DNA from: Lota lota
Taxonomy: Eukaryota; Chordata; Actinopteri; Gadiformes; Lotidae
Assembly: GCA_026745465.1 (NCBI GenBank)
Contig: JACYXH010000088.1
Location: forward strand, 25,001 to 89,000
Direction of reading: 5' to 3'
Length of the DNA: 64,000 nt
A program made the position numbers and the translations under genes. Under the pieces are notes generated by a model. It made no database searches. It worked only from the letters and a program-made list of their open reading frames with translations, and had not been told where the DNA came from. Positions within the stretch are counted from its first letter, which is position 1; every line of letters starts with the position of its first letter. Below are positions 1-64,000 of the stretch, piece by piece.

Positions 1-1640
1 CACACATCTGACAGAGGACTGGTTGCAACCAGTACTTTGCTTTTTGTGTTCCTTACAAGCAAACACTTTCCACAAATACAAAACTTAATTTGTTTTATTA
101 GATGGTCATAAGGAAATTGAAAACAGGACACACCTGGCATCTTTATCTTTACTGCCATATCACATTTTGTGTTTACAAGATTACATATTTCTCTTGAATT
201 GTGCAGGTAGTGTGGGTAATACACTTACTATTTACATGCAAACATTAATTCTGCAAAGCCCTCCCTTGTGGTGGTCCCTTGTCGTCCCATTTAACACATT
301 GTAAGGCGGTGAGTAGGCTAATTTCTTCCTGACTGCGTGCAGCATATATATGGTATGCAGTAAACCTTAATGAGCCTTTAACAGATCAAAGTGACACTGT
401 TGACTGTGACAATGGAGCAAGCACCAACGGATATGATCTCACCCTCTTGTTGATCATTTGCCAGCTTCAAGCGTGCAGCGTATGTGTCTTGTACCTGAAA
501 ACCTTGTGACTCCTGGCCTCCTGTCTGGAGTCTTCTTTTCCCACAGTGTATAGACCCTCCTCCTCCTCCAGTGGAAAATGGTCACAGGTGCGGAACAACA
601 GGGAAACTGAATGAAAGTGTGTTGATCTATCCCACGCTGACTCCTGCATATAGGTTTCAGTTACTACCTATCATCTCCCATTAGAGGCTAGACCCAAGCA
701 ATCCTTGTACTGATGTCAGAGGATGAACTCTTTGCTAAATACCTTCTGTTCTGATATCCCATGTTGAAGCCCTTACCTCTGGGACCCTATTGCAGAATTA
801 CTATGTAATCACCCCTGTGTTTTAGTTTGTTTACTTAGCCTTTATGGGTAGGTTAACATTAGCAAGGGTATTTAAAGCAGAAGATACTAATAATACCAAT
901 ATCATTAGTCCCAAGTAAGGGTTAAATTGAAGAAAAAATCTTTCGTTGATCATTCTCTTCTTAGAATAAGTTCTGTCCTCCTCTTAACAAATCCTTTCCG
1001 GCGTGGGTCTAGTCGTCTCCCTTGTGGACCATCGTTTCTCTAGTAGTCCATCAAGTTCTAGTGGCTCTGTGGGTGGATTACCTCATGCATGCCTACTTCA
1101 TGTCTTGGTCTCCACATTCACACTGTATTCACGCTGTAGACCTATGTCAGGGCCTAATTAAAGGGCAAGACAAATGAGCAAGGGGAAGAACAGTGCTGCT
1201 TAGGAACATGAGAAGGGCTTGTAGCCATTCATGACTCATCAAGTGCAAGACAGAGATGGAGGTCAAGCGGAAGGTGAAGGCATCCTACGAGAGCAGAAAA
1301 AATAGTTATATTTATATTACGTTCAATATATATATATGTATATACATATAATTTATATTTAAAAAATATATATTTTGTATATATATACATATATATACAT
1401 GTATATATAAAATATATTCTTATTGACCACCTATTTCCTGTCGTCGTGTCGGCGAAATGAAAGATCCTTGGCGCGGTTGGTCCTTACATTGTATGTAGCT
1501 ACAAGATAAAACATTGCCTGTAAGCTCTTATACGACTGTTTCTGTAACTTTTTTAGAGCGCTGCAAGCGCCCACAGCTGTCTTGTGCGACTTCCTTAAAG
1601 TGAAAGTGGCTGTGAGCATGCGCAGAGTCGAACCACTGCA
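1..1640. other. Upstream intergenic DNA, no gene seen
   Basis: No convincing reading frame or splice structure was seen on either strand. The only marked structure is an AT-rich block at about 1318-1416 built of TATA/ATAT steps. Confidence 0.5.
1318..1416. repeat. AT-rich (TA)n-like low-complexity block
   Basis: The tract is almost entirely alternating A and T with a few G or C interruptions and is strongly self-complementary. It lies about 230 bp upstream of the likely cdkn2a/b promoter. Confidence 0.7.
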
Positions 1641-1647
1641 GCAACAC

Positions 1648-1655
1648 TGACGTCA
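1648..1655 (+). promoter_or_regulatory. Perfect CRE (TGACGTCA) in the likely cdkn2a/b promoter
   Basis: TGACGTCA is the full palindromic CREB/ATF site. It sits about 250 bp upstream of the cdkn2a/b start codon, just before a CTTAAG stretch. Promoter use is inferred from position alone. Confidence 0.4.
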
Positions 1656-1906
1656 CCCGTACTTAAGCCAGGCAAGCCCGGACAGACACCACCGGCAGGA
1701 GAGTCACACGACGCGCTGTACTTCATCCTAGTCAATGGACTGTTTATCGGAATTGACAGAAGGCAGATTGAACGACAAATAGGAATACACTTCGAAAACG
1801 TATTTATTTTAAGTAAAAAATATATATTTTAAAAAAAAAGCTGGCCATAGACACAACCTCTTGTTTTTAGTGAGCAGGAGTTTTGTTCACTGTTGTGTTC
1901 CTAGCC

Positions 1907-2899
1907 ATGACACTTGAGGACGACCTCGCATCAGCAGCAGCGACCGGGAACACCGCAGGTGTGGAAGATCTCCTTCGAAAAGGGGCCGATGTGAACGGTG
2001 TGAATAAGTACGGGAGGACGCCGTTGCAGGTCAGTGTTGACAGCGGACGTCAAAGTCCCGGCGAGCGTGTCTTAACTGTCATTTAATGCTTGGTTCGTGC
2101 AGTGCATCACGCTGATCAATAAAATCGTAGAATATTAGTATATTCATCATCAATTGTAGGTAGACTTATCCAGCAATAATTATGCTGGCCTAAATCAGCA
2201 GTTTATTTTCACGTCGGTCTTTTTTTTTATCACACTTGTTTACAACCGGAAATATCACGGTTATGTCCAAATTCACGCAATGTGGATTTACGATGCACCA
2301 CGCCTGTCACTCCATAGAACCGGTCGTTTTGAGCTTTCATTTGCATCCCATATTAACAAGGGATAGCATATTTCCCTAAACAAAATTCGTGACCAACCAC
2401 GCGTGGTGCAAACCAAAACCTTTTAATGTTAACTGAGACATCTGCCTCCAACATAATAATGCTATAGGGCCCGTTATTGTTATTATTGTTAATATTATTA
2501 TTATGCAATTTGGAAGCAACGAGTCAATCAATGAGGCGTGTCTTTTGTCGCGTAGGCCTCTTACTTATAAATCTTTTTAAAGCACAATACAATCCACGCA
2601 ACTCTACATGGTGTCAATGTTTCCATCGTTTGCTTGTGAAACGGAAGGTGATGATGATGGGGAGCACCGCGGTCGCCCGCCTGCTGCTCACGCGAGGCTC
2701 GCGGCCCAACGTCGCGGACAGAAGCACCGGGACCACCCCGCTGCACGACGCCGCGCGGGAGGGCTTTCTGGACACCGTGAAGATCCTGCTGGAGTTCTCC
2801 GCCAACCCCGTAGCCGTGGACAACAGCAACTGTCAACCTGTGGATTTGGCGAGGGAGCGTGGATACGGCGACGTCGTGGCGTTTCTCGAGTCCTTGTAG
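1907..2899 (+). CDS. cdkn2a/b: Cyclin-dependent kinase inhibitor 2A/B (INK4 family), 2 exons
   Basis: INK4 proteins bind CDK4/6 and block cyclin D kinase activity, holding RB active and arresting cells in G1. Exon 1 is 1907-2029 (41 codons, donor GTCAGT). Exon 2 is 2648-2899 (acceptor AAG, TAG stop). The junction falls between codons and reads GRTPLQ|VMMMGS, the junction typical of INK4 genes. The product is 124 aa, shorter than human p16 (156) and p15 (138) because the C-terminal tail is missing. It is made of ankyrin repeats, with DVNGVNKYGRTPLQ in the first and PLHDAAREGFLDT in the third. I chose the ATG at 1907 (GCCATGA context); an in-frame TTG at 1883 lacks support. The neighbour mtap is convergent, as expected for this locus. 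No ARF first exon was seen upstream. Confidence 0.93.
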
Positions 2900-4620
2900 G
2901 AGAAAGAAAAAGCCTTAAAAGGATTGTTGCACTTTTTCTCGTCACTGCCTTTGCGGGCTCTTTGGGACACCATTGACGGGCCGAACGGGACCTGCGGCCT
3001 GAATAAGGCCCTTCGGATCGACTGTTTTTTGTCGTTTTATTTATTGTTTTAATCTATTGCTGAATATAGGAACACACGCCTTCAAACTATAAATGACGGT
3101 TACGTAGTCCTAAAGGCTATATAGTTAGGAGTTTTAACACCTTCAGGCTATTCCGCAAGACTGGGGCTTTAGTGTTATACTTGTCATTGCTTTTTAATTG
3201 TTGATAGGCTATTAGTTAGACCTACGCTGGACAGAGCCTATGAGTCTCGTATTATAGGCCTAACCCTAAATAATAAGTCCTAATAGGCCTACTGTAGGAT
3301 GCGGCTATGCACTTTATTAACCTGCCCGTCCGGCAGCTGAGAGGAGGCCTCAGCTCTTGGTCCCAAACGGCCCTCCCGTTCCTCAATCACTAAAGTGTAG
3401 AAGTGAGGGCCTATAGTCTAGGACGCAAAGAGATCATGTTTGTTCTGAGCAATAATTTGCTAATCATGTTTTGTAGCTCTAAAGGCTACAAGTAAACACT
3501 GGGTTGGGAAAGCTGTTGAGAATGAGCCTACTCAAATGATCACTTTAAAAAATATATAAAGATATGGTGAATACAAAAATACAGCCTATAACGAATATAG
3601 GCTAGTTCTGTGAATAACCATAGGCCTATTTTTGTTTGATCAAAATAGGGTTTCATATCGAAATATAGGCCCATCAACCCTAAAAGGACGGTTGTAATAT
3701 CCTCATTCGTCTCAATGAATTGTTAAATAAATTGTACAAAATATATTATTCAGGCAATAGGCCAGTTATTTATTAAACATCTATATTTGGTGGCCAAGAT
3801 GCGTTGTAATGTGAATATTTCTTACAAAACCAAACATGAGATACGCCCCTTGTGAATGCAAGTCTTCCTTATCACTTAACGCCAGACAATCACCACAAAT
3901 ATTACATTTAAACCTCGAAGCACAAGTTTAGTCTCGCATGCGCAAGACCCATTTATTGCACCATGTTTGATGTCTCATATAGACCTAAGCTATAAGTAGG
4001 CCTACAATTACCGTTTGTGTGAGGGGTAATCGGTTGTCCTATATACCAATAAAAAACAGTGAAATGTGAATTTGTGCAAATAAATAAATATTTTAATATT
4101 TTTTTTGTTTCAATGTTATGCCAAATGCACGTAGGCCTACTAGATAAGTTCCATTTATGAAAATGTTTTAGTTTAAAGATGGGCTAAAGAAACATTCAAA
4201 TAATATATTGGATTCCTGTTTCAATCATTAACATTTGGTTAATCAAGAACTTAAAAAATAATTGTAGGCCTAGGTCATCTGCATGCAAAGTAAAACAGAT
4301 TGGATTAGGCCTTTAAACCTGTTGACTATGTGTGTTAAAGCATACAGGTTTGTAATGTAGGCCTACTTACATGCCTTATTTTTATAGGTCATATAGTTTG
4401 ATTGCACATTTTACTTTCATTTTCAAGAGCAATTTAGAGTATCAGGATTATAAACAAGTTGTAAACCGTAATTTGGAACAATAGTCCAATGTTTCTGATA
4501 CCGTTTTGGTCCACATTAAATATTAATCTGTTCTTCAGGCCTAACAAACTGTACTTTACCTTTTTTCATTTCAAATTTATTCCAGATGCAAAGCTTTCAA
4601 TAAAATCCAGGTTGATCATT
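2900..4620 (+). other. Probable cdkn2a/b 3' UTR and downstream region
   Basis: No reading frame of note was seen. AATAAA signals occur at 3726-3731 and 4599-4604. The stretch is AT-rich and unusually full of the word TAGGCCTA (see findings). If the distal signal is used, the 3' UTR is about 1.7 kb. Confidence 0.4.
3255..4365. repeat. Dispersed cluster of the palindromic 8-mer TAGGCCTA
   Basis: Exact copies begin at 3255, 3284, 3621, 3998, 4132, 4265 and 4358. Many near copies such as ATAGGCTA, TAGGCCCA and TAGACCTA lie between them. Spacing is irregular, so this is not a tandem array. Confidence 0.8.
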
Positions 4621-4636
4621 TGTTTTTATTGAAGCT
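4592..4636. terminator. Palindrome with poly(A) signals on both strands
   Basis: AATAAA on the + strand (4599-4604) and AATAAA on the - strand (4625-4630) lie in the two arms of an imperfect inverted repeat (AGCTTTCAATAAAA and its near complement). It lies between convergent cdkn2a/b and mtap and gives each a plausible 3' end. Shared use is inferred. Confidence 0.5.
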
Positions 4637-5285
4637 GTTCAGATGAGTCAACAAAATTAAGCCTGTGTGTTTGCATATCCCTATAATGAAGCAGGATATC
4701 CAAGTGCATAAAGTAGCCTTTGACCGATAAAACCAAAGATACGGACTACAAGACTATCACAATAATCCCACCAGCTGATATCCTAATATCTCTTAGGTAG
4801 TCAATGTTTACAAAGGCTAACAACGATGTAAAATAATAAGCCATGCAACAAGCAAATCTCAATTCAACCTTCTAATACTGAACCTAACAATGGGATACAA
4901 AGCGAAACAAAACAATCGATTATGATCTCCCAAATTAATTAAATTGTGACCGAGAACTTTGAACACTGATCTTCCAAACTCTCCGGGACTCTCCCCCCAT
5001 TACATGATGGCCCTTCATAAAACCATGCGGAAGTGTTCTACCAGAGTGAATTGTATGTACAGATTGTAAATGACCTCGCTGTTATTTGCAGCTTTGTTCA
5101 TTTAAAAAAAGGAAACACTGAGGAGACATGCAGTAGATGTGCCAGGCACTTTCTTGTGATTGGAGATTGACCGCTGATCCAAACCCAGGCGGAGGTGGAG
5201 GCATTTGAAGGCTAGAGCTGGCGGCGGTGGTGGTGGTGGTGACAACGTGTTGGTGTGTGTGTGAGTGTAGCGGAGTTTGCATTAC
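4600..5285 (-). other. Probable mtap 3' UTR
   Basis: The stretch below the mtap stop codon has no gene. It contains a GGT/GGC-rich triplet run at about 5190-5260, and the first AATAAA on the minus strand is at 4625-4630. Confidence 0.4.
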
Positions 5286-8200
5286 TCAGTGCTTGGGTAA
5301 CATCACGGAAGACTGAGCCAGTGTCTGGAATACAAAGAAGAATACAATTACATACATTATTATTTAGCTATGAATTTCTATGATTATTTACTACAAATTG
5401 TATTTTACATGATCAAAACAATCTAAAATAATAAGTAAAGTAAGTAATAAGTAAAGCAGTTTTTTGGGTTTTAACATCCTTTTGGCTTTAACAGATTTTT
5501 TTATTCAACTGAGACATTATGTTCTTTTGAGTTAATTTCTTCAATCAAAATACAAGCAATTAGCATGGCTCACCAACGCCTGCAATTGTTCAGCCCATGA
5601 CAGAAATTAGGTATTTGAAATATGCCAGTGGCAAAAATAAATGAATCTGGAAACAGGGGCCAACTAACACCTAATAAATAAAGTAAAAAAACATAAAGAA
5701 AGAAGTATACACCATTCAGGATTTATTTTTAATATAAAGAAATATAGAATGAATTGCATTTGTAAGACAATGGCCAAACTGTCATTTTTATATACTTGAA
5801 TCATAGTATTATATACACTGTATAAACATGTTGGTCTCCAAGTTACTACTACCTATTCTAATAAAGGATGAGCATTATCAAAAATGTCAGGCAAGACATG
5901 TCACGTTTTCATGTAAATTAACTCACAAGTGATGTTGAGTTCAAACAGCATGTATTCGTGTTTAATAGATGGTATTAATAGTTGGTATTGTTTGGAACTT
6001 TTTTGGGGGTATTTTCGTTGTCCAATTCACACGATGTTGAAGAAGTTGGCACACACGTTGAGACATAGCATCTCTGTATGTCCCTTACCACAAAAATGTA
6101 ATATTTCAGATTAATGGAGCTACCGTGGATTTACATGATTTGAGTGATCTCAGCCTCACTTGAAAGTTGCTTGGATAAAAGCTTGATATTCTGTCAAATG
6201 AAGAAAGCTAATGGAACAGAAGCGTTTGGCAAAATGAAAGGAAATGACTGATAAAGACTTACTTTCAGGCTTTTTATGGTCTGAGACCAATCCATTTGGC
6301 AGATCTGGGGAATCACTGTGAGCAGGATGCTGCTTGCTTTGTTTGCATTTTCCTTCATGGTCTTCAGTACGTTGTCCACACACACCTTAGCCAGTGAGAG
6401 AACATGATCCCGTTAACTGAAATGGTTAAATAATGATCAATGTCAATGTATTTGATCAATTTTTTTTAAAACAAACCACTAAATAAAATGTTACTTTTGT
6501 ATTCGTAAGTAACCAGACAGAAGCAGCCTACAGGTTATCAATGGGACAAACCTAAGTGGATGTTTCTGATGGTTTGCTGCAAGACAAATATTGATTCTTG
6601 TATCACACCTTCCCTCGATCATTACCTGAGGAGACCCGTCAGGACCAAACTAGGCTCTCTCCGTGCCTTCAGACACCCAGAGTCACGTACACACACACTG
6701 GGACCGTACATTTCAAACACAACCACCCCCCCTCCCCCACTGCAGCATTATTTGCTTTACAGTTGGAAATCCTTGATCAAATTAATTTGTAACCACACAC
6801 ACACACTTTTATTTCACTTTGACAGTCGAATCAAAGCTACCACGGTTCCCTTCACACCCAGAAAACATTTTGGAGGAAAAAATCTGGAAGGCGACCCAAT
6901 AACCCAAGTCTCCAACGGGAAACCGGTTCAACACTACATAACAATCAACAAAGATCCACTTCATCCTCTAACATACTTCACGAACATAATCTCCACAAAG
7001 CAACCACTCAGTCTACTAGGTTCCAGTCAAGTCTTGAGTGGGGATTTTGGTTTTTGGGATGACTATGATATCAACAGTGATCCGGTGGCCGGGACTGAGT
7101 GTGGCTGGTGTGGACGGTGACTCACTGTGACTCAGCCTCCTATAGTGAGGACTCTTAGACGGAACCTGGCAGGCAGGCCAACTTCTAGCGGAGGTTGGGG
7201 GCAGAGGGGCAGGATGTAGTTCGGAAGGAGGCAGGAGGAGAGAGTGGCGGGGTCAGGTGGTGGTGGGGGCGGAAGGATGTGGTGAGCGTTTTGCAACAGT
7301 GGGGACGAGGTCGGCTGCCGGAACTCTAACTGGAACTGAATATGGACAAGCAAAGCTCCGCAATCACAACACACACCGGTAGGCAGTCGGGGTGTGTGTG
7401 CTTGCGTGTGTGTGCTTGCGTGTGTGCTTGCGTGTGTGTGTATGCTTGCGCGTGTGTGTGTGCTTGTGTGTGTGTGCGCGTGTGTGTGTCTGTCTGTGTG
7501 TCTGAGGACAAATGAGGACACAATGCACTCGAGATTCCACCAAGCATTTACAACCATGACGGATAGCTTCATTTAAGCTTATTTTGCTATATAAAAGGCT
7601 TTTCAATGTGACTTTTTTTACATAGAGTAAAATACAAATTTATATTATTGCTTAGCTTGTTACTGAAAAGCTAAATTTCTTTCAACTTGAAACAAAACTG
7701 GCAAATTGTTGCAAATATCTGATTTCTAAAGCATATTGACTTGACAAAAACCATGAAATAAGGTGGTCCCACATATGAATCATATGAAAGTAGCTTGATG
7801 TGATTCATGAGCCCTTCTGAAAGCTGTGGCATTTTTAATGGAGAAAGATGGCATCTGGTTATTGAATAAGCCCAAGTTAAAAAGTATGATAGTCATGTTT
7901 AAAGTAACGGCACTCAGTTGGTTGGCTTTGAATGACATTTAGTGATCTAGGTCGTCATCATGCTGAAGCCCTCATTATCGTGGTCATTCCACTTTGTGGC
8001 ATCACCCACACCTATCATATAGACCGATCATACAGTACAACAGACTCAACACATTTGGATGGGCAGAACCCATAGTGGAACATTCCGGCCATGCAGGAAG
8101 TATTCTCCGAAGCCAGTTGAGCCTCTTTAAAGATATGCAGCGACCATAAACGCATCTAGGTGTACCTAGCAAGAAGACATTCTTGTAGTGTTCCACTGCA

Positions 8201-11200
8201 TTTAGGCCCTCTAGCAAACAACTTGTTTTGCTTTCGCTTCCTCTCGGTACAATTCTCAACTTATTCAAGAGACGTAGCACACCATTATAAGTAATTAGGC
8301 ATTGCACAGAGCAGGTTTGACCAAGTAATACAAATTTGAATCCATGAATATGGATCATATGAGACGTAATCCTTTTGTCCCGCAAACTAATCATTGAACC
8401 GAAGCTGGAAAATGGGATAATGATTAGTTAAATCATTATCCCTGCTAAAACGCAGGGACCAATAAGTTATTTGTAATTTAAATTCCTTAACTTGGGTCAT
8501 TCAAGGTAAATTCTTGTCTGCTCTTTCAAGTCAGTGCAACTTGGTCAATAAAATGCACATCTTTTTTTTTAAATATTGTTTTATCAATTCATATTAATTA
8601 TGCATTTGTTTCTTCCATCAACATCGACACCAGATAAGTAGACTAGTTTAGTGTATAATTAGGTACGTGACAAGATGCAAAAGATTGTTGTCCTCACCAA
8701 AGAAGTTTGGTGACATTAAAGAGTTGTTAATTAATGAGGGAGACTGGATTAGACAGGAACCAAAACAGTTTTCTGCCAGGCGCAGCAAACTCCTTGTGCG
8801 CGATACAGAGCGCTTCCTTTGACCAAAACTGTCTTACGTATACTATGCTGGGATTCCATGTACACGTCGGAGCAGGCCGCACAAGGCGGCAGCTTTTAGT
8901 GTTAACTTCCATTCAAAACTCACACTTTACAACGGAAATAATTCCAACTTACAATGTTCAAGCTATTTCCTTTTAGACATGATCGGACAAAAGAGGCTAG
9001 GCTATATATAGTAAACATGGAATGTAATGGAGGGAAGATTTTTATGTGATCAGGCTATGCAATCCCTTTTCTTGTGCCAATCCGGTTATATTAACGAGTA
9101 TGAATAATGTGGTCTTTCTGGCTGGTGCTCCTCGAATTGGCACGCATGGGTGTGCCACAGGTTAGGGTTGGAGTAGTCGCTCAAATCCAAACTCAAATCT
9201 GGGTGGACGGGTTTCCTTTCTTTCTATTTGTTTCAAACAATCATGTTTGTCGAAACAAATATGGAGATGGGGATCTGTAAGTAATTATTTACACCGAACA
9301 CAAACTGAGTAAAAATGGGTTTGTAAAGGTTTCAAACCAACACCGTTAAGACAGTACACTTATTAAAACCACATTCCGAAAACCTCATCCACTCGTGCAA
9401 ATTTGTTTTCTTTCGCAGACTATCTCAGACGAATCAGAAAAACAAGGTGTGACTCCGCTTGGTTTCCAACCCAGATTCTGTGCCGTCTCCCACCAGAGGT
9501 TTTGCTAAAACAAAGCAGGACTGCTAGAACCAAGATACGGGTTAAAGAAGGGCCGTCAAAGTAGTCAGACGTCACTCACCGCCTCCTCGTGCTCCTTCCA
9601 GCAGTCGTAGTCAGTTGCCATGGCGATGCTGGCATAGCACAGCCCCGCCTCCTTTGCCAGCACCACCTCGGGTACGGTGGACATGTTAATGACGTCGGCA
9701 CCCCACTGGCGAAACATGAGGCTCTCGGCTCGTGAGGAGAAGCGGGAGCCTTCGATGGTCAGCATGGTGCCCCGGGCGTGGCACTTTATGCCCAGGCTCC
9801 TCGCCACCTCCACCAGCACCTGTGTCAGCAAGGAGACACCATCATGATGTTGCGCTTAGGGCGTGGCCTAAGGAAAGGGGGTCGGAGACGGGTTGCATTG
9901 CTCCTCGGGTCCCAAGGAAGCCATTGGCAACGAATGAATGAATGAATGAATGCATTATAAATCCCCTTAGTCGTAAGAAAGCTGGTACGAAACAGCTAAT
10001 AGCTACCATGTTAATCCCCTTAGGGTGCAGTTTCTGAAACATTTTAATTGAGTTGTTGAAAACAACAGCAGTGTGGACCAAGTACTGGGTGGAAACCGAT
10101 TAGTATTGTGAAGTACTTTTTGTTCCTTGAAAGAAAAGGTGTTATGAATCAATACTATTCATAAAAAATAAAGGTTATATTAGCTACAAGGCTGCTCACC
10201 TTGATTTAAAAAGGATAACTAAAAACAAATTTATCTTGCATCTTCTGGGTGACAAAAATATAAAGTTTGTATAGAGGTTAGTATTGATCCAATATGTAAG
10301 TGAAAGTTAAAATGAATGAATACAGAAACCTAAAACTTCTAAATCTTTGTTTTTTCTGATCAGAGAGGGTTTTTCAGACTGTGTTCATTCACATTTAAAT
10401 TCATTAAACATAATGTTAAAGCAGCATGAAAGCAATCAAATGTAAATGTTGCAGTTGTTAGTATGGGCAGACAGTAGCTACTGTCCATCGGTCATTGGTG
10501 TTGCTTGCTACTGGTGTTGGCAGACTGCTGTAGTAGATTGAGTTCAACAAAATACTGCAGTGCTCAGGTCACCAAGTTTTAGATTCTAGACCAAAGGCAT
10601 TTATATCAATTGTATAAGACAATGGAGGTAACAGAAGAATTCCAGGCACAGTCGCACACACACTGAACTATGTGACTAAATTGTAATATTGGAATGTGTT
10701 TGTTTATATATTCTTTTACATATATTTGTTACACCTGACCGATTAGGAAGAAGTTTGCTGGTTTGAAAACCCTCCGCAATGATCATTTAAAATGATCATT
10801 TAACATAATTTATCATTTTATTAAGTGATGATGTCACGTGTGGGGGTGTGGTCTAAAGAAAAGGGAGGCGGGCTGCTGCTCACGTCTCTGGTCCTGTTGC
10901 AGAAGGGCTCTGCCATGGGGATGTGGCACACGCCAGGAGGGTGGTTGGGCTGCCCGTCATAGAAGGTTTGGGCTCTCTTTGTAGTCCTAGTGGAGGCAGT
11001 TGTTGAGAGAACATTTAAGAAACTTACGTTTTTAACCCTTTTATCCGACGGGGCTTACACAAGAGGATAGGAACAATCATACTATAGCAAACAAAATAGA
11101 ATAACAAACAACAAAATCAACAAGAAAGAAAAAAAAAATGTACACACATGATATGTTTAGGGTGGAAAATTACTATACATTGTATATAATTATATCTCAA

Positions 11201-14168
11201 TATAATGTCTACAAACAAAGATTAAAAACACAAGAGGAGAGACACACCAATTATTGAATATATATGTTAAATCAAATCACACACTTCAATGAGAGAGACA
11301 ACAGTCTACAACAGAAACTGTTGTGTGAATACAGTAATAGAAAACAGTTAACTAATAAACTGTTTTTTACAACACTTCGAGAGACGGCCCCCTACAGACG
11401 ATGATGTGAGAAAACAACAATAACACAAAGAATGATCAATGAAACTACCAGACTTCTAAACATAATATATGGTTAGATCGCAACAGCTTTCTATATAAAA
11501 ACCAGCAACATGTTGTGAGAGGTGTAGTGAGGTGTGGGATATGTTTGTTTTTACCTAAAAGCTTATGCTGAATAAAAATAATATTAGAGCTTGATAAAAA
11601 AAATTATAAAAATACATACCAGTGGACAAAAAACACACCATGCACATTGAGAGTTGATGACTTAATAACAAAGACAGAACTTTTGTGTTTCAGTATATAC
11701 TTATTACAGCAGATTTTATTAGTTGCTCTCAATTATAAAAGTAAAACATAGGAAAGAATATAATAATTTTCGCAAATCTAGTTTAACACAAATAAGAAAT
11801 CCTAATCTCATTAAGTTTTTTGAGCGCATAATAAGGTTCTCAATGCCACATATAATACACAAATACACCCAGAGCGACATCTAATTTATCCAAGCTAGTG
11901 AGTTTTTTTGCTTTTTTGTTGTAATGGTGTAAGATAATTATTTTTTGAATATGTAATTTATTTGATTAAATAAAATTTATTATTGATGTATAAGTTTCCA
12001 TGTGGATTTATGAGTTTTTTGGTAATGTTATGTTTATATATAATATTTGTTTGTTTAGATTATATATAGTGTTAATGGAGTAGGAATCTAAGTATTTAAA
12101 AAAACACAATTAAAGAAACCAGACAGAAATTGTTTCAGGAATTCAAGAAAGCATGTTGTGTGTCTTGTATATTTAAGTTAAATTAATAGTTAAAATGTTT
12201 CAGCAAAGACCGAAAGCAAAGAAAGCCAGAAGAGTGTGGAATTAATACTGGTGTAGAAAAATACATGAAGAACAATAAAACATATTAAACACAAGCTGCT
12301 TTCTTTTCTTTATTATGCAGTTTTTTGCAGAATTTTTTAATATTGAGTAATGAATTATAAAAATTATAGAAAAAGAACAAACAATTATTAGTGAAAAGCT
12401 TTTCACACTTTCAGATCCTGATACGGCCAGCCTTATGCCGATTCATTGTTCACGAATAAGTCGTCCTGTGTCAGTTGTAGACAGAACCTATTGTATAGCA
12501 TTTGCTCATTCAGTAGAAAATGGGGGCAATGAACCAACTAACTGCACACATTCTAAAGTTTTGCAGCTCTCGTACTACACTTCAAAATAATGCGTTGAGC
12601 CACCTATGCCGAATAACCGCAGTCATTGTGCTGCGATTAGTTGGAATTCACGTGTGAATGAGGGAAGCTAATTCACTAACGAGGCATGACAATAGAAAGC
12701 AACACATAACCAAATAAGAGTATTTAAAAAGGGAGGTTTCTTAATATATAACTTAATTTATAGTAACCCAATTGAAAAAGTAACATTGAAGGAATAATAA
12801 ACCCAAAACAGCACGGGTAAAAGGCATTCGAGTTAGAAATCGTAGGAAGAACAAGGACTCACTTGACTTAAACAAAAACTGCATAACGCAGTACATTTTA
12901 TTTGATTATTAAATACTAAAATTAGATTTTGGCATGAATCAGGAAACACGAACACACTTGCCTGAAAATGACCATGATGCTAAGAATAGTTTGAGTTGCA
13001 TGTTTTTGCCTTACCTATTGTTATATTTTATTATCCATTTCCAACTTGGGTTTCAATTTTAAGTAAATGGGATACTACAACAACAACAGGAACCTCATGA
13101 CATAAGAAGCTCCACCACATATTCAGAGCCACAATTACAAAGAGAAAGGGTAATGAAAGATATTAACCCTCCGATTGTTGCATGAGATTAACTGTACAAA
13201 CAGAGCCACACACCCATATATTCAAAGTAAAGCCACAGTGAAAAGACTATAATTCAACTGTGTTTGGTTTTGGATGCCTTGTGTATTCACATGTGGTAAT
13301 CTTAACAAAAGTACACATTTAGCACTTGAAGCACGGTTCAACTATAAAGGGTACCCGATGCCCCGGGGCCAGCAAATTCACATCAGGCCGGTTAATCTTT
13401 CACCTCACTGTCCTGATCGGGCCAGTACTTCAAAATGCAACATATATGTAAACAAATTAATCCAGCTAGTGCTGTACAGATTATGGCTGTCAGCAGGGGA
13501 AAGAATGTCGTTTTTAAGGAGTTTGCATTTGTTTACATAAATGATTTAACAAGTAACAAAAGTCTTGGGTTTTATGTTCCAACGCTGATAATTACAGCTT
13601 TAAGTGAGGGCCAGTAAAAACGTACTTACAGGGAGCAGCCAATACAAAGAATAGGTGAGAATCCTACTACAAGTCACCAACAGCTAGCTGAGCAAAAAAC
13701 GAATATGTTTGCTATTTTTCTCCCAAGTGACAAGTTAATGGATAAGCAGTGTGGGAAAGAAAGAAGACAGGAAGTGGCCTTTATTTTGAACAAAATATCT
13801 GTTCTTACAGCACGTCTGACTTGCTAATGGATACAGACACGTAAAGGAAATGCACCAAGGAAAATAGTTGTGAAGCTTAAGGCAAACTAGGAAACCTAAC
13901 CCATAACCCAACCAGATATTGTTTACATGTTGTATTTTTAAGCCTACCTCACTGAGGATATTTGGGTTATGAGTTGCATCTACGACACCCACCCGGACTG
14001 ATTCTAGATAAGATCATGGCATGTCACAAAACAGCTAATAACTAAACTATGTGACTTTTTTCCCCACACAAATTAACAAAAATCCAGTCAGTGAAACTCG
14101 TGGGAAGGTGTTAACAATTATTTCAGATTGGCATTTATCCATTCTCTCATTAAAAAGGGACAACAGTG

Positions 14169-14221
<53 letters not shown>

Positions 14222-17200
14222 ATTTTCAATTTGACAGCAGGCACCAGTGACATTTAAGTCTCTGTGCTGAAATTAAAATAACACAATTGCCCTATTCATC
14301 GTAGAACCAAATACTGTGAGTATCTGCAGGGAGAATTGAATACATATTCAACCAAATGCAACACAGCACCATTGAGGGACAATATTAACAGTGCAACTGT
14401 AGTGACAGTTCACAACTTGGAAGTACAGCAGCAAGGTCCACCTTTGAATACTATAATCCTGTTTAAATACCACATGTATACATACAGTTGAAGCACATGT
14501 ACACGTGTATAGATCTGGTGTATCCAAATACACAATCATAGTTCAATAAAGTTTCAATTTCGTGAATTCATATTATTCCACCTTGTTGTATGCTTTTAAA
14601 CGGGTTATCCATCAAGCTTTGTCCTCTTTTAAGGTCTGCTGTTGCTACACAAGGTGGGAGAGATGGATCCATCTCCCCATCTATCCCTCTGGTGAGTTTA
14701 GTGACATCACAAACCTAACAAATATATAGTATAAATGGTAGCCAAATTCTATCTTAAAGAAGCCCATACATGACTAGGTCAGCTGAAACCACAAATATAC
14801 AAAAAGGACAAATTATTATTGTACATTAACAATAATCCTATGTCACTTCAAAAAACTGCATTAAGTCGGAAATTGTTTTTGTGGGACTACCTGTCAATGA
14901 ACTGGTCGATAATGACTATTTCTCCTGGCTGTATTTCCTCCCTGAGGGAGCCACAGGCCGTGGTGACCAACAAGTGAGTGCAGCCCTCCTCCTTCAGGGC
15001 CCAGATGTTAGCCTGGTAGTTGACGTTAGACGGCATGATGGTGTGCTGTCTCCCGTGCCTAAGTAACCAATATATATTAATCATAAATTAATTTATTACA
15101 AATACATTTAACTAAATATATAAATCTACAATAAAACAGTATATATTAAAACAAAATATATTAAAATACACACACCAACACACACAATTATGCCAAGTGC
15201 GCCCTCTACTGGGTAAAATGGAGGTGTAGCACAATCATGGATGAATCAAGTAGCCTTAAAGGGGTGATATTATGCCACCAGGTGAGAGTGTGATTAGCCA
15301 TTACAAGCCGTTTGAAAATCTGCCTTTTCCTGTATTTTAGTGACATCACAAGTAGGAGTGTCCACCTAGATGTATGCTGGGTAGAGCAGTCTACCCAGTT
15401 GACTGTAGCAAATGTTGCTTATCTAGCCATCATACATCTAGGTGGACACTCCCACTTGTGATGTCACTAAAACACAACTACACCCTGTAATCGCCTCAGA
15501 TATGTACCAGTCAGTTGCAGACTAGTGTTTGCATGTTTTCCAAATATTTTGTGGGTGTGTTGACATCTGCAACAAGTGTGTGTAGTCAGTCCATTGTAGT
15601 CCAAACAAAGCTCACCTTGCAAGAAGCACACATTCAACATTCTTTATCTTCCCCACTATCAGCGCATCTGAAGGCTGTTGGAGAGGATACAAGATGCATT
15701 AAGTAAACCATCCATCCAATACATCAGCTGACTAATGCATTCATACAATACAGTATATTAGATCACTATGCTTTTTCCCTTTCCTTTAGTATGTTATATA
15801 GCTTTTTCTTATCCATGTATATGGTCTGCTAAGCTACAAAGCTCAAGTCCACGCCACAGGGAGTTACTCTCCCACAAAAAACACCTCGCCTTAACTGCCG
15901 GAAACAGCTTGTTTGCAATCAGCATTTACTTCCGTAACTTCGTTACGTCACCAAATCCCCAACGCGCAAAAGTCCAGCCTCACATTTAGTTTGGCACGCC
16001 CTCAAACAAAGCTGGAGTTCTGCTCTGGTATTGCCTTATCGAGCTGATGCTGTTGTTGTCAGTCCAAAGGCAAATAAATCCCCTTTGTATGGACTTCCAA
16101 AAGAAAGACGATATGAAGAATCAGTGTTTAAAATGTATTTTGACCGTTCCCTTCATTTTACGGAGGACTGCTTCTTGATCTGGACACAATTCAATGCTGT
16201 ATCTTTGCTTTATGTAGATTCAGGATCAAATCTGTATGTATGCTTTATGAATTGTATATTTGTTCTGATAAAAACAAACAAGGTAGCTCCTAACAAGTGT
16301 TAAAGTGCGGAGTTGTTGGTTGTAGCATAGCTGTAGACCCAGTGAGAAAGCTACCTAACGTTATAGTGTTAAAATGTTTTGTTTATTCGGCTATATGCCT
16401 CGTCTAACCTGCTAGCTCACATTATTGTATTCAAATGTTTTGGTTAGTCAGTTGTAGGCTTCGACTTACTCACTAGCTCACATTATAGTATTCAAAAGGT
16501 TTTGGTTAGCCAGCTATAGGCCTCGGCTCACGTTATTGCGTTCAAAAGTTTGGCGACAGTGTTTTGGGTTGACCCGATTGTTCAACCTGAATTTAAGATT
16601 CAGACTTGGGCTCGAAAAGGTATGGCTGAATCAAAGCCATTGATACTGGCAATGTTTACAGCTGCTCGGGACTCAGGGGCTTGAGATTGCCTACACATGT
16701 GCCGACGGAGTGGTCATGCTGACCAATTAGAGCTGAAACCCAGTTTCTTACAATGGGTGAAAGCGGTTCTACAGCAATTAACAGTGTGAGAATAATAAAG
16801 TGTACTTTTGACATTAAAGCATGTAAACCTATTTTAGTAGTACATCCAAACGAAATTATTAACCACAAATAATATAATAGGCATAATATGATGCCTTTAA
16901 TAAATGTATATTTTAGCACAGAGTGGTAAACTAACCTTTCCATATGGCGTGTCGACATATCGCTCAGTCCTCCCTTCCAAGATATCTGGGTCATCAAGAC
17001 CCGATCCCCCGATTATTCCGATCTAGAAGAAAACCGTTGCAAACATTCATTTTAACAATTTATGATAACGCCAACTCTCTTAAATACAGCAAGACTGCGA
17101 GCAATGTATTAGGTCGTAGTTTCTTATCACGGAGACAAACTGAAAGTTAAGATGACAACGTGGTACAGAAGTGCTTAAAACAGCTAATTTACTAATCTAT

Positions 17201-17512
17201 CCATATAGCTACTAATCTATATGGATATGATACTGCATTCAACCTTGCGATAGCTGCAACCATATTGCTAGCTAATTTGACCTGCAGATTTAAAGTAAAC
17301 ACCGTGCATTTACGTACATTGAATTAAATATGTGCATGTATCCATAACCACACAAATAAAGCCTTAAAACCCTAACGAATAGAAATAGCTTGAATAGATA
17401 ACAATGTATAACGTAATGCTGGGCAGTGCAGTCACATTGAGAGTGCGCCCTTTGAGAGATTCATTTGACGTATCTGTTGGGATATTACCTTAATGTGCAT
17501 TTGTGAGGCCAT
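5286..17512 (-). CDS. mtap: S-methyl-5'-thioadenosine phosphorylase, 8 exons
   Basis: The enzyme cleaves 5'-methylthioadenosine with phosphate to adenine and methylthioribose-1-phosphate in methionine and purine salvage. Coding exons in order are 17489-17512, 16936-17022, 15616-15674, 14891-15058, 10884-10986, 9580-9819, 6263-6385 and 5286-5324. All junctions are GT/AG and in phase, giving 280 aa (human 283). The N terminus is MASQMHIK followed by the phosphate-loop segment [11 protein letters not shown] (human has GGTGL). [66 protein letters not shown] and the nucleoside-binding ATDYDCW are all present. The C terminus ends LPKH. Introns hold MITE, microsatellite and AT-rich DNA but no second gene. 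Identity is essentially certain; exon edges come from hand reading. Confidence 0.95.
7388..7503. repeat. Compound GT/GC microsatellite
   Basis: An interrupted GTGTGTGTGCTTGC array in the intron between mtap exons 6 and 7. Long frames read from it on either strand (THTHTH or CVCVCV) are artefacts. Confidence 0.85.
9929..9951. repeat. (AATG)n tetranucleotide repeat
   Basis: About five consecutive GAAT units in the mtap intron just upstream (in gene sense) of exon 6. Confidence 0.8.
14169..14219. repeat. (TA)n microsatellite
   Basis: About 24 uninterrupted TA units in the mtap intron between exons 4 and 5. Confidence 0.95.
15198..15214 (-). promoter_or_regulatory. Candidate CTCF site
   Basis: On the minus strand the sequence reads CCCAGTAGAGGGCGCAC, close to the vertebrate CTCF core CCASYAGRKGGC. 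It is intronic in mtap, 120 bp from the 15335-15472 palindrome. Binding is not shown by sequence alone. Confidence 0.35.
15335..15472. mobile_element. Palindromic MITE-like element in mtap intron 3
   Basis: Two 42-bp arms (15335-15376 and 15431-15472) are inverted copies with one mismatch. The 54-bp loop contains its own hairpin (CTGGGTAG...CTACCCAG). There is no coding capacity. A TTAAAGGGGTGATATTATGC stretch upstream at about 15256 resembles ends of teleost non-autonomous DNA elements, so the full insertion may be larger. Confidence 0.7.
16358..16550. repeat. About 50-65-bp degenerate tandem repeat, roughly 3 copies
   Basis: Successive units contain a variant of CATTATTGTATTCAAATGTT, then GGTTAG(T/C)CAG, a GTAGGC or ATAGGC stretch and CTAGCTCA or CGGCTCA. 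The array lies in mtap intron 2. Confidence 0.65.
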
Positions 17513-17827
17513 GGTGACTATACTTGCCACGTTTCTTCCTGAGCCACAAACACACTTCCGTTACACTAGCCAATGTCGACATTCATTTACGACATAGCAA
17601 CTGCTGCTCACTGTCTTTTTTTTTTAGGAATGCTTTATTAACACACTGCACTGCTTTCAAATACAAAAAAAATACGTATACGTTTCAAATTACTTGATAT
17701 ACATCTTTAATAAAAAATTTCATATCTCTGGCCCAGTCTAGCTCCATTGGTACGTGCATTACATTAACCCTGCCGGGGTTAGGCGTTTGAATCCCACATA
17801 TAGAGCAATCATGTCAGTTCTCTGTCA

Positions 17828-17960
17828 CCTCCCTCCTGAAGCCCCTTAGTTCTGCGAGTCATTGGGGGTGGAGCATGACCTCCCATCTCAGACCCCAGTT
17901 CTGTGAGTCATTGGGGGTTGAGCATTACCTCCCTTCTCAGGCACCAGTTTTGTGAGCCAA
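17828..17960. repeat. About 50-60-bp direct repeat, about 2.3 copies
   Basis: The shared unit includes AGTTCTG(C/T)GAGTCATTGGG followed by a GGAGCAT or GAGCATTACCTCCC stretch. A third partial copy reads CAGTTTTGTGAGCC. It lies about 300 bp above the mtap start codon. Confidence 0.75.
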
Positions 17961-18863
17961 CTGTGTTAGTGGTAGGTTCCTGACGTCACTATCTTTACTG
18001 CAGTAAAGTCACGAAAATGGCTCTGCACTAAAGATGCTCGTACCGTCATTTTGATTAGGAGTATATATATTTTTTTAAGCTATTAACATCGTTGTTTATG
18101 AGCGTTATAATGAGTGATGTTGTTTATGAAATACGCTACGCATCTTGGCGTTATACTATGTGTCCGAGAATTTGAACCCTCTGTCGAACCCTTACCGTTT
18201 GCTTAAGCTACATGTACATTGAGTAAAATTGTTTGTAACCATTAACGTTAGCCTACCTACTGTGATGTGAATGTTTGCTCTTTATCAACGTGTGCTTTAC
18301 CCATACAATTACCACCTGCATCTACACTGGAATTTGTAATTTGGTGCATAACTGAACTGATAAATGTAATGGAAATGTGAGGGGCTTCATAGCTCATAAT
18401 CATCCTCTGTAGTTTGGAATGATTGGAAAATCACTCAGCCATGTTCATGTTAATAATAATACATGTTTATTTGTTTCTGTGCGTCAATATGTATTTAAAA
18501 AAACGAATATTTATGTATATTAATGTTGGTAATATATTACAGTATATATAGTCTTCATATATTTATAATTTCATTTATAATATCATTTTCATATAATTCG
18601 ATTTTGTTAACTGAGCAGGCAATTGCCTTTGAAAGAATATACAATTCATTCTCCGACCAGTGGGGGGCAATAATACCGGCATGAGTGGGACCTGAGAAGA
18701 GAAGTCTGAGGTTTGCAGTTGGATCCGCTTGGTTTTTCCACCATACCATATTATATAACGCTTTAAAAGTACACAAATACAAAAAGAACAAATTACATAT
18801 TTTGATAGTGTATATTAATAATGAAACTAACCCGACATTGTGTTTAATTTAAGGCTGACACCC

Positions 18864-18968
<105 letters not shown>

Positions 18969-19459
18969 TATATCCCATTTGAGAAAGTGGAGGTGGTATA
19001 CAGCCAGATGTAACAGGCAGATGGCACCATTAACTAGTTTGTTTACCCAGTTAAACTACTACTTTATTAATGGCCCAGTGTGTACAATTGAATTGAAGGT
19101 TGCAGAATGCAACTTACTTCTCCCCTCCCTTTCCAACGACTATGGTGGCCTGTACTGGCCTGTTTTGTGTAAGGTGCCAATAGGTATTTCCGTTTTGCGC
19201 AATAGTTGCATTAATCTTGATCACACAAGGTCGATTTTGACATGTGAGGCTCCCTCTAAACAGCCGGTTGATTTTGATGTCTTCTAGGACACATAGAATA
19301 ACAATACGGTGTGTGTGTGTGTGTGTGGATGGATGGATGCGTAGAGCTCCGTCTGGCCAGTGGTTGATTTTGATGTCCGTGTCCGAGAGATGGTTAAACT
19401 TCAAGGACACTTATAGTATAATGCCACAGTGTGTGGCACATAACATCTCTCTGAAAAAT

Positions 19460-20910
19460 TAGGAAGAAACAGATCTATTATACTGGGGATCCCCTGGAGA
19501 AAAAGGCTGTCTACAGAGAAGTGCAAAATGAAAAAAGGAAGGCTAAAATTAAGTATAGGGAAAAGATAGAAATGCAATATAGCAGTGGCGATCTTAGAGC
19601 AGCCTGGCAAGGAATTAAAACCATAACCTGCGTTAATCAATGTGTAAATGAGAATAAAAAATCCATTAATGTAAATGGGGTGGATGATTCAGATTTGCCT
19701 AACACTTTAAACAAAATTTTCTCTTGTTTCAAAAGGTCTGAGTTCTCTGAAAATGTCTCCAAGCTGAGAGGGTCTCTTGTACTTCAGAATGATATTGTGA
19801 TATCTCAGGAACGCGTCGCTGCCCTATTTAAGAGGGTGAACATAAGAAAGGCTGCTGGCCCTGATGCCATCTGTGGGCGCACTAAGATGGCATCAGTGCG
19901 CCCACAGCAAAATCTCACTAAGTTGGAGGGCGCTAAGTCATCTTAGCGCCCACAGCACTAAGATGACTTAGCGCCCTCCAACTTAATGAGATTTTCACTA
20001 AACTCTTCCAGATGTGTGCCGAAATTGGCCAGATACCAACAATCTGGAAAATATCCACTATAATACATCCCAAAATCAAAAAAGCCCAAAGAACCAAATT
20101 ATTTTTGATCTAGTGCACTCACATCCCTTGTCAGGAAACATTTTGAGAAGATTTCTAAATGTTTGTCTCCCTCATTTATGGTCAATTAAACCCCTTGCAG
20201 TTTGCTTACGAAGCTGGTAAAGGTGTGGAGGATGCAAAGCTCTTCACTCTTGACAGTATAAGCACCTCGAGAAACCCAAATCTTGTGAGACTTTTATTTG
20301 CTGATTTCTCTTCGGCCTTTTAACAAGATGCAGACTCAAATAATGATTGAGCGACTTGATTCTTATTTTCAATTACCAGATCAGCTCTTGGTGTTGCTTT
20401 TAGATTTTCCAACGGATATAATCCAGCAGGTTTTGGTGAATGGGAATATGTCCAACACCAAGGTCTCAAATACGGGCTCACCTCAGGGTTGTGTCCTGTC
20501 TCCCCTGCTTTTTATTATGTATACAGATAGCTGTAGGACATCTCAAGAGGGCAGCTACTTTGTGAAATTCTCTGACGACACCGACCTATTGTCTCTTCCC
20601 CAGGGTTTGGAGTCAGATCATGGTTGTGCCCTACCTGCCTTCGTCAAATGATGTGATGATAACTACGAACGGTGTTCGACTCTAAACTCAAATTCAATGT
20701 AAACACAGAATCGGTTGTCAAACATGGACGACAAAGAATTCACTTAATGTGGAAGCTTGACTCTTCTTGTGTCTTTGACACTATCTTATTACCAATTATT
20801 CATTGAAAGTCTTCTAGTAATTTAAGTTGTGTGTATGGACTGGGTGCACTGCAAATTAATAGCCCTTCTTGGGATAAATAAAGTTGTTTGAACCTGAATC
20901 TGAATCATTA
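19460..20910 (+). mobile_element. Degenerate L2/CR1-type non-LTR retrotransposon
   Basis: Fragments of one ORF2-type protein lie in order but in different frames. A linker segment (AWQGIKTITCVN...RKAAGPDAICGRT) runs to about 19880. A palindromic rearrangement follows at 19863-19995. Reading resumes with EIFTKLFQMCAEIGQIPTIWK from about 19985. LLFADFSSAF follows near 20290, then the RT signature SPQGCVLSPLLFIMYTD and FVKFSDDTDLLSL, ending near 20650. The 3' end has GGGATAAATAAAGTTGTTTG and a GAATCT-type short tail at 20868-20907, typical of teleost LINE 3' ends. Several frameshifts and stops make it inactive. The clade call rests on motif style, not a tree. Confidence 0.8.
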
Positions 20911-20924
20911 TAACACTCCTACAC

Positions 20925-21260
20925 AATGTCGGTACCAAAAAATAATCACAAATGGGTCATTGCCATGGGGATAACACGCCCCCCTTCTTCCTACAACTAT
21001 TTGAGCCCAAAACGCAGAAAGAAAACACAGGCATTTCTGGGATTGTTCTGGGATACTGTAGAAACATGGTAGAGCAACATGGTGGCCCCCGGGAAGAAGA
21101 CCCGCACCCTATGTAGATATAAAGGGCTCATTATAAGGTAAAGAAAACACATTTATTATTTTTCATGGGATTATACCAGAATTAAAACATACTTATGTAT
21201 ATTATATTCCATTTCTGCTAAGTCTGTTCTCTTAGATGCCACTCAATTCTACACACTGCA
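20925..21260. mobile_element. Probable DNA-transposon-like repeat fragment
   Basis: The block contains text familiar from teleost non-autonomous repeats: a GGGCTCATTATAAGGTAAAG stretch and a right end reading CTACACACTGCACCTTTA. I did not find the matching left end, so the boundaries are approximate and the family is not assigned. Confidence 0.35.
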
Positions 21261-21371
21261 CCTTTAAGAAAATAAATGTATTGTACTTATGCACCGATAC
21301 AACCAAGATTATGGACATTACTTACACAGGGCCAATGAAAATAAAGTGGGGCAAGCTGTTGTAAGGACATT

Positions 21372-21754
21372 ATGGAAGATATCGATGGGTTCCGAGATAC
21401 CATGCTATTCTTAGCATATACAATTGATCAACATGGTTTATAAGCGGATACTATTCGGCCTATGCCCCGTATTGAGGACTTTTTAGAATTACTCGGGCGG
21501 ATAAGTGCTCTTCAAGATATGGACATGGATGACGAAGTCTTCAATCGTTGGAGACTAATTGAGCACCGTGTTTCTGTGGAAGATGTCCAAGAACATTACT
21601 TAACTAACTTATTAACATTACTTACTTAAAGTTTACGTTACTTCATGTACAGGTGCGGGATCGCCCGACTCTGGACATTCCAGACGATATGCTCGCTACC
21701 TTTTTGTTGTCCGGTCTATCAGCCCGAAATCGTGGACGCTTTGGTCTGAGATAG
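21372..21754 (+). pseudogene. Decayed two-exon gene, possibly transposon-integrase derived
   Basis: From the ATG at 21372 a frame reads MEDIDGFRDTMLFLAYTID, hits one TAA at 21441-21443, then continues in the same frame for over 50 codons (MPRIEDFLELLGRISALQDM, then NRWRLIEHRVSVEDVQEHY). After a TACAG acceptor, 21653-21754 reads VRDRPTLDIPDDMLATFLLS then GLSARNRGRF and stops. The second part resembles the helix-turn-helix segment (GRP-L-IP pattern) preceding the integrase-core domain of a fish transposon-derived family. That link is from memory and tentative. The in-frame stop and lack of downstream exons suggest a fragment. Confidence 0.45.
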
Positions 21755-22006
21755 CAACGCCCCACTCATTTGAATATACCAGATGGAAATGTGGCATTAT
21801 TAAATAAATGTTATTATGAAATAAATGTGGCGTTAAATAAATGTGGCATTATGAAGTAAAAGTCTCCTGAAATAAATAACTGGCACTATGCAATAAGTCC
21901 CCTGAAATTAATAAGTCCTTTGAAAAACGTCCTTTTAAAAATATAAACGTATTTCAAAATATTTACAAATTTATATATTTTTATTTATTGAGATATGTAT
22001 GTATAT

Positions 22007-22045
<39 letters not shown>

Positions 22046-22576
22046 TGAGAGAGAGAGAGAGAGAGAGAGAATTAAAGTGATGTGATGGATCATTTGTGTC
22101 TCGACAGGAATAAGGCTGGACAGTTTGGATAGTTTCTTTTTTAATTATGTGATAAACAGATCCAGATACTTTTTTTTATTAAAATATAACATAAAAGTAA
22201 CCTTTCAGAATCACCAATACCAACCTCTGAATTAACAAATTATAAAAAGGGCACATGAACAGGTGGTTCATTGTCAGCACTCAAGTGATTCCTATAGAAG
22301 AAAATATGTGAACACAATGTTATACCTGAGAGTGCAACTTGGAGAAAGTTAAAAGAAAATACTTTCCTGATTTGATGTGTTAACTTGAAACAATTTTCAC
22401 AAATTTGATGTGTGTGTAGCAACTGGCTAGACCTCGATGCTAAATAAAACACCCATATGTATATAAAAACCATTTATGGGCCTTGCTGTGAAAATAATTA
22501 GTCGGCAATTAAAGGCATTTGCTATGACGGCATCCCCACCGAAAGTGATTCTCCAACCATCAACAGTTATTGTTTA
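21755..22576. other. Spacer and probable topors 3' UTR
   Basis: No gene was seen. A GA repeat occupies 22019-22070. A minus-strand AATAAA at 22175-22180 could end topors about 400 bp below its stop codon. Confidence 0.45.
22019..22070. repeat. (GA)n microsatellite
   Basis: Nearly uninterrupted GA array preceded by a short TA run. Confidence 0.95.
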
Positions 22577-25078
22577 TCATTGGTGTAAAACATTGTCAGC
22601 TGGCAGTGAATCACTTTTTGACACATCGCCATAGCGGTCTGTGGCATCAATATCTGGTGGCACGCCTGTGGTACTCATAAGGTTTCCCTTGCCTGAGGGT
22701 TCAACATTGCTATAGGTAGAATGACCACTGTCGCTTTCGATGGTTATGACAGTGGGTGAGCGTTTCCCTGGGCGCTCCTTGCTCTTGTGCTTTTTGCTTT
22801 TCTTCTTGTGTTTCTTCTTCTTCTTGTGGTGCTTCCTGCCTCTGTCGGACCCATTTCCTGCATCGTCGGTTTCCCCTCCGAGGCTGGCGTCCCTCTTCGC
22901 CGGCTTCTCCTTCGACCTCTTCTGTTTCCCAGTGCTGGTCCTACTGCTAGTTGTATCCACAGCCTCGGATCCCTGCCTCAGATCCGTGCTTCTGTTCGGT
23001 TCGTCCAAGTGCCTGGTCTTGTACTTCCTCTTGCCACCAGGCTTGTCTTGGCTAGACCTTTTCCTGAAAGAGGGCGATCGGCTACCCGTGGAGTAGGTCC
23101 CAGAGGGAAAGTTGTCCCTGTGACCGCTGTCATGGGGTTCCCTACTGCGAGATTGAGAGCGTGAATCACAGTTCCTGTGACCCCTGGAGTAGTAGGTGGT
23201 TTTCTCTGAATAATGTATCCAACTGTTGTCTCTGTCACGGCCATAGTGGCTGTAGGATTGCCACTGGTAGCTGCCAGGCAGCTCGCAGCCACCATCTCGC
23301 CTTTTCTCCTTACTGTCCTTCTTCGAACGGGAACACTCTCTGCTGCTACTAGATCGGGAATGCCTCCTCGACCGGGACAGAGTAATGGCACCGTTCATGG
23401 GGCTCCTGGAAGAATCGCTCGCACTTCTCGACCTTCTGTCCCGCCTATTTCTCCTCGATTGAGTTCCACTCCTAGATCCCTGACTTTCCCTGCATCGTTC
23501 TGCACTGCGACGCCTCTTGCTGTTCTTGTCGTAATCGCTTTTCCTCTCTGACAAATTGTGTCTTCTAGACCTTAAGAGGTCGCTTTGTTCTTTAGATGGT
23601 GAATGCGCTTTTGTGCTAGAGGCAGGAGGGGGGCTTCGCTCTGCAGCGGGAAGAGGAGAGGCGCTGGGGCTGGTGAAGCGAATGTGTTGAGGCAGCTGAG
23701 GCTTTCTGTCCATCTCCTCATGGACAGATTCCTCCGAGTCTGATGAGAGGTGAACCAGCTCTGGCGTCCTCTGTGCCACCGGCTTCACGAAACCTACGAT
23801 AACACAGTCATCTTCATCCCCACCAACATCATCATCATCATAAGAGGACGAAAGAGATTCATCTTTTTTGACAACACTGTGAGACGCGTCAGTTGGGTTC
23901 AAAGGGCCTTTCGGATGCGAAGAGGAACTGCATTCCTGTGGCTCTTCCTCCTGGCTGCTGTCAGAGTCTGGTATAGAGAGCGGCAGTGCTTTGCTTCTTT
24001 CTTCCGTCGTGGAATACGAGGGCCCAGGGGTCTCATCGTCCCACGCAGACTGACTGAGAGTGCCACTGGACATAGACTCTCCCATGGTGTCCAGATCCAC
24101 TGACATTAGATCGTCCTCCGAGACGGCTATGACAGATGAATGAGAGCTACTGTCGTCATCGTTGAATAGGGAGTCGGGGCAGTCATAGACGGCATGCTGG
24201 TCATAGGCCTCCATGTTGAAGGGAGACTTTGCGAAACTGATGAACTCGTGGAGGAAGTGCTCTGTGCGAGCCTGGAGGAAAGGCCTGAGCTCCTCCAGTA
24301 TATCACTGGCCTCCAAATTGAAGCGGGTGATGCGCGACATCACCACGTGTTGTACTATGTTGACCAGAGAGCCGTGGGCTCCATAGAGTACCATGAGCTC
24401 CCTCTTCAGCCAGGGCACCAGTCTGTGAAGGCACGCAGGGTTTCTCTGATAGAACTCGGCCGTGGTGTCCCGGGAGCGGCCGCCGTCCTCCACCGACTGC
24501 ACCCTGATTCCCTGGCGATACAGCCCCCTCCTGAATGTGATCATCTCCTGCTCCCGGATAGCACGGACCGCTCTGCCTTCGCTAGCGGCCCGCCTCCCTG
24601 CCGCCAACCTCGACATCATGCGCCTTAGGTTGCGCTCGTGCAGCTGGTACGCATCTCCCCAGTTCTCAAACATCACACCGTTGTCTGGAGGGGTAGCAGT
24701 CCTCCTCTCGGCCCGCTGACGCACACCCGTCATGGTGGTGTGGTACCGGAACCGCACACCGCCGAAACTCCCGAATGAGCCATTGTCGGTGGGCCTCAGG
24801 TCATACTTCTTGAAGTCTTGGTCCGACTTGATGCTGTGGTAGATGGAGTTGAACGGCTGCTTGCACAGCGGACACTCCGCTTTGTTCTTGGACCACTCGT
24901 GAATGCAGCGGAAGCAGAACTTGTGCAAGCACAGGTCCAGGTAGGACATGTTGTTGAAGGCATCCAAACAGATGGGGCACTTGGAGTCTGGAGACACCTC
25001 TTTGGACGCGTCACCGGAGGTTTTATTTGTGCCATGCTTCTGACGTGGACGCAGTTCAATCTTTGAGGCTGACATCAT
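22577..25078 (-). CDS. topors: TOPORS E3 ubiquitin/SUMO ligase, intronless CDS
   Basis: TOPORS binds topoisomerase I and p53, acts as both ubiquitin and SUMO E3 ligase, and sits in nuclear bodies and at centrosomes or cilia. I start at the MM pair (25078), directly after an AAG acceptor on the minus strand, giving 833 aa (human 1045). Residues 34-72 form a C3HC4 RING, with CPICLDAFNNMSYLD then CLHKFCFRC and CPLC. The conserved RRNPACLHRLVPWLKREL-like core and GAHGSLVNIVQHVVMS follow in the middle. Next come WDDETPGPSYS, the SUMO-interacting type sequence DCVIVGFVKP, a long RS-rich domain, GGKRKYKTRHL, a HHKKKKKHKKKSKKH basic run and SPTVITIESDS near the end. An upstream in-frame ATG would add 8 aa but lies before the acceptor. 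Long frames on the opposite strand are shadows. Confidence 0.95.
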   Translation of the reverse strand: MMSASKIELRPRQKHGTNKTSGDASKEVSPDSKCPICLDAFNNMSYLDLCLHKFCFRCIHEWSKNKAECPLCKQPFNSIYHSIKSDQDFKKYDLRPTDNGSFGSFGGVRFRYHTTMTGVRQRAERRTATPPDNGVMFENWGDAYQLHERNLRRMMSRLAAGRRAASEGRAVRAIREQEMITFRRGLYRQGIRVQSVEDGGRSRDTTAEFYQRNPACLHRLVPWLKRELMVLYGAHGSLVNIVQHVVMSRITRFNLEASDILEELRPFLQARTEHFLHEFISFAKSPFNMEAYDQHAVYDCPDSLFNDDDSSSHSSVIAVSEDDLMSVDLDTMGESMSSGTLSQSAWDDETPGPSYSTTEERSKALPLSIPDSDSSQEEEPQECSSSSHPKGPLNPTDASHSVVKKDESLSSSYDDDDVGGDEDDCVIVGFVKPVAQRTPELVHLSSDSEESVHEEMDRKPQLPQHIRFTSPSASPLPAAERSPPPASSTKAHSPSKEQSDLLRSRRHNLSERKSDYDKNSKRRRSAERCRESQGSRSGTQSRRNRRDRRSRSASDSSRSPMNGAITLSRSRRHSRSSSSRECSRSKKDSKEKRRDGGCELPGSYQWQSYSHYGRDRDNSWIHYSEKTTYYSRGHRNCDSRSQSRSREPHDSGHRDNFPSGTYSTGSRSPSFRKRSSQDKPGGKRKYKTRHLDEPNRSTDLRQGSEAVDTTSSRTSTGKQKRSKEKPAKRDASLGGETDDAGNGSDRGRKHHKKKKKHKKKSKKHKSKERPGKRSPTVITIESDSGHSTYSNVEPSGKGNLMSTTGVPPDIDATDRYGDVSKSDSLPADNVLHQ

Positions 25079-26060
25079 CTTAGGTGAAATTATGACAAAC
25101 ACATCAGGTCAGTTTCAGATCATTTCATGACTGGTGTTGTAATGTTTTCATGATACAGCTTTAAGACCCCGCTACAATCTGAAAAAAGAGCAGTCGAAAT
25201 GTGTATATCTAAATGTTCACATGGAGGATGTGTGGATGGATTATTTATTATTTGAATTAAGTAGCAGTCCTGGTGATACGTTGTTACATTTTGACTTAAT
25301 CTTTGATTGCCCTGCACTCTTGGACTTAAAAAGGAGTGTGTCAGAGCCTGTTCTATTCTGTCACTCCTTAAAAAAGACATGTAACATGTCACTGTACTAC
25401 ATAGCTTTTAAATTCCCCCAGGTTATACAATGATTAAATCATTTAAGGTTGCGATAATCCGGGTTTTTTTTTCTGTAAATGTGTATGTATACCAAAATCG
25501 AATATACGAACGGCTATGATAACGCTAGCGACTAGGCTACAAAATCATTTTTCATAATCATTTTTTAATGATTTTGTATAATATGATGGTTTATTCAACA
25601 TCAGCATGAAATAAAAATGATTATGTTGACAAGACACCTATTCGGCAAAACAAGCTGTTACTCTGAACATAGTACTAAGTAATTTTAATTGGTTTGTTGA
25701 CGTTTGCGCAGCTAGCACTGGTATGATCCTAGTAAAGTCTGTACAACTGTTACAGACATTGTATTGTTTTCTAGTAAAACGACCATTTGGAAAAACGCGA
25801 CAGCAATGCAGTTATATAACTCTGTTGTATAGAAACATCTATGATGGTCAGTGTCTGACTTCAGCTAGCTAACGACATTAATTATTGTGAATGAGGAGAT
25901 AAGATACATTCGTATTTACCTCAAATTCATCGAACAGCTCATCGGTTGGAGATCGACAGATTACCCATTTGACGTAGTTATATTCCCAGGGAAGAGAAAC
26001 GTTAAATATTGCCTCGCTGGTGTATAATATATTAATAGAGTATAGCCCTTTTGAGTTGTA
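25079..26060 (-). other. topors 5' region with a candidate non-coding first exon
   Basis: A donor on the minus strand (GAG|GTAAAT) ends a possible exon whose lower edge is 25920. Splicing to the acceptor just above 25078 would put topors translation at the second-exon MM start. The upstream exon could at most give a four-codon uORF. The rest of the interval is AT-rich with no gene seen. Confidence 0.35.
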
Positions 26061-26542
26061 CAACCAAATGTAAAGTCAGCGAGCATGTAGGCACAATTTG
26101 AATACGCAATTTCCGGTTTTCATCGGGTGGAAAGAAATAAAAGACCAGAAACAATTTTCTCTCCTCGACCGTAAACTGCAACACTGTTCGACTAAAATTA
26201 AATTAATAGTCAAACAAAACAAACGTTCACCAAGGATACATTTTCATGTTATGCAATGATTTCCAGATTCACAAATGTTTTCTACTTATAAACGTATTTT
26301 TCTGATTATTTTATTTAACATTAACCTTTTATACAAATAAAGAGGGTCGGTAGCAGAAGGGCATTGGAGGAGATTATGGCCCTATGATAATGACAGTAAG
26401 GATATTGCATTTGAATACAGACAGGCTTGACCTTGATGTGGCTGAGCACGTCCTACTTTTTAGACTTTGAGTCTATGTGTAATTTATTAAATAATAATGG
26501 AGAAACCGGTCATTAAATGATTTGGAAATGTTTTAATAACAG

Positions 26543-26548
26543 TTTATT
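26543..26548 (-). terminator. ndufb6 poly(A) signal
   Basis: Minus-strand AATAAA, 40 bp beyond the ndufb6 stop codon. Confidence 0.6.
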
Positions 26549-26587
26549 TTTTACAATGACTTTATAGAAACATTTTAACTTGGTGCG

Positions 26588-28181
26588 TTAGTGGTGACTG
26601 TGGGTCATGGGGAGATCGGGAACAACTTCTCCCGTCTCCAAAATGATGTCCCCCTAAAACAAGCAGAAAAAGAAAGTATAGATTAATGTCTAAATCAGTT
26701 AGGATGCACATTTAAACAGAAATGGGGATGTTACTGTGCCAATAGTTTTACAGGGACCGGCCTATCCATCCATTCATATAACTGTACCAGAGCTTTAGTG
26801 GAGGACAATTACCAGCAATGCACCAGTTAAAATTATAAATATACATGTTGTACAAATACATAAAATAATGTGTGTGTGTGTGTGTATCACATTTTTTCTT
26901 TTTAATACTGTATTCAATCAAAACTAATCAAATTATGGAAATAAAGACTACTGAAATATGAAAAATAGATTGTCAAGAGGCAAAATCGTAACGGTCAATA
27001 ATCATATTTCATTTTTCAAATCAAATAATGGTCAGGCAACTATGAAGTTAAGTCACCTAGGTTTGTTAAGATAAATTATAGTACTAAATAAATATAACTA
27101 GGACAAAATGCAAAGAATAAAGATATGCACTTACGGGAAACAACTTGGGTTTCACCTCCACAATACCATATGGTTGGTTCTGAGGAAGAAACGATCACTA
27201 AGTTAATACATCTCACTTGTAAATGTTTACATCATTCATATACATGCCATCTAGTTTGATCAATTCACTTTTTAGTCATTGTAGCAGTAACAACAACAAC
27301 AACAACACACAATTTGGGTCTTTAGGCAGGTATACATTTTATATGTATGATATCTAAACCATAACCAATGGGTTCCAGGTGAACTTACAGCCATGTGGTA
27401 CTTGACACAATAGTGAACGATCCACGCTGGTATCAATACCCGTGTCAATCCAAATACTCCACCTCGGTATGCTTTGTATGTCTGCAAGAACAGCAACAAA
27501 ATAGCAGAAAATATGCCAACATTAAAGACAGGCTTTCATAAATATTCTGTGTTTATGTTTTCTGTGCATTAGTAAATATAATTTACCCTTTTCTAGGAAA
27601 GATATATATCATATGTCCTTTACTGTATTAATGTAGGCTATTCCTAAAAGGAGCAGGTGTATGCTGAGATGCTAGTGACTACAAATGTACGTGTCTTTGG
27701 CAGTAGACTATCAGATAGATAGCAGTGTCTTTACTTAGCAGTAGACTCATGGTTCTGGTACATTCCTTTGCTTTAGCTTGGACTATTTCACTTGCAAACA
27801 CAAAATGGGCTGTTTGTGCTATGAAAGTGGCGTTATCAATCTAAAAGCAAAGCAGCACCCTTCTGACCATGTCAACACCAGACTGCACTGTTCATAGCAT
27901 AACATGACATCGGCGAGCGGAGCAGAGACATTGAAATGGATGTTGACATCTGTAATATAAAACTGTCCTTTTGATAACTAACTGAGGATCTAAACACTCA
28001 CGTAAAGCCTCCACAGACTCTTGGGTTCCAGAAAGCCAGTCCAGAATTTAGCTATGGCGCCCGGAGCCTGTGGCTTGATAACGGGTTCTCTAGGACTGAG
28101 TTCCTGGTCCTTCAGCCATTGCCTTCTAAGCTTTGTGATCTGCTCGACGCGAAGCCTCTCGTCCGGAGTGTAACCAGACAT
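26588..28181 (-). CDS. ndufb6: NADH dehydrogenase (ubiquinone) 1 beta subcomplex subunit 6, 4 exons
   Basis: An accessory subunit of the membrane arm of mitochondrial complex I. Exons are 28002-28181 (60 codons), 27389-27481 (31), 27135-27179 (15) and 26588-26653 (22 with TAA), all with GT/AG borders between codons. The product is 127 aa (human 128). [20 protein letters not shown] and [14 protein letters not shown] match the family N terminus. One membrane segment, [20 protein letters not shown], lies at about residues 70-89. NQPYGIVE and [13 protein letters not shown] close the protein. The next gene up is the unrecognised locus on the same strand, and topors lies below; topors next to ndufb6 matches human 9p21. 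Confidence 0.95.
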
Positions 28182-28945
28182 CTTATAAGAAGATACTTAC
28201 TTTCTGTATATTCACCCTGAACCCTACAATGACACCATGGAGGACACCCCCTTGTCGCACAAACAAGCCAACGAAGATGTTGCAGAAGAAAATGCGAACT
28301 AGGTAAGGGACGTTAAATTAATAGAGCGCCATCTATTGAGAAGGAGTGGCTTTCAACCTTTTAATACATATTTGGAAAAAATACTATTTGTTGTAACCTC
28401 GTAACATTAACGTTTCATTTGTTTAATGAATGAAAATGTCTAATGGCTTGGAGTAACATAAAAAAGGAATTATCACATGGTTTAATAAACATAAATACCT
28501 AAATAGAAAATTACAATTCATAAACAATGTCAAAGAAATTAAATGAATAAAGTTGAAACATTTTTAATAAAATATGAGTTAAATATAATAAAATGAAACA
28601 ATGTTAAACAAAACAAATCTTTGGTTTCAATCGATGTTGAATAAAAGTACAATTAAAGAAAAAAAGTAAATGTTACCAAGTTTATTAAAATTAAATAATG
28701 TTAAATAACAAAGGTGTCCATGTAAGCTGTCATTGGTAAGTGTCCATATTAGATGTATATGGTTGGTGTTCATATTAGACGTCCATGGTTGGGGTCCAAA
28801 GTTGTGGAAGATGTCCATGGTTGGTCTCCCTGATTGGCGTATATGTTAGGTTTCCAAATAAGATGTTGATGTTTGGTGTCCCAGTCTATGTACATTTTAG
28901 GTTTCCAAAGATGCATGTTGGTTCTCATTATGTTAGGTTTCATTC
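28182..28945. other. Spacer between ndufb6 and the unrecognised gene
   Basis: AT-rich DNA without a gene. A degenerate repeat at about 28725-28930 uses variants of CATGGTTGGTGTCCATATTA. A minus-strand AATAAA lies at 28681-28686 and may serve the upstream gene. Confidence 0.45.
28725..28930. repeat. Degenerate short-unit repeat in the unknown gene's 3' UTR
   Basis: Repeated variants of a GTCCATGGTTGG / TTAGGTTTCCAAA theme with irregular spacing, just below the stop codon at 28946. Confidence 0.5.
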
Positions 28946-31900
28946 TCAGTTCTTCTTGCGGCTGAAGAGCCGGCGAAGCCAAGAGAAGCACTTATTTTTG
29001 GTTTTTACTTCTTTCAGCTCAGGCTCCTGAGCAAAAAGTTTTTCAGCACAGAAAAGGTGTATTAGCACATCTCATTCTACAGCGACAATAGAGTATATAA
29101 ATACATATTACTATGTGTAGCATTATTGGGTGATATAAGAGATGTAGATATAAAACTTAACACTTTTAAATAAATAAATAATTTGTAAAGCTTGATAAAA
29201 AAGGAATGACGCTAATATAGACCAGTAATTATTACTCTTACTAAATATCTTTGTGTATCATGTCTGTACTGAAATGACTGATGAAGAAGGCTGACCTTCT
29301 CTGGGCAGGCGAGGAACTCCTCCCTGCTCACTTTGCGCTCCTTGTGAAGACGCTCCTCTAGCAGGGTGAGAGGTCTTTCCTTGTCTCCTTCCTCCTGCTT
29401 CCTCACAGGGACGTTAATGCTATAGGGGGCATTGTCTCCTCCCTGGACCTCCTCACTGAAGCTCACAGAGGGCTTGATGTGGTTGAGCACCTCTTTTGCT
29501 ACAAGGGAGCAGGCCAGCAGGGCTACCTGGGGGTCCTGCATGAGGCCCTCCCTGGTCAGCCATGTGTTGGGCAAGGCCACGTTCAACTTCTGTCTAAGGG
29601 GCCACCGAAGCTCAACGGCCAGTTTGACCTGTTGAATGACTTCAACTGTCATTTCTCTATGAAAACTAAATAACTGAAAGTCGTCTTCATAAAAAATGCA
29701 CTGTGTTATACATTATTTTACATCATGTTGTAAATGCTTCATATATTATTTTCTTTGGACAGTGATTCACAATTGCCGGCCTTCATTTGATGAGGAAAAC
29801 TGCATGTTTACAATACATTGATTGCTTTAGAGGCATTCTCTATTTTGAAACATGCTATTCCAGTTTAAATACAATTTAAAAAAGAAAGTCATGATATTAT
29901 AACACTACAAAAACGTAAAGCAGACCTCCTGCACGGGGTCCATCAGGCGCTCCAGAGTCTGTTTGAACACTCTGTTGTTCCTGTATGTCTCGGCCTCCTT
30001 CTCCAGCAGCAGGTGGACATGTTCCACTATCTCCTTCTCAAAGGCCCAGTATTTGCGGGCCTGTGACTGGTAAAAGGTTTGGTCCTGGCCTCTGAACAGT
30101 TCTTCTACAACCCGTTCAGCAGTTGACTGCTGGATCAGAACTGTGTCCTGTTGCACAGGGGAAGAGAATGCTTCGCCTGTCTAAAAAGTAGCTACAGAGT
30201 TTTTAAATGGACTGGACTCTCATGTTGGAGGACGATTTCAGTGTTGAACACTTGAAGTCTATGTGAATGTGTTTTCATGAACGTACGGAGGTTGAGAAAG
30301 AGTTCATAGCAGCAGCAGCAGCAGTAGTAGTAGCATTGTATCCTGGCAGTGGCTGAGCTGCTGGAGGTAGTAGGGCTCCAGAAAGCACAGGATCACAGAC
30401 AAGAAAACTCTGGCCAGAGCCTTGTAGAGAAGAAGGCTCAGATTCTGTCAGACCCTGGAGCAGCTTCTGGCTGTTCTGGAAGTCCCTCTGGAGGGCTTCA
30501 CCGCTACCGTCCACCACAAAAGCATTGTAAGCCAGGGTGACGTTGTCCAACGATGAGGTCACTTCCTCGTAGTCATCTCCAACAAAGTACTTTCCTTCGA
30601 CCCAGGTGGTGTAGGAGGAATGGCGTCGGATGACTATGCGGCGGTAATCCGCGATGACATCATCGCTCATTTCCGGAAGAGCCTTGCGGTAGATCTTCGT
30701 GTGCCGAATCCAGGTTCCAAACTTCTGGAAAATTGGATCCCTTCCTGTCTCAGGGAGCGTCTGGCTAAAGAGCCACCTCTCCATTAGGTCCTCATCCACC
30801 CTGGGAGCTGAGAGCAGAACAAGAACAGGGGGGTGAAAGAAAGGTGTGATCATAAAGAAACAATTGGATGAACCTCAACAGGTTGTTTAGGACTCGAATG
30901 GAAGGGAATTTCACTAGATCACTGAAATGGAATTATGATGGCAAGCAATAAAGAAATATATGTTCTACAATATTGTGAAGGCTTGTTATGCTTCAATTAT
31001 ATTAGCAAAACACTGTTGGTATTCAAGTTTATAAGCAACACATTGTACAGGTTTTTACAGTCTCTGTGGTTACCCTCGGTGCGGACAGGGGTTCCCTCGG
31101 TGCAGACTGCCTGGTGCTTAGCCAGAACAACCTCGATGACCTCCCTGGGGATGGAGCGGAGGAGATCAGGGTTTCCCGCAGACATCAGTTTCTTGACCTT
31201 GAATAAGAGAGAAGACGTCTTAATGGAGGAGAGTTGTGGACAATAGCGCATCACGTATCCTGTTCAGAGCTTCAGAGCTTTCAGTGTTGTATGGAGGACT
31301 TTCACTTTCCCCTAACGGAGCGGCCCTGAATGGAAAGCAATCCTACCTGGTAAAAGGTGCCAAAGGCCTTCATCAGGCGGCTCTGGACCTGGAAGGTAAG
31401 TCTCCTTAAATCCCAGCTGGGACGAGGGAGAGCGGTGTCTACCGTCACACCGGGCATCTTCCTAAGGGTCTCCAATGTCAGAGCACTCAGCTAGGAGAAA
31501 GGGAGGAGGAAGAAAGTAAGGAGGGAGCAAGAGTGAGAGAGATGAACCATGAATGTGGGGGAAAAAAGAGTCGGAGGCAACGAAAGAACAGCCAGGGATG
31601 TGAGATGCAGACAACGATTTTTGACATTAATTACTTCATTAGGTTCAATTATATCAATGATGATTGGCATTAGCAGTGACGTAGTACTAGTTGGGTACGA
31701 CTGGTAGTAGTACTGCTAGTAGTGCAGTAGTATGACCAGAACCTACCTGGAGAGTGAGGGCCAGGAGCTTCTGCTGGTCCAGCTGCCTGTAGCCGTCCCC
31801 GTCGAGGGGGTGGAGCTTCAGGATGAGCTGGACCAGCAGGTCGTCTACCAGGTCACTGCTCACAGTCAGCATAGAGCCTGGAGGGAGGCACCGCACTGCC

Positions 31901-33666
31901 CACACAACCTTCTGGAGAGAAGAGATTCATGGGAATTTATGCTTGTGTTTAGACCCCATGAGCTTCAATCCCACCCGTATGATTGAAAAATACAAAACTC
32001 AACTTGTAATTTGTATCTGTTTTCAACACATTGAAACAGATTATTTTTCCTATTCCTTGTTAGAAAATAATTTTACGGTTTCTATATAGGTAACTGTGTA
32101 TATGTATGTATTTATGTATGCAAGTATTTACAAGTCATAATATTTAGAGAAATGTAAACTGTATAGAAACATGAGCGGCACTTTACAAACAACTTTGAAA
32201 TAAAATTGAACCCAATTCATTCAATTCATTGAATTAAATCATGTTTTTGAGCCTCTGTCGCTGACCTGCATGTCCTCCTGAGTAGCTTGCAGCTGGTGTG
32301 GGACCAGCAGGGCTACACTCACAGCCACCAGATAGCACATGTAGTGGTTGAGGACGTGTGGAGCCGTGACCAGAGCCCCCGCCAGCCGGTCTCTGGGGAG
32401 CAACACCTGCTCCAGGTGGGCCAGTATGGACTCGGCCGCCTAAACAATGGACACAAGACACACACATACACATGTTGGCACTGGGAGTTCATATCTTAGT
32501 GTTATGCCATTATGTCATTTCTCATGGTGTAAGTGCTTGGGTCGCGCTCGTTTATTTAGTTTGTGGTATTACATTTTTGTTGAACAAACCAGCAATTATA
32601 TATAATAATTCAATACAACAATTGAAATAAAATAAAGTAAAAAACAGACCTGGCAAGGAGTGGTGGGCTGGAGCAGACAGTTAGCCTGCTGCCGGTCCTC
32701 CGTCACCCTGACCCAGGGGAAGGAGGAGGCGAGGAGGCGCTGGGTCTCCTGGAAGATGATGCTGATCTTCTCAGGGGTCCCAGGTGGGGGGTACCCAGGG
32801 CTGACCTGGAGAGCACAACACCAGTACACACAAGAAGTCAACCATGAGCTTCAGAAGCTAATGCAGAGGACTTCTGGGATCATCTTGATGTAAGGTAAGT
32901 GTGAACAATCATCTGAGCCGCAATTCTCTGGTTGCATCTCAAAGTAAAAGTCTAATCACATAATTCAGTGCTAGTGTTGTTGCAAATAGTAACGCAGACT
33001 TCTACGTATTTCATGACTGTGGATGCATGTCCTATGTCATTGCAATGGGCCTTATTCATCTTGCAGCTATCTTACTCGCTAGCTGGGTAGGGGAACTGAA
33101 TGTGGCATTCTGCATTCAGTTTCCCCACCCAGCTAGCGTTTACAACCAATATGGAACCAAGATGGCCACTAGATGAATAAGGCCCATAGTGGTCTGTTGT
33201 GAGGACAGTACTGGTCCTTGTGAGGGACATATTCAATTACAACAGGGCTATACCTGAGTCAGCAGCTGGACGATGACCTCTTTGAGGGAGGGGCCAGGGA
33301 CCACCACCTGCCAGGGCGTGGCCGAGACAGGGGTGGAGCTGGCAGCCGTCTCAACCTCAGAGGACGTCTGGGTGGAGCCAGAGTCCAGGGGGTGTCCAAG
33401 AGGGCCTGAAGACCAACCACATTTAGAAAGATTATTTCCTCCACTCTTTGTCTAGATGTATTGATGTTGCTGATGGTTATGCTTACTTAGCATCACATTT
33501 GTATTTTCTTTCTTTCTCTCAGATAAATATAAGGATTCCTCTTACTTCACTGCCTCTGTGAGGGCTTATGGTGAGGCTGATTAGTTGCAAATTATGATCA
33601 GTTAATAATCCCAAACATACCTTTGCAGGGTCTTGGAGTAGGTGGTGTTTCAGGAATGCAATGCAT
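28946..33666 (-). CDS. Unrecognised 11-exon protein-coding gene (731 aa)
   Basis: Exons in gene order are 33621-33666, 33254-33405, 32650-32805, 32266-32439, 31747-31911, 31347-31490, 31074-31197, 30287-30807, 29926-30180, 29296-29673 and 28946-29026. Every border is GT/AG, and the two split codons (exons 1/2 and 7/8) rejoin correctly, giving one open frame of 731 aa. It starts MHCIPETPPTPRPCKG and ends SWLRRLFSRKKN. No signal peptide or membrane segment is evident. Most of it looks helical and leucine-rich (VDDLLVQLILKLHPLDGD; QSRLMKAFGTFYQVKKLMSA). The middle is rich in W, Y and charge (FGTWIRHTKIYRKALPEMSD). A TTTAAAAA run near the end of exon 8 is encoded by a GCA/TAG triplet repeat. The C-terminal part is charged (TLLEERLHKERKVSREEF). 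I recognise no family and assign no function. The initiator in exon 1 is the least certain part. Confidence 0.8.
30305..30336. repeat. Coding triplet repeat (GCA then GTA)
   Basis: A GCA run followed by GTA units inside exon 8 of the unknown gene, encoding Thr/Ala on the minus strand. Confidence 0.7.
33045..33187. mobile_element. Palindromic MITE-like element in intron 2 of the unknown gene
   Basis: Outer inverted repeats ATGGGCCTTATTCATCT (33045-33061) and its exact complement (33171-33187) enclose inner arms (33077-33102 and 33113-33138) matching at about 24 of 26 positions. It has no coding capacity. Confidence 0.75.
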
Positions 33667-34079
33667 GTTGAAAAGCAGCAGCCAAACAACTCAGAGAGCA
33701 GTGATTAACACAACGTACTATCACGAAAGACCAGGTAAACTGATAAAGGGGAGAGTACAGCACAGTGACTCTAAAGCATCTAAATTCCATCGCTGTCCAT
33801 TGTGTGTTATGACACCACAACAGAGAGATTGGTGGGGGTGTGGGGTGGACAATTAAAATCAAATACTGTCACTTTATTGGTCAGAGTGTTGTGATTGACA
33901 TGGTTCCACTGTAACTATAGTGACAGTGATGCACATTATAAACTTGTACAGCTATCAATCTACCTGGCTAGCCTATCCCCTTCCATTTGAAGGTTGTTGA
34001 TTAATTTAGTTACCGAAACTTCGAATTTTAAAAAGTAACTCCAAGATATTTACAAAAACAGTTCCGCGTGTGAAGGCGG

Positions 34080-34094
34080 ACGCTAGGGGGCGAC
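34080..34094 (+). promoter_or_regulatory. Candidate CTCF site in the divergent promoter
   Basis: GACGCTAGGGGGCGA fits the CTCF core reasonably well. It lies between the two divergent genes. Confidence 0.35.
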
Positions 34095-34793
34095 CGTTAG
34101 GAACAGGGGAACGGAAATCAGCAGGTTCACTAACTAACTTCCGTTCCGCGTGTCACACGCAACATAATGACAATAATCAGATAACGCAGTAGTCTGTCAC
34201 TTGACTGAACGTATTTCTATTAAGTACATGTTTCTGTAGAAAATCAGGTAAGGTCGATACGTTACTTTATGGTAGAACAAATTACAGGAGTAATTGAGGC
34301 AATGCCAATGCTAAGGGACAGTCGTTTTCAGTTTTTTCTACAATACATTATCCTGTCTTAATGTCTACGCATGTTGCAATTCGTTTGTAGCTACTGCTTT
34401 TTCTGTCTATATAGATATGCCTATTTAGAAGTGCTAGAACCATTTAGTTCACATACAAAATGGTGTCTTGTCTTGTACAAGGGGAAGTGTCAGTTGCCAA
34501 CATTTGTCATTTGCATGCTTGTTCGCCTCTTCTGTAGTCATTTTTTACACTTGATAAGGGCCATGGTCAATTAGTTTGTTTCATACTGAACATGTTCATG
34601 GATTTATATATATTTTCAAGCGTCAACCTCATATAATTGTTAACGTTAGGTGATTGGTTTGCAATTTGATATCGGTAGTCTTAACATGTCCTGGCCATTT
34701 CATAACCTATCGCTCTTTGTTTATTGATTCGTTTGGCGATTGTGATTGTTTTTCATTAGTTAGTTGTTGATATTTGACGGACATCTATTTCTT

Positions 34794-34794
<1 letters not shown>

Positions 34795-34856
<62 letters not shown>
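34795..34856. repeat. 33-nt poly(C) followed by (CA)n
   Basis: Uninterrupted C from 34795 to 34827, then CA repeats to 34856, ending about 118 bp before the prelid1 ATG. Confidence 0.95.
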
Positions 34857-34857
<1 letters not shown>

Positions 34858-34973
34858 CTGGGCGTCAGATATTTGGATGGAGCCAGTTTCAGATTTGAAG
34901 CTTTATTGTTTTGAAATCGCGAGGGTCGTCGTAGCCCTGCATTCTCACATTTCTGCACTTCAATGAGAGAAGG

Positions 34974-37900
34974 ATGGTCAAGTACTTTTCAAGCGACACG
35001 GACATCCAGAATACCTGGGAACAAGTTGTCTCTGCATTCTGGCGGAGATACCCAAATCCATTCAGGTACAGCCACTCACCCTGTTTTGGTTTTTAGTGTG
35101 AATTGTAACTCACTGGTTGTAAAGGTCTGTATTTCCTTGTGTAGTGGAAATAATACCAACGATGCCAGTTGGATTATCAGACTTTGCTTACAATTTTACT
35201 TTTGGACGTTAATGTTCTCGTTATTTACACGACTAGGCTGATCCAAAACAAAAATCATGTACCTGATATTTTATAGGGTTGTGTATTTTTGATTGAACTG
35301 GTCAATCTGACCGTATTTAAAAAAAATAACGGCACTTATTAGAAACAGAACTGAAATTGAGCTGTGGTCTTCTGGCTTCCTGGCTCATTTGCCTGCGGTG
35401 TCTGTCATTTGGGCTATGTCCTCCCTTTTTGCACCTATTTCACACATAACTTTATAGGGTGTATACTGTACTGTATAGCAACATGAGCCACACAACAGCT
35501 ATGAAATCATTATGACTCCAATAAAAGCCATTTAATTCAATGCTATCATATTTGTGAGCCTCTGTGGCTGACCTGCATGTTCTCCTGAGTAGGTTGCAGT
35601 TTAGGTTTCTTCCCTTGGTTAGGTTTCTTTCCTTGGATTTGAGTTAGCCTTGCCTTTTTAAATACTGTCATGTTTACCAGTTAAACCTGAAAAACAGTAT
35701 CATGTGAAGACATAAACGTCAAATATAACACAACTCAAGACCAAATACTAGAGGTCTTACAACCGTTCTGCCCTTATAAAATAGCTGGTATTATCTTCAC
35801 AACAAAAGGAGCAATGAGGCCCCTTGGAGACAGCCACTGTGATTAAAATGCCATACAAATCAAATATACTGATGCGTATACTTATGTGTCCGTGTGTCCG
35901 GCAGCACTCATGTGCTCACGGAGGACGTGGTCTACAGGGAGGTCACCGCGGACCACCGGCTCCTCTCCAGACGCCTCCTCACCAAGACCAACCGCCTGCC
36001 GCGCTGGGCCGAGAAGGTGTTCCCCACCAACTTGGCCCGCTCTGTCTACATCGTGGAGGACTCCATCGTGGATCCGGTGGCCAAGAGCTTGACCACCTTC
36101 ACCTGGAACCTCAACCACACCACGCTCATGGTCAGTGCCTGCCTCCGCCTGACGTCTTTTTAACGAAGGCCGAAAAAAAACACCTGTTTTCTGTTTGTGT
36201 TATGTGGATAATGTTTTGTGTCTCACAAATTGACAGGTTAGTTATTTAGCAGACGCTTTTATGCGTAGTGAGTGAATTAGGATGCATGACTTTAAAGAGC
36301 AGGTAGGGCTTTGGAATCTTTCTTAAGGAACCCTGCAGATAGGCTAAGGATACTGGGGATCAAATCCAGTGTCTTTGGCCTGCTATTCACTACGCTATTT
36401 TGCCCTGCACCCCCATATTTTTACTTCAATAATTATAAGTCTGCATTTGTGTCAAATATCACTAACCCATGTCACAAATTCAGGCCACATGGAAATGTGG
36501 CCTTTTCGATATTCCAAATCGGACTAATCCAAAAAAAGATCCTAATCCTAATTTGTATGTACATGAGACTACTTGCACTTTATTTAAATCGGTTAGCATA
36601 CAACATCCTTTTGTGAACATTGAGGAAACCGAAGCCCCCCACTTCTCTATCCATGCACCTGCTGTATAGATAGGTCAAAGGTTTATATTATACAAACCGA
36701 GGTTCTGTCAATTGGTGTTTGACTCCTGGGCTAAACAAGCAGTGTGGGACTGTATGCAAACAATATGTAAATCGTTTGTCTGTGGCTAAACTCACCCAAC
36801 AGCTGGAAACACAGCCAGATAGGTAGGCCATTCACTGTACAGGCCCTCCAGTCTGTGTTTCTCTAAACGGACAAAGCTTTTGAACCTCAGTCTCATATTG
36901 TATTCCAATATTGCATTTTCTACTGATATGATGGTGGCTAGGGATCTAACTCAGTAAGTTTGAGTTCGATCCAAGGTCAACAGCCTACTTGTACAGATGT
37001 CTAACCCCTACTTGATTCTAAAAGACATGAATCTGAATTCATCATAAAAAGCAGGTTTCTTTGGCTAAGTGTTGGTTAAATAAATGTGTACAAAATAAAA
37101 TTATACATGATTCTACATGTTCTAAAGACAAGATTGACATGATCATTCTCTAAGCAAAGCTATGTTTCCCACTAAGCACGTAACTGGGAGAATATCTAAA
37201 AAATATAAACTTAATGTACCAAATCTAGACTCATCTGCTCAGAAGTAACTTGACTCCGTCTGTTTTGATGATAAATTCTTCCTCTAGGGTTAGTGGATGA
37301 CAGTGGTTAGTCAACCCTGTCAACCCTTGGACATGAAGTGAAAAACTGCTTAAACATTCAGTCAACAAATCTTTGAAGCAGACTGTATACATGTTGAAGT
37401 TTTTACCCCCTAAACTAACCTAAACTTGAACCATCTTTACATTCTCAGGCTGTGGAGGAGCGGTGTGTGTTTAAAGAGTCGGCCTATCAGCCAGCATCCA
37501 CCAGTATAAAACGGGAGGCATGGATCTCCTCCAGTGTGTACGGCTTCTCAAGGCCCATTCAGGTACTTCATGTAGGGTCTGACTCAATGTTATGCATGAT
37601 GGGGGTCAATGCAATGGACAATATGAATCGATGCAATGTAGGATAGTAATAAATACGATGTGTTAAATTAATGAATGCAATTCATGATATGAGTTGATGC
37701 AAGATGTTGACAGTAGATGTTGAAAGTATAATCAGTGTGATGGATTCAGATGGTCTTTATGATTAATTTGGCTGAGACCGACAAATTGGTCAATACCAAA
37801 GACTTTCAGTTGGTATAGTATTGACAAAATTAGCGTCAGCCAACTTTCACAAAGCAGACTGCAAAACACTTGGTCGATTGAGATTGGCCCATTATGTTGG

Positions 37901-40900
37901 ATTATTCGTTGTTGAGGATAATACTTGAGGTGACTTGATGTGCATCACAATGGTGCGCCGTAACTTTACAATCTGATTGGCATCAACAAACAAACAAGTA
38001 TTTCAGTAGTTTGATTGCTTAAGTGATTAATGTCGTCATATCGGCACATTTTATATGATTAATTCTGCAGTCCATTTGTGGCTGACGTGTGGACATGTTG
38101 CTCTGGAAATTGCAGACTATGATGATAAATGATCACTGGTTACAAATAAATTGTCTTTCTCTTTCTTTCTTTTGATTCTCTGGGAGCTGCTTTAATCTTC
38201 CATAAAGCAAGCCCAGGGATTTTCTTTTTTCACCAAAAAATTTGTTAGTCCTCCACTACATGTTTGAAGGCTTCTCATTTTGAATGAAAATGTCATATAA
38301 AACCGTTTTTCAGCTGTCATCATCATCCTCTTTATTATCTGATGGTGAACCATAGAGAAACCACACGGCAGCCTTCAGGAAATGAATCTGGGTGATATTT
38401 GAGCTTGGGTGAAGCCATGTGACACAAGACAGGTAGTGGTACACCTGTCTGAGCTTCCCTTTGAAGCAGTTCCTAGTCTATTGTCAAACAATGGCATGTT
38501 GTGCAAATAATGGTGTAGCTAAGGAATAAACCACGACAGGGGGTTGAAAAACAATTCAGACGGGGATGGTAATACGGCTGAGACGAAGCGAGGTTGCTTA
38601 CCACCGCTAAAGTACATTATTATAACACAAGAGCCCCAGAGGTTTATTTCCATCATACCACAGCTACCAACGATGATTAGATATTAGTTACTTTCATCTA
38701 TGACCTTATTGTTTTTTTTTACCGCCTTAATCAGCTGAAATTTTCATATTCTTTTTGCGTTGTCAGGGAAACAACAGTTTGACCGTTGCTGTTAATGCTG
38801 GATTTTTAGCGTATTGATTTAAAAACTTTTAAAAGTCAGAGCTGTCCCGTTATTGAAAGGTAATGCGCACTTGAATCGTGGAGGATCAGGATCAAGTATT
38901 TAACATTGCTGTGGTATAAACTCTAGAAATAAGTATAAATTATAGAAGTAGCATTGGAATTATAATATTGAATGTTGAATATCATTTTTTGTCTTAATGT
39001 TTATGTATAGCCACTAGAGGGCAGTCACAGATCTGCTTCCACTTAAATGCCAATCTGCTTCTAGTTAGAACATCTCTGCATATCCAGGGCTACTCATTCA
39101 GTGTTCAACATCTTTGCAGGTTTTTTGCTCAAACATCAATATTCGAATGTGGTAGTTGCATCAGATGTTCCTCAAAATGCCAACCTTATATGCCCCATAC
39201 GTGACCCCATTTTGAGGTCAGAATTGTTTTGCGACCCCAACATCTCACATTTTTGTCCCAGCCTCACGGTTGGACAAACACAGTTCCAAGGGTTTATGGT
39301 CTTTGTTTGTGTCCTATATTAACTTCTTAGTATCTGTTAGCCCAGCTTCATGTATGCTTTGCTCCTTGCAAGCTCAGGACACCACCATGACCTTGAAGTA
39401 TAACAACCAGGTCTGTGGATAGATTAAGAAATACACCTGCAAGCAAAGTTTTCCATCATTATTTTTTTATTAATTAAATGTAATTTCCTGTCCTGTTTTT
39501 TTTTCTCTCTCCAGGAATTTGGATTGGCACGCTTCAAGAGCAACCAGACCAAGGCCATGAAAGGGCTGGAGCATGCGCTGTTAAACGTACATGGTATGTG
39601 CACTGCAACAGTTACAGGGGGGGGGGGGGGGGGGGGGGAGAGACATGTTGCGTGTTAAACTTCTTCATCTACTTCATCCATGTGATGAGTTCTTTTAGAT
39701 TGAATCGCATCTTCACATCTGTACTTTAACCGTCCTGTGATGCCGGTAACGTTGTCCAGTTTATCAGATTATGATCACGGCGCTTGCGTACTCAATACAT
39801 TATGTCTGAAGATTAGATTAGATGGGAAAGAAAAAGAAAGGTCAGAATTGGGCCTCAGGACTTGGAAGGACAGGACAGCTCAGGTCTCAGAAAATTTCTC
39901 AAAATGTAATTTCCTTTTTTAATCCCCATTCAAGGGGAAATTGTGGTGGAGCAGCTGCACACATTATAATAAGAATATGAATTTACCGTAGACAATCAAA
40001 TAAACATTTGTATCTACAATAAAAACACCAGTATGAAATTGACCCCTGTATCAAAAGCAAGTAAATATCTCTATGAAGAGATGTTACTTCTAACTTTGTG
40101 AAGCATATAAAGCCGTCTACAGTAGAACAATAGTTGAGCCCTGCAACTTCTGGCGCTCAAGCAACTTGTATAAAAATGTTTTACTGCCAGCTGAAAGTCA
40201 AAGATGAAACAAGAAACAAGCATCTATCAAAAACTAGTGATGCACTGATTCTGCTGATACAATAGTCCTGACATTCAATGTCATCCCATTTGGAGTACAA
40301 GCTCCCCCATTACTTTTACTGTATAACTGTATAACTATAGGACAGTAAAATAATGAGGCCTTTGGAACAATTTTGTGATATGATCAATTTGGTTTCTAAT
40401 GGTCCAGTGCAAAGGAAATGTGGCTTTACTGTTTGACATTATGTTTCGACTATCTTTTATGCTATGCTATGCAAAACATTTGAGTAATTTAAACCTTCAT
40501 CTGTTGTGTAGAGCTCTCATTGGTCGATGGTCCTTCTCACTGAACCGATTGCAACATTAGTTACCCAGATTTCCTTTATTTCTGATGAGGTGTGGTGTTT
40601 CCTAAAAGGCCGTTGACGTGATTGTTGATGTTGTTGTGGGCCTTCTGTCCCACACGTCCATCTCTTCACATCGCAGGACTTTAGGCTAACAGCGACGGTA
40701 AGTTATGTTAGTGCAGGATAACCACCTGCCATCCCAGGGCCTGCCAATGTGCTGCCACACACACTAAAAAGCCAATAGCCTCCCTAGTCTCGTTAGCGCC
40801 TATCTAGATCTCCTCGTTAATCATGTAATTAGGTGCGTAGTGTCAGAGAGGAGGAGGATGAAAGTGGGCAGTGATGATTTGTTCAACCAAACTTAATGTT

Positions 40901-42596
40901 TGCACAAGGGGAAAGCTGTGTTGTTGTAGTCAATGGGCCCTTTTGTTTGCATGTCATAAGCCTAATTGTTGCAGTGTTACTGTAAGCCTGTTAGTGTAGC
41001 TGGGGCTTCTCACAGTTTAAAAAAAATAAGTGAGACAAAAGAAACATGAGTAAAAAGGTCTGTTATCCACACCTAGGTTTCGTTTTCCTAAGTTTGTTTT
41101 GCGAGATCTCACAAAGTATTGCAAGATCACGCAATGAGGTTTGCAACACTACAGACCTAATCTCGGGTCATTCTTTTCACATTGCAAAGAGGATGGACCA
41201 TAGACCTTTAGAGATGAGATGGATAGAGAGGGAGAAAGAAAGAGGAATAAAGAGAGGGAGAGTTTTCTTTTTAACTTAGATTGAAGTATAAAGAAAATCC
41301 CAAACCATTCAGTAACCACTGTCTGTGTGTCGGTGTGTGTTTAAACTGAAGGGGCGTGCCTCCATTCCATATGCAACCATTCTGATAACGTAAGCTAGCA
41401 GCATATTGCTATCATACGCTAATAGACTAACAAAAAAAGTTGCTCATATAGCCACACTCTGTTTGAGACGGGTGACGGTAACAGAGGCAACATGAATAGA
41501 TGTAACGTTACAGTGAATTAACACGTTGGAGAATTAAACATAATACTTGAACTTTGTCTACATGTATGTATATGTAGATATCTCGCAAAAACGTATTGTG
41601 AGATCTCGCAATACTTATTGCCAGATCACAAACCTAATCGCAAACCTATCTCGGGGAAATTAAACTTAATTCTTGATAATATGCAGGTTTTTCCTCCATT
41701 TTTCTCTTTCTCTTCGCCATGTCTCGTTACGGGCTCCATAGTTAAGTAACACTGCTTGAGTCGTAGACTAGAAAAACAAGCCAAATACTCCAATGCTGTT
41801 TCTGCATTTGTTTCTTCACACTTTTCGACGTGTGACCAGTAGAGAAAAGTAAGATCTAGTATTACATCGGTTGGACCACTGCCATCTGTTCTTCCTCAGA
41901 ATTACCACAGCTAGCCTAGATGTGTCTCAGGAACCAGCCCTTATTTGCATTGTAGATCCCTTTGTCTCCCTTTAATTCCTTTAAAAGTTTGGTGTAAGAT
42001 GGAGGCATAAGCTTAATGTGGCGCCAACAATGGCCCCTGCATTTCCTCTTCATATATTTGTTTTGTACAACCGTGGACTGTAGTGTGGTTGAAGAATCAA
42101 ATGTGAAATCAAATGAGGACCTCTAATCGTAACATTCTTTCAGTTTTAACAACCCTATCCGAGTAGTTTTCCCCCTCACTGGAGTCAACGTGTTGCCCAC
42201 TCATTACAGTACATCACAGGAACTTAGACTATTGACCTAACTCTAATCCTCTCCCTCTCACCCTCTCTCAACCTCTCCATCTCTCTCCCTATCTCTACTT
42301 CTCTCCCTCTATCCCTCTCCCCCTCTGTCTATCTCGCTCTGTCTATCATTGTCTCACCCTCCCTCTCTCGCTCCTTATCCCTCTCTTCCTCTGTCTCTGT
42401 CTCTCCCTCTCTCTCTCTCGGTCTCTCTCTCTCTCCCCTCTCTCTCTCTCAATTCATGCTGGGTGTCGGTCTCCCAGGAGAGGCTGCCCAGCGGCCACTC
42501 AGGGACCCAGTAAAGGAGCCGTTGGGGAAGGCCAAGGAGGCAGCCAAGACCCTGGTCTCTGTGCCCCCCGCCACCAAGCCTCAGCAATACATCTGA
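34974..42596 (+). CDS. prelid1: PRELI domain-containing protein 1, 5 exons
   Basis: PRELID1 pairs with TRIAP1 in the mitochondrial intermembrane space and carries phosphatidic acid to the inner membrane for cardiolipin synthesis. Exons are 34974-35065, 35905-36130, 37449-37562, 39515-39593 and 42478-42596; split codons rejoin cleanly, giving 209 aa (human 219). MVKYFSSDTDIQNTWEQV opens the PRELI/MSF1 domain. HVLTEDVVYREVTADHRLLS, LTKTNRLPRWAEKVFP, YIVEDSIVDP, TTFTWNLNHTTLM, REAWISSSVYGFSR and EFGLARFKSNQTKAMKGLEH are diagnostic. The C-terminal lysine/alanine helix is shorter than in mammals and ends PPATKPQQYI. Exon 5 is preceded by an unusually long CT-rich tract. Which teleost paralogue this is cannot be told here. 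Confidence 0.94.
35468..35602. pseudogene. Duplicate fragment of unknown-gene exon 4/intron 4 inside prelid1 intron 1
   Basis: This stretch repeats 32157-32292 in the same orientation. Shared text includes CTGTATAG.AACATGAG, GAGCCTCTGT.GCTGACCTGC and CTCCTGAGTAG.TTGCAG. It covers the end of exon 4, its donor site and about 110 bp of the following intron. It is too short to be a working exon. Confidence 0.8.
36247..36375 (-). mobile_element. tRNA-derived SINE fragment, antisense
   Basis: TTAGCAGACGCTTTTATGCG is the complement of a common teleost SINE 3' tail. A degraded B box (complement of GGATCAAATCC) lies near 36358-36368. In prelid1 intron 2. Confidence 0.5.
39010..39026 (+). promoter_or_regulatory. 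Candidate CTCF site in prelid1 intron 3
   Basis: GCCACTAGAGGGCAGTC is a very close match to the CTCF core CCASYAGRKGGC. Confidence 0.4.
39617..39638. repeat. 22-nt poly(G) tract
   Basis: It begins about 23 bp after the prelid1 exon 4 donor site. Confidence 0.95.
41090..41660. mobile_element. Possible non-autonomous DNA transposon bracketed by GCGAGATCTCAC motifs
   Basis: TTGCGAGATCTCACAA at about 41098-41113 reappears inverted near 41596-41611, with related GCAATA and GCAAACC stretches around both. The interior has no coding frame. Ends are approximate. Confidence 0.35.
42240..42455. repeat. CT-rich low-complexity tract before prelid1 exon 5
   Basis: About 215 bp of CTCTCC/CTCTCT sequence ending some 25 bp above the exon 5 acceptor. 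Confidence 0.9.
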
Positions 42597-43830
42597 CCCC
42601 CACACACACACACTAACACACACACACACAGACACCCTCCAGGACTGAAGAAGCCGCAGTTCAATGTGAACATTCATCGTTCACAGGTGACCATACAATA
42701 CAATGTCTCGCGTATCAACATGCATTACGTGTTGATGGGTGAACATATCACACTATCAACGTGTTGTCCGAGTTCATGAGTTTGATTGACTTTCAGAGAT
42801 TGATTGCCCTGGTCTGGAGGAGCCACGGCGAGCATGAACAGAACATAGACAAGTCCATAGGAGAACATTTACTCTGTGGTCACTGATCAACATGACTTGC
42901 ATGTTCAAAGGCATGTAGATATACATGGTGATACATGAACGTAACGCACAAGCAAGCATGTTGTCTGTCCATGAAGTCAATAGATTGTACTTAAGCTGTG
43001 TGGGGTCGGAATAGAACCTACCACTCGTGTTTTTTAAATTTAATTTATTAATTTCAAATGTATATTTTAAATCTCGGTTCTATCTGCACTTTTATTCTGT
43101 CCAAGACTTGGCACCACAGGGGGTGGCTCTTGATTCTTATAATTTATATAGAAGAAACTAAATGAAGCTCTTTGGTCTCAGGTATTTAACCAACGTGTGC
43201 TGCTAACCAACCTAGCTTGAGCCGTCGCCAGCGACGACGCAAGCTTGCATATCTAGCAAATAGAACATGTTGGCTATATTGCTTTGGCTGTACACAGACG
43301 CATACTTATGGGTTTAATGTATTTTAAATTAATGTGATGTTTTGACACCACAATGACGGATGCTACTTTGAAAGTTGTGTTGAGTGATCGATCTACTCAT
43401 CGCCATCTGGCAACAGGGTACGTTTTATTGCTGCGTGGTAACCATGGCGACCGCATTGCTTTTAACCGCGGAACACATCGACTGTGTTCCTGTGTTCAAA
43501 TCACATGAAATCGTGCTTGTTAACTTAAATCTGTAGGGCCTCACCAAAGTTCTAGATGATCCACAAATGAAAAAAAGATTCTGTACCATTTAACTAAGCT
43601 GCTTGCAAATGTATTATAATTTTGTGTTTACAGATAATTGTAATACTGCATATATTTAGTATGTATATAACGTGTTTGACTAAATTGCATTCCTTGCAGA
43701 GGGAATTGGCTGGGAGCTATAGTTTGAGAAAAGAAAATCGTATGTGACATCCCCGAACATCTTTTCTTTCAAGCACTTGAAAATGTGAAATGTTGATAAA
43801 TAAACGGACAAATCTAGACTTTTTGACAAT
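42597..43830 (+). other. Probable prelid1 3' UTR
   Basis: No gene is present. CA repeats follow the stop codon, and the AATAAA at 43799-43804 is the likely poly(A) signal, for a 3' UTR of about 1.2 kb. Confidence 0.5.
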
Positions 43831-44758
43831 GCATTTTTTACCCATTCTGGTTAAATCCGTATGTGTCCTGTTATTACCTGTTGTCATAACAGTATGAAGA
43901 CATTTACCTCAATTTGTGTGCATCCTATTCACCTTAAGCTATAAGACATATCAAACAGGAAAATGTTCAGACAAATAAGTGCATGCCACAAACCCTTTCT
44001 TTTATATAAAAATGTTTTTATTATATTACAATGAGAAAATACACCATACCGTCAAGTGTTTGCTTAAAAATATAGCCAGCACCAGGTACTTGTGTACACA
44101 CATACACTCGCATACAAAAAAAAAAACCTAATATAATATAACACATCTTCTGAATGCTTATTACATATCCACTAAAAGGAACATATTCACAGGTCTCTGG
44201 CACAGAACTCACCCTCATCCACACGGTGTCATCAACTTTACGACAGCGAATCGGCCCTCCAGGCAGCCGTGGTTGAGCTGAGGTTTTTCATGGGACACAC
44301 CATATGCCAGTATTGGGGAGCTGCTCCCTCTGCTAACGCCAACCCAACGTAGGCTACAAGAAGGCTAAAATCGTTTAGTGGAAGAATTTCATTCGATTGC
44401 TGCGAGTATTGCTTACCATTGTTTATGGAAAAGAGAAGGAAAAACATTGATTCTTCGGATTGGAGGGGGGAATGCTGCTGACCTAAATTCATATTTTTCA
44501 TTGTTAAATCTGGAATAACATAGGAAGCACTCCCTTTACCATTCTGCATGGGAGGTATCGTTGGACAAAGTGACGAGTTTCTAAGCAGGTATAATTTTTT
44601 ATACAACATAATTGTGTGTTTTTCCTCCTCTCCTGTGTTCTTTGCACAAGCTACCCTCACCCAATGGTCTTGTGCTTAGAAGAACCGTCAAACAGGTAAA
44701 TCTCTAGGCAACAGAAACATGGCAAATAAATTCTCTGTAGTCTTATTCTGAAAAAGAA

Positions 44759-44780
44759 GGGGGGGGGGGGGGGGGGGGGG
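44759..44780. repeat. 22-nt poly(G) tract
   Basis: Uninterrupted G run flanked by AAGAA and AGATT. Confidence 0.95.
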
Positions 44781-46395
44781 AGATTCCACTGCAAAGTGAA
44801 AGAAAAAATACAAAATCTGATCATAGCTGTTTGTGTCTGTAATCGTTGCTGACCAACAGTGGATTTGCCATGGTTTACCTTGATTATAGTCCCCTTTTCA
44901 ACATAACTAAAACCAAGGTAAGGCATGTGGGGTACTTAAGGACTCACGACATCAAGAGAGCTGACTTGAGAGTTTTCATTATTCCATAAAAGGCAACACA
45001 GAGTGGATTTTTCCTTTGAGTTTGAACAATGCATTGATCTCGTCATAGTGCCAGTTTGTAGCTTGACATCATCAGAAAAATGCCTTTTGATTGCAACGAG
45101 AAAATATTTGTTCTAGTGTCATCCCCACATTGAGAATTACTTGTCATCTGCTCCCAGATCTAGAATACATACATAGTATTTTCAAGGCACATCTTTATAA
45201 CAAACTTTCACAACCACTGTGTAGAAGTCGTCCCCTCACACCAATCCCAACAGACCCAATGCATTCTAAATGTGTAGTTTGTGCATTTTTCATAGGAGGT
45301 CACTGAAAGTAATTGTCATGTGGATCCCATACACTTAATTAAATTCCTTTGTTGCTCACTTCTAATAGGCAGGTTCTGTGCAAGAGAATAACATTTCCAA
45401 GTGTTCTGTCCATTTTCCTACGTTGTTCACGTGACCAACACAAAAAAAGGGCAAATTACAATTCAATGACCTAATGTAAACACTTGATGATAAAAAGCTT
45501 TCTCAATAACCTTTTTTTTTGTGTTTGCCCTCCTGTGTCAAGAGTTCAGATAAATACATTAAAAAAAAAAAACAGTTGGTCACCAAACACACATCAGCGA
45601 GACGAAAGCACAAAATAAACCCATTTGCTTTCCTTGGAAACCCTACCCAGCGAATCTCTCGTCAGAAGCAAGATAAGGTAGTATTGCCTCGTCTTTTCAG
45701 ACCTCCGCTGGTCAGCAGAGGACAGACACTGTGGCTGGTCGGGTCACTCGGGAGGAGAGGAGGAGAACTCTGCAGCTGCCATCGATTGGATAATAGTATC
45801 GCTCCTCTCCTGGTGACTCCTTTTTAATTTTTGCTGTTAAACGTCAAAAGAAGTGCATCGTCGTCAACATACAACCAAAGCAGCCGGATCAAGACGATGA
45901 AGAAAAATAAGGAAAATCAACAAAACTTTTTGTTGAGGGGGGACTGAAAGCTGCCATGAGAGATTACCAGTGGGGTCTTTTGTTACACAGAGGACTGCTA
46001 GAGCAGAGGCCAGAAGAGGGAAGGGTGATGAGGATGGCTTTTTTTGCACATGCCCTTTGGTCATGGAAAAAAACCATGTCACCTTCTTTGGCACGGGGGA
46101 GGGGGTGGGGGGAATGGCTGAAATCGAAACACTCGGCTCAACCCCCGCCGGGCGGAGGGGCACTGAAGATGAGTCTGTGTGTGTGTCCATGTGGGTTGGT
46201 GGGAGAGTATCAGAGGTTTGACCTGAGAATGGACCAGGCTGGGGAGTGAAAGGAGGGAGGGTTGGGGGGGGGGGGGATAAGGACTACAGTCACCCAGGCT
46301 CACCAGGGCACAGGACATCGATAGCAGGGGAGTGAGGGAGAGGGGGGACTGTGTTTCCTCACTCCCCTCCATCAGCCTGCCACCCTGGCCCGCTC

Positions 46396-46397
<2 letters not shown>

Positions 46398-46488
<91 letters not shown>

Positions 46489-46493
46489 TCTCT
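46398..46493. repeat. (CT)n microsatellite
   Basis: About 40 CT units with one CACT interruption. Frames reading LSLSLS are artefacts. Confidence 0.97.
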
Positions 46494-48238
46494 ATATATT
46501 CATATACATATACATTTCTTTGCCGCATCGTTTGTAATGTGGCTTGGAGAACATAAGGGAATTAGGAAAATATAATAAGAAATATAGACTACATGCTCAA
46601 CATCCTCTTGTATGTAGTATTTTTTTAAGTGTTTTTATAAATATATAGCTTTCTATATGGTGATTATTTTTTTATACATTTTATTTTAGTATTGGGATGC
46701 CAAGCTCTAAAGACTGCCCGGGAAAATAGATTTATGGATTAGTACGTAGTCAGAGAACTGCAGAAAAGCGCCTCATTTGTCAAGAACTTTCTACTGTGCA
46801 ATGCAGACAATAGGTTACTGTGTGCAGTTGATCTATGTTAATCCATACCACGGTCTTTAGCAAGACTTAGAAACACCAGATGGATAGACAGAAAATAAAA
46901 ACTATAGAGAAGACTTGAGTTATTGATATTAATACATCTATATTATATTCGTAAGTGTAATGTGATTAGTTTTAGCTAACTGAAAACACCTACTAAATAC
47001 AGCAACTTGCTAGAGCTGGCCTCGCGCGACCCCGCATCTTCAACAGCTTTGACTTGTTAATCAGAACGCTCAACAAAAGCTCAACTGGATTGAGTTGAAA
47101 TAAATAAATAAACTACCAAGATGTGTGTTGTAAGGTGGGCAATCAAATAGGGGCTCCACTAGCCCTAAGCAATTTCAATAGAGTAAAATCCTGAGGTCAC
47201 ATGCCATAACATTTTAAGGAAAATATCATCCCGCAGGATCAGTTGAAGAAAACGTTAGCTTCCCAAGTTCACTGCTACATCAATTTGCTACTGAAATGTA
47301 AAACACAAAAGCCAATCCTGGGGATGCCCTTTAAAATGAAAAGCTTATATATTTTTAGGAGGAATAAGTTCTGGACAGCTCCTTGAGTGAATATTAGTAG
47401 TCTATCCACACAATCACGTGGTATGTTGAAGTGGTCAGTAGTGTGGAGCAGTGGTTAGCGACCTCACCCTCAACATAGGTATGCTTCTCTGGGAGTTATT
47501 CACCTGTCTTTGGTGACTAGTTCTGTCATGTTCTAATGAAGGCTGTTTATGTCTTGCAATTGTCTGTTTTCCTCGCCAAATGACATTCCTAGTGAAAATA
47601 CTGTCCAACTGGGGTTGCTGGTGTTGTGTACAAATATATTGATTTAGTGGCAAACTACAATGTATTATGTGCCTCTGTAATGCAGGTAAGAAGAAAAGTG
47701 TCCAACAACTTATGTGGTAGGTTCACATTTGTTGATAACTCAATTTGCTTTCTCAACTCCTTTTCTTTCTTGGACACAAACCAGTTCATAATTTACAAGT
47801 CAAAGCTGTATAGAAACCACAGAAATCCCTAATATAACCACAACATCTCCTCTAACTCGCTATTTCTCTCTCCCAGCTGCTGGCAACACTGTTTTTTGTG
47901 TTTTTATGGACAGTGTGGGTCCGGGGTGTAGGGGTGGGAAGTGGGGGGTGATTTGGGCCATGACTCCTCAGGGAAGGTTACGGTCAGTAGGTCTCAAAAT
48001 GCCAAGGTTCAGCAAAAGGTTGAGTGGAATTCCGACCTCCAGCGCTCCCACTTCCTGTTAGCTGCACACAAGGGGGCGGGGATTCTGCCATTTTAGCTCC
48101 GTCCAACAACGATACAGGTCACAGACAGAGTTGGGGAAAAACAAATTAAAAAAAATAAAAGTTAGAAATGATTGCCTGGAGTTGGGAGACAAAGGGGGCA
48201 AACGGTGTAGAAGAGCTGAAAGAGGGCGGCCGGGGACC

Positions 48239-51200
48239 CTAGCAGTGGTGTGGCTGCAGTCTGTGGGAATGTGTGGTGGCAGTGTAGCTGTCGCTGGAGC
48301 TGCTCTGGAGGCTGTAGTGGTCCTCCTCCTCTTCCTCCTCCTCTTCTAACTCCTCCTCCTCCTCCTCGCCATCGCTGATGCTGTCCACGCTGTCGACCTC
48401 ACCGGGCGTTAACTCCATGCCCTCGATATCCACGTCAACATCTGTACACAACAACAACAGCAACAACACTAAGTAATGTAGTGACACGCTGGCCACTTTC
48501 ATTATTCAAATGCCGCCACCATGAGGAAATGGTGAGTGAGGGGATGTAGTTCCATGTTGTACACTGAAGGCGTTAAGATTCAAGCGAGCTGTGCCTGTTG
48601 GTTTAAACAGGGTTAAAACCAACTAAACAGGGTGTGTGGGTGTGTGTGCAGGGACGCTAGAAGTGGGGGGTGCCGAGGCTGTAACTGCAAGGATAGCTGA
48701 ACAAACTGGTGGACCAGACACAGGCCTTTATTGTCAACATATTCGCTTTTGGGTGGCTTTATAAATACAATGTGTCTGGCAACCGCAGTCACCGGAGACA
48801 ATTACATGACTCTGAACATGTTCATCTCGACACGATGATATCAAAATGTTAGAAGCTGGCTATAGTGTTCCACGTCAAAGTGAAACTGTTTTATGACCAA
48901 ATGTGCAGTATGATTAGTCATGTAGTATAACTAACTATTCAAGTGCAATTCTTACGACAAGGCAAGGGTCATCTACGTAATAAAATATCCAACCAACGTA
49001 ATTTTCATACTAAATTAAAAGAGATAGAAGATAGGTCTAGGTATAAAAGTATAAAAGAAAGTATGAAACGTGAGGTGCGGTCGTACTACGTTGCACCGGA
49101 AGCAGGTCATGTCAGGCCTTTTAGTGAGAACTGCTCATGATGGCAGGATTAATGCAGAGAGAAGTTATTAACATGTATTACATGTGTAGTCAGTAGCCAC
49201 GCTGGGGCCATCAGCGAATGAGTGCAAAGGCTTAAACTGGGATCAGTAAACATTTGACCCGGCGGACTGATCTGTAAACAAGGGGTTGGGAAGTCTGTGT
49301 AGTGTACCGCGCCGCATTGGGAGTTCAACATGTGTTGACATTTTGCATCCACTAAAAGGTATTGACTGTTGTTTCACACATAGATACCACCCGGTATTAG
49401 AGAGAGAGACTGTGTTTGGGTAGGTCGCTTCAGGTGGGTATATGCATTGTGAATGTGCTGGCTCAGCACAGCAGGCCAGTTCCTGAATGCTATTTACTAG
49501 TTAAGCAGAAGCTTTTTATCCAAAGCGACATGCAGTGAATTGTTTTTAAGATACATGTAATTAATGACCAGGTATTGATTCCCCGGGTTGCAGATATCAT
49601 CTGGGGTTGCTGGTGTCGGCCCAAGCCCGGCCGACTGTGTACAACCCGATGATTTAGGCCATTACGGTCTATCAAGAGGCAGCAAGTGAGGTGAAGACTC
49701 AGTGTTTCAAACTAGGTCAAGAGTCAATGGCTCGTCAGTAGGTGATGAGTCATTGATAGTTCAAAGTTCAAACTGTTGCTTAAGTGGCTTTGGAAATAAG
49801 AGTTATCACTGCTTGTGTACAATACATTTGAGATTATATGTAATGTCAAATCTTTTGTAGATCTTCTCTGCATATTCTTATTTGAATTATTGTATTTATT
49901 TATTATTTTTACTGTCCTGTAATTATGCTGCTGCTGACAACCAAAGTTTCATTGCAGTAATAATATGAATCTTATCTTATTACACACGGTCGACACACTG
50001 CTCAATTCTACCACTTCACAGGTACATGCCTACAACATGAGTGTTCTCTCCCAGGTTCTTTCTTTTGCAAAATGTTCTGTTTGTCAGGAATATTTCAATA
50101 TATTTCTGTTCAAACTTGATACATGTATGTTTTACAAGAGTCTTTCGGGTCTAATGCAAGCCATGCCATCACATGTTCTCTCAGTGCGTTGTTTACCGCA
50201 GCAACTCTACTGAAAAGCGGTTCTTGTACTTTTAGCCCCGTGCCTCCATTGGTTTTGAAATGTCAAATTCTGTAGCTTTCGTTCCCACCAATACTCTCTC
50301 AGCCAAATGCCCTCGGATAATTCCCTCAAGACATGCGATATTAATGCATGTAAATCTACCGTGTCATAACTCGTATGGCTGTGATCCAGGTGACAGATTA
50401 CTAGCTTGTTAGTATCTGCACTTGGGAGTTTAAAAACAAAATGTATGCAGAGATAAGTCTTGCAGTAAAACTTGGATAACCTACATACTACTTGTTGTGT
50501 ATTGCAATACATAGTTTGGACTCAAAGAGTCCCTAATCCCACCCTTCTAATACCGATACGCTTGAGAAATCAAAATGAGGTAGTGTGTTCCCACGTTGTT
50601 ACTGTAGTGTTAGTACAGATTTAATATTTCTATAACTGAACCGCAAACACACAAAATGCTATGGTTGAGCAGACCTCTCCCCCTCACCCCCCGGCCCCCT
50701 GAGGCCCCCTCACCTTGCTCGGAGTCGGTGGAGATGGTGGAGCCCATGCTGTCAGTGCGGACCCTCTCCACGGCACCCGACACGGAGAGCTGCTCCAGGC
50801 GGCGCTTGAGGTAGCGGTGCTCCCGCTGGAGCTGCTCCTTCACATTCAGGTTCCTCTTGTCCTGCTCCTCCAGCTTCTGCAGGCATGAGGGAGGGGCACA
50901 CACACCACCTGGCATGGGTCTCATTGTCATCACCAGAGTTCAGTGTCAGATGATGGAGGATGGCTGTTTTTTTGTCTTGTCTTTAGACTGAGGCTGTAGG
51001 CAGTAGGTTCAATGCTATGGAGTTCTGCTTGCTCTGAGGACAGACTTGGCTTATTCTTTTCCTATTTCCCATTGTTGTGAGTGACATTTTATGTTGTATC
51101 TGCTGTATTGATTAAGCATTTCTGTCTTTGCTTTTAGTCATAGTGTATTTCTATAGTATCCTTAACTTACTTGAAAAAATGTATTTAACATTTGAAGTAA

Positions 51201-52244
51201 TTTCAACCTCCTGCTGTATCACGTGAGTTCTGAGAAGTGCCTTCTCAGACAGTTCATACCCAGGAAACGCCTCAATAGCATGTCTTGGTCTAGACACACA
51301 GATAGGACGATCGAAAGCAAGCAGGAGATGCATGACAAACAGGAAACCAGAGGGTTAATAAATCATGTCTTAATTCCACCTCTCCCCCACCCAACCGCTG
51401 ACTGCCTCTGCGGCCAGGACTCGGAAACAGCAGCACTGCATGTGTGCAATATAGAATAATCATTCACCTCGTCAATGTGTGTTGAAGAACTCAAAGAAGG
51501 GCATTCATAGCGTAGCAACACCCATGCCATGTACTTCTGGGACCCCAACGCTAATTGGCTTCTCTTCTGTGATGTTGTGCGTGTCACTTAACGTCCATGG
51601 GCTGCATCTCTTACTGAACCGTGAACAAGAAAGGGAAGTGGGAGAAGAGGGAGAGGGGGGCAAGCCGAAGGAAACCCCAAATCTAATTATCTTCAACCGC
51701 ATAACTGAAGATCAGCCAAACGCACTGCACCCCTTCACCCCCCACTGTTCCATGCTTCACTCTGTTGACTTATGACTTAGTTTGAGAAGGACTTGACTCC
51801 CAGTTATGGGAACAGCCTCTCTCCCTCATTTCAACCTCTTCCAACTCTGATAGGATAATCGAGAGAGCAAGATAGAGAGAGGGGGGCGGGAGAGGTAGAG
51901 AGAAAGAGAGAATTTAAAGTCAGAAAACTCTTTGTACTTTTGGGGACAGCGTCTTCCGACTCCCAGTCAGAAGGTCCTGGGTTCGATTCCCCAATGTCCC
52001 ATAGGCATCCTTGAGCAAGATGCCCTATCTGCTCCATAATGCATGTCATCTGAACTTACTGTAAGTCACTTTGGATAAAAGTTTCAACTAAAGATCACTA
52101 TGAGTAAAGATTAATAACTAATAACATAGAGGCTGAGAGCTTGTTGAGACACTGAGCAGTTAAAAAAGAAAACTTGAGAAAAGCACAGCTGCTGAAGACA
52201 CAAGTCATTGAAATGACTCATTTCTGGCATCACTTTAGGAACAC

Positions 52245-52313
<69 letters not shown>

Positions 52314-52629
52314 CATTTGGCTCCTCTGTAAAATACACATTGGTTGCTCTCAGGGCGCAGACAATCGTGGCATTTAAGGTGTCATGCAAACAGAAACAAA
52401 ATAAGCTGTTGACAGACGCTGGGAAGTCAAATGTCAGATGTGGCAGATGTGCTCTGACAGCAGCGTTATAAACCACACGGTGGTGTTAGTGTGTGGTTTT
52501 CCTTCTCCACATACCTTGATGTGCATTTTGGCCCGCTTCAGGAGGCTCAGGGTGGTGTGTCTGGTGCTGTCCGGACCCAGCGGAACCAGCTTCTTCAGCT
52601 GCTCCAAGTAGAGCCGCAGTTTGGCACGT
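48239..52629 (-). CDS. mxd4: MAX dimerization protein 4 (MAD family bHLH-Zip repressor), 3' part
   Basis: MXD proteins pair with MAX, bind E-boxes and recruit SIN3 to oppose MYC. Three in-phase exons are seen: 52515-52629, 50714-50876 and 48239-48441. They encode the end of the basic region and the helix-loop-helix ([36 protein letters not shown]), the zipper ([20 protein letters not shown] then [11 protein letters not shown]), and a tail with [15 protein letters not shown] and [16 protein letters not shown], then DHYSLQSS. These match MXD4 better than MXD3 or MXD1. A run of about 18 mostly Glu residues interrupts the tail. The first exons (SIN3-interacting MELNSLL-type helix, exon with HNELEKHR) were not found up to 64000, so the gene is partial here. 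Confidence 0.88.
49498..49600 (-). mobile_element. tRNA-SINE-like remnant, antisense
   Basis: AAGCTTTTTATCCAAAGCGAC is the complement of the common teleost SINE tail, followed by a decayed B-box-like stretch. In the last mxd4 intron. Confidence 0.4.
49905..49980 (+). mobile_element. LINE 3'-end remnant
   Basis: TTTCATTGCAGTAATAATAT followed by an ATCTTATCTTATT tail resembles the 3' end of teleost L2-type LINEs. No coding part was seen. Confidence 0.4.
51937..52092 (+). mobile_element. tRNA-derived SINE, nearly complete
   Basis: An A-box-like region, the B box GGTTCGATTCC at 51980-51990, a body with GCATCCTTGAGCAAGATGCC, and a tail CACTTTGGATAAAAG. In the mxd4 intron between the two zipper-side exons. 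Confidence 0.75.
52249..52311. repeat. (GT)n microsatellite
   Basis: About 31 uninterrupted GT units. Confidence 0.97.
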
Positions 52630-53605
52630 CTGTGGACAACAAACACACAGGTGCTAAGGACAACAGGATCGCCTGTATAGTGGACAGATAGATCGACGTA
52701 GAGGGGAGATTAATGTAGCAAGTGGTCACTGTGATAAAACGCCGTCAATGTGATCGATAATTTATTTTAGATTCCCTTTTGGTTTTGGTTGGTTGGGCTA
52801 AGAAAAGCCTGTTTTGAGGGAACAGGAGGGTCTAGTGGGGGTAGCTTAATATGAGACAAATATGTGGCCAATCACAATGCAAAACACCTCATTTTAGTTT
52901 TTAGAAACCGAAGATAGCACTTGCAATACTTTTCAGACCCTATCTAGCTCCAAGAGGTTATACAGATGGCACAGGTCCAGCATTGAGGTATAGCCAATAG
53001 CCAGCCAATGACATTTGCCATTCAAACTAAGCCATGGTGACATTGTCGTCATGACTGGCTTTAGTTGGTGGTGGGTGGCTGTTTGGCCAGTGCTTTCATA
53101 ATCCTGAACAATACACTGGATAAAGGTTTTATTATCTCATATCTGTGGACATTTATCATTTGGATTGTGGTTCGTCACCACACAACCAATTGTTGTAAAC
53201 TGTACATATTCAACTACTAAAATCAATTCACATGGTGCCACATTGTTGGACAAATTTATTAAATCCTAATCATGCATAAACTGAGTGCAAAACAACAGCC
53301 CCTGATGTAACCCATAAGTCAACAACTATTCACACAAAGGCAAAAAGCAGTGTAGACACTGCTTCAGTATCATTTATAATTCCCCTTCCCCCTGGTCGCT
53401 AAAGCACTATCCTCCCTTATGGACAGCTAGCACATGAACAACCACTCTATTTGTCACCAGATAGCCTGTGGCTACTTCTTCACTACCTTGGAAAAAAAGC
53501 TGTGGCGTGTAAACAAGTTTCAACAACGTAAGCACCATCTCCACTGTAACGGCATGGAAAGTGGTTAGAGAGAGCAAACGCACGCAGACACAGCTACACA
53601 ACACG

Positions 53606-53639
<34 letters not shown>

Positions 53640-55272
53640 TAACGCTCCCCCGGTTTGATTTGTTTTAGGGGTGGGGGGTGGAAGGGCGTTGGCCATCCAG
53701 GGAATGAAAGACCCTCTCACTAGCCTTCTCTGTAGCTTTTAGAGGTCAACCTGTTGCTGACCAATTCCTCTCCCTCTCTCTCCTCTCTCTCTCTCTCCCT
53801 CCCTCCATCACACCCTCTCTCTCTCTCTGGATCATAACAGTATCTTTCAGCATGTTTCTGGTTTAATTATAGCTACAGAAAGACCAGACCACTTTAATCA
53901 ACAAGGAAAATGAGTAAAAACAAACATGCAGCCAGCGTACCTCTCGCAGGTGCTGGCTGGGACGATCTAAAGCAGGGCGTGTGAAAGTTACTCCAGTGGT
54001 CTCATTCCCACCTCTCCCAGGGGGATAACACCCCCCCCCCCCCTCCTTCTTCACCCAGCCAACAAAAACACAGGCTCAGTCTGCTGGAGAACAAGTGTCT
54101 TCAGAGGAGGACAGGGGCTGGAGTGGGGGAGGGGGGTGGGTGGGTGATGGGGGGGCACACCTCCAACCTGCCCTGGGTCCCAGCCCACATGAAGTGGTTG
54201 GAGGTGAGCCAGGGGAAGTGGACAGGAAGGAGGTGGGGGTCTGTGCGCTGGGGAGGAGGGAGGGGGAGAGGGGATCGGGGTGGGGGCTGTTTTGCTTTTT
54301 TTCCTCTTCTTTTTTGGGGTTGGAAGCAGGGTCTGGTGTTGTGGAGGACTGGGTGCAGAAAGGCTTCTTTGAGGCTGAGTGTGCTCAGCTGCACTGGGCT
54401 GGGCTCTGAGCAGATCATCCCAGGGTCATTTGAGCCAATAGGCAACCAACTTGCAACCTCTCTCTCTCTTTCTCTCTCTCTAACTCTCGCTCTCTCAGTC
54501 TCCCACACTCTTTCTCTCTGTTTCTCTCACACTCACTCTATGTCTCACTTTTTCCTTCTCTCACTCACCCCCCTCCCACTCACTCTTTCTCACTCTCTCT
54601 CTCATTCCCTCTCTGGCAGTGAAAAGCAAAAACAAGGCGTTGCTCAAAGTACTCTGCTTGACTTTAGAGAATACTTCATAATTGTATAAATCAAAGTATC
54701 ATAAGTAGAGGCCAGGGTAGCTAGCTGGTCCCAGAGAGAATCAAACAAAAAACGAAATGTAAAGCAGTCAGACTGTAGGTCCACCATATAACTTGTATGA
54801 TCGGTTGAAGTCAACTGAATTCTGCTTGTTAACGTTTAACCTTATAGGTCTTTTTTTCACCAACTTTACCTGTTTAGCTAGGGCAACCTGTCAATCCATG
54901 TCAAACTTTAGTGCAATGTTCACTGTCAATCTACATCAAACTTAAGTGCAGCTTTAACTATCTCAAATTATGTAGATCTAGCCCAAAGTTGCAAAGTAAA
55001 GAACATTTCTTCTCACAAAGATACAAAACAGTTCTGGGCAGAGCTCCTGCGACCCACATACCCAAATGAGTGACACTATGCTAGGCATCCCACACCGCCG
55101 TCCGACGGGGAACTTCCATCCACGCCTCCCACATACTTCATGGAACACAGTGCACGTCAATGAGACTACACCTGCTGGTCTTCTGTCCCGCTGAGCAATT
55201 TACTCTGCTCTCCCCGACTCTCTGCTAGCCTTGAAAGCTCCCTGCCTGAGCATGTGCCGCTCGGGCCACGGG

Positions 55273-55306
<34 letters not shown>

Positions 55307-55422
55307 ACACACAAACACACACACTCACACACATACATACTAGCACACACACACACACATACACACACACACACACACACCCACACCCGCACACATACAC
55401 ACACACACATACACACACACAT

Positions 55423-55462
<40 letters not shown>

Positions 55463-55579
55463 ACACACACACACACACAAACAAATGCACAGAATCACAC
55501 ACATATGCACACATGCAAACATACACACACATGCACACACATACACAAACACAAACACACACACACGTATACATACACA
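55273..55579. repeat. Compound (CA)n array, about 300 bp
   Basis: CA repeats interrupted by AAACACACTC, TACATAC and ATGCACA variants. Very long HTHTHT or VCVCVC frames here are not genes. Confidence 0.95.
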
Positions 55580-56216
55580 CGCATTGTTTTTTTCCAGCAG
55601 ACTTGGAGCCGGACGGACCCTGCCCTACCCCACTTCTGTTATTCGTGAGCCAGACTCTGGTCACGCTATGTTTATCAGATCCGTCTTCAAAACAGTCAGG
55701 CATGCACAGGGCTGGATCTGCTGTCTGCATCTACCAAACAAAACTCTTTGGTTGTAATGGTTTGGCTTGGGTGGAACACTCCAACATAAAGAATTTAGTG
55801 AATTTGAGAGTTGAAAGGGATTTTCGTTATCGCTAAAGTCGCGTCAAGAGGAATGCAGACACGGTTGCAGCAGAGAGATATGGTGCAGTATACAAGTGTC
55901 ACAGACCCACATATCTGTGAAGGAAGGCACCAGTACCGTTGATTCCATTCAACCCTATGATAATATGCAAAAAATGAGTTTAGGACGGCTCAACACACAG
56001 TGGTTAGTGATAGGACGAATGCATATCTGCGTAATAAATCACTGGAGCCTAAAGGCTATGTCCAGTTAGGGGATGAGGAAGTGTTTTCTACAGGGGCCAA
56101 GAAGAAAACAAGCACCTGATCGCTCTCACATGCCACGTACTCCCACTCTCACACACACAGACACACACACAGTTTGTTTCTACTCTCTGCCAACCCCCCA
56201 CAAGGCCCCACAAGGC

Positions 56217-56400
56217 CCTCACCTCCAGCCCCACTCATAACCTCACCTCCACCCCCATTCATAACCTCACCCCGACCCCCAGCCCTACCCATAACCTCAC
56301 CCTCATCCCCCGCCCCACCAATAACCTCACCTCCACCCCCATTCATAACCTCACCCCCACCCCTAGCACCACCCATTTCCTCACCCTCCACCTCCCTCCT
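56217..56400. repeat. C-rich minisatellite with CATAACCTCACC units
   Basis: About six units of roughly 24-36 bp share CATAACCTCACC followed by a variable C-rich spacer. Confidence 0.8.
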
Positions 56401-56967
56401 CCCACTCCCACTCTGTGAGGGGGGGCTCGCTGCCAACACAAAGTATGTGGAGTTGAGCTTCTGGCTACAAGCTGTATATACCTCTAGATGTTCAGAACAG
56501 CTTCCACCCTGGTTTGTTCCATTTCAATCCAATAACCGTTTCATTGAAATCATAATGGTAATTTATTTCTGTCGTACAACATTTGATTTTGTGAGTGATG
56601 TAATGTTTGTGCATGTCATTTTTTTTTTCTCTTGATCTGATAATGATCGCACATGAGTTTGCAGTGGAGGATAGGAGCAAACAGAGGGTGACCGGACTTT
56701 GTGTTAACCTCAGCCATCCTTTCATCCGTTCATAAGGCATCACCCCAATGACAGGCCCACGACACCGTTACCGTCAGAAACGCCACCTTACAGCCCTCAT
56801 TGTGAGGGAGCATACAGTGTAAACACTGGGCCCTCATCACTCTCTATAATGTCTCTCTCTTTATCTCTCTTTAGCCCTCTCTTTCTCACTCTCACTCTCT
56901 CTCTCTAGAGCTCTCTCTGCTGCTCTGTGTGTGTGTGTCTCTCTCTCTGCTGATCTGTGTGTCTCTC

Positions 56968-57004
<37 letters not shown>

Positions 57005-57420
57005 TGCTCTGTGTGTGCGTCTCTCTCTACCTCTTTCTCTACTCTCTACTCGCTCCTGTTTGCATCGTTTTTTCGGCCAAGATCACGTCAGGACCCATCA
57101 AAAGAGACCAAACCAAACCACTCAAGCCATTCAGATATATTGCCCTTCTATGCAGCCATGGTATCTTGCTTAGTAAGTTCAGGCTAAAACAACTAAAACA
57201 TTAAAACACCACCTTGCTGTCACTAGTTATTCAGTCACTACTTGTGCCAGTGAAGTGATTCAAGTGAAGCAATTCATTGAATGTAATTACTTAATTACAA
57301 TCTAATATTTATTTTTAGAACGATATATGAACAACGTTCATATATTTTGTAATGCAAAGTTATGGTTATATTACGTGCTAAACAGCTTATTGGGTATTAT
57401 TCATTTCACGTGACAAGGGC

Positions 57421-57520
57421 TAGTGTTCAGGAGGGGAGGGAGGAGTAGGGAGGGAGGAGGAGGAGGAAGAGAGGGGGGAGGAGAGGGAGGGGGAGGAGAA
57501 GAGAGGGGGGGGAAGGTTTG
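57421..57520. repeat. G/GA-rich low-complexity tract
   Basis: Runs of GGGAGGAGG and GGGGGG, with strong purine bias on the + strand. Confidence 0.85.
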
Positions 57521-58089
57521 GGGTCTGTGTTGCGTGAGAGGAGCATTAGGTAGGAATCTGAGCCTCCCAGTGACTCTACATCTGGTTGGCAGGCTCCTGG
57601 AGCCAGGGTGGGGTGGGTGGGAGGGAGGTTGAGGGGTCCATGATACATTCACGCCCACAACAGCTATGTCCATGCACACAACAACTACATGCACACAATA
57701 ACTACGTGCACACAAGCACGGGCTGTCAGCACTGCCCAACGGCACTGTTTAAATTTAACCAGGATGACCCAAGTTACTCCAGGACATTGAACACACTGAG
57801 AGACAGAGAGGGCAGATACACGATGAGAGAGAGAGGGAAAGAGGGGGCAGGGGATTACATATGATAGTAAATCTGTCAATCCTCCTCTGGAGATGAAGCT
57901 TGTTTTCTGTCAGCGGCCGGGCCACACCCCCGGACGACAGCTTGTGTGCTGTGACAACTACAGAGACGACAGGGCACTGAGTACTGATAAACACATACAC
58001 ACACAAACACAAACGCACACACATATCATCCCGGCTGCAGCGAAGGACTCCGTCTCACATGACTCCTGCTTTCACACGCGAGCTGCAAG

Positions 58090-58290
58090 CCGACACCAAA
58101 CTGAACCACACAGCACAGCACAACACACACAGAGCGACACAACACAAAGCAAGATAACATAGACAGAACAACACAAGACAACACAACTCAATAAAGCACA
58201 ACACAACTCGACATGACCCGGCATGACTCAACACAATTTGAAACAATATGACACAACACAACACACTCAACCCAACTCGAAACAACACAA
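58090..58290. repeat. Degenerate ACACAAC-type repeat
   Basis: Irregular 5-10-bp units such as CACAACACA, ACACAACTCG and GACACAACAC, nearly lacking T-rich content. Confidence 0.7.
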
Positions 58291-59394
58291 AATAAATGAA
58301 CACAAATGCCCCCAGGAAAGCTAAGACTGTTAGCTTGTTTCAGCAGACTGAAACCCCAAACAAAACAACAATTAGAAAAAAACAGAACTGCATATCACGT
58401 GCCAGACTGTCATATCAAGCGACTTGTTGTTTACACATTAGTAGTAGTATTTCCACACACATGCCTGGGAATTCTCTTGTATAATTACACTAGATTTAAC
58501 GTGAGCAAAACAGCAACTAATCCCAGAGTAAAAATAAGCAAGGCTTATTACGACAGCCTTTCCCTCTGACACCGCCAGACTGTGTCATGTGAGAAACAGA
58601 TGTTGAACGCAATAAAAAAAAAAGAGCAGGGAATGTGTGAGCAAATAGAGGGGGGATTTACAAGAGGTTTCCCTGGTGGAAATGTATACTACTGTGTGCA
58701 TCGTTTTGTCGAGCAAGGCAAAACATTCTCGCCAAATGCTTAACGCATAACTGTGTACGTTACATGTACATTTGAATAACGGTTGGGTTTATGAAAAATA
58801 AAAACTGAACCGAAAAAGACACACCTCCAGAACTGGATGGACTGTTTCAGACAAGTTTGGTAAGTAATGTATAGTCAGGTTTTCACCCTCTGATGAGGAC
58901 AGGGTAAAAATAGGACAGTTCTAGTCTGACACAGTGTTTGTCAATGATTAACATGCTGTAAACTGCTGCCCCGCACGTAATCAGTCCTGTCAGCTGCTGC
59001 TGTTCTAAGCATTTGTTTATTAAGGAAATGTATTTAGTTGTATTTTTTTAAACAAATAAACCAAAAAGAGATATGTAAGGGAAATATAACAGCACTGAAT
59101 AAAATAATTTGTATGTATAGGAACAGCTATCAAAACAAAACAAAAAAGTCACAAAGCAATAATATTCTTACTTAATGATGATACTTAATGCCAAAAGAAA
59201 ACGGTATTATTATTTGTAATAAGCCTGAGCGTGGTAGTGTTTGAGCTATCTCAGGTCGCCTCTCTCTACACGGCCTTCTGAGCGGTCTGTTACTTAACTC
59301 AACATTCCAGCATATGTCTGCTCTGCTGACCTGGTTTTCAGGCTGCCTTGTTCAACTCACTGCACATACTGTAGCAACCATACTACAAAACCTG

Positions 59395-59790
59395 GTCCTT
59401 TACAACGACACTGCCATCTCCTAGCCAACCACAACCTGTGCACAACTGTACATGCACGTACATGTCCTACACAGCCATCTCCTATACATCTACATAACCA
59501 TGTCCTACACAGCTACACCATCATCTATACATGACCGGTCCTACACAACTACATTATCCTCTCCTAAACACAACCTGTCCAGCTACACAACTACACTACC
59601 ACGTGCCACACAACCACACAACTATGCTCTACACAACTTCACAACAATCTCCTATTCACAGCCATTCTACACCACCATAACCTATTTCACAGCCATATCA
59701 TACTCAACGTAAGACCATCTCCTACACAACTCCACACAACCATCGCCTACACAACTACAGTTCTACATAATCGTGTCCTACACAGTCCTC
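59395..59790. repeat. Degenerate minisatellite with CTACACAAC / CATCTCCTA units
   Basis: About 400 bp of imperfect 15-30-bp units combining ACAACTACAC, CCATCTCCTA and CCTACACAAC. Confidence 0.75.
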
Positions 59791-60195
59791 TTTCTGCCCC
59801 ACCCACCTGCTGTTGCATCAGATTTGTCCTCCTCCCCCTCATCCTCATCCTCCTCCTCCTCCTATATTGACTTGTCTTACTTAGGTCAGGTCTCTCCTTC
59901 TTTCCCCGTCTTTCTCATTCTCTTAATCAATTATTATATATAATGGATTCTAAATGTGGAATGTTGTGTTTTTCTTTTCTCTTGCTCATCTCTTGTTCTC
60001 TTCTTCCAAATTAACCGTGAGTCATGTTTGTTTCGTGTACTTGGTGAAATTCACTTCCTGAATCTACACCGCCATATGCATAAATTGGTTTATGACCCGA
60101 GACGGCAAACCACAATGCACACACGATCCTTTTGAGATGTGTGTCTACTATGTGCCCTATAGCTAGTCCAACATGCTTCCACACTTAAACACACA

Positions 60196-60197
<2 letters not shown>

Positions 60198-60263
<66 letters not shown>
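60198..60263. repeat. (CA)n microsatellite
   Basis: About 32 CA units. Confidence 0.97.
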
Positions 60264-60267
<4 letters not shown>

Positions 60268-63200
60268 CATTCTCAGTGCTGTGACGCACACTGGAGCTGT
60301 AGCTGGTCTAGTTAGAGATGGGTTTGGCCTTTCTGACGCCAGAGAACTTACACACACACACACATACACAAACACACAAACCTCAGAGGAATGCCTCAAC
60401 AAAGCGCTCCTCATCAACCTGTTTGTGCTCCATCTGTAGCATGTGCTCCTCCATGTTTGTCTACACATGCCCTGGAGTATCGAACGCTCGACAGTGTAAT
60501 CACATGCACCCACTGAACGAGAAGCTTCTGTTTTCATGGCTTATTCGTTTGAGTTCAAGCAACATAGTAAGGCTTTAGTATAACGTGACAAGCCCAGTTG
60601 GAGAAGTAGGGGATTGTCCTCGTCATCAAACAGTCCGATGGGCAGTTTAATGTGTAAGAGCATGAAGACTGCCCTCTCTGAAAACAGGCAGCTGATAATA
60701 ATGTCCGACATCTGTTCATTTATTTTTAGATCCCTCTGATTGCTTTTAAACACGCTAACCAGACCTTACAGTGTGAATACTTTCAGACTACCAAAGCTGC
60801 TTTGCGGCACGCTTACATAAATTACAAACTAAAAATAAAAGTATGTCTCTGGACATTTTAGAAAGAGGGAATGAAAGGAATGAAAACAAAACTAAAATAG
60901 TATTCTGGTAATCTATAATGATTTATTTTTGGAACATACCTTTTTTTCAGTATGTACTATTAGCATAAAACGTATGGCTCTCTAAAACAATTTGACAGCA
61001 AAGATATTCGTTGCCCATCAATCTCCAAAAACGACAGTACTAAAACACAGCTTATGCAATAGAGGTTTAGGTGGAAAATAACATTTAAAATGTTGAATGG
61101 TTAGTATGCATTCTTAGATTCTCATAGAGGAAATTACAGTACAGCTATGCAAATGAGTCACCACATATTCCTCTGCACAGACAAAGCACAGACAGACAGA
61201 AACCAGAAGTCTCTGTTACCTAAACTAATAATCTGCTGTAATTACATAACTCATAAGGCATTCATTCTAAATGGGGATAATAAATGGAGCAACTCTGTCT
61301 GGCTAGGGTGAACATACATACACACACGTGAAATTAAAGGAATATTTATTAATTGTGTTACTTTTATCTATGACTATTGTTGTTGTTGTGCAGAAAACAC
61401 TGCACTGTAAGGCTACGTCGAGTGTAGAAGAAGGCAAACCAATAAAAAATGTATTACTATTATTATGAAACATAACACCTTATTTATACAGCGCTATTAT
61501 TTGTTGTGTTTGGTTCAAACTTAATTTACAACTTTTGCCTCAACTCAATCTGTGAGGTCCATGTCCATTTCTCTCCAAATGGAAAAGCACGTTTTAGTAT
61601 CAATAAAGTATCGGCTATCATTCCCAAAACCAGAGTACACTTTAGCTGCAGCAAGGACCTTTATCCCACAATTGTATCAACAAAAGAAGCCTCCATATCA
61701 AAACAAAAGCACCAGGGAGAAGCAGGGTCACTCCAAAAAAGAAGGGAGGAAAAAGACGGTTTTTGGCAGAACACAGCGAGTAAGGGGTGAAAAAAAGGCT
61801 TTGAGAGAGAAGGGGACTCTGTTTGCCTCCTCCTTCTCTTCTTGGTTTCCTTTGCTTTCTGCTGACTCAGATACTTTCAGGGGGGCTTTAGGGAGAGAGC
61901 CAAAATCACACAAGTGAAAAAAAGAAAAAGAAAAAAGAGATAACAAAAGACCAGATGTGGTCTCCAGAGGAAGAGCAGAAGAGACGTTCGAAGCCAGGAG
62001 GTGAAGTAACAGCCCTTCAGACAAACCAGCTCCCTCCCCTCCCCTCCGTCACCCCCAGAAACCCAGCCATACCATAATTCACACAGCTCTGCAGGTTGTT
62101 GTCAGAGCGGCCCCGGCCTCGCACGCTGCAAAGGGGAGTTTTTACCAGTCAATAGCTGTGAATGACCCACGTACCACAGCCACAGACACTGACGTACTTT
62201 ACGCACTATACTTTAAACTAGAAGTGAGATGGGACCTGTATAAATCAAATTGTGTGTTAGTATATTATGTGTGTGAGATCTTTCTTGCCAAAAGATATCG
62301 TAATGTAACTGATCTGTTTCAATACATTAGTATTTTCTGTTGGAATAAAAGTTTATAAGTTAGAAAAGCAAAGTTACTGAACTGTTTAAATAAAGTTCGA
62401 AATAACAACATAACAATGAAGTGCACTGGGGTGTAATTTTTAGGCCTGTTTACACACATCAAAGTCCTCATATCATATATGTGGAACTGCTTTTACTCAG
62501 TTCTTTCAGAACAGTACTTTCAATTTTGTCAGCCTGGATATTTTGAGTGGTGGGTGTAAGAAATGAGTGAGAGCGTAAGTGCCATGTCACCATATTATAA
62601 TGTTATCATTGACACAAACATGCTTGTTACTACCCCTTACAAGAAAGACTATCAAGAGAATTATCCACTATGTCTTCAAACTGCCAAACCCCTATCTGCT
62701 CCTTCATAACATGTATCTATAATTTAATGGAAACCGCGCAGTATAAAATGGTCTACTAGAATGACATAATATAAAATCAAAAACTAATGTTTTAAACTTT
62801 TGACGGGTGACCTTCATCGTGACCTTAAAAAACAAAACCAAAAGAACACCAGTCTGGAGTGACGGTGACGCTGGTATATGAGGTGTATAAAAATAGCAAT
62901 CATAACTCCCATTGTCAATTGAGCCAAGCAAACAAACCAGATACTACTACTCCTCCCCACCCCACCCCCACCGCGCTGCCCTTCCCGCCAGTGCCTCATG
63001 TGTGGACATCTTTGGCTCAGCCGACGGTTTCATGGGGCATTTTACTGTAAACAGGTGTTGTATTCGAGAAGAGAGAGAAACGAAACCAGCAGTTGTTAGG
63101 TGGAGGTACGGCCCGTATCACAAGCTTGTGTCGAAAAATGAGGAAGGAAACTCGGCCAACACACAGAGACAAGCAACATGGGCGTGTACAGAAACCTTCC

Positions 63201-63395
63201 CATGCTGCCTCATGGGAAATTCTGCCAAACGCGACAAAAAACAGCAGTCACCATACAGAGAAGCGCTCTTGGCGGAGTTCCACATGGACACGAGGCCTAA
63301 AGGAGATAAGCTAGCATGCGTCAGGATAGTAAATCCCCCATAATGCATTGCTGCTGCCCGACCCAAACACACAATTCAGATAATGGAGGCACTCA

Positions 63396-63475
63396 AAGGG
63401 TTCTGGGTTCGATCCCCAATGTCCACAGTATCCGGTTTCACTGTAACTTTCTTTGGATAAAAGCATCTGCTACTT
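63396..63475 (+). mobile_element. Truncated tRNA-derived SINE
   Basis: The B box GGTTCGATCCC near 63407-63417 is followed by CTTTGGATAAAAGCATCTGC, with most of the body deleted. Same family style as 51937-52092. Confidence 0.6.
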
Positions 63476-64000
63476 CATCACTTCAATAACGCTACTCCTT
63501 TAATTTCATGTGTGTATGTTTGTATTACTTGTAACATTCTGGCCACTCGGCAACCTCTGACGAAATAACTTCCAGTGGGCACAAAAGCTATCAAATTGTA
63601 GTTGGTTTAGTCTGTTCAAAGTGTTCTCATCTCATTTTATCAACCAAAGTTTACATAATCGACCAAGGTGGATTATTTTCTCTGCTAAACTAGGAGTTTA
63701 TAGTGGATTTATTTTTTGCTGGCCTGGAATGAACTAACTGAAGGCATCATGTGACCAATTTAAAGTTGTGACTCAGCTTTGTGTAAAAAAAGAAGAAAAT
63801 AATGGTTGAGTGTAGCGTCATAGAGGGAAGTGGCATGTGCAAGGCTGATACTGGGACGACAGCAGGCTTAAAAACAGGGTTTGAAACACGTGAGTGGATG
63901 TCGTAAAGAAACGGGTTGCACAAGCATATCAACGTGATGCTGAACTTGATTCATTTCTCAGGATTCAAATGTGGTAAAAAATGATTCTAAACTAATGAGC

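Follow-up and report, generated by a model that had tools for sequence, protein, structure and literature searches.

A spliced gene of Lota lota and its dispersed intron-bearing copies, many of them broken

A stretch of 64,000 nucleotides from the Lota lota genome (hereafter the window) contains, between positions 28,946 and 33,666, a long split reading frame that had been placed in no protein family, raising the question of whether it is a working gene, what it is related to, and what its product might do. We consider it very probable that this is an intact spliced gene under purifying selection, one member of a dispersed, intron-bearing family in which many copies are broken and which evolves by birth and death. 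What the protein does can be proposed with far less assurance.

Gene model and searches for a known family

Joining the exons on the minus strand gave an 11-exon gene running from an ATG at 33666 to a stop codon ending at 28946, in which all 10 introns are GT...AG, the frame is open through to the stop, and split codons occur only at the exon 1/2 and exon 7/8 junctions, where both rejoin. The first-pass annotation had described a complete 11-exon gene of 731 aa, and its exon number, strand, splice sites, rejoined codons and open frame all hold, while its length does not, being instead 705 or 716 aa according to which of two candidate acceptors begins exon 9 (30147 or 30180, respectively). Because the pyrimidine-rich tract and AACAG preceding 30147 recur in two copies elsewhere in the genome (L005 and L006, the latter at C479:12.05M), we preferred 30147 and the 705-aa product. 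Four of the 10 donors (exons 3, 4, 9 and 10) begin with the less usual GTC, and the same four are GTC in L006. A candidate poly(A) signal (AATAAA, 28681..28686, minus strand) lies ~260 nt past the stop codon, a pattern match that carries little weight given 149 such matches across the AT-rich window.

All exons lie on the minus strand, and counterparts of them were found in various other copies. Exon 1 (33621..33666) holds the start codon and a GT donor, with MHCI and RPC kept in L006. Flanked by AG and GT are exon 2 (33254..33405; homologous in L006 and L007), exon 3 (32650..32805; L005, L006, C249 at 5.17M and C376 at 795k), exon 4 (32266..32439; L005, L006 and L007), exon 6 (31347..31490; L005, L006 and C473), exon 7 (31074..31197; C473, and a shorter homologue in L006) and exon 10 (29296..29628; L006, C473, C91 and C47). 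Exon 5 (31747..31911) is among the most conserved (SSDLVDDLLVQL), with 71% identity to L006 and further homologues in C473 and both C376 copies, whereas exon 8 (30287..30807) is fast-evolving and gapped, with 43% identity to L006. Exon 9 spans 29926..30147 (alternative 5' end 30180), and exon 11 (28946..29026) encodes the stop and the amphipathic C-terminal tail (SWLRRLFSRKKN), whose basic character was already recognised at first pass and whose WLRRLF core is kept in L006.

Searching for relatives upheld the view that the gene belongs to no recognised family, with no credible match in Pfam, NCBIfam or PDB sequences. The window protein matched no Pfam family at E <= 10, the spliced protein no NCBIfam family, and neither full-length single-sequence nor two-member profile searches matched a PDB sequence; pieces of copies C473 and C91 likewise matched no Pfam family at E <= 10. 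Three matches look like chance: L006 to the Pfam family TraI_2_C (E 0.2), and one PDB match each for the C473 piece and window exons 3-6, to the unrelated ornithine transcarbamoylase (E 1.2) and OppD (E 1). Two short peptide patterns, a probe of limited sensitivity, picked out 52 stretches in viral contigs and 39 in prokaryote genomes, among which 0 were confirmed as relatives in either collection. Comparing exons 2 to 11 with one another revealed no repeats at z > 3 other than a 6-residue exon 2/exon 11 match, and scanning the window for Rfam families and tRNAs gave no match. Within the part of the literature covered, no title names this gene, which may nevertheless be in print. If orthologues exist, the gene would mark a gap in protein family libraries, a selected vertebrate protein of 700 residues without a profile.

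An absence of matches could also arise if the protein came from a known helical family but had diverged too far for profile HMMs to recognise it, and this is possible, if unlikely. Candidate families of this kind include the exocyst Sec6-like/TNFAIP2 proteins and the A-kinase-anchoring sperm proteins AKAP3/4 or FSIP2. Leucine-rich amphipathic segments and fast evolution are both consistent with such an origin, and an anchoring-helix pattern fits the window protein in 5 places (against a mean of 1.48 in 2000 shuffles, a fraction 0.0285 of which reached 5) and L006 in 4 (mean 1.34, fraction 0.063), with one of these matches being the conserved exon-5 segment. The pattern is loose, however, and many leucine-rich helices would fit it, so we did not assign the protein to the A-kinase anchoring proteins; it shares amphipathic leucine-rich segments with these and FSIP2 but, unlike them, has no Pfam match, and the Pfam and PDB searches gave chance-level matches at most. 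The earlier description of the protein as mostly helical found no support in a crude propensity scan, which returned 34% helix, 21% strand and 45% neither.

Copies across the genome

Searching the 575 Mb assembly (867 contigs), we found that the gene is far from alone. The 716-aa query returned at least 64 matches at E <= 10, of which 11 are the window gene itself, and the L006 protein returned at least 71 at E <= 1, its own and the window exons included. Sorted by hand according to position, these matches place parts of the gene outside the window at a minimum of 20 loci, spread over 16 contigs, each reaching E <= 0.001 in one or both searches: C473, C91, C479 (12.05M and 11.89M), C376 (795k and 729k), C278, C249 (5.17M and 4.58M), C47, C420, C182, C115, C802, C216, C429, C772, C135 (126k and 478k) and C659 (11.15M), with C216 and C659 (11.15M) represented by single weak pieces each. 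Left out of the count were C659:12.2M, C685, C479:14.5M and C91:1.42M, where the best E exceeded 0.01. The first-pass reading of the locus, as a genuine gene outside any recognised family, stands; to it must be added what it had omitted, a dispersed multicopy family that is mostly broken where examined.

How these copies arose is suggested by their structure. Exons in other copies (L006, C473, L005 and others) are collinear with those of the window gene; in L005 and L006 the exons stand apart with introns between them, and L006 has kept its introns. DNA similarity with L006 spans introns 4 and 5 and reaches ~270 bp upstream of the ATG, where a block (TTGTGRTGTCAYAACACACAATG, 33798..33820, minus strand) is also present in both L005 and L006. 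Because introns are kept in the copies examined, with upstream sequence in L005 and L006 besides, we take these copies to be DNA duplicates and rule out a family of retrocopies. L006 resembles the window gene in its intron phases and C-terminal tail, and differs from it in protein sequence (54% identity) and in having part of exon 10 duplicated.

Evaluating the surroundings, we found the window gene's neighbours to be as first annotated, with NDUF_B6 on the same strand (Pfam E 9.9e-25) and PRELI divergent from it (E 5.7e-29). The flanks of L005, L006 and L007 show no DNA match to these neighbouring genes. An origin by whole-genome duplication is unsupported, with no recognised neighbour common to the copies among the neighbours listed (AAA ATPase, RING and Ras-like, protein kinase). 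Dispersal together with introns could instead mean that the gene is a passenger of a mobile element, or one of its coding genes, and the spread over so many loci and contigs, the differing neighbours of the three copies with examined flanks, and a stray gene piece beside the window gene would all fit this. The piece is a 75.7% copy of window 32158-32292 (intron 4 and the end of exon 4) and lies at 35470..35599 on the plus strand, between two prelid1 exons. We nevertheless regard a mobile element as very unlikely: the gene's own product, as distinct from its flanks, contains no Pfam domain, no common terminal repeat is apparent in the aligned ends of the window copy, L005 and L006, and the two pairs of loci that share a contig, separated by ~66 kb and ~162 kb and oppositely oriented, fit ordinary segmental duplication as well.

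Condition of the copies and selection on the open one

To describe the condition of individual copies we used base-level inspection, several broken copies being judged on ~3 to 5 kb of sequence only. Stop counts in the search matches were discarded because the window gene's own matches also show stops where they run into introns. Eight of the nine other copies so judged are broken: L005 (stops and frame breaks), L007 (a stop in exon 4), C473 (exons 2-4 absent between exon 1 and exon 5), C91 (exon 9 absent, and a stop), C376 at 795k and C47 (a stop in each), C278 (frame breaks) and C479 at 11.89M (35-bp and 7-bp deletions in exons 8 and 9). L006 is the sole open one, joining into 659 aa over 12 exons, the extra exon being the duplicated part of exon 10; it has lost the ancestral exon-2 acceptor (CAG to CAT), and an AG further on preserves the frame. 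C376 at 729k and C249 at 5.17M, with few exons in the part examined, and the remaining 9 loci, represented by their search matches, lie outside this tally. Among the copies examined, the window gene is the best preserved. Among the loci represented by search matches, C135:477803-479886 shows pieces in collinear order that are more divergent (29-47% identity), along with an open frame of 227 aa; one piece is flagged for a stop, and going by these matches the locus is possibly another intact family member. Exon 9 of the broken copy L005 is the site of an expanded minisatellite with ACCCCCGACCAGCGCCTGTGG-like units (~2950-3260).

Such a proportion of broken copies raises the prospect that the whole family is dead and the window copy merely open, a non-functional relic decaying like the rest, and the loss of the ancestral acceptor in the ninth copy, L006, points the same way. 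Against this, the window copy keeps an open frame of 705 codons at a distance from L006 of dS ~0.59, and in neutral simulations of the coding sequence none of 2000 replicates stayed stop-free at 0.2 substitutions per site and none of 2000 at 0.3. Codon-model maximum likelihood against L006 gave omega 0.433 over 632 codons (omega = 1 rejected, 2dlnL 48.0) and 0.392 over 457 conservative codons (omega = 1 rejected, 2dlnL 40.7), and against C473 gave 0.27 over 246 codons (omega = 1 rejected, 2dlnL 42.5), values well below 1, though each pairwise omega also spans the time before the partner copy died, such that the C473 value in part reflects old constraint. We accordingly judge a wholly dead family to be highly improbable. 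Purifying selection on the protein is supported by the pairwise omega of 0.27 to 0.43.

Simple counting between the window gene and L006 (dS 0.59) gave dN/dS 0.57, ranging by exon from 0.35 (exon 5) to 1.07 (exon 2). For exon 11, which encodes the tail, the ratio was 0.895 over 26 codons, and because this is near 1 constraint on the tail is not established. Identity to L006 was 61-85% across exons 1-10 and 52-60% across introns 1-9. As placed by the aligner, the gaps in the exon DNA alignments are not all multiples of three (exons 2, 8 and 10), which we read as ambiguous placement plus a shifted exon end, and we did not use gaps as evidence.

Some lineage-restricted animal gene families evolve by birth and death, and the window gene resembles that general kind in being fast-changing and multicopy, with broken copies and no homologue outside the family in the collections searched; no specific named family was matched. 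The many broken copies would allow study of how intron-bearing genes disperse and die.

Protein features, a possible role and local sequence

The window protein is 12.5% leucine with a net charge of -6 and has a basic, Cys-containing tail. From these features we propose that the ~705-aa product may act as a cytosolic adaptor with no recognisable enzyme domain. Partner proteins would be bound through its leucine-rich amphipathic segments, chiefly the strongly conserved exon-5 segment. Reach would come from a disordered N terminus and the variable exon-8 linker, and attachment to a membrane surface from the basic, amphipathic C-terminal tail with its Cys (KCFSWLRRLFSRKKN). Ranked by hydrophobic moment, NKCFSWLRRLF is one of the window protein's top 12 stretches, whereas the L006 tail falls outside the top 12 of the L006 protein, and this, together with the tail-exon dN/dS of ~0.9, weakens the membrane-adaptor proposal. 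A membrane-tethered cytosolic adaptor is thus a doubtful reading of the product, and the explanation as a whole, of a selected gene in a birth-and-death family that encodes such an adaptor, is one that we hold tentatively.

An immune or reproductive role would fit the rapid change and loss of copies, as a guess, and if a role in defence or the germline were true the fast turnover would have a reason. A bolder version would make the gene the intact founder of a fish protein family not yet described, one whose helical fold is new; the product would be an anchoring protein tethered to membranes, and whole intron-bearing copies would spread and die quickly, as expected in genetic conflict (immune or germline). 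This we consider improbable.

Several local sequence features were also recorded. Intron 2 contains a palindromic MITE-like element (33045-33187), which L005 8649-8782 matches in both orientations. Past the stop codon lies a degenerate 26-bp tandem repeat (28714-28798; GTGTCCATATTAGACGT...), and similar repeats, of AACATGGACGTCT type, come after the L006 stop and after the end of L005. Elsewhere in the window, GC skew is negative over positions 54001-60000 (-0.12 to -0.27), and the first half of this segment carries AC-rich and CCCCAC-type tandem repeats (55273-57055).
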